DNA from: Marivita hallyeonensis
Lineage (GTDB): Bacteria; Pseudomonadota; Alphaproteobacteria; Rhodobacterales; Rhodobacteraceae
Assembly: GCF_900129875.1 (NCBI RefSeq)
Contig: NZ_FQXC01000003.1
Coordinates: 434,001-498,000 of the forward strand
Reading direction: 5' to 3'
Length of the DNA: 64,000 nt
This document shows positions 1 through 64,000 of this stretch, piece by piece. Under the pieces are notes generated by a model. It worked only from the letters and a program-made list of their open reading frames with translations. It made no database searches and was not told the origin of the DNA. The translations under genes and the position numbers were made by a program. Position 1 is the first letter of the stretch. Every line of letters starts with the position of its first letter.

Positions 1-1268
1 CGCCGCATCCGCGCATCCTAATCTGGGGCACGATCGAAGCGCGGGTCATGGGTGCGGATCTCGTGATCCTGGGCGGACTCAATGAGCAAGTGTGGCCAAG
101 CGTACCGGCAGCCGACCCTTGGCTGAACCGTCGCTTACGTCAACAGGCCGGACTGCTGCTGCCGGAGCGGCGGATCGGCTTGTCCGCGCATGACTTTCAG
201 CAGGCGATTGGAGCAAAGGAGGTCTGGTTGACCCGGGCCGAGCGTTCGGATGATGCCGAAACCGTGCCGTCCCGCTGGCTCAACCGGTTGACGAACCTGA
301 TGCACGGCCTTCCGGGTCAGGGCGGGCGAGAGGCGTTGAAGCACATGAAAGCGCGCGGCGATCATTGGCTCGACCTCGGCAAGGCGCTTGAAGAACCGAT
401 GCACCAACCACTTGCCCGCCGTCCGTCGCCCGTGCCGCCGGTGATCGCCCGGCCGACAGAACTGTCGGTGACCAACATCGAGCGCCTGATCCGAGATCCT
501 TACGCGATCTACGCGTCGAAGGTCCTGAGATTGCGTATGCTGAACCCGATACAACATATGCCAAACCCAATGGCGCGGGGAATTCTGATCCATTCGGTGT
601 TCGAAAAATTCGTCTCTAACACGGCCAAAAACCCGGATGCTGTGACGCTTGATCATCTTCTTGAGACGGCAAAAACCGTTCTGGATGATACGGTGCCCTG
701 GCCCGCCGACCGCGTTCAATGGCGTATTCGGATCGAAAAGATCGCGCGATGGTTCATCGAAAACGAACGGGCGCGAAGGCGGGACAGTCAACCGGTTCTG
801 TTCGAGAAAACCGGCGCAATCGACCTCGCAAATGCACCGTTCCGGGTGACGGCCAAGGCCGACCGGATTGACATCAATACGCTCGGTCAGGCGTTGGTGT
901 ACGACTACAAGACCGGAACGGCACCGTCGCAGGAGCGTCAGAAAGCGTTCGATGTGCAGTTGCTTGTGACCGCTGCGTTGGTTGTCGAGGGTGGCTTCAA
1001 GGACATTTCCCCACGCGGGGTGGCTGACGCGCGGTACATCTCGTTGTCCGGTGAGGGAAACGAGGTGCCAGCGCCGCTCGCGGACTGCCCACCTGAGCGG
1101 GTTTTGGCCATGTTAGAGACGCTTATCGCCGCATATCGTGACCCTGACATGGGCTACACGGCGCGCAACAAGATGCACAAGGACAGCTTTGGATCGGACT
1201 ACGACCAGCTGTCCCGATTTGGCGAGTGGGACGTGTCTGACACGGCCCAAAAGGTGTTCCTGTCGTGA
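1..1268 (+). CDS. addB: Double-strand break repair protein AddB, C-terminal part (5' end outside window)
   Basis: The reading frame is already open at base 3 and encodes about 421 residues, so the N-terminal half lies outside the window. AddB pairs with AddA in the helicase-nuclease that resects double-strand breaks, the RecBCD counterpart. The visible part carries a PD-(D/E)XK nuclease domain: IHSVFEKF (metal-binding His), KADRID (Asp) and YDYKTG (Asp and Lys). The cysteines that hold a 4Fe-4S cluster in Bacillus AddB are not seen; the segment RDPYAIYASKVLRL has Asp where that protein has the first Cys. The stop overlaps the addA start by four bases (GTGA), which points to translational coupling. 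Confidence 0.95.
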   Translation, partial: PHPRILIWGTIEARVMGADLVILGGLNEQVWPSVPAADPWLNRRLRQQAGLLLPERRIGLSAHDFQQAIGAKEVWLTRAERSDDAETVPSRWLNRLTNLMHGLPGQGGREALKHMKARGDHWLDLGKALEEPMHQPLARRPSPVPPVIARPTELSVTNIERLIRDPYAIYASKVLRLRMLNPIQHMPNPMARGILIHSVFEKFVSNTAKNPDAVTLDHLLETAKTVLDDTVPWPADRVQWRIRIEKIARWFIENERARRRDSQPVLFEKTGAIDLANAPFRVTAKADRIDINTLGQALVYDYKTGTAPSQERQKAFDVQLLVTAALVVEGGFKDISPRGVADARYISLSGEGNEVPAPLADCPPERVLAMLETLIAAYRDPDMGYTARNKMHKDSFGSDYDQLSRFGEWDVSDTAQKVFLS

Positions 1269-4200
1269 TCCGGGATGACGCGACCGAAGCGCAAGTGCGC
1301 GCCGCCGATCCGACGGCCTCGACCTGGCTTGGCGCCAATGCCGGATCGGGCAAGACCCGTGTCCTGACCGACCGTGTGGCGCGTCTGTTGCTCGGCGGAA
1401 CAAGGCCCGAGCACATCCTGTGCCTCACCTTCACCAACGCCGCAGCGAGCGAAATGCAGAACCGTCTCTTCCGGCGCTTGGGCGAGTGGGCCATGCTGGA
1501 CGACAAGGCTCTGACTCGGCAACTTTTGGAGTTAGGTGAGAGCAAAGAGGCGTTGGACACCCCGTTCTTGTCCCGTGCCCGAACGCTATTCGCGCGGGCG
1601 ATCGAAACACCCGGCGGACTGCGCATTCAGACCATCCATGCCTTCTGTGCCTCGATCCTGAGACGATTCCCTCTCGAAGCCGGGGTGAGCCCGCAGTTTC
1701 AGGAAATCGACGACCGCGCCGCGCAGTTGCTGCGCGAGCAAGTTCTGGATGACATGGCGCTGGGTCCCGATGCGGATCTGGTGGCCGAGATCGCAAGAAT
1801 TGCGTCCAACAATCCACTGCAAGAGTTGGCGGAGAAGGTGATCGCCCACCGGGATGGATTTTCGCCCGCTCTGGATCGAACGGCCCTGCTTGAGCGCTAT
1901 GGTCTCAAGCCGGACGACACGATGGCGAGGGTACTGGCCGTTGTGTTTCCGAGTGACGAGCAGGCGTTTTTAGCTGGTTTAGTCTCTGATTTGCGTGCCG
2001 GTGTTGGGATGGACAACACCTTGGCCGACGCCATCGAAACGGTGCAAGCCGGTGGCGTAGAAGCCCTTCACGAGATGGAACAGGTGGTCTTTACGCAAAA
2101 AGGCGAAGTTCGAAAATCGCTGCCTCCCTCCGCCAAATTACGAAAGAGCGCATTGGCGCCAAGCGTGGCGCGTCTTGAAGACATGTACGCCCGTGTAGAG
2201 GCCGCGCGGGAAACGCGGCTGGCTCTGGACGCGGTCGACAGGGATGTCACGCTGCATCGCTTCGCCGAGAGGTTCCTCGAGCGATACGAGACCGCGAAGC
2301 AAGCACGCGGATGGCTGGATTTCGACGATCTCATCAGCCGTACACGGACTCTTTTGACCGACCAGAAACAAGCACAGTGGGTGCTGTATCGGCTGGACGG
2401 CGGGATTGACCATATCCTTGTCGACGAGGCGCAGGACACGAGCCCCGCGCAGTGGGACGTGATCGAAAAACTGGCGCAAGAGTTCGTCGCGGGCGAGGGC
2501 GCGCGGACAGGCGACAGGCGGACGATCTTTGTTGTCGGCGACAAGAAGCAATCGATCTATTCGTTTCAGGGAGCCGATCCAAAGGAATTCGACAGAATGC
2601 GCGCGTCCTTCCGCGCTCAGATGCAGGGCACGGATGCGCCGCTTCTGGACGGGCAGCTCTCCTATTCCTTCCGATCCTCTATGCCTATCCTGCGGGTTGT
2701 GGATGACCTGTTCAAAGGGCGGGATGAGGCAGGTTTTCTGCCGGATCAGACCCACATTTCCTTTCACGCTGACCTTCCGGGTCGTGTGGATCTTTGGCCC
2801 ATGATCGAACCCGCCGAAGCGGAAGATGACGATCTTCCCTGGGACACGCCGGTTGATCGTGTCAGCCCGAAACATCACAACGTCATTCTGGCCCAGCGCG
2901 TTGCGCGGTTTATCGCCCGCACGTTGGAAGGCGGAACAGCTTTGCCCACGGGAAAAGCCGAAGACGGGTCAATTGAGACGCGACCGGTGCATGCAGGGGA
3001 CTTTCTGATCCTCGTGCGCAGCCGCGGCGCGTTGTTTCACGAAATGCTCAAGGCCTGTAAGACATTGGGGCTGCCTATTGCCGGGGCTGACAAGCTCAAG
3101 GTGATGGCCGAACTCGCTGTGCAGGACCTGCGCGCGCTGCTGTCTTTCCTCGCAACGCAGGAGGACAGCCTGTCGCTAGCTTCGGCTTTGCGATCACCGC
3201 TTTTCGGCCTCGACGAACAGGCGATCTTTGACTTGGCGCACAGACGGAAATCGCCACATCTTTGGGAAGAATTGCGCAAGCGTAGAGACGATTTCCCGGA
3301 AGTTTTGGCCGTCCTGGATGACCTGCGCAAGCAATTGGATTTCCTGCGTCCCTACGACCTTCTGGAACGGATACTGATCCGTCACAGAGGACGGCAAAAG
3401 CTGATCGGGCGGTTGGGTGAAGAAGCGGAGGACGGGATCGACGCGCTACTGGCGCAAGCCCTGTCCTATGAGCAGACCGACATCCCGAGCCTCACCGGTT
3501 TTCTTCACTGGATGGAGACTGACGATATCGAAATCAAACGCACGGTCGACAGTGCCGGCGCGCGCATTCGGATCATGACCATCCATGGCGCGAAGGGTCT
3601 GGAAGCACCCATCGTGATTGTGCCTGACACGCACAGGAAGACTTCGCAATCAAGCAAGGAGTCCTTCGTGATCGCTGACGGAAGCGCGCACTGGCGCGGT
3701 TCTGACAAGACACGTGCAGCGTTCCAGCGTGCAGCGGTCGAACGAGCAAGGCAGGCCGATGAGCAAGAGACGGACAGGCTTTTATACGTTGCGTTGACCC
3801 GCGCCGAGAAATGGCTGGTGGTCGCAGGCGCAGGAAAGCCGGACAGGCAGGCGCAAAGCTGGCACGACCGGATCAGCGCGACGATGACCACCTGCGGTGC
3901 GGTTCCCTATGCCATCGGTTTGGGGGACGATGCACAGGATGAAGGGCTCCGCCTGGAACACATGACGTGGCCTGCGCCCACCGCATCGCCGGCGGTGTTC
4001 GCAACCCTCGGCACCCCAATCCTTCCAGACCATTTCAACCGTCCGGCCCCAGCGCCTGCGCCGGCCATCGACGTGCTGAGTCCGTCCGACCTTGGCGGCG
4101 CCAAAGCCTTGCCGGGCGCAGACGGGGACCTGACCGACGTCGCCAAGGAACGTGGAACGCTGATCCATCATTTGCTTGACGTTTTGCCGAATGTTCCAAC

Positions 4201-4660
4201 CGCGGACAGAACCGAAATTGCGCAGCGGTTGCTCGACGGCCACCCGCAGGCAGAGGACTTGCTCCAAGAGGTTCTGGCAGTCCTCGACGCGCCCCATCTG
4301 TCCGAGGTTTTTGCGCAAAGCACCCTCAGTGAAGTTCCCGTCACCGCGTCCATCGATGGATTCGGGCAGAGCGTGATGCATGGTGTCATTGACCGGCTGA
4401 TCATCACCGAGGCCAAAATCACGGCCGTCGACTTCAAGACCAACCGTACGGTGCCACAGTCCGAGTCGGACTGCCCGGAAGGTTTGTTGCGCCAAATGGG
4501 GGCGTACCGGGCCATTCTGGCGCAAATTTACCCCGAGAAATCAATCGAGGTCGGACTTCTCTGGACCCGAACCGCCACCTATATGCCGTTGTCCGAAACG
4601 CTCACCACACAAGCTCTCGTGAGGGCACACCACCTTGACGCCCCGGTTCAGGGTACCTAG
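1265..4660 (+). CDS. addA: Double-strand break repair helicase-nuclease AddA
   Basis: AddA is the UvrD-type helicase and nuclease subunit of AddAB. The 1131-residue protein has Walker A ANAGSGKT at residues 24-31, motif II DEAQDTSP near 387, GDKKQSIYSFQG near 425, TIHGAKGLE near 772 and YVALTRAEK near 840. A C-terminal RecB-type nuclease follows, with GTLIHHLLD, GVIDRL and AVDFKTNR near 1056. The start is GTG inside the addB stop. Length and order match alphaproteobacterial AddA. trxA follows after 48 bases. Confidence 0.96.
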   Translation: MIRDDATEAQVRAADPTASTWLGANAGSGKTRVLTDRVARLLLGGTRPEHILCLTFTNAAASEMQNRLFRRLGEWAMLDDKALTRQLLELGESKEALDTPFLSRARTLFARAIETPGGLRIQTIHAFCASILRRFPLEAGVSPQFQEIDDRAAQLLREQVLDDMALGPDADLVAEIARIASNNPLQELAEKVIAHRDGFSPALDRTALLERYGLKPDDTMARVLAVVFPSDEQAFLAGLVSDLRAGVGMDNTLADAIETVQAGGVEALHEMEQVVFTQKGEVRKSLPPSAKLRKSALAPSVARLEDMYARVEAARETRLALDAVDRDVTLHRFAERFLERYETAKQARGWLDFDDLISRTRTLLTDQKQAQWVLYRLDGGIDHILVDEAQDTSPAQWDVIEKLAQEFVAGEGARTGDRRTIFVVGDKKQSIYSFQGADPKEFDRMRASFRAQMQGTDAPLLDGQLSYSFRSSMPILRVVDDLFKGRDEAGFLPDQTHISFHADLPGRVDLWPMIEPAEAEDDDLPWDTPVDRVSPKHHNVILAQRVARFIARTLEGGTALPTGKAEDGSIETRPVHAGDFLILVRSRGALFHEMLKACKTLGLPIAGADKLKVMAELAVQDLRALLSFLATQEDSLSLASALRSPLFGLDEQAIFDLAHRRKSPHLWEELRKRRDDFPEVLAVLDDLRKQLDFLRPYDLLERILIRHRGRQKLIGRLGEEAEDGIDALLAQALSYEQTDIPSLTGFLHWMETDDIEIKRTVDSAGARIRIMTIHGAKGLEAPIVIVPDTHRKTSQSSKESFVIADGSAHWRGSDKTRAAFQRAAVERARQADEQETDRLLYVALTRAEKWLVVAGAGKPDRQAQSWHDRISATMTTCGAVPYAIGLGDDAQDEGLRLEHMTWPAPTASPAVFATLGTPILPDHFNRPAPAPAPAIDVLSPSDLGGAKALPGADGDLTDVAKERGTLIHHLLDVLPNVPTADRTEIAQRLLDGHPQAEDLLQEVLAVLDAPHLSEVFAQSTLSEVPVTASIDGFGQSVMHGVIDRLIITEAKITAVDFKTNRTVPQSESDCPEGLLRQMGAYRAILAQIYPEKSIEVGLLWTRTATYMPLSETLTTQALVRAHHLDAPVQGT

Positions 4661-4663
4661 TCT
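4635..4663 (+). promoter_or_regulatory. Possible sigma-70 promoter for trxA
   Basis: TTGACG is followed after 17 bases by TAGTCT, about 45 bases before the trxA start codon. The -35 element matches the consensus at five of six bases and the spacing is ideal, but the -10 element is poor. It overlaps the last codons of addA. This is a pattern match only. Confidence 0.35.
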
Positions 4664-4708
4664 CTCACTCCGACCCAATCATGCGCAATAGCCGCAAGGA
4701 GAGATCTG

Positions 4709-5029
4709 ATGTCCACCGTCGCCGTCACCGACGAAACCTTCGATGCCGAAGTGAAGAATTCCAGTGTCCCCGTTGTCGTGGACTTCTGGGCCGAGTGGTG
4801 TGGCCCGTGCAAACAGATCGGCCCGGCACTTGAAGAGCTGGCGGCCGAATATGGCGACGCCGTGAAGATCGCAAAGGTCGATGTCGACAGCAACCCGAAC
4901 TCTGCCGCCGCAATGGGCGTGCGCGGGATCCCTTCGCTTTTCATCTTCAAGGACGGTCAGGTCGTATCGAACAAGACCGGTGCCGCGCCGAAAGCGGCGC
5001 TCAAAGGCTGGATCGACGAAAGTATCTGA
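4709..5029 (+). CDS. trxA: Thioredoxin 1
   Basis: This is a cytoplasmic dithiol-disulfide oxidoreductase that reduces protein disulfides using thioredoxin reductase. The 106-residue single-domain protein has the active site [11 protein letters not shown] with Cys31 and Cys34, and the cis-Pro segment RGIPSLFIF. Length is typical of TrxA and there is no signal peptide, so it is not a periplasmic relative. A strong ribosome binding site (AAGGAGAG) lies eight bases or so before the ATG. A rho-independent terminator follows directly, separating it from hslV. Confidence 0.97.
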
Positions 5030-5051
5030 GTCCAAATGACTTTCCGTGCAG

Positions 5052-5078
5052 CGCCCGGCCCTGTGTGCCGGGCGTTTT
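5052..5078 (+). terminator. Rho-independent terminator after trxA
   Basis: An 8-bp GC stem (CGCCCGGC paired with GCCGGGCG) closes a 7-base loop and runs into TTTT. It starts 22 bases after the trxA stop. Confidence 0.85.
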
Positions 5079-5089
5079 GCGTTGTGGGG

Positions 5090-5118
5090 CTTGTGTGACC
5101 TCTGGCTTCGGCCCATAT
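5090..5118 (+). promoter_or_regulatory. Heat-shock (RpoH-type) promoter for hslVU
   Basis: CTTGTGT, 14 bases, then GCCCATAT. The Escherichia coli sigma-32 consensus is CTTGAAA, 11-15 bases, CCCCATNT. The -10-like element fits at every specified position but the first, and the CTTG core is intact. It lies between the trxA terminator and the hslV start, giving a leader of about 20 bases. hslVU is a classical RpoH regulon operon. Confidence 0.6.
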
Positions 5119-5145
5119 CGGGGTCAAAGGCACAGAGGACTTCTT

Positions 5146-5703
5146 ATGGCTGACACTGACTTTCCTGGCTGGCACGGCACCACGATCATCGGCGTTCGCA
5201 AAGGGGGCAAGGTGGTGATCGCGGGAGACGGTCAGGTGAGCCTTGGTCAAACCGTGATCAAGGGCACCGCGCGGAAAGTTCGTCGGATTTCACCCGGCGG
5301 GTATGACGTTGTTGCCGGGTTTGCCGGGTCGACAGCGGATGCGTTCACGTTGCTGGAACGACTGGAAACCAAGCTTGAAGCGACCCCCGGCCAGTTGCAG
5401 CGCGCAAGTGTGGAGCTGGCGAAGGACTGGCGCACCGACAAGTACCTGCAAAAGCTCGAAGCGATGCTGATCGTGTCGGATGGCAAAGAGCTTTACGTCA
5501 TCACCGGCGCGGGTGACGTTCTGGAACCGGAACATGACGTGACCGCCATCGGATCGGGCGGCAACTACGCCCTCGCCGCAGGGCGCGCGCTGATGGACAC
5601 GGATAAGGACGCTGAAACCGTCGCACGCGAAGCCATGGCCATCGCCGCCGACATTTGCGTCTACACCAACGGCAACCTCACGGTTGAGACGATCAGCGCC
5701 TGA
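5146..5703 (+). CDS. hslV: ATP-dependent protease HslV, peptidase subunit
   Basis: HslV is the proteasome-like threonine peptidase of the HslVU complex and degrades misfolded cytoplasmic proteins. The chosen ATG gives 185 residues and follows AGAGGA. After a short propeptide (about 11 residues, to HG) the sequence [19 protein letters not shown] begins with the catalytic Thr12 of the precursor. Escherichia coli HslV has only Met before this Thr; short propeptides are usual in alphaproteobacteria. An in-frame ATG further upstream (5065) lies inside the trxA terminator and is not a credible start. hslU follows after 33 bases. Confidence 0.95.
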
Positions 5704-5736
5704 CGCACGTCTCCCTTTGCCGAATAGGATTACCTC

Positions 5737-7050
5737 ATGACAGATCTCACCCCCCGCGAAATCGTATCCGAACTGGACCGGTTCATCATCGGCCAGAAAG
5801 ACGCGAAACGCGCCGTCGCCGTGGCCTTGCGCAATCGGTGGCGGCGCAAACAGTTGAGCGATGATCTGCGGGATGAAGTCTACCCGAAGAACATTCTGAT
5901 GATCGGCCCAACGGGCGTCGGCAAGACCGAGATCAGCCGACGCCTGGCGAAACTGGCGCGTGCGCCGTTCATCAAGGTCGAGGCAACCAAGTTCACCGAG
6001 GTCGGCTATGTCGGGCGGGACGTGGAACAGATTGTGCGCGATCTGGTGGACGCATCCATCGCCATGACGCGCGACCAGATGCGCGAGGATGTGAAAGCCC
6101 GTGCACACGAGGCCGCAGAAGAGCGTGTCATCGAAGCGATTGCGGGCGAAGGCGCGCGGGAGGGCACGCGCGACATGTTCCGCAAAAAGCTGAAGGACGG
6201 CTTGCTGGACGACACCATGATCGAACTGGAGGTTCAGGACACCGCCAGCCCGTTCCCGACGATGGAAATCCCCGGCCAACCCGGTTTGGGCGGAGGAGCG
6301 GGCATGATGAACCTTGGCGACATCTTCGGCAAAGCTTTCGGCGGTCGGACGACCCGCAAGCGCATGACGGTGGCGGAAAGCTATGAGATCCTGATCGCCG
6401 AGGAGGCCGACAAGCTCTTGGACGATGAGCAGGTGAAGGCGCAGGCGCTGGAAGCGGTCGAACAGAACGGTATCGTGTTTCTTGACGAGATCGACAAGGT
6501 CGCCGCGCGGCAGGAAACCCGCGGTGGCGACGTGAGCCGCGAAGGCGTGCAGCGCGACTTGCTGCCACTGATCGAAGGCACAACCGTCAGCACCAAACAC
6601 GGCCCGGTCAAAACCGACCACATCCTTTTCATTGCTTCGGGTGCGTTCCACATCGCGAAACCGTCCGACCTCTTGCCCGAACTGCAGGGCCGTCTGCCGA
6701 TCCGCGTGAACCTGCGCGCGCTGACAGAAGAGGATTTCGTGCGCATCCTGACAGAAACCGACAATGCACTGACGCTGCAATACACGGCATTGATGGCGAC
6801 GGAAGAAGTAACCGTCACCTTCACCGACGACGGCATCGCGGCGCTCGCCAAAATCGCAGCGGATGTGAACCAGACCATCGAGAACATTGGCGCCCGGAGG
6901 CTCTACACCGTCATGGAGCGGGTCTTTGAGGACCTCAGCTTCGATGCGCCCGACAAGTCCGGACAATCGGTTACAGTCGACGCGGGGTTCGTCGATCAAC
7001 ATCTCGGCGAACTGACGAAATCGACCGATCTGAGCCGATACGTGCTCTGA
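5737..7050 (+). CDS. hslU: ATP-dependent protease ATPase subunit HslU
   Basis: HslU is the AAA+ unfoldase ring that feeds substrates to HslV. The 437-residue protein has the family start [17 protein letters not shown], Walker A GPTGVGKT at 57-64, a variable intermediate domain at roughly 110-230, Walker B IVFLDEID near 246-253 and the sensor region [10 protein letters not shown]. The C-terminus DLSRYVL is the tail that inserts into HslV. The order and RpoH-type promoter agree with a heat-shock hslVU operon. Confidence 0.97.
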
Positions 7051-7149
7051 TCTTCATCTTGCCAAATAAACTCCCGCCGGAGGCATCCAACCCTTCCGCG
7101 CGCGCTTGCGCTTGGATATGTTAGCGCCAACTTTCCGAAAGAGGCGCAT

Positions 7150-7827
7150 ATGAAACGGTCCCGCATCAACGAAATACTGCGCGAGGGTGACGCGTTCATC
7201 CGGTCCTTTGGGTACACGATGCCACCGTTTGCGTACCTGTCGCCCGAGGCATTGAAAGCGTCGGATCACAGGGAGATCAAAACGCGTCGGATGGGGTGGG
7301 ACATCACCGACTATGGGGCCGAAAAATTCGATGAGATGGGCCTGTTTCTGTTCACAACCCGCAACGGGCTGAGCAGCGATCTGGGCAAGAAAAGCGCGAT
7401 GCTCTACGCCGAAAAGATCATGATCTCGCGGCAAAACCAGTTAAGCCCGATGCACCGGCATGACCTCAAGGTCGAGGATATCATCAATCGCGGCGGCGGG
7501 ACGCTTGTGATTGAATTGTTCATGGCGGATGCGCAGGGCGGGATCGACCGGGACGCAGAGGTCTCGGTTATGGTCGATGGTATGATGCGGAAGCTGCCCG
7601 CCGGTGGACATCTCAAGCTCGACCCCGGTGAGTCCGTCACCTTGTTCCCGAACAACTGGCACGCGTTCTGGGGCGAAGGGGAGGATGTCCTCATCGGCGA
7701 GGTGTCGACCGTCAACGACGACCTGACCGACAACATCTTCGAACAACCGATCGGACGGTTCTCGAATATCGAAGAAGACGAACCGCCGCTGCACCTGCTG
7801 GTGTCGGATTACGACACCCGTCTTTGA
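7150..7827 (+). CDS. D-lyxose ketol-isomerase family sugar isomerase
   Basis: The 225-residue protein resembles the cupin-type D-lyxose isomerase family, which interconverts D-lyxose/D-xylulose and often D-mannose/D-fructose. The metal site is visible: PMHRHDLKVEDIINRGGG supplies two His and a Glu, and NNWHAFWG supplies the last His. RBS GAAAGAGG precedes the ATG. No sugar kinase, transporter or regulator lies beside it, so the physiological substrate cannot be read from context. A bidirectional terminator follows. Confidence 0.8.
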   Translation: MKRSRINEILREGDAFIRSFGYTMPPFAYLSPEALKASDHREIKTRRMGWDITDYGAEKFDEMGLFLFTTRNGLSSDLGKKSAMLYAEKIMISRQNQLSPMHRHDLKVEDIINRGGGTLVIELFMADAQGGIDRDAEVSVMVDGMMRKLPAGGHLKLDPGESVTLFPNNWHAFWGEGEDVLIGEVSTVNDDLTDNIFEQPIGRFSNIEEDEPPLHLLVSDYDTRL

Positions 7828-7841
7828 CCTGCCGAAGTAAA

Positions 7842-7869
7842 AAAAGCCCCGCCAAATGGCGGGGCTTTT
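7842..7869. terminator. Bidirectional rho-independent terminator
   Basis: AAAAGCCCCGCC, loop AAAT, GGCGGGGCTTTT: a perfect 12-bp stem with an A-tract on one side and a T-tract on the other. It sits between the convergent isomerase gene and peptide-transport operon and can end both transcripts. Confidence 0.92.
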
Positions 7870-7890
7870 CGGTTTCGGTGATGGCGTCGC

Positions 7891-9432
7891 TTACGCGAAC
7901 CACCAGCGTTCGATCAGGCGCGAGCTGTCCATCTGGAAGACGTTACCGATGGTGCCAGAATTGGTGAGCTTGGTCGAATGCGCGTCGACGAAGTTTGCGT
8001 ACATCGGGATGACGGTGCCACCTTCCTTCGAGACCAGCATTTGCATCTCGCGGTACTGTTCGCGGCGCTTGTCGCTGTCGAGTTCGGCGCGGGCAGTGAT
8101 AAGCAGCTCTTGGAAGCGTGCGTTCTCCCAACCCGTGTCGTTCCACGGCACACCGGATTCATAGGCCGTCGAGAACATCCAGTCCTCCGTCGCGCGACCC
8201 GACCAGTAGCAGGCGCACCACGGCTTTTTCAGCCAGACGTTGGACCAGTAACCGTCATCGGGTTCCTGGACCACATTGATGTTGATGCCCGCCGCCTTGG
8301 CAGACGCCTGGTAAAGCTGTGCCGCATCCACCGCACCCGGGAAGGCCGCGTTGGCGGCGGAAAGGTCAACCGAAATACCGTCGAGACCGGCTTCGCGCAG
8401 CAGCGATGCCGCCTTGTCGGGGTCGTAATCGTTCATCTCCAGATCGGACGCGAAATACTGGTTCGCAGGGCCGATCGGGTTGTCGTTCGCCACAGCGCCG
8501 TGACCCAGGAGGATCTTGTCGACCAATTCCTGACGGTTGACCGCGTGCTTGAGCGCCTGGCGGACCTTCAGATCGGTGAAGGGATCGACATTGGTCAGCA
8601 TCGGGAAAGTAAAGTGCTGGTTGCCGGTCACTTCGAAGATGTTGATCATCGGGTTCGCGCGCATCAGCGGCTCTGTCTTGAAGTCCACGCGGTTCACCGC
8701 ATCGACCTGACCTGTCATCAGTGCGTTCATCCGGGCAGAAGCATCATTGATCGCGATGGCCTCGACACTGTCGAACCAGCCGTATTCGCCGTCCTTGTAG
8801 TGCCCGTCGACACGGGTCAGCAGCGCCCGCACACCGGGGTCAAAGCTTTCGACGCGATACAGACCGGTTCCGATACCCTGAGCGATGGCCTCTTCGACCT
8901 GACCCGCCGGGAAGATGCAGAGGTGATAATCCGAGAGCAGGAACGGGAAGTCCGCATTACCCGCTTTCAGCGTGAACTGAACCTCATGATCGCCCATCTT
9001 GGTCATTTCGGCGATGTTATCGACGATCGGCTTCGCCGCCGATTTTGCGCCTTCAGCCGTGTGCATCTGGAGCGATTCAAGCACGTCGTCCGCACCGAAC
9101 GGCTTTCCGTTGTGGAAGTTGACACCCTGGCGCAGTTTGAAGGTCCAGGTCACCGCGTCCGCTGACGCCTCCCAGCTTTCCGCCAGTTCGCCGACCAGTT
9201 CGCCGTTTGCGGCAACTTGTGTCAGGCAGTCAAACACGGCGCCGTGGCCGAGCATGATCATGTAGCTGTCAGAGTGAGTCCGGCTGTCCCAGCTGTCGGA
9301 TGTGTTGGCCCCGGCAAGGCCAAGGCGCAGCGTGCCGCCCCGTTGTTGCGCGCGCAGCGGCAGGCCGCTGGCTGCGAGTACGCCGGCGGCAGCGCCGGTC
9401 TTGAGTAGTCCACGTCTTGAAATGCGTGTCAT
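7891..9432 (-). CDS. Peptide-type ABC transporter substrate-binding protein (family 5), Tat-exported
   Basis: This is a periplasmic solute-binding protein of the DppA/OppA class, about 513 residues. The N-terminus TRISRRGLLKTGAAAG is a twin-arginine signal followed by a hydrophobic stretch, with cleavage expected near LRAQ. The core shows family 5 features such as LAESWEASADAVTWTFKLR and GVNFHNGKPFGADDV. The start is ambiguous: two adjacent ATGs follow GGGAG; the second is used here because its spacing of 6 is better. It is the last gene of the importer operon, 65 bases after the ATPase gene. Ligand specificity cannot be read from sequence. Confidence 0.92.
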   Translation of the reverse strand: MTRISRRGLLKTGAAAGVLAASGLPLRAQQRGGTLRLGLAGANTSDSWDSRTHSDSYMIMLGHGAVFDCLTQVAANGELVGELAESWEASADAVTWTFKLRQGVNFHNGKPFGADDVLESLQMHTAEGAKSAAKPIVDNIAEMTKMGDHEVQFTLKAGNADFPFLLSDYHLCIFPAGQVEEAIAQGIGTGLYRVESFDPGVRALLTRVDGHYKDGEYGWFDSVEAIAINDASARMNALMTGQVDAVNRVDFKTEPLMRANPMINIFEVTGNQHFTFPMLTNVDPFTDLKVRQALKHAVNRQELVDKILLGHGAVANDNPIGPANQYFASDLEMNDYDPDKAASLLREAGLDGISVDLSAANAAFPGAVDAAQLYQASAKAAGININVVQEPDDGYWSNVWLKKPWCACYWSGRATEDWMFSTAYESGVPWNDTGWENARFQELLITARAELDSDKRREQYREMQMLVSKEGGTVIPMYANFVDAHSTKLTNSGTIGNVFQMDSSRLIERWWFA

Positions 9433-9497
9433 CATCGTCTCCCTGTCTTCATTCTTGACGGCGTCCGGCCGCGTGACGGTCCGTCTTGGACCGATTC

Positions 9498-11144
9498 TCA
9501 TGACATCTTATCAACTGCTGCATCGCCGATGTTATCAACTCCACGTTCGTTGAGCAGATTTGTGAGCCAGTCCGGGTCCATTTCGGGAACGGAACTGAGC
9601 AAAAGGTCGGTGTAGGGGTGGTGCGGCGGCACGAACATATCGTGCTTCGTCCCCTGTTCCACAACTTTCCCTTCTTTCATCACGACCACCTCGTCTGCGA
9701 TCGCTTTCACCGTCGCGAGGTCATGTGTGATGAACATATAGCTGAGTTTTAGGTCATCCTGAAGCCGGGCGAGCAGTTTGAGGATGCCCTCGGCGACCAG
9801 CTGATCCAGCGCGCTGGTCACTTCATCGCAGATGATGAACTTGGGCTCGGCGGCAAGCGCGCGGGCGATGCCGATGCGCTGCTTCTGACCGCCAGACAGT
9901 TCGGATGGCAGGCGGTCGATGTATTGCGCGGCCGGCAGTTCGATCTCTTCGAGCAGCTCTTCAACGCGGCGGCGCTTCTGTTTCCCGGTAAGACCCATGT
10001 AGAACTGAACCGGACGACCGATGATATCGCCGATCCTCTGACGCGGGTTCAGTGCGGTGTCGGCCATCTGGTAGATCATCTGCGCCTGTCGCAGTTGGTC
10101 TTTGCTTCGGTTCTTGTAATGCGCGGGAAGGGATTGTCCGTCGAACTGGATCACACCCTGGCTTGGCGGCAAGAGTCCGGTGATGCAACGTGCAGTGGTG
10201 GACTTGCCCGATCCGGACTCCCCCACAACGGCCACGGTACGGCCCTCGTGGATATCGAAGCTCACGTCGTGCAGAACGGGGATCTTGCCGTAGGCCGCGG
10301 ACACGTTCTGCACAGAGACCACCGGCGTCGCGCTGGTATGGACGGCCGGTTTCTGGGGCCGCTCGAATGCGCGCACAGCCCAGAGGCTTTTAGTGTAATC
10401 CTCTTTCGGGGCCGACAGCATGGTGCGGGTGTCCGCCTCTTCGACCTCATCCCCCTTGAGTAGCACTTTGATCTTGTCCGCCATCTGCGCCACCACGGCG
10501 AGGTCATGCGTAATATAGATCGCGGCGGTGTCGAACTGGTCGACTATATCGCGGATGGAAGCGAGGACCTCGATCTGCGTCGTCACATCGAGCGCGGTCG
10601 TGGGTTCGTCGAAGATGATCAGGTCGGGGCGGCAGGACATCGCCATCGCAGTCATCGCACGCTGAAGCTGACCTCCGGAGACCTGATGGGGGTAACGGAA
10701 GCCGATCTCTTCCGGGTTGGGGAGGCGGAGTCGGCGGTAGAGTTCGATCCCGTCCTGAACGCTTTCTGATCGGGACATGACGCCGTGCTGGACCGGCCCT
10801 TCGGTGTGCTGATCGATCAGCTTATGCGCGGGGTTAAAACTCGCCGCGGCGGATTGGGCAACATAGGCGATGCGTTTGCCCAGAAGCTCGCGCTTCTTCG
10901 CGGCGGAGGCGGCAAGCAGGTCGATCCCGTCGAATGTGACGGTCCCGCCGGAAATGCGCACGCCATCCCGGGTGAATCCCATCGCGGCAAGTCCAAGGGT
11001 GGATTTCCCCGCACCGGATTCCCCGATGAGGCCCAGCACTTCGCCCTTGTTGAGCGTGAGATCGACGCCCTTGATGATGGGCATCCAGGTCTCGTCGCTG
11101 CGACCATCGATGTAGATGTCGCGGATTTCGACAAGCGCGGTCAT
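9498..11144 (-). CDS. Peptide ABC transporter ATP-binding protein with two fused ATPase domains
   Basis: This fusion of two nucleotide-binding domains powers the adjacent importer and replaces separate DppD and DppF proteins. The first half has Walker A GESGAGKST, signature VSGGQLQRAM and Walker B LIIFDEPTTALD. The second half has GESGSGKST, LSGGQKQRIGIARAL and FIICDEVTSALD. Both domains keep the catalytic Glu, so both could hydrolyse ATP. The ATG chosen follows AAGGA and overlaps the upstream permease stop by four bases (ATGA). About 548 residues. Confidence 0.93.
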   Translation of the reverse strand: MTALVEIRDIYIDGRSDETWMPIIKGVDLTLNKGEVLGLIGESGAGKSTLGLAAMGFTRDGVRISGGTVTFDGIDLLAASAAKKRELLGKRIAYVAQSAAASFNPAHKLIDQHTEGPVQHGVMSRSESVQDGIELYRRLRLPNPEEIGFRYPHQVSGGQLQRAMTAMAMSCRPDLIIFDEPTTALDVTTQIEVLASIRDIVDQFDTAAIYITHDLAVVAQMADKIKVLLKGDEVEEADTRTMLSAPKEDYTKSLWAVRAFERPQKPAVHTSATPVVSVQNVSAAYGKIPVLHDVSFDIHEGRTVAVVGESGSGKSTTARCITGLLPPSQGVIQFDGQSLPAHYKNRSKDQLRQAQMIYQMADTALNPRQRIGDIIGRPVQFYMGLTGKQKRRRVEELLEEIELPAAQYIDRLPSELSGGQKQRIGIARALAAEPKFIICDEVTSALDQLVAEGILKLLARLQDDLKLSYMFITHDLATVKAIADEVVVMKEGKVVEQGTKHDMFVPPHHPYTDLLLSSVPEMDPDWLTNLLNERGVDNIGDAAVDKMS

Positions 11145-12343
11145 TCCTTCAACCCCGAGCTTCGTTGCAGCATCCAATCAACCACGAAGTTCACGCCAAC
11201 GGTCAAAAGCGCAATCGCCCCGGCGGCGAGCAGGGGCAGGGCCGCAGTGAGCGGTGAGAAGGCCGCGAAGTTGATGAACTGCGCGCTGTCGCGCACCATC
11301 GTGCCCCAGTCGGCCAATGGTGGCTGAATGCCGACACCGAGGAAAGACAGGGACGCAATCGTGAGGAAAACAAAACAGAAGCGCAGACCAAACTCCGCCA
11401 AAAGCGGCGCGGTGGCGTTTGGGAGGATCTCTTTGAAGATCAGGTACCCCAAACCCTCTCCACGCAGCTTGGCCGCTTCGATATAGTCCATCACGACGAT
11501 GTTCAGCCCCACCGCGCGGGCAAGGCGGAACACGCGTGTGCTGTCGATCACGGCAATGATGAGGATCATGTAGACGGTCAGTAGCCAGCGCTCGGATCCG
11601 GCCCAGGCGCTTGCAATGGTCATCAAAAGCAGGGCGAAGATCAGTGATGGGATCGCCATCAAGACATCCACCGCGCGGCTGAGCACCTGATCCAGCCACC
11701 CTTGCAGCGTGGCGGCAAGAAAGCCCAGAGTACCACCAAGGAAGAACGCGAGGCAGGTCGTCACAAAAGCGATCCCCACGGTGTTCTGCGCCCCGTAGAT
11801 CAGGCGGCTGAGCAGATCGCGACCGATCTGATCTGTCCCAAGCGGGTGCATCGGGTCCCCGCCCGTGGCGGCGTTACCGCCCGGGAGGACGTTCACGCGC
11901 TGGAAGATTTCCTCCTGTCCGAAGGGCGCAAGCCACTGCGCGAAAATCGCCGTGATGGCGTAGAGGATAATCACCAGCACACCAAAGCTCGCCGTAAGCG
12001 GCATCTGACGGAAGATCTTCTTGCTACCTTCAGTGCCAACGGCGCGCCCAACGAGGCGGAACACATAAGCGGCAATGGTCGAGATGATGAAGAACTGCAC
12101 CGCCCAGCGGAAGAACACGACGCCGGCATTCGGCACACCGGCATCGGTCACGGTGGGCTGAAAGAAGTACCAGACCGAGAACAGCAGGAGGCTTGCACCG
12201 AAGACATACCCGAATGCGACGGCAAACGGCATGTCGCGGAAGGTTGGCGCGTTGGCCGTGGCCTTTTGTCCGGCAAAGCGGAACATCCATCCACCAGCGG
12301 CAATGGCGACAAGCAAAAGCGCAAGTGTCGTCAGGGTGCTCAT
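11141..12343 (-). CDS. Peptide ABC transporter permease, DppC/OppC type with extra N-terminal membrane region
   Basis: Inner-membrane channel subunit of the importer, 400 residues. The C-terminal two thirds has the binding-protein-dependent transport fold, including the EAA-like loop DYIEAAKLRGEGLGYLIFKE, which docks to the ATPase. The first roughly 130 residues hold three additional hydrophobic segments before the usual DppC start (TASFGVLVIILYAITAIF). DppC proteins are usually nearer 300 residues, so this is a clear N-terminal extension. It is coupled by ATGA overlaps to the genes on both sides. Confidence 0.9.
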   Translation of the reverse strand: MSTLTTLALLLVAIAAGGWMFRFAGQKATANAPTFRDMPFAVAFGYVFGASLLLFSVWYFFQPTVTDAGVPNAGVVFFRWAVQFFIISTIAAYVFRLVGRAVGTEGSKKIFRQMPLTASFGVLVIILYAITAIFAQWLAPFGQEEIFQRVNVLPGGNAATGGDPMHPLGTDQIGRDLLSRLIYGAQNTVGIAFVTTCLAFFLGGTLGFLAATLQGWLDQVLSRAVDVLMAIPSLIFALLLMTIASAWAGSERWLLTVYMILIIAVIDSTRVFRLARAVGLNIVVMDYIEAAKLRGEGLGYLIFKEILPNATAPLLAEFGLRFCFVFLTIASLSFLGVGIQPPLADWGTMVRDSAQFINFAAFSPLTAALPLLAAGAIALLTVGVNFVVDWMLQRSSGLKE

Positions 12344-13335
12344 TTCGGGTGCCTCAGACGCGGGTTCGACAGGATCGACAGGATATCGGCCAACAGGTTC
12401 AGCAGGATATACGCCGCAGCAAAGATCAGGCAGCAGGCCTGCACCACCGGGATATCGCGGATTTTCACGCTATCGACGAACAGCTGACCGATCCCCGGAT
12501 AAACGAAAACCACCTCGACCACGACGACACCGGTGATGAGATAGGCAAGGTTCAGCGCAATGACATTGATGATCGGCGCGAGCGCGTTTGGCAGCGCGTG
12601 CTTCACGATCACCCGCATCGGCGACATACCCTTAAGCCGCGCCATCTCGATATAGGGGGAAGCCAACAGGTTGATGATGGCGGCCCGGGTCATGCGCATC
12701 ATATGCGCAGTGACGACAAGCGTCAGCGTCAGCGCGGGAAGCAGCGTTTTTTCCAGCCGCTCTCCGAACGACATGCCATCAAAGATATTCGACAGGGACG
12801 GCAAAACCGGATTGAGCACGGCCAGGAACAGGATCAGCACGTAAGCCAGAAAGAACTCCGGCGACGAGATTGACGACAGGGTCGTCACGTTCGTTGCGCG
12901 ATCGAATACAGAATTGCGGTAAAGTGCGGCCAAGATCCCGAGGATCAGCGAAAACGGCACCGCGATGCATGCGGTGACAGCCGCAAGGAACATCGTGTTC
13001 GCAAAGCGCGGCGCGATCTGCTGTGCGACCGTCGTGCTGACACCGGTATCTGCTCCGGCAAAGCTGGCGAAATTGGCTTGCGCGAAGGAATTCCCCAAAT
13101 CCCCCTGCAACGCGCCGCCAAGCCATTGGAAATACCGTGTGATCGGTGGTTGATCGAGACCAAGATCACGTCGGATCGACGCGACCGCCTCTGGCGTGGC
13201 GCCTTGCCCAAGGATGGCCTCGGCAAAATCGCCCGGAAGCATGTTCACGGCGGTAAAGATCACGATTGAGACGACAAAAAGCGTCAGGAGACCGAGCGCG
13301 AGGCGCTGAAGAATGATGCGAATGACAGATTGCAA
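12340..13335 (-). CDS. Peptide ABC transporter permease, DppB/OppB type
   Basis: First gene of the importer operon and the second channel subunit, 331 residues. Features of DppB are the N-terminal helix IILQRLALGLLTLFVVSIVIF, the motif MLPGDFAEAILG, and the EAA-like loop SPYIEMARLKGMSPMRVIVKHALPN. The start appears to be TTG with only a weak purine-rich upstream sequence, so the exact N-terminus is uncertain by a few residues. The operon promoter should lie in the 82 bases before it; I could not pick out convincing elements. Confidence 0.9.
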   Translation of the reverse strand: MQSVIRIILQRLALGLLTLFVVSIVIFTAVNMLPGDFAEAILGQGATPEAVASIRRDLGLDQPPITRYFQWLGGALQGDLGNSFAQANFASFAGADTGVSTTVAQQIAPRFANTMFLAAVTACIAVPFSLILGILAALYRNSVFDRATNVTTLSSISSPEFFLAYVLILFLAVLNPVLPSLSNIFDGMSFGERLEKTLLPALTLTLVVTAHMMRMTRAAIINLLASPYIEMARLKGMSPMRVIVKHALPNALAPIINVIALNLAYLITGVVVVEVVFVYPGIGQLFVDSVKIRDIPVVQACCLIFAAAYILLNLLADILSILSNPRLRHPK

Positions 13336-13417
13336 CTGTTTTTCTTATTCTTGTCCCTGGCTGACCCTTAGGTTAGCCATCAGCGAGTTTGTGTAAACCG
13401 CTAATACCGTTTTTGGA

Positions 13418-14389
13418 TCAGCTGCTTGGAATCGCATCCATAATCCGGACCAGTTCGGCGCTGATGCCGGGTTCGGACAAGGCATGGCCAGCGTTGCGCA
13501 CCATGCGCAGGTCGCATTCGGGCCAGTTCTTCGCGATTTCCCACGCACGGACGGGTGGGCAGATCATGTCGTAGCGCCCTTGCACAATGGCGCCGGGCTT
13601 GCCTGACAACCGGTCCAGGTTCTTGAGGATCCAGCCGTCTTCTTCGAGAAACCCGTTGTTGATGAAGTAATGGTTTTCCAGTCGCGCAAAGGCGCGGGCA
13701 TAGTCCCCCGGTGACTCTCCCCCCGATCCACTTGAATAGACCGACGCCAGCGCGTTTTCCCATGCCGACCAGGCTCGGGCGAACCGCGTTTCGGTGCGCA
13801 GGTCGCCGCAGAACAAGCGACGGTTATAGGCCGCGATCAGGTCGTCACGCTCGTCCTCGGGAATGATGTCCACGAAACGCGCCCAGGTTTCCGGCCAGAA
13901 TTGACCCGCACCGCCCGCGTAGAACCAGTCGAGCTCCGCCTTCGTCATGGTGAACACGCCACGCAGCACAAAGTGCATCACGCGCTCTGGGTAGGTGATG
14001 CCGTAGATCAGCGAGAGCGTCGCACCCCAGCTCCCACCGAACGCGATGAAGTCTCCGATGCCAAGCTCGGATCGAATGCGTTCGATATCGGCGACCAGAT
14101 CCCACGTTGTGTTATTCGATACGCTTGCATGCGGACGGGACCGGCCACAGCCCCGCTGATCGAACAGGACCACACGATAGACCTTCGGATCGAAATACCG
14201 CCGCATCGACGGGCTACAGCCGCCACCGGGGCCGCCGTGAAACACGATCACCGGAATCCCGTTCTGCGCGCCGCATTGTTCGACGTAGACAGTGTGCCCG
14301 TCACCGACCGACAGCATGCGCTGATCGAAAGGGTCGATGGGAGGGTAAAGATACTGCACTGCGCGCTTTTGGCTCGGGAATTTGTCCAT
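13418..14389 (-). CDS. pip: Proline iminopeptidase
   Basis: Alpha/beta-hydrolase that removes N-terminal proline from peptides in the cytoplasm, 323 residues. The family start YPPIDPFDQRMLSVGDGHTV, oxyanion-hole HGGPGGG, strand FDQRGCGRS and nucleophile elbow GGSWGATLS are all present. The late His lies in VRNAGHALSEPG. The neighbouring peptide importer suggests peptide use, but the genes are separated by a likely promoter region. It is divergent from ubiG, with about 50 bases between the starts. Confidence 0.93.
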   Translation of the reverse strand: MDKFPSQKRAVQYLYPPIDPFDQRMLSVGDGHTVYVEQCGAQNGIPVIVFHGGPGGGCSPSMRRYFDPKVYRVVLFDQRGCGRSRPHASVSNNTTWDLVADIERIRSELGIGDFIAFGGSWGATLSLIYGITYPERVMHFVLRGVFTMTKAELDWFYAGGAGQFWPETWARFVDIIPEDERDDLIAAYNRRLFCGDLRTETRFARAWSAWENALASVYSSGSGGESPGDYARAFARLENHYFINNGFLEEDGWILKNLDRLSGKPGAIVQGRYDMICPPVRAWEIAKNWPECDLRMVRNAGHALSEPGISAELVRIMDAIPSS

Positions 14390-14439
14390 ACGCCATCTAT
14401 ATTGGCTGCAAGACCTAAAAGACCATGGGGAAACTTTAC

Positions 14440-15183
14440 ATGACCGGGGCCACGACCGTCGATCCGACCGAAATCGCCAAATTCGAGGCGATGGCCGCCG
14501 AATGGTGGGACCCCAACGGCAAGTTCAAGCCTCTTCATATGATGAACCCGGTGCGCCTTGATTACATCACAGCACAGATCGCGGAAGAGTTTGATCGGGA
14601 TTTGAACGATGCCCTGCCGTTGTCCGGTTTACGCGTTCTCGATATCGGCTGCGGCGGTGGATTGCTGTGCGAACCGATGGCGCGGCTGGGCGCTACGGTC
14701 GTCGGCGTCGATGCGGGCGGTGGCAACATTCCAGTGGCGCAAACGCATGCCCGGCAGTCCGGTCTGGACATCGACTACCGCCACACGACCGCAGAGGCCA
14801 TGGCAGAGGCCGGCGAGGCGTTTGACGTTGTCCTGAGCATGGAAGTGATCGAACACGTCGCCGACCCGCTGGCCTTTCTGACGGCCTGTGCCCGTTTGGC
14901 TAAGCCGGGTGGTCTGCACATCTGCTCGACGCTCAACCGCAACGCCAAGAGTTTCGCGGCCGCGATTGTCGGCGCGGAATATGTGATGCGCTGGCTGCCG
15001 AAGGGCACGCATGATTGGTCGAAATTCATCACACCGGACGAACTCTATGCGCTTTTGCGGCAGTCCGGTTTGGACCCGGTCGATCGCAAGGGGTTCCAGT
15101 TCAATCCGGTCTCCTGGCAGTGGAGCCTGTCCGACCGGGATCTCAGCGTCAACTATGTGACCACGGCGCTGAAGCCCGCCTGA
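14440..15183 (+). CDS. ubiG: Ubiquinone biosynthesis O-methyltransferase
   Basis: SAM-dependent enzyme that performs both O-methylations of ubiquinone synthesis. The sequence starts [21 protein letters not shown] and has the SAM motif [13 protein letters not shown] and the family segment [15 protein letters not shown]. The ATG used here (247 residues) is preceded by GGGGAA at good spacing; an in-frame ATG 15 bases upstream has a poorer site. It converges on the MarR gene with two bases between them. Confidence 0.95.
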
Positions 15184-15185
15184 GG

Positions 15186-15635
15186 TCAACCGCGCGGTTC
15201 GGGCTCTTCGAGCTTCACGCGCAACTCTCGCAGCACCGGAATGGCGGCGCGCACTTTGCCGTCGCCCAGTTCTTCGACCATCTCGTTGATAAGCGGCGTG
15301 ATCGCGGCGATCGCTGCATCGCGCGCGGCCAATCCCGCCGGGCTGATCGACACCTGCTTGCGCCGCGCATCATCCCAATCCGGGCGGATATGGACGTATC
15401 CAGCAGCCTCAAGCTTGCCCAGAGTATTGGTCATCGCACCGCGCGTGACGTGAAACAGTTTCGCCAGTTGCGCCGGTGTCTTTTCGGAACCACCCCGCGC
15501 CAGTTGGTTCAGAACGGAAAAGTGCGAGATTTCCATCTTGTTCGGCAAAACCCGCGTCAGCCGGTTCCGCAAAAGCTGATCAGCGGTCAGCAATTCGCTG
15601 AACAGGGAAATTGCAAGTGGGCTGCTGTCGCTCAT
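15186..15635 (-). CDS. MarR-family transcriptional regulator
   Basis: The 149-residue protein has a winged helix: FSVLNQLARGG, the recognition region TPAQLAKLFHVTRGAMTNTLGKLEAAGYV, and the wing DWDDARRKQVSISPAG. MarR proteins bind short palindromes as dimers and usually repress. Its start codon overlaps the stop of the nitrilase-family gene (TAATG), so the two are cotranscribed. The target and inducer are unknown. Confidence 0.9.
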   Translation of the reverse strand: MSDSSPLAISLFSELLTADQLLRNRLTRVLPNKMEISHFSVLNQLARGGSEKTPAQLAKLFHVTRGAMTNTLGKLEAAGYVHIRPDWDDARRKQVSISPAGLAARDAAIAAITPLINEMVEELGDGKVRAAIPVLRELRVKLEEPEPRG

Positions 15636-16465
15636 TACGGGCCAGTGAAGTCTCTATCATGCTGTAAAGACGGGACTTTCTGTCTTGCTTTTGCCACGTT
15701 CGACGGATCCAGGTCAACCAGATGCACGCCAAATGTCTGTCCTGCGTCAATCAGCACCTCTCCCCAAGGCGAAACGGCCATCGAATGCCCATGTGTTGTG
15801 CGAGTCCGACCCCGGCTTGCCGGGTGCTGACCCATTTGCGCCGGAGCGAGGACGTAGCTTCCCGTCTCTATCGCCCGCGCACGAAGCAGGGATTCCCAGT
15901 GCATCGCCCCTGTCGCAGGCGAAAACGCCGCGGGGATCGTCATGACCTCGGCACCGGCCTTTGCCAAGGCGCGGTAGAGATACGGAAACCGGACATCGTA
16001 ACAGATCGTCATGCCGATCCTGCCAAACGGGGTTTCGGCTGTCACAGCACGGTTGCCGGGCGCGAATCCGGCGGACTCTCTGTAGGTTTCGATCTCGTTG
16101 ACCTGAACATCGAACATGTGGATCTTGTCATACCGCGCCGCAATCGATCCATCTGGCGCGATCAAGAAGGACCGGTTGGCGAACCTGTCTTCCGGCGGCT
16201 CCGATTTCAGCGCCAGTGACCCGATCAAGAGCCACACACCTAGACGCGCAGCATCTTCGCGCAGACCATCGAGCGTTGGGTCCTCATCCTCGGTGCAAAG
16301 AACGGACCGCTGATGCGTGCGGCTGTTGCTGACGCAGTTCGTGACCTCGGGCGTGAGGATCAGCCCGGCGCCTTCGGACGCCGCACGGCGGACAAGTTCC
16401 GAGGTGACCCGCAAGTTCTTGTGCGGGTCATCAGACGACGTCAGCTGAAGCAACGCCGCCCGCAT
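15635..16465 (-). CDS. Carbon-nitrogen hydrolase (nitrilase superfamily, NIT-type amidase)
   Basis: Cytoplasmic amidase-like enzyme of 276 residues. The catalytic triad is readable: Glu in LILTPEV, Lys in YDKIHMFDV and Cys in GMTICYDVRFPYLYRALA. The sequence resembles NIT1/NIT2-type omega-amidases and deaminated-glutathione amidases. Deaminated-glutathione repair would suit the neighbouring glutaredoxin gene five bases upstream, but that is inference. It overlaps the MarR start by one base. Confidence 0.85.
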   Translation of the reverse strand: MRAALLQLTSSDDPHKNLRVTSELVRRAASEGAGLILTPEVTNCVSNSRTHQRSVLCTEDEDPTLDGLREDAARLGVWLLIGSLALKSEPPEDRFANRSFLIAPDGSIAARYDKIHMFDVQVNEIETYRESAGFAPGNRAVTAETPFGRIGMTICYDVRFPYLYRALAKAGAEVMTIPAAFSPATGAMHWESLLRARAIETGSYVLAPAQMGQHPASRGRTRTTHGHSMAVSPWGEVLIDAGQTFGVHLVDLDPSNVAKARQKVPSLQHDRDFTGP

Positions 16466-16470
16466 CCGCG

Positions 16471-16728
16471 CTACGCCGCCAAAAGCGGGTCGAGCTTGCC
16501 CGCGCGTTCAAGTGCATAAAGGTCGTCACAGCCGCCGACATGCGTCTCCCCGATGAATATCTGGGGCACCGTCCGCCCGCCATTGGCGCGCTGGATCATC
16601 TCCGACTTCCGGCTTGGATCAGCGAGAACGTCGATTTCCGAAAACGTCACACCCTTCTGGGTGAGCAACCGCTTCGCGGCATGACAGAAGCCGCAAAGCG
16701 GCGAGGTGTAGATTTCAACAGATAGCAT
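16471..16728 (-). CDS. grxC: Glutaredoxin 3
   Basis: Small glutathione-dependent disulfide reductase, 85 residues. The active site is CGFC (Cys12, Cys15), where Escherichia coli GrxC has CPYC. The GSH-binding segments TVPQIFIG and VGGCDDL are present. RBS AGGGGAC precedes the ATG. It lies between comF and the nitrilase-family gene on the same strand. Confidence 0.92.
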   Translation of the reverse strand: MLSVEIYTSPLCGFCHAAKRLLTQKGVTFSEIDVLADPSRKSEMIQRANGGRTVPQIFIGETHVGGCDDLYALERAGKLDPLLAA

Positions 16729-16758
16729 AATATGTCCCCTATAACAGTTGTCGGGGAT

Positions 16759-17487
16759 TTAGGCAGCCTTTGCAACGCGCGCTAGAACGGTGACACAAAT
16801 ATCTCGGGCCTGTGCGGTATGGCATGCCAATGCGCACGCACCGAGAGTCGCGCCAGACGTCATCACGTCGTCGACGAGCAGTACGGGGCGTCCCGCAAGG
16901 CGATGCCCTTCGCGCGGATGCGGTCGGATGGCGTCGGACAGCGCCTGAAAACGGGCTTCACGCGATGCCCCGTCCAGAGACGGCGTCCTGCACGGCCGCG
17001 TAAGCGCTGTCGGCGCGTATTCCAGACATAGACGACGCGCAATCACTTGGGCCAGCAAAGCGGATTGATTGTAGCGGCGTCGCAGAAGGCGGGTGATGTG
17101 CAACGGCACTGGCACCACAAGCGTGTCGGCATCCATGGACCGCGGCAGCGCGCCAACCATCCAGGCAGCGGCCATGGTTACGATGTCATGCCTGTCCCCG
17201 TGTTTCAGCGCGAGCACAAGCTTTCGTGCGACGCCTTCATAGCGCAGCGGTGCATAGCCGTGCTGCCACGGACGGGCAAGGGAAATGCAATCGTCGCAAT
17301 GCTCGTCAATGTCGGATGTGCCCGGTAGGGGCACGCCGCAGGACGTGCAGGTCAATCCGGTGATAAACGGAGTTTCGGCGAAACAAGCGGCACATAGACC
17401 GTTATCCTGTTCGACAAGGCCGCCGCACGCGAGACAGCGGGGCGGGTATATGACCCGCAGCGCGGTTTGCAATCCCGTGGTCAGCAC
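16759..17487 (-). CDS. comF: ComF-family phosphoribosyltransferase-like protein
   Basis: ComF homologues are needed for DNA uptake in competent bacteria; in others their role is unclear. The protein has an N-terminal zinc region with Cys pairs CLAC, CAAC and CTSC followed by CDDC. The C-terminal phosphoribosyltransferase fold carries the PRPP-binding motif VLLVDDVMTSGATL. I chose GTG (242 residues), preceded by GGCGGGA. A longer frame would run into the divergent neighbour, whose start lies only 14 bases away. Confidence 0.88.
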   Translation of the reverse strand: MLTTGLQTALRVIYPPRCLACGGLVEQDNGLCAACFAETPFITGLTCTSCGVPLPGTSDIDEHCDDCISLARPWQHGYAPLRYEGVARKLVLALKHGDRHDIVTMAAAWMVGALPRSMDADTLVVPVPLHITRLLRRRYNQSALLAQVIARRLCLEYAPTALTRPCRTPSLDGASREARFQALSDAIRPHPREGHRLAGRPVLLVDDVMTSGATLGACALACHTAQARDICVTVLARVAKAA

Positions 17488-17501
17488 CCTATTTCCCGCC
17501 C

Positions 17502-18323
17502 ATGTCCGATGCCCCCAAACTGACCGACCGAAAAGCGCTCGACATGCATCGTGCGCGGATACCCGGCTCCGATGCGCTTTTCCTGCACGAAGAAGCCTTG
17601 GCCGATGTGCAGGATCGCGTCTCATTGGTTAAGAAAGAGTTTCACTCGATCACGATCATCAGCCCCTTTCCCGAGGTCTGGCGCGATGCTTTCCCAAATG
17701 CACGCCTCATCGACGACACCGACGTTCTGGACCTGACAGAAAGCAGCTGCGACCTGATCGTGCACGCGATGGCACTGCACTGGGCGAATGATCCAGTGGG
17801 TCAGCTTATTCAGTGCCGACGCGCGCTTAAGCCCGACGGCCTCTTGCTTGTCGTGATGCTTGGCGGCCAAACGTTGCATGAATTGCGGGCGAGCCTGGGG
17901 CAGGCGGAAAGCGATGTGACCGGAGGGCTGTCGCCCCGCGTCGCGCCGATGGGAGAGATTCGTGATCTTGGCGCCTTGCTACAGCGAGCCGGGCTGGCTT
18001 TGCCCGTGGCCGACAGCGCTGTTCTGAAGACAAGCTACGCGTCACCGCTTCACCTGATGCGCGACCTGCGTGCGATGGGAGAGACCAATGCGCTCCATGC
18101 ACGGATCCGGTCGATGACGCGGCGAGATGTGCTGCTGCGGGCCGCGCAGATTTATGTCGACACGTTCGCGGATGCAGATGGCCGCGTGCCCGCGACGTTC
18201 GAACTGATCACGCTCACCGGATGGGCGCCGGACGCGTCCCAGCCGCAGCCCTTGCGCCCTGGTTCCGCATCACAGCGGCTTGCCGATGCCCTGAATACCG
18301 TTGAGACACCACTGAAAGATTGA
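17502..18323 (+). CDS. NDUFAF5-like (BioC-type) methyltransferase-fold protein lacking SAM motif I
   Basis: The 273-residue protein resembles human NDUFAF5, a complex I assembly factor that hydroxylates an arginine of NDUFS7, and more distantly BioC. Shared segments are LIVHAMALHWANDPVGQLIQ, ALKPDGLLLVVMLGG and GGLSPRVAPMGEIRDLGALL. The glycine-rich SAM motif I normally preceding these is absent: the region reads SITIISPFPEVWRDAF. Either SAM is bound differently or catalysis has been lost. It is divergent from comF, and hemH follows on the same strand after 57 bases. Confidence 0.75.
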   Translation: MSDAPKLTDRKALDMHRARIPGSDALFLHEEALADVQDRVSLVKKEFHSITIISPFPEVWRDAFPNARLIDDTDVLDLTESSCDLIVHAMALHWANDPVGQLIQCRRALKPDGLLLVVMLGGQTLHELRASLGQAESDVTGGLSPRVAPMGEIRDLGALLQRAGLALPVADSAVLKTSYASPLHLMRDLRAMGETNALHARIRSMTRRDVLLRAAQIYVDTFADADGRVPATFELITLTGWAPDASQPQPLRPGSASQRLADALNTVETPLKD

Positions 18324-18380
18324 CCTTAGCCCCATAGAGGTTAGGTAGCCCGACAGACTTGAAACAGGACGCAGGCCGAT

Positions 18381-19445
18381 ATGTTGGACGCCACCAAGAC
18401 AGCACAACGCCCGACCCACGCACCCACAGACCATCCCAAGGTTCCCGCCGAACGTGTCGGTATTCTCTTGGCAAACCTTGGGACGCCGGACCACTACAGC
18501 TACTGGCCGATGCGCCGCTATCTGAACGAGTTTCTGTCGGACCGCCGGGTGATCGACTACAGCCCCTGGCTCTGGCAGCCGCTTTTGCAGCTCATCATCC
18601 TGACGAAACGTCCGTTCAGTTCAGGCGAAGCGTACAAGTCGATCTGGAATGAAGAGCAGGGCGAAAGCCCGCTGATGACGATCACCAAAGACCAGACCGC
18701 CAAGATGACGAAGGTCATGCAGGATCGCTATGGCGATCAGGTGATGGTCGATTTCTGTATGCGGTACGGCAACCCGTCGACCAAATCCAAGGTCCGCGAG
18801 ATGGTCGAGGCCGGGTGCCGCAAGATCCTGTTCTTCCCGCTTTACCCCCACTATGCCGGGGCAACTTCGGCGACAGCCAACGACCAGTTCTTCCGCGCGC
18901 TGATGGACGAAAAGTGGCAACCGACGGTTCGTACGGTCGATCCGTACTACCAGCATCCGCTCTATATCGAAGCACTCGCCCAGTCGATCGAGACCGCCTA
19001 CGCCAAGCTCGAGACGCGGCCCGACATCCTTGTTTGTTCCTATCACGGCGTGCCGAAGCGCTACCTGATGGAGGGCGACCCGTATCACTGTCAGTGCCAA
19101 AAGACGACGCGGCTGTTGAAGGAGCGTCTGGGGTGGGACGATTCGGAGATCGTGACCACGTTCCAGTCCCGGTTCGGTCCGGAAGAGTGGCTGAAACCTT
19201 ACACGGTCGAAGAGGTCGCGCGTCTGGCTGAGGAAGACGGCAAGAAGAACATCGCAGTTTGCGCACCGGCGTTTTCAGCCGACTGCATCGAAACGCTCGA
19301 AGAGATCAACGAAGAGATCAAGGAAAGCTTCGAAGAAGCCGGTGGTGAACACTTCACTTACATTCCCTGCCTCAACGACGACGACGCGCACATCACGGCG
19401 CTGGCAGCCGTCGTCGAAGAAAACCTGAACGGGTGGTTGGAGTAG
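18381..19445 (+). CDS. hemH: Ferrochelatase
   Basis: Inserts Fe2+ into protoporphyrin IX, the last step of protoheme synthesis, at the membrane surface. The 354-residue protein has LLANLGTPD near the N-terminus, the catalytic-His strand CSYHGVPKRYL, FQSRFGPEEWLKP, and the acidic segment CAPAFSADCIETLEEI. The CQCQ pattern after DPYHC is seen in other proteobacterial ferrochelatases, some of which hold a 2Fe-2S cluster; I cannot tell whether one is bound here. A terminator follows. Confidence 0.95.
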   Translation: MLDATKTAQRPTHAPTDHPKVPAERVGILLANLGTPDHYSYWPMRRYLNEFLSDRRVIDYSPWLWQPLLQLIILTKRPFSSGEAYKSIWNEEQGESPLMTITKDQTAKMTKVMQDRYGDQVMVDFCMRYGNPSTKSKVREMVEAGCRKILFFPLYPHYAGATSATANDQFFRALMDEKWQPTVRTVDPYYQHPLYIEALAQSIETAYAKLETRPDILVCSYHGVPKRYLMEGDPYHCQCQKTTRLLKERLGWDDSEIVTTFQSRFGPEEWLKPYTVEEVARLAEEDGKKNIAVCAPAFSADCIETLEEINEEIKESFEEAGGEHFTYIPCLNDDDAHITALAAVVEENLNGWLE

Positions 19446-19479
19446 GGTCCGGGACGGATCGACACGATCCCTATTTAAA

Positions 19480-19510
19480 AAAAAGGCGGTGCCTGAGGCA
19501 CCGCCTTTTT
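19480..19510. terminator. Bidirectional rho-independent terminator
   Basis: AAAAAGGCGGTGCC, loop TGA, GGCACCGCCTTTTT: a perfect 14-bp stem with A and T tracts. It separates hemH from the convergent small secreted-peptide gene and fits both. Confidence 0.93.
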
Positions 19511-19532
19511 CAATTCCGTAATCCGATGTGGA

Positions 19533-19733
19533 TTAGTCAGCAGCAGCAGCAGCCAGCAGGGCGATAACGACCAGCGGGATGATGAGGCCTGCGGACGAGG
19601 AGCTTTGTGCGGCTTCTTCAACCACAACGACCGGCTCCATTATGACGTCGCCTTTTGCCATCTTGCCGTGACCTTCAGCGAAAGCTGTCGTAGCGGCACC
19701 AGCAAAAGCAGCGGCGAGAACGAGTTTCTTCAT
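19533..19733 (-). CDS. Small secreted or membrane-anchored peptide of unknown function (66 residues)
   Basis: A textbook RBS (GGAGG) precedes the ATG that gives a Sec-type signal peptide, MKKLVLAAAFAGAATTAFA. The rest is a short acidic/valine stretch (VIMEPVVVVEEA), a serine run (QSSSSAG) and a second hydrophobic segment (LIIPLVVIALLAAAAAD) that ends the protein with an Ala tail. The mature product would be about 47 residues with one membrane helix. I do not recognise a family. The strong RBS and its own terminator argue that it is expressed. Confidence 0.75.
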   Translation of the reverse strand: MKKLVLAAAFAGAATTAFAEGHGKMAKGDVIMEPVVVVEEAAQSSSSAGLIIPLVVIALLAAAAAD

Positions 19734-19881
19734 ATTAACCTCCAGATATTTGCAAGTCGGCGGACGCAATGCGACGCGCGACAAGCACCCAAGACTTACC
19801 TCGTATGACTCTCTAAGCAGCTTATCCGGGTAAATGCAAACCTATCTTATCGCACGACTTTCCGGGTCCGCCGCCATGTCG

Positions 19882-20481
19882 TCAAATAAGCAACACCTGC
19901 GTGCCCACTTTGGCGAGCTCGTAAAGTTCCTCGATATGCTCGTTGTAAAGACCGATGCACCCGTTCGACGAGCGCCGCCCGATTTTGCGTGTGTCATGGG
20001 TCCCGTGGATGCGGTAATACGTCCAGCTGAGGTGCAGCGCGCGCGTGCCAAGCGGGTTGTCCGGACCCGGCGGAACGTAGTCCGGCCACTCTGGATTCCG
20101 CTCTTTCATCGACGGTGTCGGACGCCAATCGGGCTCCGGGTCTTTGAGCACCACCTGGGTGCGTCCGCGACGGGTCAGATCGTCAGTCAGCGGAACCGAG
20201 GACGGGTAAAGACGGTAGTTTCCGTTCTCCTGCCAGTAGTGCAGAGCCCGGGAATCGATATCCACCAGAATCGCGCCGTTGGTCAGGTTCGCGAAATACG
20301 GCTGCCATTCGAGCGTACGAAAACTTGAGATATTGCGCCGTGTGATGCGCGAAATTTCGCTCTCCATCTCGATCGTCGACGGATCGTTCACATCTTGCGC
20401 CACGGCCGGTGTGGCGACCATTGCAGCAGAGCCTGCGAGGAAGGCGCGGCGGTTGACCGAAAAACGCGGTGCATTTGCCAT
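19882..20481 (-). CDS. L,D-transpeptidase (YkuD domain), Tat-exported
   Basis: Periplasmic enzyme that forms 3-3 peptidoglycan crosslinks or attaches proteins to peptidoglycan; about 199 residues. The N-terminus NRRAFLAGSAAMVATPAVAQ is a twin-arginine signal. The catalytic region has the conserved His in IHGTHDTRKIG and the nucleophile Cys in SSNGCIGLYNEH. Most relatives have Arg two residues after Cys (GCIR); here it is Gly. The ATG used follows AGAGG. It is divergent from the CAP lipoprotein gene, 177 bases away. Confidence 0.88.
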   Translation of the reverse strand: MANAPRFSVNRRAFLAGSAAMVATPAVAQDVNDPSTIEMESEISRITRRNISSFRTLEWQPYFANLTNGAILVDIDSRALHYWQENGNYRLYPSSVPLTDDLTRRGRTQVVLKDPEPDWRPTPSMKERNPEWPDYVPPGPDNPLGTRALHLSWTYYRIHGTHDTRKIGRRSSNGCIGLYNEHIEELYELAKVGTQVLLI

Positions 20482-20658
20482 TTTTGTTGGCCTCTTTTCA
20501 TTGCCAGGGAACAGTTGAAACTTGGGGCTGTGTATATGACTTGAATGCCTCAGTCGCAATTCAAAGGAATGTTAGGTCGGCAAATCTCGGCTTTGTGTGT
20601 TTGAACCCACTCATGTCTAGGGATAAGGCAAGTCCGACGACGACACAGGTGGCACGAC

Positions 20659-21213
20659 ATGAAGCGTTCGACATTCCTCCTTGGTGCAGCGGCGCTGGCT
20701 TTGACTGCATGTGCAGCGGCTCCGACAACGCCGACGCTTGGCCCGGACGGCAAACCTTTGCCGCGGCTGTACCGCATCCGTGCGGCTGACACGGCACGCA
20801 TTCAGTTCCGCATGCTGGATGCCGTCAACGCGCTGCGGCAAGCCGCCGGTGCGCCCGCGGTCGAGTTGAACGCCCGACTGAACGCCGCTGCAGCCACACA
20901 TGCACGCGATATGAGCATCCAGAACCGTCCGTGGCACTTCGGTTCGGACGGATCGTCGCCGATCACCCGCATCCAACGCTCCGGCTACACCGGTCGTCTT
21001 GTCGGTGAGGCCATTTCAGAAACCTACGAAACCGAGCTGGAAACCCTCGGCGCCTGGATGGAAGCTCCCAACACGCGGACGGTGATCCTTGACCCCACGG
21101 CGCGGGATATGGGCTTTTCGTGGTTCCAGGAAGACAACGGAAAGATCTGGTGGAACCTCATCCTTGGTGCGCCGGGCGAGAGTGGTTTCATCCCCGTCAA
21201 CGCGCCGTTCTAA
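20659..21213 (+). CDS. CAP-domain (SCP/PR1-like) lipoprotein
   Basis: 184-residue envelope protein. The N-terminus ends in the lipobox LTAC, so Cys18 is probably lipidated. The CAP fold is suggested by LDAVNALRQAAGAPAVELNARLNAAAATHARDM, where the His is the family metal or active-site His, and by FGSDGSSPITRIQRSGY and VGEAI. Bacterial CAP proteins are secreted and mostly uncharacterised. It lies between two L,D-transpeptidase genes, which suggests a peptidoglycan-related role. Confidence 0.85.
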   Translation: MKRSTFLLGAAALALTACAAAPTTPTLGPDGKPLPRLYRIRAADTARIQFRMLDAVNALRQAAGAPAVELNARLNAAAATHARDMSIQNRPWHFGSDGSSPITRIQRSGYTGRLVGEAISETYETELETLGAWMEAPNTRTVILDPTARDMGFSWFQEDNGKIWWNLILGAPGESGFIPVNAPF

Positions 21214-21264
21214 GCGGAAAACCGCCGGTTCAGGGTCGATTTGCACGGAATCTGACCAGTACCG

Positions 21265-21753
21265 TCACGGATTGATCGTGATCGGCGTCCCGTTTTTCAC
21301 CATCGCGTAGATCTCGCGCATCTCTCGGTTGGTGACAGCGATGCAGCCCCACGTCCAGTCGCGCCCGCCCTTGCGGTATTTCCACGGGCGACCGTGAATA
21401 AAAATGTCGCCTCCCGGGGATTGGGCAAACGACATGGCCTCCTGCACATCGTCCAGCCGCGGATAGTCGATCCCCAGTGATAGATAGAAGCGGCTGTTCG
21501 GGTTGCGGCGGTCGATTGTGTATTCGCCCTCGGGCGTTTTTCCGTCGCCTTCGAACTGCTTATCGCCCTCTGGCGCAAAGCCGAGACCGACGTCGTAGGA
21601 TTTGAGCACCGCGTTGTGATGCAAGAGATACATCTTGCGCGCGGATTTGTTGACCATGACGCGGGTCACTTCCGGCCCGTCATAAGTCTGGAATTTGCTC
21701 GCACATCCGCCCAGAGCGAACGCCAGAGCGAGGATCATCAGAACGCGAAACAT
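21265..21753 (-). CDS. L,D-transpeptidase (YkuD domain) lipoprotein
   Basis: 162-residue predicted lipoprotein with lipobox LGGC. The YkuD domain fills the rest: MYLLHHNAVLKSYDVGLG, GDGKTPEGEYTID, His in IFIHGRPWKYRKGG and nucleophile Cys in WTWGCIAVTNREM. This GCIAV form is common in the YafK/ErfK-like branch. It converges on the CAP gene with 51 bases between. It is unrelated in detail to the other YkuD gene nearby. Confidence 0.88.
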   Translation of the reverse strand: MFRVLMILALAFALGGCASKFQTYDGPEVTRVMVNKSARKMYLLHHNAVLKSYDVGLGFAPEGDKQFEGDGKTPEGEYTIDRRNPNSRFYLSLGIDYPRLDDVQEAMSFAQSPGGDIFIHGRPWKYRKGGRDWTWGCIAVTNREMREIYAMVKNGTPITINP

Positions 21754-21795
21754 GGAATGACACTGCCCGTTATTTTTTCAGGCACCATACACGAG

Positions 21796-21814
21796 TTTTC
21801 CGGATTCCGGAAAA
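21796..21814. repeat. Short perfect inverted repeat after the channel gene
   Basis: TTTTCCGG, ATT, CCGGAAAA. It is 14 bases past the stop of the minus-strand channel gene and could be a hairpin that ends or stabilises that transcript. No separate T-tract follows, so it is not a standard terminator. Confidence 0.35.
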
Positions 21815-21828
21815 ACGAAAACGTGATC

Positions 21829-22641
21829 TCAGCGCTCGTTCAGCCGTTTTTCGATGGCTTCAAGCCGGGACAGGACCTGATCGCGATAGGCATCGGTTTT
21901 TTCATTGGATTCCTCGGCATGCGCGTCCTGCATGGAATTCACAATGAGACCGACGAGAAGGTTCACCACCGCAAAGGTCGTGACCATGATGAACGGAACA
22001 AAGAACGCCCATGCCCACGGGAAGACCTCCATCACTGGGCGCACGATGCCCATCGACCAGGATTCCAGCGTCATGATCTGAAACAACGAATAGGCCGACA
22101 GTCCCAGATTGCCGAACCATTCGAGTAGTTGCGCGTGCCGTTCCGGCGTGCAGCCTTCAAGCGCGAACTCCATACAGCCGTTGCCAAAGAGCTTCGTCGC
22201 CATCACCGCGCCGATGTAGAAAATCAGCGCCATGAGCAGAAACACGCTGCCCATGCCGGGCAGGGCGGTCACAAAGCCTTCGACCACGCGCCGCAACCGG
22301 GGTGTCGCCGAGATGACCCGCAACACCCGCAGGATGCGTAGTGCACGCAGGACCGAGAACCCTTGCGCGGCGGGCACCAGGGCGATGCCGACAATGGCGA
22401 AGTCGAAGATGTTCCAGCCGCTTCTGAAAAAGCGCAGCCCGTGGGCAAAAAGCTTCAGTGCGATTTCAATGACGAAAATGGTAAGGCAAATGCGATCGAG
22501 GGTCAGGATCACCGGACCGAAACTGGCCATCAGGGTATCCGACGTCTCCATCCCCAGAAGGACCGCGTTGAACAGGATCACACCGATGATAAAATTGGTG
22601 ACCCATGCCTGTTCCAAAAACGCGGCGACTGTGTTTCGCAT
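21829..22641 (-). CDS. Voltage-gated sodium channel (NaChBac/NavSp1 type)
   Basis: Homotetrameric six-helix cation channel, 270 residues. S1-S3 span roughly residues 15-100. S4 carries the Arg ladder LRALRILRVLRVISATPRLRR. The pore has the filter TLESWSM, which matches the sodium-selective filter type known from NaChBac and from the Silicibacter pomeroyi channel NavSp1. The tail QVLSRLEAIEKRLNE looks like the C-terminal coiled coil that holds the tetramer. The ATG chosen begins RNTVAAFLEQAW, 11 bases after the RNA methyltransferase gene, with which it is probably cotranscribed. Confidence 0.9.
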   Translation of the reverse strand: MRNTVAAFLEQAWVTNFIIGVILFNAVLLGMETSDTLMASFGPVILTLDRICLTIFVIEIALKLFAHGLRFFRSGWNIFDFAIVGIALVPAAQGFSVLRALRILRVLRVISATPRLRRVVEGFVTALPGMGSVFLLMALIFYIGAVMATKLFGNGCMEFALEGCTPERHAQLLEWFGNLGLSAYSLFQIMTLESWSMGIVRPVMEVFPWAWAFFVPFIMVTTFAVVNLLVGLIVNSMQDAHAEESNEKTDAYRDQVLSRLEAIEKRLNER

Positions 22642-22652
22642 GCCCTGACCCT

Positions 22653-23873
22653 TTACGTTCTGCGGCGCAGCAACGCCACCAACTCCACATGGGTGGACCA
22701 CCTGAACTGGTCAACCACCTGAACCCATTCAAGATCATAGCCCGCATGGATCAGAGTGGCAGTATCCCGCGCGAAGGTGGCAGGGTTGCACGAAACATGC
22801 GCGATTTGCGACACAGTGCTTTTCGGCAGTTCGGCAATCTGCGCTGCGGCACCGGCCCGGGGCGGGTCGATCACCACGGCTTCGAACCGGTTCAGCTCTT
22901 CTGGAATCAGGGGATTGCGGAAGAGGTCGCGTACCTCGTGCGTCACCCGCTTCAACCCTTGGGCATTGCGCCACGCGTGATCGAGCGCCTGCATCATCCC
23001 AAGGTCGCCTTCCACGGCGTGGACCGGCGCAATCTGCGCCATCGGCAAGGCGAACGTCCCGCAGCCAGCAAAGAGATCGAGGACCGTTTTCGGCTTTATT
23101 AGAGCCTGTCTCACGGCCCCAATAAGCGCCGCCTCGCCTTCCAGTGTCGCCTGGAGGAATGCACCAGGCGGAGGGCAGACCTGTGCTGGCCCAAGGTCCA
23201 GAACCGGCGCGCGGCGTTGGAGCGCGATCTCTCCGTCCCACGCGATGCGGGCCAGATCATACTCGCGCGCCATGTCGGCGAGGGCCTGATGCAGTGCGAC
23301 GTCCATCTCCTTGCCACCAGTGACTGAAACGTCGAGGCCCGACTGCGTCAGCGTGACAAGCACAGACAGCTCTCCCTTTCGGGACGCCCCAACAACGGCC
23401 AGCGCTTCGACCATGGGAAGAGCGGCGGCCAGATCAGGGTGCACCAACTCGCAGTTAGGCACGGAAGTGATCGTGTCGGACGCTTTCATGTGGAACCCGG
23501 CCAAAGCACCCTTCTTGGTGCGGCGGGCCGAAAAGGATGCGCGACGACGGGATTGAGGCGGTGACGTGATCGGCTCTGGCACATCAATGGCAATGCCTTG
23601 CGCCGCAAGAGCCTGCCGCACCACATCGCGCTTCCAGCTTGCGACAAACGCATCGGACGCGTGCTGCAACTGGCAGCCACCACAGGATTTCGAATGAGGG
23701 CAGGGCGGCTTCACACGGTTTTCCGACGGCGTGGCGATGCGCACATTCTGCAGACGGTCACCGATCAGATCGCCCGTGACCGTCTCCCCCGGCAACGCGC
23801 CCGGGACATAGATCGGTCCTTCGGCAATGCCGTCGCCGTGCTGGCCGAGACGCGTGATCTGGTAGCTATCCAT
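22653..23873 (-). CDS. 23S rRNA (uracil-C5)-methyltransferase-like protein, RlmD/RumA family
   Basis: SAM-dependent methyltransferase of the TrmA/RlmD family, which makes 5-methyluridine in rRNA or tRNA. It has an N-terminal TRAM-like strand region, a 4Fe-4S motif CPHSKSCGGCQLQH with a further Cys downstream (VPNCEL), SAM motif VLDLFAGCGTF, VIDPPRAG, and catalytic Cys in HVSCNPATFARD. About 406 residues. The ATG used overlaps the upstream kinase gene by eight bases and follows GGCGGGG; an ATG four codons earlier is possible. The exact target uridine is not determinable. Confidence 0.88.
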   Translation of the reverse strand: MDSYQITRLGQHGDGIAEGPIYVPGALPGETVTGDLIGDRLQNVRIATPSENRVKPPCPHSKSCGGCQLQHASDAFVASWKRDVVRQALAAQGIAIDVPEPITSPPQSRRRASFSARRTKKGALAGFHMKASDTITSVPNCELVHPDLAAALPMVEALAVVGASRKGELSVLVTLTQSGLDVSVTGGKEMDVALHQALADMAREYDLARIAWDGEIALQRRAPVLDLGPAQVCPPPGAFLQATLEGEAALIGAVRQALIKPKTVLDLFAGCGTFALPMAQIAPVHAVEGDLGMMQALDHAWRNAQGLKRVTHEVRDLFRNPLIPEELNRFEAVVIDPPRAGAAAQIAELPKSTVSQIAHVSCNPATFARDTATLIHAGYDLEWVQVVDQFRWSTHVELVALLRRRT

Positions 23874-24408
23874 GCCCCGCCACATGCCGCGAAACGCGAC
23901 CGGCGTCCAGATCAGCCAGAAAGATCCGTATCTCTTGCCGTGATGTCAGGTGATAGAAAGGCTTTTGTCCGGCCGCACGTTCTTTCATCTGCAATGCTTT
24001 GAGACGCCCTGTGTGCCGCGTGTCCCAGATCCATTTGTAGAAATCGTAATGAAAGCCTTCAGGGCAGTCGTCCTGCATATCGGGACGTGTTTTCCCATGA
24101 TGGCGCACTGTACGCCAAAAAACGCGCCAGAGCCGCAAGCCCAAGGGCAGATCGAGCCAGATCACGACGTCCGCCCTCTCGAACCGGTCGGCATAGGTTG
24201 TGGACAGCCCACCCTCGAACACCCATTTCGGCTTTGCCTGCTCTTCCAACGCCATCGCAATCTTTTCCTCACGCGGGCGTTCCTGCCAGCCGGGCAAGTG
24301 GTGAATGCGATCGACATGTACAACGGGCAGAGCCGTTCGTTCCCCGATGATCCGCGCCAGCGTCGACTTGCCTGACCCGGGCTGACCCAGGATCATCACG
24401 CGGTTCAT
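23866..24408 (-). CDS. P-loop kinase of the adenylate kinase/FlaR-like family
   Basis: 180-residue protein starting MNRVMILGQPGSGKST, a Walker A motif typical of small nucleotide or nucleoside kinases. The region VVHVDRIHHLPGW and DVVIWLDLPLGLRLWRV resemble proteins annotated as DNA topology modulation protein FlaR, a name with little biochemical support. Substrate unknown. The ATG overlaps the stop of the upstream ABC exporter gene by four bases (ATGA). Confidence 0.75.
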   Translation of the reverse strand: MNRVMILGQPGSGKSTLARIIGERTALPVVHVDRIHHLPGWQERPREEKIAMALEEQAKPKWVFEGGLSTTYADRFERADVVIWLDLPLGLRLWRVFWRTVRHHGKTRPDMQDDCPEGFHYDFYKWIWDTRHTGRLKALQMKERAAGQKPFYHLTSRQEIRIFLADLDAGRVSRHVAGHG

Positions 24409-26231
24409 TCCGCCGCCTGCGCGTTGATGAACCCCCCCGATTGGCGATCCCAATACCGCGCGTAGAGGCCCCGTTTGGCCAGAAGCGCGTCATGCGTTCC
24501 TGTCTCGACAATGTGGCCCTGGTCCATGACGACGATGCGGTCCATGCTGGAAATGGTACTGAGACGGTGGGCAATGGCGAGGACGGTCTTTCCGTCCATC
24601 ACCCGCTCCAGCGCCATCTGGATCTGAGCCTCGACCTCGGAATCAAGAGCGCTGGTCGCTTCATCGAGGACGAGTATCGGTGCGTCCTTCAAAATCGCAC
24701 GGGCCAGTGCAATACGCTGGCGCTGCCCGCCGGAAAGTTTCACACCGCGTTCGCCCAGATGCGCGTCGTAGCCCGTACGACCTTTGAAGTCTTCCAGTTC
24801 GGTGATGAAATCATGCGCCTCGGCCTTGCGCGCGGCGGCGATGACATCCTCGCGGGTCGCGTCCGGCTTACCATAGCGGATGTTGTCGAAGGCTGAGCGA
24901 TTGAACATCGCGGTCTCTTGCGTGACCATCCCGATCTGGCGGCGCAGGCTTTCCTGTGTGACGGCGGCGATGTTCTGACCGTCGATCAGAATCTGCCCTT
25001 TTTCGGTGTCATAGAGACGCAACAAGAGCGAAACGAGTGTCGATTTCCCCGCGCCGGATGCCCCAACGATGGCCAACTTCTCGCCGGGATGAATGGTCAG
25101 GTCGATACGCTCGACACCCCCGGTCTTCCGGCCGTACGCAAAGCTGACATTGTCCAGATGGACCTCGCCCTTGTCGACGACCAGTTCGGCGGCCCCATCG
25201 CCATCCACCAACGTATGATCCGGCGTCAGCGTCCGCATCCCGTCCTCAACCTCGCCCACGTTGGCATAGAGACTCATCAGCGTGAAACTGACCCACCCGG
25301 TCATTTGCGCCAGACGCAGGCTGATCGCACCGGTGGCCGCGATATCACCCGGAGAAATGAGGCCCAATGACCAGTACCAGAGCGCGCCGCCGATCAGCAG
25401 AACGGGCAAGACGCCGGCCAACGCCATCAACCAGAACCGGAACGACACGGACACGACGCTGAAGTCGAGAAACCGCTGGCGGTATTCGCTCATCGCACCC
25501 AGTGCGGCGCGGTCTTCGTGGCCCTGATGCGCAAACAGCTTCACGGTCTTGATATTGGTCACGGTATCCACGACTTGCCCCGTCACCATCGCCCGCGACG
25601 CGGCGCGCGCTTTGGATCGTACCCGGATGCGGGGCATGAAGTACTTGATGAGGTAGCCGTAGGCGATCATCCAGATGAGCAAGCCCAGCGCGATGCGCCA
25701 ATCGACCGTTCCCAGAAGAAGCACCGCTCCGATGACCGAGGCCAGCGCGAAAAGTACCGTATGCACCATCTCGGTCACGACGTCGTTCAGCGCGCGGGCG
25801 GTCTGCATCTCTTTCTGAGCAATGCGCCCCGCGAAATCGTCGTCGAAGAACGTGACCGCCTGTCCCAGCGTATACCGGTGGATCCGCGACAGCGTCAGGG
25901 TCATCAGGTTCGGCTGCATCATGATGTTCTGCGTGTAGGCATTGGCCCACATGAGCGCGGGACGCAGGATTATGAAGAAGCCGAGCGACAACATGAGAAG
26001 GCCCGCACCGTCGCTGAAGACGCTGTCCGGGCCAGAGGCGAGGGCCGAATCAATCACGCGGCCCAACAGGATCGCCGCAACGACCTCGGTCACACCCGCG
26101 AGAATCGACAAGATGCCGGTCAACCAGAGGACCGGCCAACTGCCGTCCAGCGCCCAACGAAAAAACGCGCCGAGTGTCTTTGGCGGCGGGCCATTCGCAT
26201 GGGCAAAGGGGTTGATCTTGAACAGCTTCAC
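24405..26231 (-). CDS. ABC exporter, fused membrane and ATPase domains (second of pair)
   Basis: 608-residue half-transporter of the type I exporter fold. Six membrane helices occupy roughly residues 30-320, then an ATPase domain with Walker A GASGAGKST, signature LSGGQRQRIALARA, Walker B ILVLDEATSALD and switch His in AHRLST. It overlaps the preceding exporter by ATGA, so the two probably form a heterodimer. Both keep the catalytic Glu and canonical motifs, unlike heterodimers with one dead site. Cargo (lipid, peptide or drug) is unknown. Confidence 0.9.
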   Translation of the reverse strand: MKLFKINPFAHANGPPPKTLGAFFRWALDGSWPVLWLTGILSILAGVTEVVAAILLGRVIDSALASGPDSVFSDGAGLLMLSLGFFIILRPALMWANAYTQNIMMQPNLMTLTLSRIHRYTLGQAVTFFDDDFAGRIAQKEMQTARALNDVVTEMVHTVLFALASVIGAVLLLGTVDWRIALGLLIWMIAYGYLIKYFMPRIRVRSKARAASRAMVTGQVVDTVTNIKTVKLFAHQGHEDRAALGAMSEYRQRFLDFSVVSVSFRFWLMALAGVLPVLLIGGALWYWSLGLISPGDIAATGAISLRLAQMTGWVSFTLMSLYANVGEVEDGMRTLTPDHTLVDGDGAAELVVDKGEVHLDNVSFAYGRKTGGVERIDLTIHPGEKLAIVGASGAGKSTLVSLLLRLYDTEKGQILIDGQNIAAVTQESLRRQIGMVTQETAMFNRSAFDNIRYGKPDATREDVIAAARKAEAHDFITELEDFKGRTGYDAHLGERGVKLSGGQRQRIALARAILKDAPILVLDEATSALDSEVEAQIQMALERVMDGKTVLAIAHRLSTISSMDRIVVMDQGHIVETGTHDALLAKRGLYARYWDRQSGGFINAQAAE

Positions 26232-28072
26232 TCGGCAGCCTCTGTCTCGGTCGCGATGAACCCGCCGGATTGCCGGGCCCAGAAGCCTGCATATAGCCCG
26301 CCCTGCGCCAAAAGCGCGTCATGCGTGCCATCTTCGACGATCTTGCCCTGATCCATGACCAGAATGCGATCCATATGAGCAATCGTGCTAAGCCGGTGAG
26401 CAATCGCGATCACCGTCTTGCCTTCCATCATGCCATAAAGCGTGTCCTGAATGGCGGCTTCGACCTCGGAATCGAGCGCACTTGTCGCTTCATCCAATAG
26501 CAGGATCGGTGCGTTTTTCAGGATCACGCGTGCGAGCGTGACGCGCTGGCGCTGGCCACCAGAGAGCTTCACACCCCGTTCGCCAACCTGTGCCTCATAC
26601 CCTCTGCGACCTTGCGGGTCTTGCAGATCCAGGATGAACTCATGTGCCTGTGCCTGTTTCGTCGCGGCGATGACCTCGGCCTCGGTGGCATCGGGACGGC
26701 CGTAAAGGATGTTCTCGCGGACCGATCGATGCAAAAGTGAACTGTCCTGTTGCACCATCCCAATGGCAAGGCGCAGACTGTCTTGCGTCACATCAGTGAT
26801 GTCCTGCCCGTCGATCAGGATGCGCCCGCTCTCGGCGTCGTAGAAGCGTAGAAGCAACTTCACGAGCGTCGATTTCCCGGCACCCGACCGTCCGACAAGT
26901 CCCACCTTTTCGCCCGGCGCAATGGTCAGGCTGATCTTGTCCAGTCCTCCGCCGTCGCGCCCGTAATGGTGTGTTAGAGACTGAATCTCGATCTTGCCTG
27001 CTTGCAACTGAAGCGGCTTCGCGCCCGGCTTGTCGACCAGCGTGATCGGCTGCGCAATCGTCTCCATACCCTCTGAGACGACACCGAGCTGGCGGAAAAA
27101 CGAGGTCAGCGCCCACATGATCCACCCGGTCATGGCATTCAGGCGCAAGGTCAACGCGGTGGCGGCAGCGACGACGCCGACACTCGCCTGTCCCTGCATC
27201 CAAAGATAGAACGCCCAGCCCACGACCGCGACGATCAGTAGACCATTCAATGTGACAAGCACCACGTCCATGATCGTGAAAAGCCGCATCTCGTACTGGA
27301 ACGTGGTTCGCGTCTTCTCAATCGCCTCTTTGGCGTAATCCAGCTCTTGCGTGTTGTGGGCGAACATCTTCACCGAATGGATGTTTGTGTAGCTGTCCAC
27401 CACGCGGCCCGTGACCTCGGACCGGGCATCGGACGCCGCTTGCGACGCCGGCCCAACCCGTTTGACGGTCCAGGCCACAAGCATGCCGTAGAGGAAGAGC
27501 CACCCGACAAGCGGAATCGCCAGACGCGGGTCCGCTTGGCCCAACAGGATGAGCGCACCGATGACGTAGGCGATAGAAAAGCTGATGGCGTCGAACACCT
27601 GAAAAACGGCTTCGCCGGCAGCAGGCGGGGTCTGCATGATCCGGTTCGCGATGCGCCCGGCGAAATCATTCTCGAACCACCCAACCGACTGGTTCAACAC
27701 GTGCCGATGCGCGCGCCAGCGGATCAGCGTGCCAAAGTTCGGCAGAATGGTGTTGTTCAGGATCAGCACATCCAACGCCTGAAGCGCGGGGCGGATGAAC
27801 AGGATGAAAACCGCAAGCGCGATGAGCCAGCCGCCATAGGCCTCCCACACCTCCGCAGGGTCGCCCGCAAGAATGTCCACAACCCAGCCCATCGCCCAGA
27901 TGAGCGCGATCTCGATCGCAGCGACGACAACAGACATCAGGCCCGCATAGACAAAAACGCGCTTGAAGGGCTGCGCATAGTCCATGAGGAACGGAAACAG
28001 CTTTGTCGGCGGCGTGTCCTTTTCCGGATACGGACCGTACGGATCGACAAGGTTTTCAAAGAAGCGGAACAC
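26228..28072 (-). CDS. ABC exporter, fused membrane and ATPase domains (first of pair)
   Basis: Partner of the downstream exporter. I chose GTG, giving FRFFENLVDPYGPYPEKD at the N-terminus (614 residues), because AGGAGA precedes it; upstream in-frame codons do not look like protein from this family. Membrane helices cover about residues 40-330. The ATPase has GRSGAGKST, LSGGQRQRVTLARV, LLLDEATSALD and AHRLST. The N-terminus starting FENLVDP is typical of a group of exporters in Rhodobacterales. Substrate unknown. Confidence 0.9.
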   Translation of the reverse strand: MFRFFENLVDPYGPYPEKDTPPTKLFPFLMDYAQPFKRVFVYAGLMSVVVAAIEIALIWAMGWVVDILAGDPAEVWEAYGGWLIALAVFILFIRPALQALDVLILNNTILPNFGTLIRWRAHRHVLNQSVGWFENDFAGRIANRIMQTPPAAGEAVFQVFDAISFSIAYVIGALILLGQADPRLAIPLVGWLFLYGMLVAWTVKRVGPASQAASDARSEVTGRVVDSYTNIHSVKMFAHNTQELDYAKEAIEKTRTTFQYEMRLFTIMDVVLVTLNGLLIVAVVGWAFYLWMQGQASVGVVAAATALTLRLNAMTGWIMWALTSFFRQLGVVSEGMETIAQPITLVDKPGAKPLQLQAGKIEIQSLTHHYGRDGGGLDKISLTIAPGEKVGLVGRSGAGKSTLVKLLLRFYDAESGRILIDGQDITDVTQDSLRLAIGMVQQDSSLLHRSVRENILYGRPDATEAEVIAATKQAQAHEFILDLQDPQGRRGYEAQVGERGVKLSGGQRQRVTLARVILKNAPILLLDEATSALDSEVEAAIQDTLYGMMEGKTVIAIAHRLSTIAHMDRILVMDQGKIVEDGTHDALLAQGGLYAGFWARQSGGFIATETEAAE

Positions 28073-28203
28073 CGAAACGGTCTCCTGAACAGGTAAACAA
28101 ATGCATTGGTGGCCACGAATTAAATGTGGCTGCCGTGGGGTTTCATGCGATGTTCGGTGTTTTCGGCGCGACCCTACCCGCAAGTGGCCGGGAAGGAAAT
28201 AGG

Positions 28204-29349
28204 TCAATCCAGAAGGTCTGATTTCCCAAGCACGAACCCGGACGCGATCCATCGAGTTTCAAGCTCTCTAAGCTTCTCGCCTAGCTTCGCCCCGGTGAAG
28301 GTCGGCATAAGGTCGTTCGGTTTCACCGGGAAGGTGGCCTGCGCGCCGGTTCGCGCCTGATCGAGGGTGTTCGGGTCCACAGGATTTTCCAACAAGGCCG
28401 AGCGCAGGAGCAAGACGTCGATCGCAGCCTCTGCACCGTGCCGGTAGCCAAGTTCGGCGGCCGGTGTGATTTCAGATATCAGTCTCTGATACAGCTCAAG
28501 TCGGCGTTGATCGCGCTTCGCAAGCCTCAAATGACTTGGATCGAAAGGCCCCAAAGATGCCAGTCTCCGGATTGCGTCCGGGGCCAGCTTTGCCTCCGTT
28601 TCGTAATGGATGAGCGGCGCGAGCGACTCTGCATGCGCCCCGGGCAGAACCATTTGCAAGACACCGACCTGCGCCATTGTCGCAATAGCGGGGGCCGGGT
28701 CAGGAGCTGAAAGCAGCTTGGTCACTTCGGCGGTCACACGCTCACGGGACAGCGCATCGAGGCCATCAAGCGTCTCGGCAATCGCCGCCAGGGCTTCAAC
28801 GTCAAATCCCAGGTTTGGATCACCGTACCAGGCCGAAAACCGAAAAAACCGGAGGATGCGAAGATAGTCCTCAGTGATCCGGGCGGTCGCATCCCCGATG
28901 AAACGGACGCGCCGCGCCTGCAGGTCCGGCAAACCACCGAGCGGATCGATCACCTCCCCCCGCGCATTCGCATAGAGCGCGTTCATCGTGAAATCGCGGC
29001 GGGCGGCGTCTTCGGCCATGTCGGTCGAAAACCGGACGATAGCGCGGCGGCCATCTGTCTCTGTATCAGCGCGAAAGGTCGTCACTTCGTAGCCGGTGCC
29101 GTCGGACACGACCGTGATCGTGCCATGGTCGATCCCGGTGGGCACGCTTTTCAACTGCGCATCTTTCGCAAGCTGCACCACGGTTTCCGGCGTTGCATCG
29201 GTGGCGATATCGATATCGGTCACCGGCACACCCATCAGCGCATTGCGCACACACCCACCCACGGCAAGCGCCACATGCCCCTTGGCTGTTAGCGCGGCAA
29301 AAACAGCCTGTGTTCCGGCGTTCTCAAGCCACGGGTCGGTGATTTTCAT
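28204..29349 (-). CDS. cca: CCA tRNA nucleotidyltransferase (poly(A) polymerase family)
   Basis: Adds or repairs the 3' CCA end of tRNA. The 381-residue class II enzyme has VGGCVRNALMG, metal-binding DIDIAT near residues 45-50, RRDFTMNAL, and the segment RIREDYLRILR-like ITEDYLRILRFFRFSAWYGD. Poly(A) polymerase PcnB is a close relative, but alphaproteobacteria commonly have this CCA form. The ATG overlaps the Nudix gene stop by four bases. A gap of 131 bases separates it from the exporter pair downstream. Confidence 0.9.
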   Translation of the reverse strand: MKITDPWLENAGTQAVFAALTAKGHVALAVGGCVRNALMGVPVTDIDIATDATPETVVQLAKDAQLKSVPTGIDHGTITVVSDGTGYEVTTFRADTETDGRRAIVRFSTDMAEDAARRDFTMNALYANARGEVIDPLGGLPDLQARRVRFIGDATARITEDYLRILRFFRFSAWYGDPNLGFDVEALAAIAETLDGLDALSRERVTAEVTKLLSAPDPAPAIATMAQVGVLQMVLPGAHAESLAPLIHYETEAKLAPDAIRRLASLGPFDPSHLRLAKRDQRRLELYQRLISEITPAAELGYRHGAEAAIDVLLLRSALLENPVDPNTLDQARTGAQATFPVKPNDLMPTFTGAKLGEKLRELETRWIASGFVLGKSDLLD

Positions 29350-29942
29350 ACCGTCTCCATCCGGTCAGCAAGCCCACGCAAGATACGCGCGGTTGCGCCC
29401 CAGATGTAATAGGGGCCAAACGGAACAGTATAGTAATGCCGCCTAGTCCCGCGCCAGCGACGCGATTGGATTGAAAATTCCGCAGTTGCCGTGACATGCG
29501 ACAGCGGCACCTTGAACACTTCGGCCACCTCGCCCGGCTCCGGTACGGCATCGAACGTCTGGTCAATCCAGCCAACGACCGGCGTCACGATGAAACCCGT
29601 CACTGTCTCATGCGCGGGCAGCGTGCCTAAAACCGACACATGCGACCGCGGCAAGCCCACTTCTTCGGTCGCTTCGCGCAGCGCCGCATCGACGACGTCG
29701 GCATCGCCGTCATCCTGTTTGCCGCCGGGGAAGGCAATCTGACCGGGGTGATGCTTGAGCCGCGAGGACCGTTTGGTAAGCAACACCCGCGCGCCGTCCG
29801 GATGCGCCAGAACAGGCACTAATACGCCCGCAGGCCGCAATTTGCGGCCGACGGGCAGTTCGACATTCGGGTTGAGATCGAAGTCGGACGATGTGCCGCT
29901 TTTCAGGTCAAGCGCGGCTTGCAATCGGTCGCGGTCATTCAC
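29346..29942 (-). CDS. Nudix hydrolase, CoA pyrophosphatase-like (NudL type)
   Basis: 198 residues from a GTG start preceded by AAGAGG. The Nudix box is present as GGKQDDGDADVVDAALREATEEVGL-type spacing, with GG at the start and REATEEVG at the end, and is preceded by LTKRSSRLKHHPGQIAFPGG. The residues before the box (KHHPGQIAFPGG) match the UPF0035 signature of coenzyme A diphosphatases. The start overlaps the hslO stop by eight bases, so hslO, this gene and cca form one unit. Confidence 0.87.
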   Translation of the reverse strand: MNDRDRLQAALDLKSGTSSDFDLNPNVELPVGRKLRPAGVLVPVLAHPDGARVLLTKRSSRLKHHPGQIAFPGGKQDDGDADVVDAALREATEEVGLPRSHVSVLGTLPAHETVTGFIVTPVVGWIDQTFDAVPEPGEVAEVFKVPLSHVTATAEFSIQSRRWRGTRRHYYTVPFGPYYIWGATARILRGLADRMETV

Positions 29943-30924
29943 CTGAAACCTCTTCGGCCTCGAACCCGACAGTGGCCGGATCAAGGTCGTAATGCGCACC
30001 GCAGAACTGACAATCCGCCGTTACACGCCCTTCGTCTGTGGTCATCTTTTCGATGTCCCTGGCGGAGTAGATCGACAGGCTTTGCCGCACGCGATCCTCT
30101 GAACAAGTACAGCCGAATCGCACCGGTTGCGCATCGAAGACGCGGGGCTGCTCTTCGTGGAACAGGCGCACAAGCAGGTCAGTCGTCGGAAGGCTTGGTC
30201 CGATCAGCTCTATATCCTCGACCGTATCGAGGTGGAAATTGACACGGTTCCAGTTCTCGCCTTCGTCTTCGTCCAGAAGATCATCCGCCAGAAGCAACCC
30301 GCCTTCGCCGGAACCACCACCCGATACATGCGGCGACGCTTTGGGCATGTGTTGCACCATGATCCCGCCGGCCCGCCAGTGTTCCGCCACACCCGGTTCG
30401 GTCGACTGGCCAAAGCTTAGCGCAAAACGGGTCGGTAGCTGTTCGGACTGCGCAAAGTAGGCCTCGGCGCAGGATGCGAGGGTAGGTCCGGCAAGCGGTG
30501 TGATCCCCTGGTAAGGCTGCATGCCTTGCCCCTGATCCATCATGATCGCGAAATAGCCCTCACCGATCTGCTCCATGGCTGGCCCGTCGGTGATCCTCTC
30601 GCGGTCAAAACTGGCATAGGCGCGGATGCGCGCGGGCTCTCCCTCGGTCTCGGGCGCATAGAAATCCGTCGCGATCATCCGCACAGCACCTTTGGACTGA
30701 ACCTGAAGCGACAGCTTCCAGCGCAGCTTGATCGTTTGCCCGATCAACGCGGTCAGCAACGCCATCTCGGCAACCAAGGCTTCGACCGGGGCCGGGTAGT
30801 TGTGCTGCTTCAGGATACCGCTCAGCACGCCATCCAGACGAGCAACGCGGCCGCGAATATCCGAGCGATCAAGCTGAAATGGCAGGACGGTGTCGTCCCA
30901 GGCGAGTTTTGATCCGAGTGTCAT
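29935..30924 (-). CDS. hslO: Redox-regulated chaperone Hsp33
   Basis: Cytoplasmic holdase that is switched on by oxidation. The ATG chosen (329 residues) follows AAGGAAA. The C-terminal zinc site is complete: FGCTCSEDR and DCQFCGAHYD, the CXC...CXXC pattern whose four Cys bind zinc when reduced. The core ALIGQTIKLRWKLSLQVQSKG is family-typical. A heat-shock-type promoter lies just upstream. Confidence 0.95.
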   Translation of the reverse strand: MTLGSKLAWDDTVLPFQLDRSDIRGRVARLDGVLSGILKQHNYPAPVEALVAEMALLTALIGQTIKLRWKLSLQVQSKGAVRMIATDFYAPETEGEPARIRAYASFDRERITDGPAMEQIGEGYFAIMMDQGQGMQPYQGITPLAGPTLASCAEAYFAQSEQLPTRFALSFGQSTEPGVAEHWRAGGIMVQHMPKASPHVSGGGSGEGGLLLADDLLDEDEGENWNRVNFHLDTVEDIELIGPSLPTTDLLVRLFHEEQPRVFDAQPVRFGCTCSEDRVRQSLSIYSARDIEKMTTDEGRVTADCQFCGAHYDLDPATVGFEAEEVSGE

Positions 30925-30963
30925 GGGGTTTCCTTGCTTGCCGCCCTCCGGCATACCGCGACT

Positions 30964-30991
30964 ATATAAGGGACGATCAGGCAGGTCCAAG
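30964..30991 (-). promoter_or_regulatory. Heat-shock (RpoH-type) promoter for hslO
   Basis: On the minus strand: CTTGGAC, 13 bases, then CCTTATAT, ending 40 bases before the hslO start. CTTG and the C/T-TATNT-like -10 fit the RpoH pattern known in alphaproteobacteria. hslO is a known heat-shock gene in several bacteria. Confidence 0.6.
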
Positions 30992-31012
30992 GGGCAGAGG
31001 AGAATTGGCAGT

Positions 31013-31474
31013 ATGCGCAGGTTTGGAGAAATTCCGGAACCGGGTCGGCGCTATACGTTGCGCACGGGGGCCTATGCCATCCTTCCGGGGCGGGATGGGC
31101 TTCTTCTGACGCACCAATCCGCCCCGGAACCGGAGTACCAGCTGCCCGGCGGCGGGGTAGATCCCGGAGAGTCACCCGTTCAGGCGCTGTTCCGCGAGGT
31201 GTACGAAGAAACCGGCTGGCGGATCGCGCGCCCGCAGCGATTGGGTGCATACCGCCGGTTCACCTACATGCCGGAATATGACCTCTGGGCGGAAAAGCTG
31301 TGCCTCATCTACATGGCCGTGCCGGTTGTCCGCTACGGGGACCCGATTGAACCAGATCACACGGCGCTTTGGATGACCCCGGATACTGCGATGGATTACC
31401 TTGCCAATTCCGGGGATCGCGACTTTGTTCATCGGTACGCATCACGGGCCACCATATTCCAGAAACGCGGCTGA
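31013..31474 (+). CDS. Nudix hydrolase
   Basis: 153 residues from an ATG preceded by GAGGAG. The Nudix box is clear: GGGVDPGESPVQALFREV followed by YEETGW, giving the GX5EX7REXXEEXGW pattern. Just before it, LLLTHQSAPEPEYQLPGGG is typical of small Nudix enzymes. Substrate not determinable. It is divergent from hslO, and its 3' end overlaps the convergent response-regulator gene by 33 bases. Confidence 0.88.
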   Translation: MRRFGEIPEPGRRYTLRTGAYAILPGRDGLLLTHQSAPEPEYQLPGGGVDPGESPVQALFREVYEETGWRIARPQRLGAYRRFTYMPEYDLWAEKLCLIYMAVPVVRYGDPIEPDHTALWMTPDTAMDYLANSGDRDFVHRYASRATIFQKRG

Positions 31475-32710
31475 GACGTCATCCTCAAGCTCACCCGCAA
31501 ACGCAGTCTTCGTCTTGAGCGCATCGTAGAGCGCGTCGAGGAAGTCCGGACCGGTCGCGTCGTCTGCCACAGACAGTGCCAGTGTCATCAGCCCCTCCTC
31601 GTTAAGCATGGACCCATCCGGCAGGATCGCCTCGGTGAAACCGTCTGAATACAGCAGGACCCGGTCCCCTGCATTCAGCTTCAGGTCGTGCTCTTCATAC
31701 GTGGCACCGGCAATCAGACCGACGGGAAGTCCGCCATCCCCGACAAATGACGCCGTGCCATCGGCGCGCAGCAAAAGCGGCGCTGGATGACCCGCCTGTA
31801 CAAAACGTGCCTGCCCGGACGCCGACACCTGCATGTAGGCCATCGTGAGATACTCGGTGACTCCCGGCTGATCGACCATCCGGTCATTCAGACGGGACGC
31901 CACGGTTTTCGGAGGAAGGAAACGGTATCCTGACCCGTCCCGACAAAGCGCTAGGTTTTCGTCGGGGTGTTTTGAACTGAGATAGCCGGAAACCCGCGCC
32001 GTCATCATGGCCGAAGTGATCCCATGTCCGGAAACATCGAGACTGAACAGGCCAAAATCGCCAGACTCGGTCCCAAACATTCCGGCAAGATCACCACCCA
32101 CCTGACCGCATGAGTGCAGCAGGACACTGACGCGGCTTTTGCCAAACTTTGCCGACCGCGTAGGCATCAACGATTGCTGAAGGATGCGGGCCTGCTGCAA
32201 GTCCTTGTTGATCGACGCGTGTACCTTCTGAAGCTCTGCCAGGGTTTCCGCGATGAGTGCGTTCTTGTTCATCACTTCGCGCTGCATCGCGAGCAGCCGC
32301 GCTCCGGCGTTGATCCGGGCGCGCAGTTCATCGGCGTTCACAGGTTTCGACAAAAAATCATCTGCCCCTGATTCGAGTCCCGACGCGACCGCAGCCTTGT
32401 CCGTCTTTGACGTCAGAAGGATGAAGTATCCGTAGCTGTCACGCGAGATATCGCGAAAGGCGCGACAGAATTCCACACCGGTCATGCCGGGCATCATCCA
32501 GTCGGAAATCACGAGGTCAGGGACGAATTCGGCACAAAGATGAAGTGCGCTGACCGCGTCTTCCGCCTCGGCCACTTCGAACCCCCAGCGTTTCAGCATG
32601 AGGGTGAGGATCCGACGCTGCGCGCGGCTGTCATCCACGACGAGAACCCGCCGCAAACAGTCACTTTGCACTGTGGGGAACGCAGACTCTGCGTTCTCAT
32701 ACATACCCAT
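31442..32710 (-). CDS. Response regulator with PP2C-type (SpoIIE/RsbU) phosphatase output
   Basis: 422 residues. Receiver domain at about 20-140: acidic pair Asp26/Asp27, phosphoacceptor Asp70 in VISDWMMPGM, Thr100 and Lys122 in FLSKP. A helical linker (about 140-185) leads to a PP2C-like Ser/Thr phosphatase with metal-binding Asp in GGDLAG and DVSGHG, and YSDGFTEA. Such proteins dephosphorylate anti-sigma antagonists in partner-switch systems; no such partner is in the window. The divergent gene is an Hpt protein, a likely phosphorelay partner. Two nearby ATGs (codons 1 and 3) could start it. Confidence 0.9.
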   Translation of the reverse strand: MGMYENAESAFPTVQSDCLRRVLVVDDSRAQRRILTLMLKRWGFEVAEAEDAVSALHLCAEFVPDLVISDWMMPGMTGVEFCRAFRDISRDSYGYFILLTSKTDKAAVASGLESGADDFLSKPVNADELRARINAGARLLAMQREVMNKNALIAETLAELQKVHASINKDLQQARILQQSLMPTRSAKFGKSRVSVLLHSCGQVGGDLAGMFGTESGDFGLFSLDVSGHGITSAMMTARVSGYLSSKHPDENLALCRDGSGYRFLPPKTVASRLNDRMVDQPGVTEYLTMAYMQVSASGQARFVQAGHPAPLLLRADGTASFVGDGGLPVGLIAGATYEEHDLKLNAGDRVLLYSDGFTEAILPDGSMLNEEGLMTLALSVADDATGPDFLDALYDALKTKTAFAGELEDDVSAAFLEYGGP

Positions 32711-32856
32711 GTCACGACCCGAGCGTCGGCCCCCGGCACCTCATTAGGCCCGAGTTATTAAGCAGGTGTGAATGCTAAAATGCAGCGTATCTTCGGTTTG
32801 GATGTCGTCTCTTTTTCATGTTCATTTGCTAGCCAGCGGCAACACAGGAGGTTGCG

Positions 32857-33189
32857 ATGATTGACTGGACCCGGGTTGCAGAACTGCGCGACGAAATTGG
32901 CGCCGAGGACTTTGACGAGGTGGCGGAACTCTTCCTTTTGGAAGTCGAAGACACGCTGAACCGGCTGGACAAGGACGGCAACGATATCGTGCGCACGCAG
33001 GAGCTTTTGCATTTCCTCAAAGGGTCGGCGTTGAACCTGGGTTTTCGGGACGTGTCCCAGATGTGCAGCCAGGGCGAGATCGACGCTGCCAACGGGGTGC
33101 TTTCCGTGAACGCGGCAGAGCTTCGCAAACTCTATTGCGATTCCCGCGCGCTGTTCGAAAGGGAAATGGCGACGCGTTTCGCGGCCTAG
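32857..33189 (+). CDS. Histidine phosphotransfer (Hpt) domain protein
   Basis: 110-residue single-domain protein. The phosphorylatable His is His52 in LLHFLKGSALNLGF, with the Lys and Gly that normally follow it. AGGAGG precedes the ATG. It is divergent from the response-regulator phosphatase across 146 bases. I infer that it passes phosphate to that receiver. It converges on the SDR gene with two bases between. Confidence 0.88.
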   Translation: MIDWTRVAELRDEIGAEDFDEVAELFLLEVEDTLNRLDKDGNDIVRTQELLHFLKGSALNLGFRDVSQMCSQGEIDAANGVLSVNAAELRKLYCDSRALFEREMATRFAA

Positions 33190-33191
33190 AG

Positions 33192-34007
33192 TCAGATGAA
33201 TCGATGCAGGGCGGCCGGGTCGGTGCCTGATGTCTGCTCTTTGACGGCAGCGCGCAGCCTTTGCATTCCTGCGATCCATCGGTCCGTGTCAGTTGCGCGT
33301 TTCTGGAAGAACGCCTGCGCTTCTGGGTGCGGATAGATCATGAACCGCTTACCCTCGACACCCGCGATCGTCGCCTGAGCCACTTCGTCCGGCGTAATGA
33401 CTCGATCCGGGATGTTCGCATCGTCAGGGTGATCATATCCCAGCAGCGGCGTCGCAACATAAAGCGGGCACACCACCGAAACCTGAATGCCCTGATGCCC
33501 ATGTTCGATAGCCAGAGATTGCGCGAGGCTCACTGCAGCGTGTTTCGTGGCAGAGTACGCAGCGTCCCCGATTTGCGAAAGCAGCCCCGCGGCAGAGGCG
33601 ACATTCACCAACACGCCGGAACCACGCGCGATCATCTGCGGCAAGACACGTCGCGATGCACGCAGATGTGCCATGACATGAATGTCCCAACTGTCCTGCC
33701 AATGCGAATCGGTTTGCGACGTCGGCCCATCAGGTTCGCCCAGCGCGAAACCGGCATTGGAAAACAGCATATCCACGCGACCGAACTCGGTTTCCGCCGT
33801 CTCAACCATCGACGCGATGACGTCCGGATCACAAAGGTCACCAGCGTGTGGAACACCACCGACAGAGTGTGCCGCCTGTTCGGCCAAGTCAGAGGAGAGA
33901 TCGCTGGTCAGAACACGAACGCCGCGCGCTGCCAGAGCCTTTGCAAGGGACAATCCAATGCCCTGCCCGGCACCGGTGACGATGGCTGAGGCCCCGTCGA
34001 ACTGCAT
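33192..34007 (-). CDS. SDR-family oxidoreductase
   Basis: 271-residue NAD(P)-dependent short-chain dehydrogenase. Cofactor motif TGAGQGIG near the N-terminus, SNAG, catalytic Ser region VNVASAAG and YSATK with catalytic Tyr and Lys. The Asp at the end of strand 2 (LTSDLSSD) suggests a preference for NAD. Substrate unknown. Its start overlaps the ilvA stop (TGATG), so the two are cotranscribed. Confidence 0.88.
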   Translation of the reverse strand: MQFDGASAIVTGAGQGIGLSLAKALAARGVRVLTSDLSSDLAEQAAHSVGGVPHAGDLCDPDVIASMVETAETEFGRVDMLFSNAGFALGEPDGPTSQTDSHWQDSWDIHVMAHLRASRRVLPQMIARGSGVLVNVASAAGLLSQIGDAAYSATKHAAVSLAQSLAIEHGHQGIQVSVVCPLYVATPLLGYDHPDDANIPDRVITPDEVAQATIAGVEGKRFMIYPHPEAQAFFQKRATDTDRWIAGMQRLRAAVKEQTSGTDPAALHRFI

Positions 34008-35233
34008 CAGATCACGAACTGCGACAGTAGATCGTCGTCGGTGATGTCCTGATACGTGAACCCTTCGGCATCGAGTTTTTCAAATAGACGGTCGAAGTTT
34101 TCGGCGTTTTTGGTCTCGATCCCGATCAGAACGGACCCGTAGTTGCGCGCCGATTTCTTCAGGTACTCAAACCGCGCGATATCGTCTTCGGGTCCCAGAA
34201 AACCAAGGAAGCCTTTCAACGCGCCCGGTCGCTGCGGCAGGCGGAGGATGAAGTACTTTTTCACGCCAAGGTATTTCTGTGCGCGCTCTTTGACCTCGGG
34301 CAGACGCTCGAAATCGAAATTGCCGCCCGTTGTGACGCAAACCACCGTCCGGCCGCGTATCGCCTGAGCCAAGTCCTTGAGCGCATCCACCGAGAGCGCT
34401 CCAGCAGGCTCAAGAACGATGCCTTCGACATTCAACATTTCGAGGATCGTCGTACAAAGCCGGTCTTCATTGATCGTCAGCGAGTTCGCGACGCCCACGC
34501 CTTTCAATCTCTCGAACGGACGCAGGCCAATCTGGCCAACGGCGGCACCATCAGTGAACGTGTTCACATGGTCGAGCCGCACGGGCTTGCCAGCTTCCAA
34601 TGCGGCCCGCAAACAGGCACCGCCAGCGGGTTCCACAAAGGTGTATTGACAGGCGTTGCCGAGATAGCTGAGCATCCCAGCCGAAAGGCCGCCTCCACCC
34701 ACGGGCACGACAAGGTGATCCGGCAAACCGCCAAGCTGTTCGACCATCTCGACCGCGACGCTGGCCTGCCCCTCGATCACATCATCGTCGTCGAAGGGCG
34801 ACAGGAAGTGACCGCCCGCTTCGGCACAAAACGCCTGAGCCGAGGCAAGCGTGTCGTCGAAGTAGTCGCCCGTCAGGCGGATTTCGACACTATCACCGCC
34901 AAACACCGCCGTTTTCTGGATCTTCTGTTGGGGCGTCGTCACCGGCATGAAGATCACGCCGCTCTTGCCGAAATGCTTGCACATATAGGCAACGCCCTGT
35001 GCATGGTTGCCCGCACTCGCACAGACGAACAAAGACGTATCCGGGTGTTTGCGCATCGCGTTGAACGCACCGCGCAGCTTGTAACTTCTCACTGGGGAGA
35101 GGTCTTCGCGCTTGAGATAGATCTCAGCGTCGTACATCTCGGACAGATGCGCATTGCGTAATAGCGGTGTTGGCGGAAACACGTCGCGCATGGCGGCTTC
35201 GGCGTTTCGCGCGGCCTTTTCAAAATCGGTCAT
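34007..35233 (-). CDS. ilvA: Threonine ammonia-lyase (biosynthetic)
   Basis: PLP enzyme that makes 2-oxobutanoate from threonine for isoleucine synthesis. The 408-residue protein has PLP Lys52 in SYKLRGAFN, CASAGNHAQGVA, the phosphate-binding GGGGLSAG, and a single C-terminal ACT-like domain (about 325-408, RLPQRPGALKGFLGFLGP). The short C-terminus fits the group with one regulatory domain rather than the two of Escherichia coli IlvA; it is probably still regulated by isoleucine. Confidence 0.93.
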   Translation of the reverse strand: MTDFEKAARNAEAAMRDVFPPTPLLRNAHLSEMYDAEIYLKREDLSPVRSYKLRGAFNAMRKHPDTSLFVCASAGNHAQGVAYMCKHFGKSGVIFMPVTTPQQKIQKTAVFGGDSVEIRLTGDYFDDTLASAQAFCAEAGGHFLSPFDDDDVIEGQASVAVEMVEQLGGLPDHLVVPVGGGGLSAGMLSYLGNACQYTFVEPAGGACLRAALEAGKPVRLDHVNTFTDGAAVGQIGLRPFERLKGVGVANSLTINEDRLCTTILEMLNVEGIVLEPAGALSVDALKDLAQAIRGRTVVCVTTGGNFDFERLPEVKERAQKYLGVKKYFILRLPQRPGALKGFLGFLGPEDDIARFEYLKKSARNYGSVLIGIETKNAENFDRLFEKLDAEGFTYQDITDDDLLSQFVI

Positions 35234-35271
35234 ACACCACCCCTAGGCATTCTGCGCCGCAAGGCAAGACA

Positions 35272-36024
35272 TCAGTCGATGGGACGACCTTCGACGAAAT
35301 GCCCGTAGAGCGTTGTCAGGACCGAGATGCCAATGATCGTGGCCAACCAATTGACCACCAGCGAATAAACGATGTTCAGGACCGATGTCGGGTTCTCGTT
35401 GAACCACGAGGGCAGTTGAATCAGGATGCTGGCGCCCACGACAATCATGGCCAGGGTGACAATCGTCCCACTTTCGCCCTTGGTGGCATCCCATGCCGCG
35501 CCAAGCGCCAGCTTTTCGCCCAGCGCAGCAGCTGGCAGCATGACCCCAAGGCGGAAAAACAGATAAGCGCCGAGGCCGATGAGGATCAGCGACATGCCAC
35601 CGGCCAGCGCCGGCATGCCAATCGAAATGATCCCGATCGGGACAGACGCAACGATGACGCCCAACACCACGAGAATGCCGATGAGGATGGAACGGCCAAG
35701 GTAGCCCAAGATGTTCGATCCGTGGAACCGCGGAACCCAACCCACGGCGGTCTCTCCCGTCAGGGCGAACCGGTGCCAGGCCACGGCTATCCAAAGACTC
35801 GCGACAATCGCAAGCAAGCCCAAAAGGATTGTTGGCAGGACCGTTTCCGGCGCCATGACCGGAATCTCGGTCCCTTCGAACTCCATCATCTCCGGCGGAT
35901 TGAAGACGTTGTAGATCATGTAAAAGCTCTGAACGAGGTAGAGCACCAAGGACAGGCGCAGCGCCTGATCCAAATTGGCCATCACCAGATTGAACGAATG
36001 GCGGAAAATCTGCCAACCCTTCAT
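35272..36024 (-). CDS. Polytopic membrane protein of unknown function
   Basis: 250 residues from an ATG preceded by GAGGTGGG. About six hydrophobic segments can be read (starting near residues 20, 60, 105, 135, 190 and 215), with a conserved-looking loop AWHRFALTGETAVGWVPRF. The N-terminus KGWQIFRHSFNLVMANLDQALR is amphipathic. I do not recognise a named family. The opposite neighbour is argG (divergent). Confidence 0.75.
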   Translation of the reverse strand: MKGWQIFRHSFNLVMANLDQALRLSLVLYLVQSFYMIYNVFNPPEMMEFEGTEIPVMAPETVLPTILLGLLAIVASLWIAVAWHRFALTGETAVGWVPRFHGSNILGYLGRSILIGILVVLGVIVASVPIGIISIGMPALAGGMSLILIGLGAYLFFRLGVMLPAAALGEKLALGAAWDATKGESGTIVTLAMIVVGASILIQLPSWFNENPTSVLNIVYSLVVNWLATIIGISVLTTLYGHFVEGRPID

Positions 36025-36116
36025 AGTCCCACCTCTTTCTGCGACGCACGCCGCACTTCTTGCCCCTATCCTGAAAAACAAGTAATCGCCCGAGCAAACC
36101 CGTTAAAGGAAAACCC

Positions 36117-37343
36117 ATGTCTGCGCCGAAAAAAGTTGTTCTGGCCTATTCCGGTGGCCTCGATACCTCGATCATCCTGAAATGGCTGCAAACGGAGTAT
36201 GGCTGCGAAGTCGTGACCTTCACGGCCGATCTGGGTCAGGGCGAAGAACTTGAGCCCGCGCGCGAGAAGGCGGTGATGCTTGGGATCAAGCCCGAGAACA
36301 TCTACATCGAAGACATCCGCGAGGAATTCGTACGCGACTTCGTGTTCCCGATGTTCCGCGCGAATGCCCTTTATGAGGGTCTGTATTTGCTGGGCACATC
36401 CATCGCACGGCCGCTGATTTCCAAGCGACTTGTCGAGATTGCCGCCGAAACTGGCGCTGACGCCGTGAGCCACGGGGCGACCGGCAAAGGCAATGACCAG
36501 GTGCGGTTTGAACTGGCCGCCTACGCGCTGAACCCGGATATCAAGGTGATCGCGCCGTGGCGGGAATGGGATCTGTCGTCGCGCACCAAACTGCTCGACT
36601 TCGCGGAAAAGAACCAGATCCCCATCGCGAAGGATAAGCGCGGCGAAGCGCCATTCTCGGTCGATGCGAACCTTCTGCACACCTCGTCCGAAGGCAAGGT
36701 TCTGGAAGACCCGGCGCAGGAAGCGCCCGATTACGTCTACCAGCGCACCGTCCACCCCGAGGATGCGCCCGATACCCCCGAAATGGTCGAGATCACCTTC
36801 GAAAAAGGCGACGCGGTGGCCATCAATGGCGAGGCGATGTCACCCGCAGCGATCCTGACCAAGCTGAACGAACTGGGCGGCAAGCACGGCGTCGGTCGGC
36901 TTGACCTCGTGGAAAACCGTTTTGTCGGAATGAAATCCCGCGGGATCTACGAAACTCCCGGCGGGACTGTCTTGCTCGAAGCTCATCGCGGAATCGAGCA
37001 GATCACACTCGATTCAGGTGCAGGCCATCTGAAGGATTCGATCATGCCGCGCTACGCGGAGCTGATCTACAACGGTTTCTGGTACTCGCCAGAGCGCGAA
37101 ATGATGCAGGCGCTGATCGACAAATCGCAGGAGCACGTGACAGGCACGGTGCGTCTGAAGCTCTACAAAGGCTCGGTCAACACGGTGGCCCGCTGGTCAG
37201 ACCATTCGCTCTATTCCGAAGCGCACGTGACCTTCGAGGAAGACGCAGGCGCATACGACCAGAAGGATGCGCAGGGCTTCATTCAGTTGAATGCTCTGCG
37301 TCTGAAACTTCTGGCAGCCCGGAACCGTCGGTTGAAAGGCTAA
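36117..37343 (+). CDS. argG: Argininosuccinate synthase
   Basis: Joins citrulline and aspartate with ATP in arginine synthesis. 408 residues, with the ATP-binding loop AYSGGLDTS at about 10-17, [20 protein letters not shown] and the segment RGIYETPGG. The spacing and length match the family. AAAGGAAA precedes the ATG. The promoter presumably lies in the 92 bases between it and the divergent membrane-protein gene. It converges on the sulfotransferase gene with one base between. Confidence 0.96.
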
Positions 37344-37344
37344 G

Positions 37345-38064
37345 TCAGACGCGCAGGCACTTGTCCTTCATGGTCTCGTAGAACGGCATCGCCATTTCCA
37401 CGAGCTTTTGAGCCTCCTCCGAAAGCTTGGGCAAAGGCCCTTCGGGGCCCGCAAAGCCGGTCGTTTTATGCAATGATTTGTACCAGACCGGTGCCCAGAT
37501 GCCGTCATAGGGTTTCGGCCCCTTCGGCCAAGACAGCATTGCGGCATCCCAATCAAGACCGATGGCCTCGCATAGTGCACGCAGCATGCGCTCTGGACGT
37601 TCCCGTATATCGGCGCTGTCGATCACGACGGGGCTTTGACCCATTGCGCAGATCTGATCGAACAGTTCCGCCTGCATCTCAAAACCAATGTCATGGGCGG
37701 TTATCTCGGGGATTTCCTTCATGAAACTCGCCACCACGCGCGCCGGGTGACGGATCAGGAACACGTTCACGCAATCGGCCATGAAACCGCGTGGAATGCC
37801 GTCGACCATGTGCTGGCACATATGCTTGTGATAGACGTGTGGCTTGCCGTCGGGAATTGGTCCCAACAGTTTCTGTTCCACCTCAACTGCGCTTTCAACG
37901 CGATCCGCCAGGACCGCGTCGCGCATCGGGTGGTCGAGCCCTGTTGCGTGCAGATAAGGGCCATAGAATGGCTCGTCCCAGACGGCAAAGTCCGAACGCT
38001 GCGCAAAGGCGTACATCATCGCGGTCGACAGGTTGCGCGGGCTGGACCACATCGCCAGCCTCAT
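37345..38064 (-). CDS. Sulfotransferase-family protein
   Basis: 239 residues. The N-terminus AMWSSPRNLSTAMMYAF has the PAPS 5'-phosphosulfate-loop pattern of sulfotransferases, and FLIRHPARVVASFM is the typical 3'-phosphate region. WDEPFYGPYL is family-like. Acceptor substrate is unknown. The ATG overlaps the stop of an aminotransferase gene by four bases, so the pair is probably one functional unit. Confidence 0.8.
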   Translation of the reverse strand: MRLAMWSSPRNLSTAMMYAFAQRSDFAVWDEPFYGPYLHATGLDHPMRDAVLADRVESAVEVEQKLLGPIPDGKPHVYHKHMCQHMVDGIPRGFMADCVNVFLIRHPARVVASFMKEIPEITAHDIGFEMQAELFDQICAMGQSPVVIDSADIRERPERMLRALCEAIGLDWDAAMLSWPKGPKPYDGIWAPVWYKSLHKTTGFAGPEGPLPKLSEEAQKLVEMAMPFYETMKDKCLRV

Positions 38065-38957
38065 GCGCCGACCAGGTCCTTGTAAAGCTGCCTGATACGC
38101 GCGGTCACCGGTCCCAAGGCACCGTCTCCGATCATCCGGCCGTCGATCTCACCCACCGGTGTTTGTGCGCCGAAGGTTCCGGTCAGGAAAGCCTCGTCGG
38201 CGCCGTAACAGTCGACAAGCGAAAAGTTTCGTTCAAACACCGGAATGCCATGGGCACGGCAAAGGTCGATCACCTTCTGCCGCGTGATGCCGTTCATGCA
38301 ATAGTCACCGGTCGAGGTCCAAACCTCACCCTTGCGGACGATGAAGAAGTTGCAGGCATTTGTCGTGTTCACAAAGCCATGAACGTCCAGCATCAGGGCC
38401 TCATCCGCCCCGGCTTTCTCGGCGGCGATGCACGCCAGGACACAGTTCAGCTTGGAATGGCTGTTCAGCTTTGGATCCTGGCTCATCGGCAGCCCGCGGA
38501 TATGCGGGACCGTCGCCAAACGCACCGGGCGCGGAATCGACGGGCGGGAATGCTCCATGATGATCACAACCGTCGGGCCATATCGGCTGAGCGACGGATG
38601 CTGGAACGGACGAAGCTTTGTGCCACGCGTTACCATCAAACGGGCATGCGCGTCGGTGTCCATGGAGTTCGCGCGACGTGTTTCTTCAAGGGCAGCAATG
38701 ATGCCGTCGCGACCCATTCCGATATCGAGATCAATCGCCTTCGCAGCTTCGAACAGCCGGTCAAGATGTTCCTCCAGAAACGACCAACGCCCATTGTAGA
38801 GCCGCAGGCCCTCCCAAACGCCGTCACCCAACATGAACCCGGAATCGAACACGCTGACCATGGCTTCAGCCCGCTGTTTTAGCGCGCCGTTGACCCAAAT
38901 GAGGATGGTTTCGTTCCGCGCATCTTCCTGCGCCTGATGCGTCGTGATCTTGTCCAT
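38061..38957 (-). CDS. Class IV aminotransferase (branched-chain/D-amino acid aminotransferase family)
   Basis: PLP enzyme of about 298 residues. ILIWVNGALKQRAEAMVSVFDSGFMLGDGVWEGLR is the fold-type IV start. The catalytic Lys is in SHSKLNCVLACI, and the cofactor-binding Glu region is DEALMLDVHGFVNTT with NACNFF. Substrate range in this family covers branched-chain amino acids, D-amino acids and 4-amino-4-deoxychorismate, so ilvE is not assigned. The RBS of the chosen ATG is weak. It is coupled to the sulfotransferase gene. Confidence 0.83.
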   Translation of the reverse strand: MDKITTHQAQEDARNETILIWVNGALKQRAEAMVSVFDSGFMLGDGVWEGLRLYNGRWSFLEEHLDRLFEAAKAIDLDIGMGRDGIIAALEETRRANSMDTDAHARLMVTRGTKLRPFQHPSLSRYGPTVVIIMEHSRPSIPRPVRLATVPHIRGLPMSQDPKLNSHSKLNCVLACIAAEKAGADEALMLDVHGFVNTTNACNFFIVRKGEVWTSTGDYCMNGITRQKVIDLCRAHGIPVFERNFSLVDCYGADEAFLTGTFGAQTPVGEIDGRMIGDGALGPVTARIRQLYKDLVGA

Positions 38958-39086
38958 GTCCGGCACGCTAGGCCGCACGAGGCCGACGGCCAAGAGGTAA
39001 CTTGCTCTCACCATTCGGTGAAATCCTCTTACAGCGATTGCTTTGACGTCCCGCACGCCGCAAGCTTTCGGGTGAAAGGAATTGCG

Positions 39087-39746
39087 ATGCGACCCCTGAA
39101 GCACTCCCACCCGATCCTCCTCTCCTTTGCGATCTTCGCAGGACTGGCCTTACAAACCCTGTCTGCCAAGGCGGGCGAAACGCGCGAGCTTGTCGTGGCC
39201 GGCGGATGTTTCTGGTGCGTCGAGGCCGATTTCGAACGGGTGCGCGGCGTCAAAGAGGTTGTATCCGGCTACACCGGCGGCACTACCGACAACCCGACCT
39301 ACAAGCAGGTCACAGGCGGGCGCACCGGCCATTACGAGGCGGTGAAGATCATTTATGACAGTGGCCGGATCTCGCAGAATCAGCTTTACGATATGTTCTT
39401 CCGGTCCATCGACCCGACAGACGCAGGTGGCCAGTTCTGTGACCGCGGACAAAGCTATGCGACTGCGATTTTCGTCTCTGACTCAGCGCAAAAAGCCGCT
39501 GCCGAACAAGCCAAGGCCAAGGCGCAGGCAGAACTGGGTCAGCGGATCGTGACACCAATCCTTTCAGCCAAGGCATTCTTCGAGGCCGAGGACTACCATC
39601 AGAACTACTACAAGGGCACCAACCGAGTGTTGACCCGCTTCGGTCCGATCAAACAAAGCGAGGCTTACAAGCGGTACCGAACAGCCTGCGGTCGCGACGC
39701 CCGGATCAAGCAACTCTGGGGCAACGCCGCGCCGTTCGTGAATTAA
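39087..39746 (+). CDS. msrA: Exported peptide methionine sulfoxide reductase MsrA
   Basis: Repairs S-methionine sulfoxide. The ATG follows AAAGGA and gives 219 residues with a Sec-type signal peptide (about 28 residues, ending LSAKA). The catalytic motif GGCFWCVEADFE has Cys41 as nucleophile and Cys44. Further conserved parts are GYTGGTTDNPTYKQV and GRTGHYEAV. Export makes this a periplasmic repair enzyme rather than the usual cytoplasmic MsrA. It overlaps the convergent kinase gene by four bases. Confidence 0.93.
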   Translation: MRPLKHSHPILLSFAIFAGLALQTLSAKAGETRELVVAGGCFWCVEADFERVRGVKEVVSGYTGGTTDNPTYKQVTGGRTGHYEAVKIIYDSGRISQNQLYDMFFRSIDPTDAGGQFCDRGQSYATAIFVSDSAQKAAAEQAKAKAQAELGQRIVTPILSAKAFFEAEDYHQNYYKGTNRVLTRFGPIKQSEAYKRYRTACGRDARIKQLWGNAAPFVN

Positions 39747-40618
39747 CCAAGCCGAGCGTCCTGTACATCTTTGAGGTCCGGGATCACATCCGCCGTCCCG
39801 TGCCGCGTGACCATGATCGCCCCGGCCTGCTGCCCCAGTGAAATCGCCTGTTCCATCGGCATACCACGGTCCAGTGCCGCCACCAGATACCCTGTAAACG
39901 TATCCCCCGCGCCAGTCGTGTCGACAGGGGTGACCGGTATCGCCGGGAAGGTTTGATCTTCGCCCGTATCGGTGTTCAGCCAACGGCATCCATCGGCGCC
40001 CAAGGTCACAATGATGTCCCGCACCGGCAAATCGGTCAGGCTGACGCCAATAGCATCCGACAGCTGCCGCGCTTCGACTTCGTTCATCACCAACGCGTCA
40101 AGCAAGGGCAAAACCGCTTTCACGGCCTGAGCATCGAACGGGGCCGCGGCGTAAACCACGCGCATTCCCCGTGCAGAGGCTTGCGTCGCACCAGCGACCT
40201 GAGACGAGATCTCGTTCTGAAACAGGAACGTGTCGGCTTCGGTCGCCTCCGTCAGCGCATCGGCGATATGTGTCTCTGTTACGGCGTGATTTGCGCCAGG
40301 ATGGATGAGGATCGCGTTCTCGCCATCGCTGGCAACCATGATGATCGCGTGCCCGGTCGGATCGTCGACCTCAACGATGTGACGCGTGTCCACCCCGTAT
40401 TCGAGAAGTCGATCCACCGCCCAGCGCCCGTCAGCTCCTACAGCGCCGATATGCACCACTCGCGATGCCGCGCGCGCCACGGCGACGGACATGTTCGCGC
40501 CTTTACCGCCCAGACCGCGAAAGTGACGGGTTGCGGCAAGCGTCTCACCCGGCGCGATCAGATGCGGGACGTCATAGAAAAGATCCGCATTGATAGAGCC
40601 AAGGTTGAAGACGGTCAC
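39743..40618 (-). CDS. PfkB-family carbohydrate kinase (ribokinase-like)
   Basis: 291 residues from GTG. The family signatures are GLGGKGANMSVAVARA near the N-terminus and DTTGAGDTFTGYL with the catalytic Asp near the C-terminus. The sequence is closest in style to ribokinase, but no ribose transporter or regulator is nearby. The start lies two bases after the malic enzyme stop, so the genes are in one unit. Confidence 0.87.
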   Translation of the reverse strand: MTVFNLGSINADLFYDVPHLIAPGETLAATRHFRGLGGKGANMSVAVARAASRVVHIGAVGADGRWAVDRLLEYGVDTRHIVEVDDPTGHAIIMVASDGENAILIHPGANHAVTETHIADALTEATEADTFLFQNEISSQVAGATQASARGMRVVYAAAPFDAQAVKAVLPLLDALVMNEVEARQLSDAIGVSLTDLPVRDIIVTLGADGCRWLNTDTGEDQTFPAIPVTPVDTTGAGDTFTGYLVAALDRGMPMEQAISLGQQAGAIMVTRHGTADVIPDLKDVQDARLG

Positions 40619-40620
40619 AA

Positions 40621-42876
40621 CTAGACGCCTTTGCAGGCGGCCAGAACGGCCATGTTCAGGATGTCATTGGCCGTCATCGTGGTTGAACAGATCTGGATCG
40701 ACCGATCCACACCAGCCAGAATCGGGCCAATCACAGTCGCGCCACCCATTTCCTGCATGAGCTTGACGGAAATCGAAGCGGAGTGGCGGGCCGGCACGAC
40801 CAGTATGTTCGCTGGACCGGTCAGTCTTTGGAACGGATACTGGCTCTGCGCGGTGCGATTCAGGGCTACATCAACCGTCATCTCGCCTTCGTATTCGAAA
40901 TTCACGCCGCGCCGATCCAGCACTGCAGGTGCATGCGCCATCTTTTCCGCCCGCTCCGAGATCGGATAGCCAAAGGTCGAGAACGACACGAACGCAACGC
41001 GCGGTTCCAACCCAATCAGGCGGGCGACCTCGGCGGCGCGTTCGGCGATATTGGCAAGGTCTTCATCATCCGGCCATTCGTGCACCAGCGTGTCCGAGAT
41101 CAGGATGATCCGCCCCTTGTTGAGCAACGCCGTCACACCGGCCGCTCCATGCGCCGCATCCGCATCGAAGACGTGATTGATAAGCTCAAGTACATGCGCC
41201 GACTTGCGCGTTGCCCCGGTGACAAGCGCATCGCCATGCCCGTGGGCGAGCATCAGGGCCGCGAACACATGCCGGTCGCGCGCGGCAAGACGATGGATGT
41301 CCTGTGCGTCGTAACCTTTGCGCTGGAGCCGGTCGTAGAGAAACGCTTTATAAGTGTCGAAATGCGGTGTGTTGGCAGCGTTGATAACCTCGATTTCCCG
41401 AACCGCATCACCCAGCCCGCTGTCTTCGAGCTTTTTCTTCACATCCGCGTCGCGCCCGACGACCAGCGCTTTACCGAACCCGGATCGCTGGTACATCACT
41501 GCCGCACGCAACACGCGTGGGTCGTCGCCCTCTGCAAAGATCATGCGTGCCTGCGCCGCACGGGCGCGCGCATTGATGCTTCGTAGAATGCTCGCCGTCG
41601 GGTCCATGCGCGATTTCAAGGTCTCTTCATAGGCGTCGAGGTCGATGATCGGACGCCGCGCCGCCCCTGTGTCCATGCCAGCCTTCGCCACGGCGGGCGG
41701 GATGCGATGGATCAGTCGCGGATCGAACGGCGTGGGAATGATGTAATCGCGCCCGAAAGTCAGGCTTTTGCCATAGGCCAGCGCGACTTCGTCTGGCACA
41801 TCCTCGCGCGCGAGGTCGGCCAATGCCTGAGCGCAGGCGATCTTCATCTCGTCATTGATCGCGCGGGCGTGGATGTCGAGCGCACCTCGGAAGAGATACG
41901 GAAACCCAAGGACATTGTTCACCTGGTTCGGGTAGTCACTGCGTCCAGTGGCGACGATGGCATCGACCCGGACCTCATGCGCCTCTTCCGGTGTGATCTC
42001 GGGATCGGGGTTCGCCATCGCGAAAATCACCGGGTTGTCCGCCATGGACGCAACCATGTCCTGCGTGACCGCCCCCTTCGCGCTCACACCCAGGAACACG
42101 TCGGCATCTTTCATCGCCTCTTCCAGAGTGCGCGCATCTGTCTTGACCGCATGCGCCGATTTCCACTGGTTCATTCCGTCGGTGCGGCCCTGATAGATCA
42201 CGCCCTTGGTGTCGGCGACGATGCAATTCTCGTGCCGCGCGCCCATGCGTTTCAGAAGTTCGATACACGCGATCCCCGCTGCGCCCGCACCGTTGAGCAC
42301 GATCTTCACATCCTCGATCTTCTTGCCCGAGATGTGCAGCGCATTGATGAGCCCCGCGGCACAGATGACAGCCGTCCCGTGCTGGTCATCGTGGAAGACC
42401 GGGATGTCCATCTCTTCCTTGAGACGCTGTTCGATGATGAAGCATTCGGGCGCCTTGATGTCTTCAAGGTTGATCCCGCCAAAGGTCGGGCCCATCAACC
42501 GCACAGCCTTGCAGAACTCGTCCGGGTCTTCAGTATCCAGCTCGATATCAATCGAATTGACGTCCGCGAACCGCTTGAACAGAACCGACTTGCCTTCCAT
42601 CACCGGCTTGGAGCCCAGCGCGCCAAGGTTACCAAGCCCCAGAACCGCCGTTCCGTTCGAGATCACCGCAACCAGATTACCTTTGTTCGTGTAGTCGTAG
42701 GCAAGCCCCGGATCCTTGGCGATATCCTCGCACGGCACGGCCACACCCGGGCTATAGGCCAAAGACAGATCACGCTGCGTGGTCATCGGGACCGTGGCCT
42801 GGACCTCCCATTTGCCGGGGGTCGGTTCGAGGTGAAAGGCCAGCGCTTCTTCGCGCGTGTATTTGGGTTTCGCCAT
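40621..42876 (-). CDS. maeB: NADP-dependent malic enzyme with C-terminal phosphotransacetylase-like domain
   Basis: Oxidatively decarboxylates malate to pyruvate. The 751-residue two-domain form has a malic enzyme core at about 1-425 (LAYSPGVAVPCEDIAKD, NDQHGTAV-like HDDQHGTAVICAAGL, VLNGAGAAG) and a phosphotransacetylase-like domain at about 430-751. The latter is usually catalytically inactive and regulatory in these enzymes. It is divergent from mutS, 84 bases away. Confidence 0.94.
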   Translation of the reverse strand: MAKPKYTREEALAFHLEPTPGKWEVQATVPMTTQRDLSLAYSPGVAVPCEDIAKDPGLAYDYTNKGNLVAVISNGTAVLGLGNLGALGSKPVMEGKSVLFKRFADVNSIDIELDTEDPDEFCKAVRLMGPTFGGINLEDIKAPECFIIEQRLKEEMDIPVFHDDQHGTAVICAAGLINALHISGKKIEDVKIVLNGAGAAGIACIELLKRMGARHENCIVADTKGVIYQGRTDGMNQWKSAHAVKTDARTLEEAMKDADVFLGVSAKGAVTQDMVASMADNPVIFAMANPDPEITPEEAHEVRVDAIVATGRSDYPNQVNNVLGFPYLFRGALDIHARAINDEMKIACAQALADLAREDVPDEVALAYGKSLTFGRDYIIPTPFDPRLIHRIPPAVAKAGMDTGAARRPIIDLDAYEETLKSRMDPTASILRSINARARAAQARMIFAEGDDPRVLRAAVMYQRSGFGKALVVGRDADVKKKLEDSGLGDAVREIEVINAANTPHFDTYKAFLYDRLQRKGYDAQDIHRLAARDRHVFAALMLAHGHGDALVTGATRKSAHVLELINHVFDADAAHGAAGVTALLNKGRIILISDTLVHEWPDDEDLANIAERAAEVARLIGLEPRVAFVSFSTFGYPISERAEKMAHAPAVLDRRGVNFEYEGEMTVDVALNRTAQSQYPFQRLTGPANILVVPARHSASISVKLMQEMGGATVIGPILAGVDRSIQICSTTMTANDILNMAVLAACKGV

Positions 42877-42960
42877 GCTGGGGTCTCGTCTTCAGGAAAA
42901 TCGGCTTTTTCGTTCTGGTCGGTCGCCTTAATGTCACGCCAAAGCACCAAGGGGAAGCGC

Positions 42961-45624
42961 GTGAACGCGAATAAATCAGCCGTCACTCCCATGATGGCGC
43001 AATATCTGGAAATCAAATCCCAGTACGCGGACGCATTGTTGTTCTACCGCATGGGTGACTTTTACGAATTGTTCTTCGATGACGCTGTTGCGGCTTCCGA
43101 AGCGCTGGACATCGCGCTCACGAAACGCGGCAAGCACGATGGTGCAGACATCCCGATGTGTGGGGTACCGGTGCATTCCGCCGAAGGTTACCTGCTGACG
43201 CTGATCCGCAAAGGTTTTCGCGTTGCCGTGTGCGAGCAGATGGAAAGCCCGGCAGAAGCAAAAAAGCGCGGTTCCAAGTCGGTCGTAAAGCGGGACGTTG
43301 TGCGTTTGGTGACACCCGGAACACTGACAGAAGAGACGCTGCTCGAAGCGCGTCGGCACAACTATTTGGCCGCTTTGGCCCACGTTAGAGACGATTGGGC
43401 GCTGGCCTGGACGGACATTTCGACCGGGGCCTTTCACGTTCTTCCAATCACCCTCGCGCGTGTTGGTCCGGAATTGGCCTGTCTGGCACCGGCAGAAATC
43501 CTGATCTCCGAAAATCCGCACGACGGGCTACACACGATCTTCGAAGACCTCGGGATCGAACCGACCGAACTGGGCAAATCGAGCTTTGATTCCACCAGCG
43601 CCCTGACCCGGCTGAACGCGCAATTCGGTGTTGCTTCGCTTGATGCCTTCGGTCAGTTTTCGCGACCCGAGGTCTCGGCCATGGGGGCTTTGGTCGATTA
43701 CCTGGACCTTACCCAAAAGGGCAAACTGCCGCTCTTGCGACCGCCACAGCAAGAAAAGCTGCACAGCGCGATGCAGATCGACGCGGCAACGCGGCGCAAC
43801 CTTGAAATCACGCACAGCCTGCAAGGCGGGCGCGCAGGCTCCTTGCTCTCGGTGGTCGATCGCACCGTCACCGCCGGGGGTGCGCGCCTTTTGGAACGGC
43901 GTCTCTCCACACCGTCTTGCGATCTGGACAATATTCACCGCCGCCAGGACGGCATCACCTGGTTTCGCGAGATGCCCGAGATCGCGCAAAAGGTCCGCGA
44001 TGCCCTGAAGCGCGTCCCCGATGTAGACCGCGCGCTGTCCCGCCTTGGTCTCGATCGCGGAGAACCGCGGGATATGACCGCGATCCGCTCGGCTTTGGAG
44101 CAGTCCATCGCGATTTCCGCTTTGCTGGCCGAGGCACCCCCGCCAGAGATCGTCGCCGATGCAATGCACGCCTTGACCGGACACGACGAATTGCGCGGCT
44201 TACTGGACGATGCGCTGGTTGCAGAGCCTCCCCTCCTCGCCCGCGACGGTGGGTTCATCGCGGCAGGTTATGATACCGATCTTGATGAAGCCCGCAAACT
44301 TCGCGACGAAGGCCGGGGCGTGATCGCCGGGCTTCAAAAGACGTATTCGGAACAAACCGGCGTCGCGTCTCTCAAGATCAAGCACAACAACGTCTTGGGC
44401 TACTTCATCGAAACGACGGCAACGCATGCCGAAAAGATGATGGCGCCGCCGTTGAATGAAACCTTCATCCACCGGCAGACCACGGCCAACCAGATCCGGT
44501 TTACAACCGTCGAACTGTCCGAACTTGAACGCCGCATCATGAACGCCGGAAGCGAAGCGCTAGAGATCGAGAAGCGTCTCTATTCCAGCCTAAGTCGCGC
44601 AATTCTGGACAAACAAGCAGATATGGCAGCACTGGCGCAAGCTTTGGCGGAATTCGATGTCTGTAGCGCCTTGGCCGATCTGGCGACGGACCTTGACTGG
44701 TGTCGACCCACCGTCGATGCGAGCCGCGCGTTTGACGTGACGTCGGGCCGACACCCGGTGGTCGAAAAGGCGCTGAGAGCACAAGGCGGGTCCAGCTTTG
44801 TCGCCAACGATTGCCAACTGACGGCAGACGATGATGGTGCCAGCATCGCCTTGCTGACCGGTCCGAACATGGCCGGTAAATCCACTTACCTGCGCCAGAA
44901 CGCGCTGATCGCTCTGCTTGCGCAGACCGGGTCCTACGTTCCGGCAGAGTCGGCGCATGTCGGGCTTGTCAGTCAGATCTTCAGTCGCGTTGGTGCATCC
45001 GACGATTTGGCGCGCGGGCGGTCGACCTTCATGGTCGAAATGGTCGAGACCGCAGCGATCCTGAATCAGGCGGATGACCGCGCCCTTGTGATTTTGGATG
45101 AAATCGGACGTGGCACGGCGACCTATGACGGCTTGTCCATTGCCTGGGCGACGCTGGAACACTTGCAATCGGTCAACAAGGTGCGCGCCTTGTTCGCCAC
45201 GCATTACCATGAGCTCACCGCCCTCGCCTCCAAACTTGATGGCGTCCGCAACGCGACTGTCGCGGTTCGTGAATGGGAGGGGGACGTCATTTTCCTGCAC
45301 GAAGTGCACGAAGGTGCCGCTGACAGATCATACGGTGTACAGGTGGCGCAACTTGCCGGGCTTCCCCCGGCTGTTATCACCCGCGCTCGTTCTGTTCTGG
45401 ATGCGCTCGAAAAGGGCGAACGGGAGAACACCTCTCCGAAAGCGCTGATCGACGATCTTCCACTGTTTTCCGCGATCGCGAATGCGCCAGCTCCGACGAA
45501 GCCAGGCGCAGAGTCCAAAATCGAGGCGCAGATCAAGGAACTGCACCCCGACGAAATGACCCCGATGGAAGCGCTACAGGCTCTATATCACCTGAAATCG
45601 CTTCTGCAGGACACCAAGACTTAG
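42961..45624 (+). CDS. mutS: DNA mismatch repair protein MutS
   Basis: Recognises base mismatches and recruits MutL. I chose GTG (887 residues) because AGGGGAAG precedes it; an in-frame ATG 30 bases upstream has a weaker site. The mismatch-reading motif FYRMGDFYELF, Walker A GPNMAGKST near residue 633 and Walker B ILDEIGRGTA near 712 are intact. The C-terminus ends DEMTPMEALQALYHLKSLL, the family tail for tetramer formation. It overlaps the convergent grpE gene by four bases. Confidence 0.95.
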   Translation: MNANKSAVTPMMAQYLEIKSQYADALLFYRMGDFYELFFDDAVAASEALDIALTKRGKHDGADIPMCGVPVHSAEGYLLTLIRKGFRVAVCEQMESPAEAKKRGSKSVVKRDVVRLVTPGTLTEETLLEARRHNYLAALAHVRDDWALAWTDISTGAFHVLPITLARVGPELACLAPAEILISENPHDGLHTIFEDLGIEPTELGKSSFDSTSALTRLNAQFGVASLDAFGQFSRPEVSAMGALVDYLDLTQKGKLPLLRPPQQEKLHSAMQIDAATRRNLEITHSLQGGRAGSLLSVVDRTVTAGGARLLERRLSTPSCDLDNIHRRQDGITWFREMPEIAQKVRDALKRVPDVDRALSRLGLDRGEPRDMTAIRSALEQSIAISALLAEAPPPEIVADAMHALTGHDELRGLLDDALVAEPPLLARDGGFIAAGYDTDLDEARKLRDEGRGVIAGLQKTYSEQTGVASLKIKHNNVLGYFIETTATHAEKMMAPPLNETFIHRQTTANQIRFTTVELSELERRIMNAGSEALEIEKRLYSSLSRAILDKQADMAALAQALAEFDVCSALADLATDLDWCRPTVDASRAFDVTSGRHPVVEKALRAQGGSSFVANDCQLTADDDGASIALLTGPNMAGKSTYLRQNALIALLAQTGSYVPAESAHVGLVSQIFSRVGASDDLARGRSTFMVEMVETAAILNQADDRALVILDEIGRGTATYDGLSIAWATLEHLQSVNKVRALFATHYHELTALASKLDGVRNATVAVREWEGDVIFLHEVHEGAADRSYGVQVAQLAGLPPAVITRARSVLDALEKGERENTSPKALIDDLPLFSAIANAPAPTKPGAESKIEAQIKELHPDEMTPMEALQALYHLKSLLQDTKT

Positions 45625-46187
45625 GATTTGGGCATGGAGCTCACGCCGACCTGCGCCGGGCGTAGCAGACGATCGTAGAGCATGAAGCCTTCCGCCGATA
45701 CCTGGATGATGTCACCCGCTTTGGTGCCAGGAACCGGCGCTTCGAACATCGCCTCGTGCAACTGAGGGTCGAACTTTTCCCCCACTTCGGGTTTGATTGC
45801 CGTCACGCCATGTTTGCTGAACACATTCAGCAATTCGCGCATAGTCAGCTCCACACCTTCAATGAAGGCTTTTGACGCCTCACGTTGTTCCTCGGGGATC
45901 GCATCCAAGGCACGCTGCAGGTTGTCATAAACCGGCAAAAGATCCCGCGCCAAACGGGATCCACCATATTGGTGCGCCTCACGCCGGTCCTTGTCAGACC
46001 GCTTGCGTGCGTTTTCGGCATCCGCCAGCGCGCGCATGAATTTGTCTTTCAGATCATCCCGCTCCGCGCGCAGGGCGTCGATCTCAGCGACCTCGTCTGT
46101 GATCTCTTCTTCCAGCGCTTCGTTTTCCTCTGCCTCGGCCTCGGCCAGGCTATCCAGAAAATCCTTCGTGTGATCCGTTTCGGCCAT
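45621..46187 (-). CDS. grpE: Nucleotide exchange factor GrpE
   Basis: Releases ADP from DnaK. The 188-residue protein has an acidic N-terminus and a long helix (about 25-90), then a beta domain with GVTAIKPEVGEKFDPQLHEAMFEAP and GFMLYDRLLRPAQVGVS. AAGGG overlaps the hrcA stop, and the gap between the genes is four bases. Cotranscription with the repressor hrcA is typical. Confidence 0.95.
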   Translation of the reverse strand: MAETDHTKDFLDSLAEAEAEENEALEEEITDEVAEIDALRAERDDLKDKFMRALADAENARKRSDKDRREAHQYGGSRLARDLLPVYDNLQRALDAIPEEQREASKAFIEGVELTMRELLNVFSKHGVTAIKPEVGEKFDPQLHEAMFEAPVPGTKAGDIIQVSAEGFMLYDRLLRPAQVGVSSMPKS

Positions 46188-46191
46188 CTCG

Positions 46192-47262
46192 TTACCCTTG
46201 GTTGCGGTCGCCGAGAAGTTTCCCGACGAGCTGCGCAGTGTAATCCACGATCGGCACGATCCGTCCGTAATTCAGACGTGTCGGGCCAATGACCCCAACC
46301 GCACCGATTATTTTTCGATCAGCGTTCATATATGGAGACACCACCAAAGAGGAACCCGAAAGTGAGAAAAGTTTGTTCTCGGACCCGATAAAAATGCGCA
46401 CACCGTCACCTTGTTCAGTCAGTTCAAGGAATTCGGCGATATCGCGCTTGCGCTCGAGGTCATCGAACAGTTCTTTGATGCGGTCCAGTTCTTCGGCATG
46501 GGCGTCCTCTGCTAGCAGGTTCGACCGCCCTCGTACGATCAACCGCTCTGGCATGTCGCCTTCCGTGTCCCACGCGGCAAGCCCCTGATCGACAAGCGTT
46601 GCAGCAAGGCTATCCAGTTCCTGCCGTTTCCGCGCGATCTCTTCTTTCATTGTCCTGCGGAGTTCGGAAAGGGTTTTACCCTCAACAAGCGCGTTCAGGA
46701 AATTCGCCGCTTCCCGCATGGAGCTTGGCGTCTGCCCCGGCGGTGGCGTGAACAGGCGATTCTCGACATGTCCGTCGTCAAACACGAGAACGACCAGCGC
46801 TTGATCGCCGCCAATCGGGACAAACTCGATATGCTTGATCGCCGCTTCATGCTTGGGCGTCAGAACAAGCGAGGCCCCTTGAGTGACACCCGACAAGGCC
46901 GACCCGACGCGATCAAGGATTTGACCAACATCCTGGCTGTTGCTTGTGACGGTTGCGTCAATCTTTTCGCGATCTTCCTGATCGAGGTCGCGCACCTCCA
47001 GAAGACCATCGACAAACATCCTCAGACCAAGCTGCGTCGGAACGCGTCCGGCGCTGATGTGGGGGCTATCAAGCAATCCAAGAAATTCGAGGTCCTGCAT
47101 GACATTCCGAATCGTCGCGGCAGAGACCTTTTCATCAAGCGTACGCGTCAGCGTGCGGGACCCGACGGGTTCGCCACTGAACAGATACCCCTCAACGACC
47201 TTGCGAAAAACCTCGCGCGACCGATCATTGAGTTCATCCAGAAGTTTCGACGCTTCGCTCAA
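46192..47262 (-). CDS. hrcA: Heat-inducible transcription repressor HrcA
   Basis: Represses class I heat-shock genes by binding CIRCE. 356 residues with a winged helix ([32 protein letters not shown]) and [20 protein letters not shown]. The start is TTG preceded by GAGGA; no in-frame ATG is available before an upstream stop. I could not find a CIRCE element (TTAGCACTC, 9 bases, GAGTGCTAA) in the 106 bases upstream, so it does not appear to autoregulate through one here. Confidence 0.94.
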
Positions 47263-47368
47263 CTCATTTCCTCACAACGTTCAGAACCGGTCTTTTTGGC
47301 CACGACTATCGGCTTGCGAAACCGGAAAGCCTGCCTGTATCCGTACACGGCAATCAAAGGGAAGTACC

Positions 47369-48082
47369 ATGCGACCGTCAGGACGGAAATTAAGCGAAAT
47401 GCGCGCGGTTTCAATCGAAACCGGGATCAGCAAACACGCAGAGGGCTCATGCATGATCCGCATGGGTGACACTCATGTGCTCTGCACCGCCACCATCGAA
47501 GACCGCGTACCGCCCTTTATCAAGGGATCGGGGCTTGGCTGGGTGACCGCTGAATACGGGATGCTTCCGCGTTCCACGACAAGCCGCATGCGCCGCGAAA
47601 GTTCGGCAGGCAAACAACAGGGTCGCACGGTCGAGATTCAGAGACTAATCGGGCGCAGTTTGCGCGCCGGCGTCGATCGCGTCGCCCTTGGAGAGCGTCA
47701 GGTCACTGTCGATTGCGACGTGATCCAGGCAGACGGCGGCACCCGCTGTGCATCCATTACGGGTGGCTGGGTCGCCCTGCGCCTTGCCGTCAATCAGTTG
47801 ATGAAAGCGGGTGACGTCATCAGCGATCCGCTCGTGTCGCCGGTTGCCGCGGTGAGTTGCGGAATTTACGCGGGTCAGGCCGTACTTGACCTCGACTACC
47901 CCGAGGATTCCGAGGCCGGTGTCGACGGCAACTTCATCATGCGCGGCGATGGTCAACTGATCGAAGTCCAGATGTCCGCAGAGGGCTCCACCTTCTCGCG
48001 CGATCAGATGACAGAGCTTTTGGGCCTCGCGGATGCCGGCGTGCAGGAACTCGTCTCGCTGCAACTGAAGGCAGCCGAATGA
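47369..48082 (+). CDS. rph: Ribonuclease PH
   Basis: Phosphate-dependent 3'-5' exonuclease that trims tRNA 3' ends. 237 residues with [39 protein letters not shown] and the tail LKAAE typical of the family. AGGGAAG precedes the ATG. It is divergent from hrcA and overlaps the rdgB start by four bases. Confidence 0.95.
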
Positions 48083-48690
48083 CACGAAAGTTCGACGGTG
48101 ATCGGCTCCTTGTTGCAACGCACAATCAGGGCAAACTGGAAGAGATCGCAGATCTTCTGAAAGACTACGGCGTCACGGTTGTCGGCGCGGCCGAGATGGA
48201 TTTGCCTGAACCTGTCGAAGACGGAACCACGTTCGTGGAAAACGCCCGCATCAAGGCGCATGCGGCCGCAAAAGCGACGGGCCTGCCTGCGCTGTCCGAT
48301 GACAGTGGTCTTGAGATCGATGCGCTTGGCGGCGCACCGGGCGTCTACACAGCGGATTGGGCGGAAACAGAGACGGGTCGCGACTTCGTCATGGCGATGG
48401 AAAAGGCCTATGCCGCCATTCTGAATTCAGGCGTCGAACCCCCTTGGACCGGACGCTTCTGCTGCACGCTTGTTCTCGCCTGGCCCGATGGCCATGACGA
48501 GGTCTTCCCTGGGACGATGGAGGGCCAGATTGTCTGGCCGATGCGCGGGGATCAGGGACACGGCTACGACCCGGTGTTTCAACCCGACGGCTATGACGTG
48601 ACCTTCGGGGAAATGGACCGCTGGGAAAAGAACCGTATCAGCCACCGTGCGGATGCGTTCCGCAAATTCGTGGCGGGGTGCTTTGCCTGA
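48079..48690 (+). CDS. rdgB: Non-canonical purine NTP pyrophosphatase
   Basis: Removes ITP, dITP and XTP from the nucleotide pool. 203 residues with the nucleotide-binding [34 protein letters not shown], and [18 protein letters not shown]. The final region [10 protein letters not shown] is family-typical. It overlaps both rph and hemW. Confidence 0.94.
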
Positions 48691-49828
48691 CCTCTGGCAG
48701 GAACGTGGCTTTGGCCTTTACGTGCATTGGCCCTTCTGTGCTGCAAAATGCCCGTATTGCGACTTCAACAGCCATGTTCGTTCTGCTGTGGATCAAGCGG
48801 CTTGGGCCGACGCGCTTGCTTTGGAGATCCGACGCAATGGGCAAAAGACCGGGCCTCGCGTCCTTTCATCGATCTTTTTTGGTGGCGGAACGCCAAGTCT
48901 CATGGAACCAGCAACGGTATCTGCCGTCCTTGATGCGGCGCGCGAGGTGTGGAGTTTTTCCAACGATATCGAAATCACTCTGGAAGCCAATCCGACATCG
49001 GTCGAAGCGCGCCGGTTCGAAGGTTACGCCCGTCTTGGCGTCAATCGCGTTTCACTCGGCGTGCAGGCGCTGGACGACGCGTCACTGCGCAAACTTGGTC
49101 GTCTGCACTCCGCAAAAGAAGCGCAGGCCGCATTTTCCGTCGCGCGGGAATACTTCGACCGTGTGAGTTTTGACCTGATCTACGCCCGACAGGATCAAAC
49201 CCTCGACGACTGGCGCGCAGAATTGAGTCAGGCGCTGGACATGGCGGTCGATCACCTGTCGCTCTACCAACTCACCATCGAGGAAGGCACCGCGTTCTGG
49301 GATCGCGCCGCCCGCGGCATGCTCAGGGGATTGCCGAACGATGATCTCGGCGCTGACATGTATGATCTGACCCAAGAGCTTTGCCAAGCGGCGGGGCTTC
49401 CCGCGTACGAAGTGTCGAACCATGCGGGTCCCGGGGCCGAGTCGAAACACAATCTAATCTACTGGCGCGGTGGCGATTACGTAGGTGTCGGGCCCGGCGC
49501 GCATGGTCGCGTGACTGTGAATGGCATCCGAAAGGCCACCGAAAGCTGGAAACAACCGGAGGCGTGGCTGAAAGCCGTTTCTGACGGTACCGGCATTCGA
49601 TCATCCAGCAGTTTGAATCAGCAAGATATAGCAGATGAACGCCTTATCATGGGGCTTCGTTTGTCCGAAGGTCTACATATTGATGACGTATCGGAAATTC
49701 TCGACGAACCGCGCCTTCATGCGTTGATTGAAGATGGGCTTGTTTGGAAATCTGACACTCATATCGGAGCGACCGAAAAAGGCCGTCCGCTTTTGAACCA
49801 TCTGATTTCGCAGCTCGCGCGCGCCTGA
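48683..49828 (+). CDS. hemW: Radical SAM heme chaperone HemW
   Basis: Radical SAM protein of the HemN family that delivers heme rather than oxidising coproporphyrinogen. The cluster motif is CAAKCPYCDF (CX3CX2C), with Phe where HemN has a fourth Cys, which marks HemW. The segment GGGTPSLMEP and NHAGPGAESKHNLIYW are also typical. I chose TTG (381 residues); alternative in-frame starts are GTG at 48647 and ATG at 48653, which would give longer overlaps with rdgB. Confidence 0.9.
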   Translation: MPDLWQERGFGLYVHWPFCAAKCPYCDFNSHVRSAVDQAAWADALALEIRRNGQKTGPRVLSSIFFGGGTPSLMEPATVSAVLDAAREVWSFSNDIEITLEANPTSVEARRFEGYARLGVNRVSLGVQALDDASLRKLGRLHSAKEAQAAFSVAREYFDRVSFDLIYARQDQTLDDWRAELSQALDMAVDHLSLYQLTIEEGTAFWDRAARGMLRGLPNDDLGADMYDLTQELCQAAGLPAYEVSNHAGPGAESKHNLIYWRGGDYVGVGPGAHGRVTVNGIRKATESWKQPEAWLKAVSDGTGIRSSSSLNQQDIADERLIMGLRLSEGLHIDDVSEILDEPRLHALIEDGLVWKSDTHIGATEKGRPLLNHLISQLARA

Positions 49829-49829
49829 C

Positions 49830-50735
49830 CTAGCGCCCGGCGCTCAACACGGCGCAGAGAGAATCCAGGTCTTCCAGGGTCTCGTATGTGATCGTGACCG
49901 CTCCAGATTCCTTGCCGGCATGGTGATTGATCGACACGTTCATGCCCAAAGCTGCAGACAGATCGCCCTCTAAAGCCTTCGTATCCGCGTCCTTGCTTCC
50001 GCTCGAAGACGTGCCCTTGGCCTTCGCAGGTTTCTCGGCACGCGGGTTCTGAGCATCCTTGACCAGTTTTTCGGTTTCGCGCACAGACAGCCCGCGACGC
50101 ACGATATCACCGGCAAGCAACACCGGGTCTGGGGCGGTCACCAGTGCACGCGCATGTCCGGCGGACAATTTACCATCCTGAACCGCCTTCTTCACAACAT
50201 CCGGCAGCGTAAGAAGCCGCAAAAGGTTGGCGATGTGGCTCCGGCTTTTGCCCAGCGCCTGCGCAAGTTTTTCCTGCGTATGCCCAAATCGCGACATGAG
50301 CTGTTCGTAGCCAGCCGCTTCTTCAATCGCATTCAAATCAGCACGTTGAATGTTTTCGATAATCGCGATCTCAAGCACGTCCTCGTCGGAAAACTCCCGG
50401 ACGACCACCGGCACGTCATGCACACCGGCCGCCTGCGCCGCGCGCCAACGGCGTTCTCCCGCGACGATCTCATAGGCGTCTGTTTCGCCCGCTTTCGGTC
50501 GAACGATCAGCGGCTGAATCACGCCCTTGCTTTTGATCGACGCCTTGAGCTCATCCAGCGCATCGGCATCAAAGTGACGCCGCGGCTGATCGGGGTTCGG
50601 AAACAACTGTTCAACGGGAAGCGTGCGACTTGGTCGTGCGGCTGCCTGCCCTGCCTCTGCATTGGGTTCGATGTCGGCCATCAAGGCCGACAGACCGCGC
50701 CCCAGTCCGCGTCGTTGTTCTTTTTTCTCGGCCAT
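49830..50735 (-). CDS. parB: Chromosome-partitioning protein ParB
   Basis: CTP-dependent DNA clamp that loads at parS and spreads. 301 residues. The N-terminus KEQRRGLGRGLSALM binds ParA. The CTPase region has VRPKAGETDAYEIVAGERRWRAAQAAG, and the helix-turn-helix is EKLAQALGKSRSHIANLLRLL. The C-terminal dimer domain reads NHHAGKESGAVTITYETLEDLDSL. Last gene of the mnmE-mnmG-rsmG-parA-parB operon, converging with hemW with one base between. Its binding sites lie in the same operon. Confidence 0.96.
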   Translation of the reverse strand: MAEKKEQRRGLGRGLSALMADIEPNAEAGQAAARPSRTLPVEQLFPNPDQPRRHFDADALDELKASIKSKGVIQPLIVRPKAGETDAYEIVAGERRWRAAQAAGVHDVPVVVREFSDEDVLEIAIIENIQRADLNAIEEAAGYEQLMSRFGHTQEKLAQALGKSRSHIANLLRLLTLPDVVKKAVQDGKLSAGHARALVTAPDPVLLAGDIVRRGLSVRETEKLVKDAQNPRAEKPAKAKGTSSSGSKDADTKALEGDLSAALGMNVSINHHAGKESGAVTITYETLEDLDSLCAVLSAGR

Positions 50736-50744
50736 TCCTGTGTC

Positions 50745-51557
50745 CTATGCTGCTGTCATCGCGTCGCGTCTGCCCAAAAACTCGCGCGCCAAAGACCTGT
50801 ACGCGAGCGCGCCTTTGGAATTCGTGTCGTAGGCCAGAACCGGCACCGCGTAAGACGGAGCCTCACTCACACGGACGTTCCGGGGAATCACCGTCTGGAA
50901 CACCAGATCCCCAAGGTTTTCGCGCGCGTCCATCTCGACCTGTTGGGACAGATTATTTCGCGAGTCATACATCGTCAGGACCACCCCCTCGATCCGAAGG
51001 TTGGGGTTCGCGGTCTGACGCACCTCCCGGATGGTCAGCATTAACTGACTCAATCCTTCAAGCGCAAAGAATTCACTCTGCAGCGGCACCAGCACCGAAT
51101 GCGCGGCGACCATGGCGTTTACGGTCAAGAGGTTTAGCGACGGCGGACAGTCGATCAGGATGTAATCGAACATGAATTGGTCGATATCCGTTTGCCGCAA
51201 CGCGTCATGCAGCAGAAAACTGCGCTTTTCATTTGCGATCAGCTCAATATCCGCAGAACTCAGATCGGTGGTCGAAGGCACGATGCTTAAGTTCTTTTGC
51301 TCCGTCCGGCAAATGATGTCTGCTAGCGGGAAGTCGTCCAAAAGAAGATCGTAGGTCGTAGCCCGGCGGTCTTCCGGCATGATGCCAAGCCCCGTGGACG
51401 CATTTCCCTGCGGGTCAAGATCGACAAGCAGCACATTCTGCCCAATCTCTGCCAAAGCGGAGGCAAAATTGATCGCGGTCGTGGTCTTGCCAACGCCGCC
51501 TTTCTGGTTGGCGATTGCGATGATCTTTGGTCCGGACGGACGCGTCGGGTCATGCAC
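50745..51557 (-). CDS. parA: Chromosome-partitioning ATPase ParA
   Basis: 270-residue deviant-Walker ATPase that drives movement of ParB-parS. Walker A KGGVGKTTT at residues 19-27, with the signature Lys, is followed by NVLLVDLDPQGNASTGLG and ILIDCPPSLNLLT. The start is GTG, preceded by GGAGAG, and overlaps the rsmG stop by eight bases. parB follows after nine bases. Confidence 0.96.
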   Translation of the reverse strand: MHDPTRPSGPKIIAIANQKGGVGKTTTAINFASALAEIGQNVLLVDLDPQGNASTGLGIMPEDRRATTYDLLLDDFPLADIICRTEQKNLSIVPSTTDLSSADIELIANEKRSFLLHDALRQTDIDQFMFDYILIDCPPSLNLLTVNAMVAAHSVLVPLQSEFFALEGLSQLMLTIREVRQTANPNLRIEGVVLTMYDSRNNLSQQVEMDARENLGDLVFQTVIPRNVRVSEAPSYAVPVLAYDTNSKGALAYRSLAREFLGRRDAMTAA

Positions 51558-52143
51558 GTGAAAGCTCTCCGATCTCCAAAATCACGGCCTCTGGGCTTGT
51601 CTCACTTGTATGTGTTTGGAGGCTGAATCGCCACTTCTTTTGTGCGGTTTTCACTTCGTCTACCCACTTTGCACCCTTTGGAAACAGCGCCGTTCCATCT
51701 TTGTGCAAATGCCGTTCGGCAAACGTACAAAGGTCGGTGAGAGGCGCCAAGGCGCGGGCGCTCAGCATGTCAGCCTTCAAGGGTGCAACGTCTTCTATGC
51801 GTTTAGCGATGACATTGAAGGGCACGGATGTTTCACGTGAAACACTCCGTAGAAACGCGCATTTCCTTTGATCGCTTTCGACCAGGGTCATCGAAAGATC
51901 CGGTCTTTCTTCCGCAAGAACAATAGCCACGACAGCACCTGGGAACCCACCACCGGACCCGAGATCAACCCATGTTTTCGCGCTTTCCTTGCAAAGACGG
52001 GCCAGCTGAATGGAATCCGCGAAATGACGCGACCTGGCATCCTTTAAGGACGCAGGGGACACAAGGTTGATTTTCTTGGACCATTTTTTAAGAAGCTCAA
52101 GATAGGTTGCGAGGCGCTCAGATGTTTCACGTGAAACATTCAT
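51550..52143 (-). CDS. rsmG: 16S rRNA (guanine-N7)-methyltransferase RsmG
   Basis: Methylates G527 of 16S rRNA. 197 residues with [23 protein letters not shown] and the SAM motif [11 protein letters not shown]. Two perfect parS palindromes lie inside the gene and are read as the peptide VSRET, once at residues 3-7 and once in [10 protein letters not shown]. The ATG overlaps the mnmG stop by four bases. Confidence 0.95.
51829..51844. promoter_or_regulatory. parS site 1 (ParB binding)
   Basis: TGTTTCACGTGAAACA, a perfect 16-base palindrome identical to the bacterial parS consensus. It lies within rsmG, about 1.1 kb from the parB start. Confidence 0.95.
52123..52138. promoter_or_regulatory. parS site 2 (ParB binding)
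   Basis: A second perfect copy of TGTTTCACGTGAAACA, covering codons 2-7 of rsmG, a few bases from the mnmG stop. Confidence 0.95.
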
Positions 52144-54023
52144 CCAGCTTCTCGCAGGTTTTCGCTCTTGGATCGAAGGCGCGACAGGATGAGGAGCAAA
52201 GCTGAGGGCGTCATGCCATCAATCCGCGACGCCTGGGCAATATTCGAGGGTTGAGACGCCCTGAGCTTTTGCTTGAGCTCATTAGAAAGACCTTCGATCG
52301 CATCAAAATCGAACGCACCCGGAATAAGACGCGCTTCATCACGCTGCAAAGCTTCAATATCTTTTCGCTGTCGCTCTATGTAGTTTGCATACAAAGCGTC
52401 CTTCGATAACTGGTCGCGGGTTTTGTCGTCCACATCTGTTAGCGAGGGATCGATATGGGTGAGCACATCCCACGACACCGCCTCTATCGCCAATGCTTCA
52501 AAGCCCGTGCGGCAACTTCCGTCCTTGGCAACGGCAACTCCAGCGGAAATCAGATCTTTTGGAGTGACCGACAGCGCGTCCAAACGATCCCGCGCCTCAT
52601 TGATCGTTGACATCTTCGCGTCGAACGCAAACTTCCGCTCTTCGGAAAGACAGCCCAAAGCTTCGGCCAATGGCGTCAAGCGCTGGTCCGCGTTGTCAGC
52701 GCGAAGTGACAGACGATATTCAGCGCGGGATGTAAACATACGATAGGGTTCCGCCACTCCGCGCGATGTCAGGTCGTCAATCATCACACCGATATAGCTG
52801 TCAGCCCGGCTGAAAAAGACAGGATCGAGTGATTTGGCACGACGAGCGGCATTCAATCCGGCCACAAGCCCTTGCGCCGCTGCTTCTTCGTACCCGGTCG
52901 TTCCATTGATCTGGCCAGCGAGGTACAGCCCATCGCAGGCTTTAAGCGACAGATCGAGGTTCAACGCCCGCGGATCAACGTAGTCGTATTCAATCGCGTA
53001 TCCGGGTTGCAGGATCTCGGCGTTTTCCAAGCCTGCGATAGACCGGACATACTCGATCTGCACCTCTTCCGGCAGAGATGTCGAGATCCCGTTCGGGTAC
53101 ACCGTATGATCGTCCAGACCCTCTGGCTCAAGAAAGATTTGGTGCGAGGATTTGTCGGCGAACCGTACGATCTTGTCCTCGATCGATGGACAATATCGCG
53201 GCCCCACGCCTTCGATATGCCCACCATACATGGCTGACCGGTCCAGATTGTCGCGAATGATCTCGTGTGTGCGGTCATTTGTATGCGTGATGGCGCAGGA
53301 CACCTGCCTCGCTGTCGGCGCGTCGGACAGGAAAGAGAACATCGTCGGGTCATCATCTCCTGGCTGAGCCTCTAGTTCATCCCATCTGATCGTGCGACCA
53401 TCGAGGCGTGGTGGCGTTCCGGTTTTCAGCCGCCCAAGCGGCAGGTCAAACGCATCCAAACGCTTTGCTAGCTTCATGGAGGGTTTTTCACCCATCCGCC
53501 CACCGGCGATTTGTCTGTCCCCAATGTGGATGACGCCCCGCAAGAAGGTGCCCGTCGTAAGAACAACAGAATGCGCAGTGACGGTCTGATCCCCATCAAT
53601 CACCACACCGCTTACATTATTGTCGTCGATGACCAGGTCGGTGACTTCGCCCACCAGGATCGACAGGTCCTTCCGTGACTTCGTTTCTGCAAGCATCTCA
53701 CGCTGGTAGATCTTTCGATCCGCCTGTGCCCGCGGGCCTTGTACCGCCGGCCCCTTGCGACGGTTGAGCAAACGGAATTGGATACCGGCCTTATCCGCAA
53801 CGCGACCCATGACCCCGTCAAACGCATCGATCTCGCGAACAAGGTGCCCTTTTCCCAACCCGCCGATAGCCGGGTTGCACGACATCACGCCGATGCCAGC
53901 TTCTGAGAGTGTGACAAGTGCTGTCTTGGCACCAAGCCGCGCGGCAGCATGCGCCGCTTCGCAGCCCGCATGACCACCACCGACAACGATGACATCGAAA
54001 TCAAATTGTTTCACGTGAAACAC
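52140..54023 (-). CDS. mnmG: tRNA uridine-5-carboxymethylaminomethyl modification enzyme MnmG (GidA)
   Basis: FAD enzyme that, with MnmE, installs the cmnm5 group on U34 of tRNA. 627 residues as drawn. FAD-binding [34 protein letters not shown] and [11 protein letters not shown] are family motifs. The first codon is GTG with the purine-rich GAGGA touching it, which is too close. Codon 4 is also GTG (54014) with nine bases of spacing and may be the true start. The N-terminal FHVKQ is encoded by a parS site. Confidence 0.95.
54007..54022. promoter_or_regulatory. parS site 3 (ParB binding)
   Basis: A third perfect TGTTTCACGTGAAACA, lying across the mnmG start region and read there as FHVKQ. It is about 2.6 kb from the candidate origin. 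Confidence 0.95.
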
Positions 54024-54026
54024 TCC

Positions 54027-55310
54027 TCACTTTCCGATGCAGAAGCTGGAAAACACCTTATCTAGCACGTCTTCTACATCTACACGACCTACGAGTCGTT
54101 CAAGAGCAAACACAGCGGCACGAAGTTCCTCGGACGCAAGATCATAGAATTCCGGACCTTTGTCAGCAAAGGTCAAAGCTTCTGCCAGATGCGACCGCGC
54201 GCGTATCACGACGTCTTTCTGTCGGTCATGCGAGACCAAACCCGCCCCTGTCGCGCGGTCCTGCAAGACGCGCTTCACATTAGAAATCAGCTCGGGAATA
54301 CCCTGACCCGTCTTGCCGGACACACCAGTTCCGTCGTCCGTCAGATCGGATTTGGCCTGAACAACCAGGTCACCATCTTGTTTTTGGACCTGAGACACCT
54401 CTCCAGACCCGGCCAGAAAAACCCGGAGGTCGGCTCGGCTGGCCCGGTCCACTGCCCGCTGAATTCCTTTCGCCTCGATCACGTCCTCGGTGTCGCGGAG
54501 ACCGGCGGTATCCAGAAACGTGACCGGGAGACCGTCGAGGTCCATTCTGACTTCGATCACATCTCGTGTTGTCCCGGCAATTTCCGACGTAATCGCCGCT
54601 TCACGACCCGCCAAGGCATTGAGCAAGGTAGATTTTCCTGCATTAGGAGGCCCGACAATCGCCACTTCGAAGCCGGTCCGCACACGTTCAGCAATCGAAA
54701 ACCCCGAAATCTCTCGATCAAGATCGTTGGATACCCGCCCGAGCAAGGCTGACACGTCCAACGACACGTCGACTGGCACCTCCTCATCCGCGAAGTCAAT
54801 CGTGGCCTCAAGCAGGGACAAGGCGTGAATCAAATCCGTCCGCCATGTTTCGGCCGCGTCACGCAGGCGGCCGGAAAAGCCAGATAACGCCTGCTTCCGC
54901 TGCATTTCGGTTTCGGCATCAATCAAGTCCGACAGTGCTTCGACCTGTGTGAGATCAAGCCGTCCGTTGTCCAAGGCACGACGGGTGAACTCTCCTGGCT
55001 CCGCTGTTCGAAACCCATCCACGTCCGACAGACAGGTCAGAACTGCCTGAGCAATGGCAATGCTGCCATGTAAATGGAACTCGACAACCGGTTCCCCCGT
55101 AAAGCTTGCGCCCTCTGCAAAGGTCAGAACCAACGCTTCATCAAGGAAACCATGATCCTTGTGAACCAGACGCCGCAAGGCGGTGCGGCGCGGTGGCACA
55201 GGTTCGAAACCAAACAGTCGGCAGCTTTCAAAGGCCTGGGCCCCGGAAACCCGCACCACGGCAACGCCTGATTTGCCTGGAACAGTGGCCAGCGCGAAGA
55301 TGGTGTCCAT
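54027..55310 (-). CDS. mnmE: tRNA modification GTPase MnmE (TrmE)
   Basis: Partner of MnmG in U34 modification. 427 residues: N-terminal tetrahydrofolate-binding domain (FALATVPGKSGVAVVRVSG), a helical domain, and an inserted GTPase with G1 GPPNAGKST near residue 220, G3 DTAGLRDTED and a C-terminal FCIGK containing the catalytic Cys. The stop TGA runs directly into the mnmG start region. The gene follows rho by 21 bases. Confidence 0.95.
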   Translation of the reverse strand: MDTIFALATVPGKSGVAVVRVSGAQAFESCRLFGFEPVPPRRTALRRLVHKDHGFLDEALVLTFAEGASFTGEPVVEFHLHGSIAIAQAVLTCLSDVDGFRTAEPGEFTRRALDNGRLDLTQVEALSDLIDAETEMQRKQALSGFSGRLRDAAETWRTDLIHALSLLEATIDFADEEVPVDVSLDVSALLGRVSNDLDREISGFSIAERVRTGFEVAIVGPPNAGKSTLLNALAGREAAITSEIAGTTRDVIEVRMDLDGLPVTFLDTAGLRDTEDVIEAKGIQRAVDRASRADLRVFLAGSGEVSQVQKQDGDLVVQAKSDLTDDGTGVSGKTGQGIPELISNVKRVLQDRATGAGLVSHDRQKDVVIRARSHLAEALTFADKGPEFYDLASEELRAAVFALERLVGRVDVEDVLDKVFSSFCIGK

Positions 55311-55331
55311 GGCCGGTCAATCGCGTCGGGC

Positions 55332-56600
55332 TTACGAGTTCATCGAATCGAAGAATTCCGAGTTCGTTTTAGTCTGCTTGAGTTTCGAAATCAGGAATTC
55401 GATGGCATCGGTGGTGCCCATCGGGTTGAGAATACGACGAAGCACGAAGGTCTTCTGCAAATCAATCTTGTCGACCAGCAGGTCTTCTTTCCGCGTGCCG
55501 GACTTCAGAATGTCCATCGCCGGGAAGACGCGCTTGTCCGCCACCTTGCGATCCAGAACGATTTCAGAGTTACCCGTACCTTTGAATTCCTCAAAGATCA
55601 CCTCGTCCATGCGGCTGCCCGTATCGATCAGCGCTGTGGCGATGATGGTGAGAGAACCGCCCTCTTCGATGTTCCGCGCCGCACCAAAGAAACGCTTGGG
55701 TCGCTGAAGTGCGTTGGCGTCCACACCACCGGTGAGAACTTTGCCCGAGGACGGAACCACGGTGTTGAAAGCTCTACCAAGTCTTGTGATAGAGTCGAGA
55801 AGAATAACAACATCTCGTTTATGTTCGACAAGACGCTTTGCTTTCTCGATCACCATCTCGGACACGGCAACGTGGCGTGTTGCGGGTTCGTCAAATGTGG
55901 AGGACACGACCTCACCCTTCACGGAACGCTGCATGTCGGTGACTTCTTCCGGGCGTTCGTCGATGAGAAGAACGATCAGATAGCATTCAGGGTGATTGCG
56001 TTCGATGGAATGCGCGATGTTTTGCATCAACACCGTCTTACCGGTCCGGGGCGGCGCCGTGATCAGCGCACGCTGACCTTTTCCGATGGGCGCGACAAGG
56101 TCGATAATGCGGGCCGAGCGATCCTTGATCGTCGGGTCCTCGATTTCCATCTTGAGACGCTCGTCGGGATAAAGCGGTGTCAGGTTGTCGAAGGCGATCT
56201 TGTGACGGGCGCGTTCCGGCTCTTCGAAATTGATCTGGCTGCAATTCATCAGCGCGAAGTACCGCTCGTTGTCTTCCGGCGCCTTGATTTCTCCGTCGAT
56301 GGTGTCGCCCGTGCGGAGCGAAAACTTGCGGATCATTTCAGGCGAGACATAGATGTCATCAGGACCCGGCAGGTAGTTTGCCTCTGGTGAGCGCAGAAAG
56401 CCAAACCCGTCCTGGAGAACCTCCAACACACCATCCCCGAAGATCTGCCATCCCTCATCCGCGCGTTCGCGCAGGATTTGGAACATGATCTCGCCCTTAC
56501 GCATCGTAGACGCGTTTTCGATCTCGAGCTCTTCGGCCATCGCCAAAAGGTCTTTGGGGCTTTTTGCCTTCAAATCGGCAAGGTTCAGTTTTTCACTCAT
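55332..56600 (-). CDS. rho: Transcription termination factor Rho
   Basis: RNA-dependent ATPase hexamer that ends transcription. 422 residues from the ATG that gives [18 protein letters not shown]. The RNA-binding domain is at about 50-120 ([23 protein letters not shown]), and the P-loop APPRTGKT lies near 180. [32 protein letters not shown]-type motifs are present (I see ERPEEVTDM). The start faces the candidate origin; the site upstream (GGGA) is modest. Confidence 0.95.
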
Positions 56601-56720
56601 GGAAAATCCCGGACCGCACGGTTGGAGCGGTCTCATCTATGTGGTCTTTGGAAGGTCACATCCAGAACTGGAGTGTGCTGCTCTTAGCGGAGGGGCCGAA
56701 CCCTGTCAAACATCCCTGTC

Positions 56721-56771
56721 TTTCTAAATAAAAGATAAAGAAAGAAAGGATTTTGATTTTTGTAGAAAGAA
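56721..56771. other. A+T-rich block, possible DNA unwinding element
   Basis: 41 of 51 bases are A or T, with purine-rich runs such as AAAGATAAAGAAAGAAAGG followed by TTTTGATTTTT. The surroundings are GC-rich. It lies directly left of the DnaA-box-like cluster, the arrangement expected for a duplex-unwinding element. Confidence 0.6.
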
Positions 56772-56779
56772 GGGCGTCC

Positions 56780-56788
56780 TGTGGATTT
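56780..56788 (-). promoter_or_regulatory. DnaA-box-like sequence
   Basis: TGTGGATTT on the plus strand; two mismatches to TGTGGATAA, both at the last two bases. Confidence 0.45.
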
Positions 56789-56835
56789 CGGAATTGTCCT
56801 CGACTTATTCAAGGGGCTGCGCATCAAAGAAGTGT

Positions 56836-56844
56836 CGTGGACAA
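56836..56844 (-). promoter_or_regulatory. DnaA-box-like sequence
   Basis: CGTGGACAA on the plus strand; two mismatches to TGTGGATAA. Confidence 0.4.
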
Positions 56845-56857
56845 ACGGGAGGACAAA

Positions 56858-56866
56858 TGTGGGTAA
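56858..56866 (-). promoter_or_regulatory. DnaA box
   Basis: TGTGGGTAA on the plus strand, which is TTACCCACA on the other; one mismatch to the TTATCCACA box. Confidence 0.65.
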
Positions 56867-56967
56867 TCGGCCGAGCACTCGAAAATCTAAGCGTTTCGGC
56901 ATGGGACAACTCTGTGCACTCTTCAAAAGAGCTGGGGACAGATCGCACTGCTTTGGGGTTTTCCAAG

Positions 56968-56989
56968 TCATCCACTTATCCTTTCCACA
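56968..56989 (+). promoter_or_regulatory. Tandem DnaA-box-like cluster
   Basis: TCATCCACT at 56968, a TTATCC core at 56976 and CTTTCCACA at 56981 follow one another almost without spacing. Each complete 9-mer has two mismatches to TTATCCACA. Confidence 0.5.
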
Positions 56990-57103
56990 TGCTAAAAACC
57001 GGTGTGACTGAGTTGGGACAGAAAGGATAACCCATCCTTCCCTTGCGGCTGCTCGTGGTTTTCCGCAAATCGTTCAGGGCAATGCCCCGGTTTGTCCAAG
57101 GAG

Positions 57104-57112
57104 TTTTCCACA
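57104..57112 (+). promoter_or_regulatory. DnaA box at the maf start codon
   Basis: TTTTCCACA, one mismatch to TTATCCACA. Its last base is the A of the maf ATG. Confidence 0.55.
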
Positions 57113-57711
57113 TGAATCTTGATCTTGTCCTCGCTTCCGGGTCCGAAATCCGCGCGGACCTGCTTCGTAACGCGGGGCTGCGATTCGATGTGGCGGTCGC
57201 GCGAATCGATGAAGACGCTGTGCGCCAGGCCCTGGAAGCAGAAGACGCCCCGCCCCGGGATATCGCCGATACATTGGCCGAGATGAAAGCACGGAAAGTG
57301 TCTGACAAAATGCCAGGTGCGCTTGTCCTTGGCTGCGATCAGGTTCTGGCCTTGGGTAAAACCATCTTTGCCAAGCCGCGTGACAAAGACGAAGCGCGCG
57401 TTCAGCTGCAACATCTTCGCAATCAGTCCCACACGTTGCTGTCTGCCGCGGTTCTTTATGAGAACGGCGAACCGAAATGGCGGCACGTGGGTGTTGTGCG
57501 TCTGAGAATGCGGGACTTCTCGGACGCCTATCTTGAAGCCTACCTCGACCGGAACTGGGACAGCGTGCAGAACTCAGTTGGGGCTTACAAACTTGAAGAA
57601 GAAGGCGCGCGGCTGTTTACGCAGGTGCAAGGCGACTATTTCACCGTGCTTGGACTTCCGTTACTGGAACTCCTGAACCACCTGACCCTGACCGGACGGA
57701 TCGACGGATGA
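57112..57711 (+). CDS. maf: Maf-family nucleotide pyrophosphatase
   Basis: Hydrolyses modified or canonical NTPs; Maf proteins are linked to cell-division arrest and pool cleaning. 199 residues starting MNLDLVLASGSEIRADLL, with the conserved Asp in LVLGCDQVLAL and the region SVGAYKLEEEGARLF. The GCDQ form suggests the YceF-like branch rather than the dTTPase branch (which has AADT). AAGGAG precedes the ATG. The gene is first in a rightward operon with aroE, coaE and dnaQ. Confidence 0.92.
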   Translation: MNLDLVLASGSEIRADLLRNAGLRFDVAVARIDEDAVRQALEAEDAPPRDIADTLAEMKARKVSDKMPGALVLGCDQVLALGKTIFAKPRDKDEARVQLQHLRNQSHTLLSAAVLYENGEPKWRHVGVVRLRMRDFSDAYLEAYLDRNWDSVQNSVGAYKLEEEGARLFTQVQGDYFTVLGLPLLELLNHLTLTGRIDG

Positions 57712-58541
57712 GTGATACGAGAATTCCACTGGCGGGTGTGATCGGGCATCCGATTGCACATTCGAAAAGCCCTCATCTGCACGGCTACTGGATTCGCAAA
57801 TATGGCTTGAAGGGGCATTACATCCCCATCGACATCGCGCCCGAAAAGATTGCCGATCTCTTGCCGCGTTTGGCAGACCTCGGCTTCGTGGGCGCGAACG
57901 TGACCATCCCTTATAAGGAAAAGGTGATGGAGCTTGCCGATCTAATCACCGATCGGGCGACGCTAATCGGGGCGGCGAATACGCTGATCTTTCGCAAGGA
58001 TGGCCGGATCCATGCCGACAACACGGATGGCTATGGTTTCATTGAAAATATCCGCCAGACGATCCCGGATTGGAACCCGAAAACCGGACCGGCCGTGGTC
58101 TTTGGGGCTGGCGGCGCGGCGCGGGCGGTCATCGCTTCTTTGCTTGATGTAGGTGTGCCGAAGATCCTGCTGACCAATCGCACCCGCATTCGAGCCGAGA
58201 AGCTGCGCGAGGATTTCGGTCACCGCATTCAGGTCGTGGAATGGGTGCAGGCCGGGAATGTGTTGGAAGAAGCCGATCTCGTGGTTAATACCACATCTTT
58301 GGGCATGGTCGGAAAACCAGAGATGCGCGTGCCACTGGACGGGCTCAGGCGCGGTGCGATTGTGAACGATCTGGTCTATACGCCGCTGCGGACGCGATTG
58401 CTGACAGAGGCGGAAAAGAACGGTTGCCGCGTTGTCGATGGCGTCGGGATGTTGCTGCATCAGGCGGTGCCCGGATTCGAACGCTGGTTCGGGAAACGGC
58501 CTGTCGTTGACGAAAACGCCCGCGCGGCGGTTCTCAGGTGA
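57708..58541 (+). CDS. aroE: Shikimate dehydrogenase
   Basis: NADPH-dependent reduction of dehydroshikimate in the aromatic pathway. 277 residues with the shikimate-binding HSKSPHLHG, catalytic Lys in NVTIPYKEK, DNTDGYG and the nucleotide loop GAGGAARA. It overlaps maf (ATGA) and coaE (GTGA) by four bases each. Confidence 0.95.
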   Translation: MSDTRIPLAGVIGHPIAHSKSPHLHGYWIRKYGLKGHYIPIDIAPEKIADLLPRLADLGFVGANVTIPYKEKVMELADLITDRATLIGAANTLIFRKDGRIHADNTDGYGFIENIRQTIPDWNPKTGPAVVFGAGGAARAVIASLLDVGVPKILLTNRTRIRAEKLREDFGHRIQVVEWVQAGNVLEEADLVVNTTSLGMVGKPEMRVPLDGLRRGAIVNDLVYTPLRTRLLTEAEKNGCRVVDGVGMLLHQAVPGFERWFGKRPVVDENARAAVLR

Positions 58542-59131
58542 CATTCAAGTTGGGTTTGACCGGGTCGATTGGCATGGGCAAATCGACCACTGCGCAGATG
58601 TTTGCGGAAGCGGGATGCGCGGTCTGGGATGCAGACGCGGCGGTGCATCGATTGTATGCTAAGGGCGGTGTAGCAGTCGCTGCGATTGAAGCGCAGTTTC
58701 CTGACGCGGTCACGGACGGCGCCGTGGATCGTACGGCGTTGCGTGCGCTGATTTCAGAAGATCCGACGGTACTGAAAGCATTGGAGCAGATCGTTCATCC
58801 TTTAGTGCGGGAAGATCGCGAGACGTTTGCCGCCAATCAGGACTCAGAAATCGTTGTTTTCGACATTCCGCTGCTTTTCGAGACCGGCGCCGAGAAAGAG
58901 ATGGACGCGGTTGCATGTGTCACTGTCTCACCGGAACTTCAGGAAAAACGCGTTCTGCAGCGCGGTACGATGACGAAAGACCAGTTCCTGGCGATCAGGG
59001 CGAAGCAGATGCCGAACGATGAAAAATGTGCTCGCTCTGATTTTGTGATCACAACTGAGACACTTGAAGATGCGCGCCGTCAGGTCCACGATGTGATCGA
59101 GCAGATACGGGGCAAGCTTAGCGATGCGTGA
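58538..59131 (+). CDS. coaE: Dephospho-CoA kinase
   Basis: Last step of coenzyme A synthesis. 197 residues from GTG. Walker A GLTGSIGMGKST near the N-terminus, DADAAVHRLY, and IVHPLVREDRE are family motifs. It overlaps aroE by four bases and dnaQ by eight. Confidence 0.94.
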   Translation: MTFKLGLTGSIGMGKSTTAQMFAEAGCAVWDADAAVHRLYAKGGVAVAAIEAQFPDAVTDGAVDRTALRALISEDPTVLKALEQIVHPLVREDRETFAANQDSEIVVFDIPLLFETGAEKEMDAVACVTVSPELQEKRVLQRGTMTKDQFLAIRAKQMPNDEKCARSDFVITTETLEDARRQVHDVIEQIRGKLSDA

Positions 59132-59813
59132 GATCGTTCTCGACACGGAAACCACCGGATTCGAACCGGAACAAGGCGATCGTATCGTCGAAATCGGTGC
59201 GGTGGAATTGTTCAACCACGTTCCGACTGGGAAGACATACCATCAATATATCAACCCCGAACGCGCGATGCCCCAGGAGGCGTTCGAGGTCCACGGCCTT
59301 GGCGATGATTTCCTGCGGGATAAGCCGCTTTTTGCTGACATTGCGCAGGCTTTCGTGGATTTCGTCGGCGATGCAAAGCTTGTGATTCACAACGCTGCCT
59401 TCGATATGAAATTTATCAACGCAGAACTTGGCTGGTTGAAGCGTCCGGCGATTCCTTTTGACCGGGCGATTGACACGTTGGCGATTGCGCGGCGCAGGTT
59501 TCCGGGGTCACCGGCATCGCTTGATGCGCTTTGCCGGCGGTTCGGGATCGATAACTCTGCGCGGACGCTGCATGGCGCCTTGCTCGACTCCGAGATTCTT
59601 GCCGAGGTCTATCTTGAATTGATCGGTGGCAAGCAGCCGGACTTCGGGCTGAACGTCGCACAGGGCAAATCTGACGGTGACGACAAAGCCGCGGATTGGC
59701 GTCCTCAGCCGCGACAGGCACCTTTGCCCTCTCGGATTTCTGAAACGGAAAAGGCGGCTCACGCCGCCTTTGTCGATCGCCTTGGTGATGAAGCGCTGTG
59801 GAAGCGTCTTTGA
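59124..59813 (+). CDS. dnaQ: DNA polymerase III epsilon subunit (3'-5' proofreading exonuclease)
   Basis: 229-residue DEDDh exonuclease. Catalytic residues are Asp7 and Glu9 in LDTETTG, Asp in HNAAFDMKF and the final His/Asp in HGALLDSEI. The C-terminal part (after about residue 180) should bind the alpha subunit. Conserved order aroE-coaE-dnaQ supports the assignment. It converges on secB with three bases between. A hairpin inside its last codons probably serves the opposite gene. Confidence 0.94.
   Translation: MREIVLDTETTGFEPEQGDRIVEIGAVELFNHVPTGKTYHQYINPERAMPQEAFEVHGLGDDFLRDKPLFADIAQAFVDFVGDAKLVIHNAAFDMKFINAELGWLKRPAIPFDRAIDTLAIARRRFPGSPASLDALCRRFGIDNSARTLHGALLDSEILAEVYLELIGGKQPDFGLNVAQGKSDGDDKAADWRPQPRQAPLPSRISETEKAAHAAFVDRLGDEALWKRL
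59749..59771 (-). terminator. Terminator of secB nested in the dnaQ coding sequence
   Basis: AAAGGCGGC, loop, GCCGCCTTT: a 9-bp stem and 4-base loop. On the minus strand the stem is followed by TTTTCC, 45 bases after the secB stop. It is read as codons on the plus strand, so the terminator role is inferred for secB only. Confidence 0.55.
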
Positions 59814-59816
59814 CGC

Positions 59817-60335
59817 TTAAGCGTTCGCTGTCTCGGACTGCTTCGCCTGCGCGCGGCGTGCGAGCTCGGTGCGGTAAAGCTGAAGGAAATCAATAGTCTC
59901 GAGGTTCAGCGGCGGGAACCCACCGTCGCGCGTGACGTCGCTTACAATGCGGCGCACAAACGGGAAGAGCATCCGCGGGCATTCGATCAGCAGGAACGGA
60001 TGCAATTGCTCATCCGGCACGTTTTCGACGTGGAAGACGCCAGCATATTCCAGCTCAATCACGAAAAGTGTGTCGCCGCTTTCGCGGGCTTTCGATGTGA
60101 CCTGAATCTTCAGGATCACCTCGTACTGGTTTTCGACCGTCCGCTTTTTCGCATCGAGGTTCACCTGAACCTGCACGTCGGGTTGAACGTCGCCCTGCAC
60201 GCCTTTTTGCGCGAGGATGTTCTCGAATGACATGTCACGCACAAACTGCGCGAGCACGTTCATCTTTACCGGTGTCGGTTGTGCGGCGGCGCCGTTGGCG
60301 TTGGCGTCTGGTGCGGTTTCTGGCGTATCTGCCAT
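59817..60335 (-). CDS. secB: Protein-export chaperone SecB
   Basis: Tetrameric chaperone that delivers unfolded precursors to SecA. 172 residues from an ATG preceded by AGGGAG. The core FVRDMSFENI, ECPRMLFPFVRRIVSDVTRDGGFPPLNLETIDF is highly typical. An Ala/Pro-rich extension of about 25 residues precedes it, as in other alphaproteobacteria. Confidence 0.96.
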   Translation of the reverse strand: MADTPETAPDANANGAAAQPTPVKMNVLAQFVRDMSFENILAQKGVQGDVQPDVQVQVNLDAKKRTVENQYEVILKIQVTSKARESGDTLFVIELEYAGVFHVENVPDEQLHPFLLIECPRMLFPFVRRIVSDVTRDGGFPPLNLETIDFLQLYRTELARRAQAKQSETANA

Positions 60336-60402
60336 CTTTTCTCTCCCTGGGATCGCGGGTTCATTCAAATCCCGCGCTGCATAACAGCCGCTGCGCAGAG
60401 CC

Positions 60403-60903
60403 TCAATGCTTGGTCCACCCCGATCCTTGATGTGTCGGCTTTTTGGTTTCCGTCACGTCCCGGAAGTCGCCGTCAATCACCGTATCGCGCGGTTGCGGAC
60501 GGGGTTGGGGATCGCGCCGAAACGGATCGGGCTCTGGACCCATCTCGAACCGCTGCACCTTGATCCGCTTTTTCAGATATGAAATCAGCGTCAGTCGCAC
60601 AGGCGGTGTCAAAAGGGCAAAGCCGACGGCGTCAGTGAAGAACCCGGGCGTGAGCAGCAATGCACCCGCGATCAAAATCATTGCGCCATGAGCCAGCGGC
60701 TCGGACGGATCTTCCAGGCGCGAGAATGATCCACGCAGGTTGTTGATCGCCATCACCCCCTGCGATCGCACAAGAAAGGTGCCCAGAATCGCTGTAAGAA
60801 CGACGATTCCCAGCGTTGGCCACAAGCCAATCCACCCTCCGACCTGAATGAACAAACCGATCTCGATCAAAGGGACGAGCAAAAAAGCCACAAACAGCCA
60901 CAT
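60403..60903 (-). CDS. fxsA: FxsA-family membrane protein
   Basis: 166 residues from an ATG preceded by AAAGGAG. Membrane segments are at about 1-22 (MWLFVAFLLVPLIEIGLFIQV), 26-46 (LWPTLGIVVLTAILGTFLV) and 70-95 (ALAHGAMILIAGALLLTPGFFTD-like). FxsA of Escherichia coli overrides F-plasmid exclusion of phage T7; the native role is unknown. A basic, proline-rich cytoplasmic tail follows. Divergent from the Tim44-like gene. Confidence 0.88.
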   Translation of the reverse strand: MWLFVAFLLVPLIEIGLFIQVGGWIGLWPTLGIVVLTAILGTFLVRSQGVMAINNLRGSFSRLEDPSEPLAHGAMILIAGALLLTPGFFTDAVGFALLTPPVRLTLISYLKKRIKVQRFEMGPEPDPFRRDPQPRPQPRDTVIDGDFRDVTETKKPTHQGSGWTKH

Positions 60904-61007
60904 TTCGGAAGACTCCTTTCGACGGGCGTGCGGTGGACTATGCATCACCCAACACCTACATAAGGATGCAACGAAGACGTTTCCACTTTGGTCTGGGCGA
61001 GGTCCTG

Positions 61008-61667
61008 ATGAATTCTCCGCTGATACAGCTTTTGGTGCTTGCCGGCATCGCCGTGTTTCTGATCCTGCGCTTGAAAAGCGTTCTGGGCACGCGGGAAGGT
61101 TTTGAAAAGCCGCCCCTGCCCCGTCAGGACTCGGGGTCGTCGTCGCGCCGTGACTTCGAAGTGATCGATGGCGGACCGGATCGCGACATCGTGGATCACG
61201 TCGATGAACACAGCGATGCGGCGGATGCCCTTGCCCGGATGAAGCGCGCCGAGCCTTCCTTTGGCGTGGCCGACTTTCTTGGCGGTGCGCGCGGTGCCTA
61301 CGAGATGATCCTTATGGGGTTCGAGCGTGGCGATCTTGCCGAGATCAAACCGTTCCTGAGCGATGACGTTTACGAAACATTCGCCGAAGTCGTCGAAGCC
61401 CGTCAGGAACAAGGTCTCACCATCGAGGCAGAGTTCATCGGCGTGCGTGAGTTGTCGCTGGTCGATGCGACCTACGACGAAGACACCAACATGGCGGAAA
61501 TTTCGGTCAAGTATATCGGTGAGCTGACGTCCGTTGTCCGTGATAGCGCTGGCGAGATTGTCGAGGGATCGCCGACGCAGGTCAAACGTCAGAAAGACGT
61601 CTGGACCTTCGCGCGTCGCATGGGTGTGGACGACCCGAACTGGCAGCTTGTCGCCACGGGCGAATGA
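61008..61667 (+). CDS. Tim44-like membrane-associated protein
   Basis: 219 residues from an ATG preceded by GAGG. One N-terminal helix (LIQLLVLAGIAVFLILRL) is followed by a charged linker and a Tim44-like domain at about 85-219 (GARGAYEMILMGFERGDLAEIKPFLSDDVYETF). The mitochondrial protein Tim44 tethers import motors; the bacterial relatives (TimA) are little studied. It lies next to secB, a neighbourhood seen in related genomes. It overlaps mltA by four bases. Confidence 0.87.
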   Translation: MNSPLIQLLVLAGIAVFLILRLKSVLGTREGFEKPPLPRQDSGSSSRRDFEVIDGGPDRDIVDHVDEHSDAADALARMKRAEPSFGVADFLGGARGAYEMILMGFERGDLAEIKPFLSDDVYETFAEVVEARQEQGLTIEAEFIGVRELSLVDATYDEDTNMAEISVKYIGELTSVVRDSAGEIVEGSPTQVKRQKDVWTFARRMGVDDPNWQLVATGE

Positions 61668-62707
61668 TCCGACGGCTGGGCGCGGCGATACTCCTGAGTT
61701 TCATGAGTACAGGACCAGCCGTGCCTACCGAGATCGAAACGCATTATTCCATTCTGGGCTTCGAAGACCTTGAGGGTTGGGCTGACGATGACCACGCCGC
61801 AGCCCTTTCGGTATTCAAAAACACATGCGCCGATCTGGATGAACCGGATTGGTCATCGCTATGCGCGGTTGCCTTCGATGCCAGCGATGCGCGGCAGTTC
61901 TTTGAGCTTTTCTTTCGTCCGCTTCTGATCACCGATGGTCAGGACCCCCTCTTCACCGGGTATTTCGAACCGGAATTGGACGGCTCACCCGTGCGCACCG
62001 ATAGGTTTCGTCATCCGGTGTACCGAATTCCCCCCGAGGCGTTGGAAGCGCGGCCTTGGCTGACCCGGCGCGAGATATTGACCAGCGATGTCATGCAGGG
62101 TCGCGGGCTTGAGATTGCCTGGGTGGATGACCCGGTCGAGCTGTTCTTCCTGCAGGTGCAGGGGTCTGGCCGCATTCGTTACCCTGACGGGCGAGTCATC
62201 CGCGTTGGATATGGCGGCGCGAATGGCCATAACTACAGATCGATCGGGCAAGAACTTGTCCGGCGCGGCGTGTATCAGGCGCATCAGGTCTCGGCGCAGG
62301 TGATCCGAAACTGGGTCCGTCGAAACCCGGTCGAAGGCCAAGAGCTTCTGTTTCACAACAAGTCTTACGTGTTTTTCCGTGAGGTGAGCCAAGTCCCTTC
62401 AAATCAGGGACCGTTGGGCGCGATGAACCGATCCATCACTCCGATGCGGACGATTGCGGTGGACCCGGCATTCATCCCATTGGGCGCTCCGGTGTGGATC
62501 GAAAAGGCGGGGAAAGACCCGCTGAACCGCCTGATGATCGCGCAGGATACCGGCTCTGCCATCAAAGGTGCGCAACGGGCGGATATCTTTGTCGGAACGG
62601 GTGACGAGGCGGGTGGAATCGCGGGCCGCATCAAGGACCCCGGTCGCATGGTTGTGCTGATGCCGATCCAGCGCGCCTACGCCTATCTGCCCGAGGATCT
62701 GCAATGA
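61664..62707 (+). CDS. mltA: Membrane-bound lytic murein transglycosylase A
   Basis: Cleaves peptidoglycan glycan strands. 347 residues with a weak N-terminal signal segment and no lipobox that I can see. Conserved parts are LFTGYFEPELDGSPVRTDRF, FFLQVQGSGRI, GYGGANGHNYRSIGQEL and the C-terminal 3D domain with catalytic Asp in AQDTGSAIKGAQRADIFVG. It overlaps the genes on both sides by four bases. Confidence 0.92.
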   Translation: MIRRLGAAILLSFMSTGPAVPTEIETHYSILGFEDLEGWADDDHAAALSVFKNTCADLDEPDWSSLCAVAFDASDARQFFELFFRPLLITDGQDPLFTGYFEPELDGSPVRTDRFRHPVYRIPPEALEARPWLTRREILTSDVMQGRGLEIAWVDDPVELFFLQVQGSGRIRYPDGRVIRVGYGGANGHNYRSIGQELVRRGVYQAHQVSAQVIRNWVRRNPVEGQELLFHNKSYVFFREVSQVPSNQGPLGAMNRSITPMRTIAVDPAFIPLGAPVWIEKAGKDPLNRLMIAQDTGSAIKGAQRADIFVGTGDEAGGIAGRIKDPGRMVVLMPIQRAYAYLPEDLQ

Positions 62708-63291
62708 GCCGACGGAAACTTAGAGCGGACGAGCGCGAGCTTTGGCAGAAAGTGGCGCATTCAACGAAGCCGCTTCCCGAGGCTCTGCATCGCGAGAAGG
62801 CCGTCAAGACCGCGCCGACACTGCGACAGAAACCGGAGCCGCAACCGATGGATTTGCTAAAAGCCTTCGGTGTTGGTGCGAAATCGGCTTTGCCACATGG
62901 GCAGATCACGACGCCCCAACCGACCACCCGCTCTACGCAAAACATGGACAAAAAGACCTTCGGCAAGATGCGCCGTGGAAAGCTTGTGCCCGAAGCCCGG
63001 ATTGATTTGCACGGTATGACGCTTGACCAGGCCCATCCTGCACTGACGCGGTTTATTTTTACGTCGCATAGTCGCGGGTTTCGTCTGGTTCTTGTGATTA
63101 CGGGCAAGGGCCGCAGCGAAGACCCGTATGATCCGATGCCGCGCCAAAGAGGGGTCCTGAAGCGACAAGTACCGATGTGGTTGAAGATGGCCCCGCTTGC
63201 GTCTGTCGTTCTCGAAGTCACCGAAGCGCATCTGCGCCACGGGGGTGGTGGCGCGTATTACGTTTACTTGCGCAGAACATCCCGCACGTGA
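62704..63291 (+). CDS. Smr-domain protein
   Basis: 195 residues. The N-terminal half is basic and low in structure. The Smr domain (about 95-195) shows RIDLHGMTLDQAH, LVITGKGRSED and a final strand AYYVYLRR. Smr domains are found at the MutS2 C-terminus and can be nucleases; stand-alone forms such as this are of uncertain role. Its 3' end overlaps the convergent hydrolase gene by 28 bases. Confidence 0.88.
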   Translation: MSRRKLRADERELWQKVAHSTKPLPEALHREKAVKTAPTLRQKPEPQPMDLLKAFGVGAKSALPHGQITTPQPTTRSTQNMDKKTFGKMRRGKLVPEARIDLHGMTLDQAHPALTRFIFTSHSRGFRLVLVITGKGRSEDPYDPMPRQRGVLKRQVPMWLKMAPLASVVLEVTEAHLRHGGGGAYYVYLRRTSRT

Positions 63292-64000
63292 TCGGCGACC
63301 AACCCCGGTGCTTCTTCGTGTAGCAAATGCCCGTAACCTTCGTACGATGTCACAGTCGCATGTGGCATCCGCGCGGCCACGTCTTTCACGGATTTCGGTG
63401 AAACCGCCTTGTCCTTTTCGCCCACAAGGAAAACGCAGGGCACTTCGATCCTTGGAAGGTCGGCCATGAGCCCATCGAGCTTCCATTGCGCCATCATCAT
63501 CAGCGTGCCGTCGACGTGATCCTTGTTTCGGAACAGTCTGGCGTAAAGATCGAGCCCTTCGGCCGAGATGTTCGATCCCGTGGTCGACATCAGAGAGATG
63601 ACCTGTTCCGGCCCGGACATGCGCCGCTTGATCATGTTCGTCATCAAAGGACTCATCGCGACGACTCGGGCAGCCATAGGGAACAGAACACCCGCTATTC
63701 CCTTAAAGGGGGTTAAGGCCGGGTTAACCCCAATGAGCGGTGTGTTAGAGCCTGTTTCCTGCAAAAGGCGGAGCGCCAAAGCCGCCCCGGCGGAATGTGC
63801 GAGAACGGCTTTCAGTTGCCAGCCCTGATCATCGATGAGGCTCTGAAGATCCTGTGCCATGAGCGGTAAGGAAGATCGATGACGAGACCCGAGTTTCGTG
63901 AAACCGTGACCCGGAAGGTCAATCGCGATGACGTGGTGATCCTTGGCAAGATCCGTCATCACATCGCGCCAGGAATGGGTCGATCCGCTTGCGCCATGCA
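63264..64000 (-). CDS. bchO: BchO-like alpha/beta hydrolase (5' end outside window)
   Basis: The frame runs off the right end; about 244 residues are visible. HGASGSTHSWRDVM is the oxyanion-hole region, IDLPGHGFT follows, the nucleophile elbow is AHSAGAA, and the late His is in YGHLLHEEAP. The segments TGSNISAEGLDLYARL and HVDGTLMMMAQW are typical of BchO, the hydrolase encoded with Mg-chelatase genes bchI and bchD. I recognise the family from these blocks; a generic hydrolase is the alternative. Confidence 0.7.
   Translation of the reverse strand, partial: HGASGSTHSWRDVMTDLAKDHHVIAIDLPGHGFTKLGSRHRSSLPLMAQDLQSLIDDQGWQLKAVLAHSAGAALALRLLQETGSNTPLIGVNPALTPFKGIAGVLFPMAARVVAMSPLMTNMIKRRMSGPEQVISLMSTTGSNISAEGLDLYARLFRNKDHVDGTLMMMAQWKLDGLMADLPRIEVPCVFLVGEKDKAVSPKSVKDVAARMPHATVTSYEGYGHLLHEEAPGLVADHVRDVLRK

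Follow-up and report, generated by a model that had tools for sequence, protein, structure and literature searches.

Where does replication of the chromosome start in this Marivita species, and is it at the stretch between rho and maf that a preliminary description had put forward as a candidate origin? We analyzed a window of 64,000 nucleotides, corresponding to bases 434001-498000 of contig C13 (726 kb), in a genome of 4.19 Mb distributed over 20 contigs. Full-length Maf matches titled Marivita are the nearest named relatives, with 77-86% identity. The position of the gap, its conservation, the enrichment of motifs, the minimum of the cumulative skew and the location of the parS sites were all computed here. 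The proposal is supported by a cluster of DnaA boxes, an A+T-rich element, the parS sites, the skew minima and a gene order similar to that of the Caulobacter origin (Cori), lines of evidence that are largely independent and in agreement. On this basis, it is very probable that the rho-maf gap is the chromosomal replication origin (oriC) of the species. It appears to be an ordinary oriC typical of the family and not of a new kind, an assignment that the sequence supports well.

The gap separates two divergent gene sets (Table 1), with parB, parA, gidB, gidA, mnmE and rho reading leftward and maf, aroE, coaE and dnaQ reading rightward, the name dnaQ being one that we presume from the position of the gene. 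The claim that genes on both sides run away from the gap holds through parB and dnaQ but not for secB and fxsA (59817-60948), which lie past dnaQ and are oriented back toward it. The interval had been given as 56601-57112, which is correct except for the last base, as 57112 already belongs to maf, being the A of its start codon. It had also been called the sole gene-free stretch of more than 300 bases in the window, and this holds when a crude gene call is combined with Pfam matches. The rough codon-model call leaves four nominal gaps above 300 bp, among which the rho-maf gap measures 406 bp since the longest ORFs are taken. It is the only gene-free one because the other three contain genes by Pfam match, namely an ORF at 16759-17625, RNase PH from 47369, and GidB (51550-52143). 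The first of these, overlooked by the rough gene call, shows double zinc ribbon and phosphoribosyltransferase matches and is presumably ComF-like.

Table 1. Features of the rho-maf locus, in window positions.
Feature	Position	Strand	Remarks
parB	49830..50735	-	
parA	50745..51557	-	
gidB/rsmG	51550..52143	-	
parS core, exact 14-mer	51830..51843	.	inside gidB/rsmG; C13:485830-485843
parS core, exact 14-mer	52124..52137	.	start of gidB/rsmG; C13:486124-486137
gidA/mnmG	52140..54023	-	
parS core, exact 14-mer	54008..54021	.	start of gidA/mnmG; C13:488008-488021
mnmE/trmE	54027..55310	-	
rho	55332..56600	-	start at 56600
Candidate oriC, gap without genes from rho to maf	56601..57111	.	511 bp; box enrichment in 78 orthologous regions
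Likely rho promoter	56681..56709	-	TTGACA (56704-56709), 17-bp spacer, TAAGAG (56681-56686)
Likely unwinding element (DUE), A+T-rich	56708..56771	+	ends TAG-AAA-GAA (56763-56771)
DUE-side DnaA-like box AAATCCACA	56780..56788	-	two mismatches to TTATCCACA
DnaA box TTACCCACA	56858..56866	-	one mismatch
Two weak DnaA-like sites TCATCCACT, CTTTCCACA	56968..56989	+	over element CTTATCC-TTTCCACA
Weak DnaA-like site TTTTCCGCA	57059..57067	+	
maf-side DnaA box TTTTCCACA	57104..57112	+	one mismatch; last base shared with maf start codon
maf	57112..57711	+	start at 57112
aroE	57708..58541	+	
coaE	58538..59131	+	
dnaQ-like exonuclease	59124..59813	+	Pfam RNase_T match

The candidate origin adjoins parS and parAB, as expected for a bacterial chromosomal oriC. 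The 4.19-Mb genome contains three exact parS cores, all located 2.6-4.8 kb left of the gap, and allowing one mismatch adds none. In the nine relatives searched (six of the same genus and three of the same family), the exact cores, two or three per genome, are all no more than about 6 kb away from maf. The parS cores of the window fall in coding sequence, two in gidB and one at the start of gidA (51830-54021).

Over 664 kb of C13, the cumulative GC skew has its minimum at window position 55620, about 1 kb from the gap. The best mean-shift point is found at window position -52000, 108 kb left of the gap, with a bootstrap interval of -392 to +217 kb, and is not significant, its strength being reached by 322 of 2000 block permutations. 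On this part of the genome, the GC-skew check named with the original proposal agrees with it in the cumulative minimum, but the mean-shift point, itself not significant, falls elsewhere. In densely covered blocks from two relatives, the skew minimum of a 399-kb stretch of G019 is 2.0 kb away from maf; that of a 360-kb stretch of G029 is 17.9 kb away, with an only slightly higher value at maf itself. Whole-chromosome skew was also fitted from 20 sampled stretches in each of three relatives. The resulting ranges contain maf in G029 (1.16-1.20 Mb) and in G025 (2.68-2.92 Mb, with the best fit 113 kb off), and the fit for G019 missed maf by 158 kb.

In many bacteria, oriC is found beside dnaA, which here lies at about 606.9 kb of C13, 116 kb to the right. 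The true origin could be located there, leaving the rho-maf gap as a regulatory region with DnaA boxes; this would fit the arrangement common in bacteria, and the skew of the contig itself is noisy. We regard this as extremely unlikely, as the cumulative minimum is at window position 55620 and not near 172.9 kb, every parS is on the rho-maf side, and within 10 kb of dnaA neither an A+T block nor a box cluster matches the strength of those in the gap. The nearest box cluster, at 187.4 kb, is inside a 702-aa ORF and was dropped as a rival origin. In all three relatives, moreover, dnaA is beyond the skew-supported origin range. It is 216 kb from maf in G029 and 310 kb in G025; in G019, about 81 kb separate the two genes across the ends of the record, dnaA falls beyond the coarse range, and all four 20-kb stretches from maf to dnaA show positive skew. 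A dnaA gene 116 kb from the origin is an allowed arrangement, not the textbook one. As a separate observation, contig C1 of G029 carries, besides dnaA, 14 matches to the DnaA ATPase family, alike in score and above the cut-off of the family, spread along the chromosome, which may be, we presume, copies of the ATPase of a mobile element (IstB-like).

The gap has an A+T content of 50.5%, compared to 40.9% for the window. The block of 80% A+T that had been noticed in it is confirmed: the top 50 bp, from 56719, represent the maximum of the window and one of four such places in 664 kb of the contig. The A+T-rich block as a whole is the likely unwinding element, a function that we infer. In an alignment of 13 Marivita gaps, including the one studied here, 112 of 517 columns are invariant. 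The longest invariant run, conserved in 13/13, is TGTGGATT (56780-56787), right beside the A+T block. Both cores of the TTGACA-17-TAAGAG motif also fall within runs invariant in all 13, and this motif is likely the rho promoter, although a consensus scanner reported none. The element over the two weak DnaA-like sites is invariant in part (TATCC, CACA).

The run of DnaA-box-like sequences in the gap turns out to be weaker than first stated. It contains no perfect box (TTATCCACA) and two one-mismatch sites, on the minus strand at 56858-56866 and on the plus strand at 57104-57112. The window as a whole has seven one-mismatch sites against 5.84 expected by chance, an ordinary total, so that the sites are notable only in their placing. 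With a DnaA matrix trained on 179 sites from non-Marivita relatives, four to six hits are obtained in the gap, depending on the threshold, and one to three other 512-bp places in 664 kb are equally or more densely populated. Rfam gave no match in 56300-57400, and the folding of the DNA strand of the gap (z of -1.79) revealed nothing specific. A pattern TGTAG-N10..14-CTGTGGAT has one match in the genome and was given no weight, because it was derived from the window and, by our estimate, fewer than one match would arise by chance.

The box cluster becomes clear when orthologous loci are compared. We assembled 81 loci, 80 from a genome collection and the one studied here, of which 78 have both rho and maf matches; the three without a rho match (L021, L041, and L067) were excluded from every gap count. 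The region counted is the last 540 bp or less before the aligned maf start, a position that is not ATG in 11 of the 78. In 53 loci, rho is separated from the boxes by a UPF0093 gene (PF03653), which we take to be hemJ, and the counted region there takes in some of its coding sequence. With at most one mismatch, 220 boxes are found in 41.9 kb of pre-maf sequence and 233 in 1213 kb of flanks (78 loci, including ours), corresponding to densities of 5.26 and 0.19 per kb and to a 27-fold enrichment. At least one such site is present in 77 of the 78 pre-maf regions. The perfect box TTATCCACA occurs in 37 of them and is absent from the 1.21 Mb of flanks. Shuffling the pattern 60 times returned TTATCCACA itself once; the highest score among the others was 32, and the 60 averaged 11.4. 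As features of an oriC, the locus has an intergenic DnaA box cluster, enriched 27-fold at the level of the family and weak in the copy of the window, and an A+T-rich element; as in the maf-type oriC of Rhodobacteraceae, maf is directly adjacent.

A box with at most one mismatch sits exactly on the maf start in 60/78 loci, 20 of them perfect. This overlap with the maf start codon, together with the conserved TTGACA-17-TAAGAG motif before rho, would suit an ordinary divergent promoter region in which the conserved blocks serve as promoters and leaders of rho and maf and the DnaA boxes regulate both genes. As a replacement for oriC, such a region is very unlikely, since it leaves unexplained the skew minima, parS, the layout of the unwinding element and the 27-fold enrichment taken together; it can hold in addition to oriC.

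The relatives' gaps have a recurring layout. In the left half, an A+T tract is followed by a GAT-type repeat ending in TAG, a short spacer, and a leftward box, often CTGTGGATTA. In the right half, a second A+T-rich segment precedes a CTTATCC-type element and a rightward box ending on the first base of the maf start. Averaged over the 65 regions of sufficient length, A+T content has maxima around positions -380 and -240 relative to maf, and the second A+T-rich segment inside the box array is seen in L016, L017, L039, and L053 (Ruegeria), among others. In the origin of Escherichia coli, the unwinding element occupies one end next to a leftward box, and the opposite end has a rightward box. The gap studied here seems alike in this overall layout, although it is longer, with weaker boxes and other neighbors.

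The repeat is strand-specific: GATGATGAT is found 25 times on the plus strand, in 20 of the 78 loci, and never on the minus strand, with 0.2 expected. GATGAT occurs 76 times in the 78 regions, compared to 27.5 expected. A strict pattern, TAG-N9..16-TGTGG[AG]T, is present in 34 regions and absent in that form from 44, and its two controls, with N17..24 spacing and with GAT-N9..16, each match 13/78. A looser pattern of the unwinding module, which has no control, is present in 65/78. The published search rule for DnaA-trios (PMC8287927) takes a DnaA box with at most two mismatches, a spacer of 0-16 and at least three NAN trios. This rule fits at 56780, with a two-mismatch box, a spacer of 8 and the three trios TAG-AAA-GAA (56763-56771); it is a loose rule, with three hits in the gap versus 0.093 expected per 512 bp. 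We take the fit as suggestive only, because of this looseness and because the GAT repeat is opposite to the consensus trio. Compared to the basal unwinding system as that source presents it, in Bacillus subtilis and in a broad survey (PMC8287927), the locus shares the two-mismatch box, the short spacer and central-A trinucleotides on the proper strand. It differs in that 20/78 loci have GATGATGAT read 5' to 3', and not the consensus 3'-GAT-5' runs. We found no paper joining Rhodobacteraceae, oriC, and the DnaA-trio; the supplementary lists of the survey were outside this search, and we do not claim that the repeat is unreported.

A broader reading of these patterns is possible but doubtful. 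Rhodobacteraceae origins would share a family-specific unwinding module in which an A+T tract is followed by a strand-specific GAT repeat that terminates in TAG and, after a spacer of about 13 bp, by a leftward DnaA box. Besides this module, they would have a second A+T-rich segment among the boxes and a DnaA box fused to the start codon of maf. The GAT repeat would then be a variant DnaA-trio in reverse letter order, initiation and maf expression would be coupled through the maf-fused box, and Marivita, including the window, would have a degenerate form. Two parts deserve specialist attention, namely the GAT repeat and the box fused to maf.

DnaA binding, unwinding, initiation and segregation at the gap, as we infer them, could proceed as follows. 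DnaA would occupy the boxes between 56780 and 57112, a span of about 330 bp, and the minus-strand box nearest the A+T block (56780-56788) would position a DnaA filament on one strand of 56708-56771. This block would open, and the helicase would be loaded there. Of the two forks, one would move leftward, in the reading direction of rho-mnmE-gidAB-parAB, and the other rightward, in that of maf-aroE-coaE-dnaQ. The new origins would then be separated by ParB bound at the three parS sites, which lie 2.6-4.8 kb left of the gap. Placing the origin here would define the zero point of a draft Marivita genome and, with it, its replichores, and the conserved unwinding module would provide a concrete target for the biochemistry of DnaA opening in a marine alphaproteobacterial family.

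The location agrees with published assignments for the family. A genome report on Ketogulonicigenium vulgare Hbe602, citing DoriC, describes oriC next to maf as conserved in Rhodobacteraceae (PMC4793288). As given there, that origin belongs to the same family, is intergenic, lies directly before maf and was predicted with DnaA boxes; it is from another genus, and in Marivita the gap directly borders rho for lack of an intervening hemJ, as in 25/78 loci. Another study reports oriC assigned in 101 Rhodobacteraceae strains and not in eight, using Ori-Finder and manual curation by skew, local GC, and parAB (PMC6699656). For alphaproteobacteria at large, Cori of Caulobacter crescentus was mapped between hemE and COG1806/CC0001 and described in 2007 as the only origin of the class identified experimentally (PMC1914354). 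The neighborhood shared with a known alphaproteobacterial origin, part of the initial argument, is borne out by a gene order homologous to that of Cori. With Cori as described in that report, the locus shares a homologous neighborhood in which divergent gene sets enclose several DnaA boxes and an A+T-rich region (about 40 bp). It differs in not being flanked by hemE and ppsR and in having neither a CtrA TTAA-N7-TTAA pair nor an IHF consensus in the gap.

Some of the loci compared have ppsR next to maf. The order hemE-[1-4 boxes]-ppsR-maf, with the boxes in the interval to which Cori was mapped, is present in L137, L138, and L139, from other families, and in L135 of the same family, and hemJ-[boxes]-ppsR-maf is present in L134 and L136. 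Thus, in three loci of the same family (L134, L135, and L136), ppsR still stands between the box cluster and maf, and L135 keeps hemE in a Caulobacter-like order. In 61 genomes, ppsR (PF03618) is found in 14: 11/24 from other families, 3/20 from the same family outside the genus and 0/17 in the genus, including the one studied here, whose genome gave no ppsR/COG1806 match (PF03618). Its hemE is on contig C20, away from the locus. The gene taken as hemJ is missing from the locus in all 13 Marivita; since one UPF0093 match lies elsewhere in the genome (C13:281319-281732, 85.8 bits), it may have moved rather than gone. The window carries the locus in its most reduced form, rho-oriC-maf. This suggests a route in which a Cori-type neighborhood lost hemE, ppsR, and hemJ while the origin stayed between rho and maf.

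A box cluster without a perfect box, as in this species, could also be a DnaA-titrating or DnaA-recycling site, presumably datA/DARS-like, instead of an origin. The chance of this is close to negligible considering the position homologous to Cori, the A+T element and trio-like repeat beside a box in many relatives, and the skew and parS evidence, all of which favor oriC.

Caulobacter-type CtrA control was considered and rejected: over the 78 regions, TTAA-N7-TTAA gives seven hits, N10 also gives seven, and the other spacings from N2 to N12 give none to three. The gap of the window contains no TTAA, hence no pair of exact half-sites. The IHF consensus has 10 hits in 10/78 regions versus a mean of 1.6 (maximum of 4) in single-base shuffles, and a reversed-order control has four hits versus 2.0; IHF sites are perhaps real in some relatives, but the gap of the window has none. 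GANTC does not occur in the gap, where 0.9 would be expected, and its density is 3.2 per kb in the 78 pre-maf regions versus 1.8 in the flanks. Over the whole window (1-64000), this CcrM-type site is strongly depleted, with 114 occurrences versus 342 expected from shuffles.
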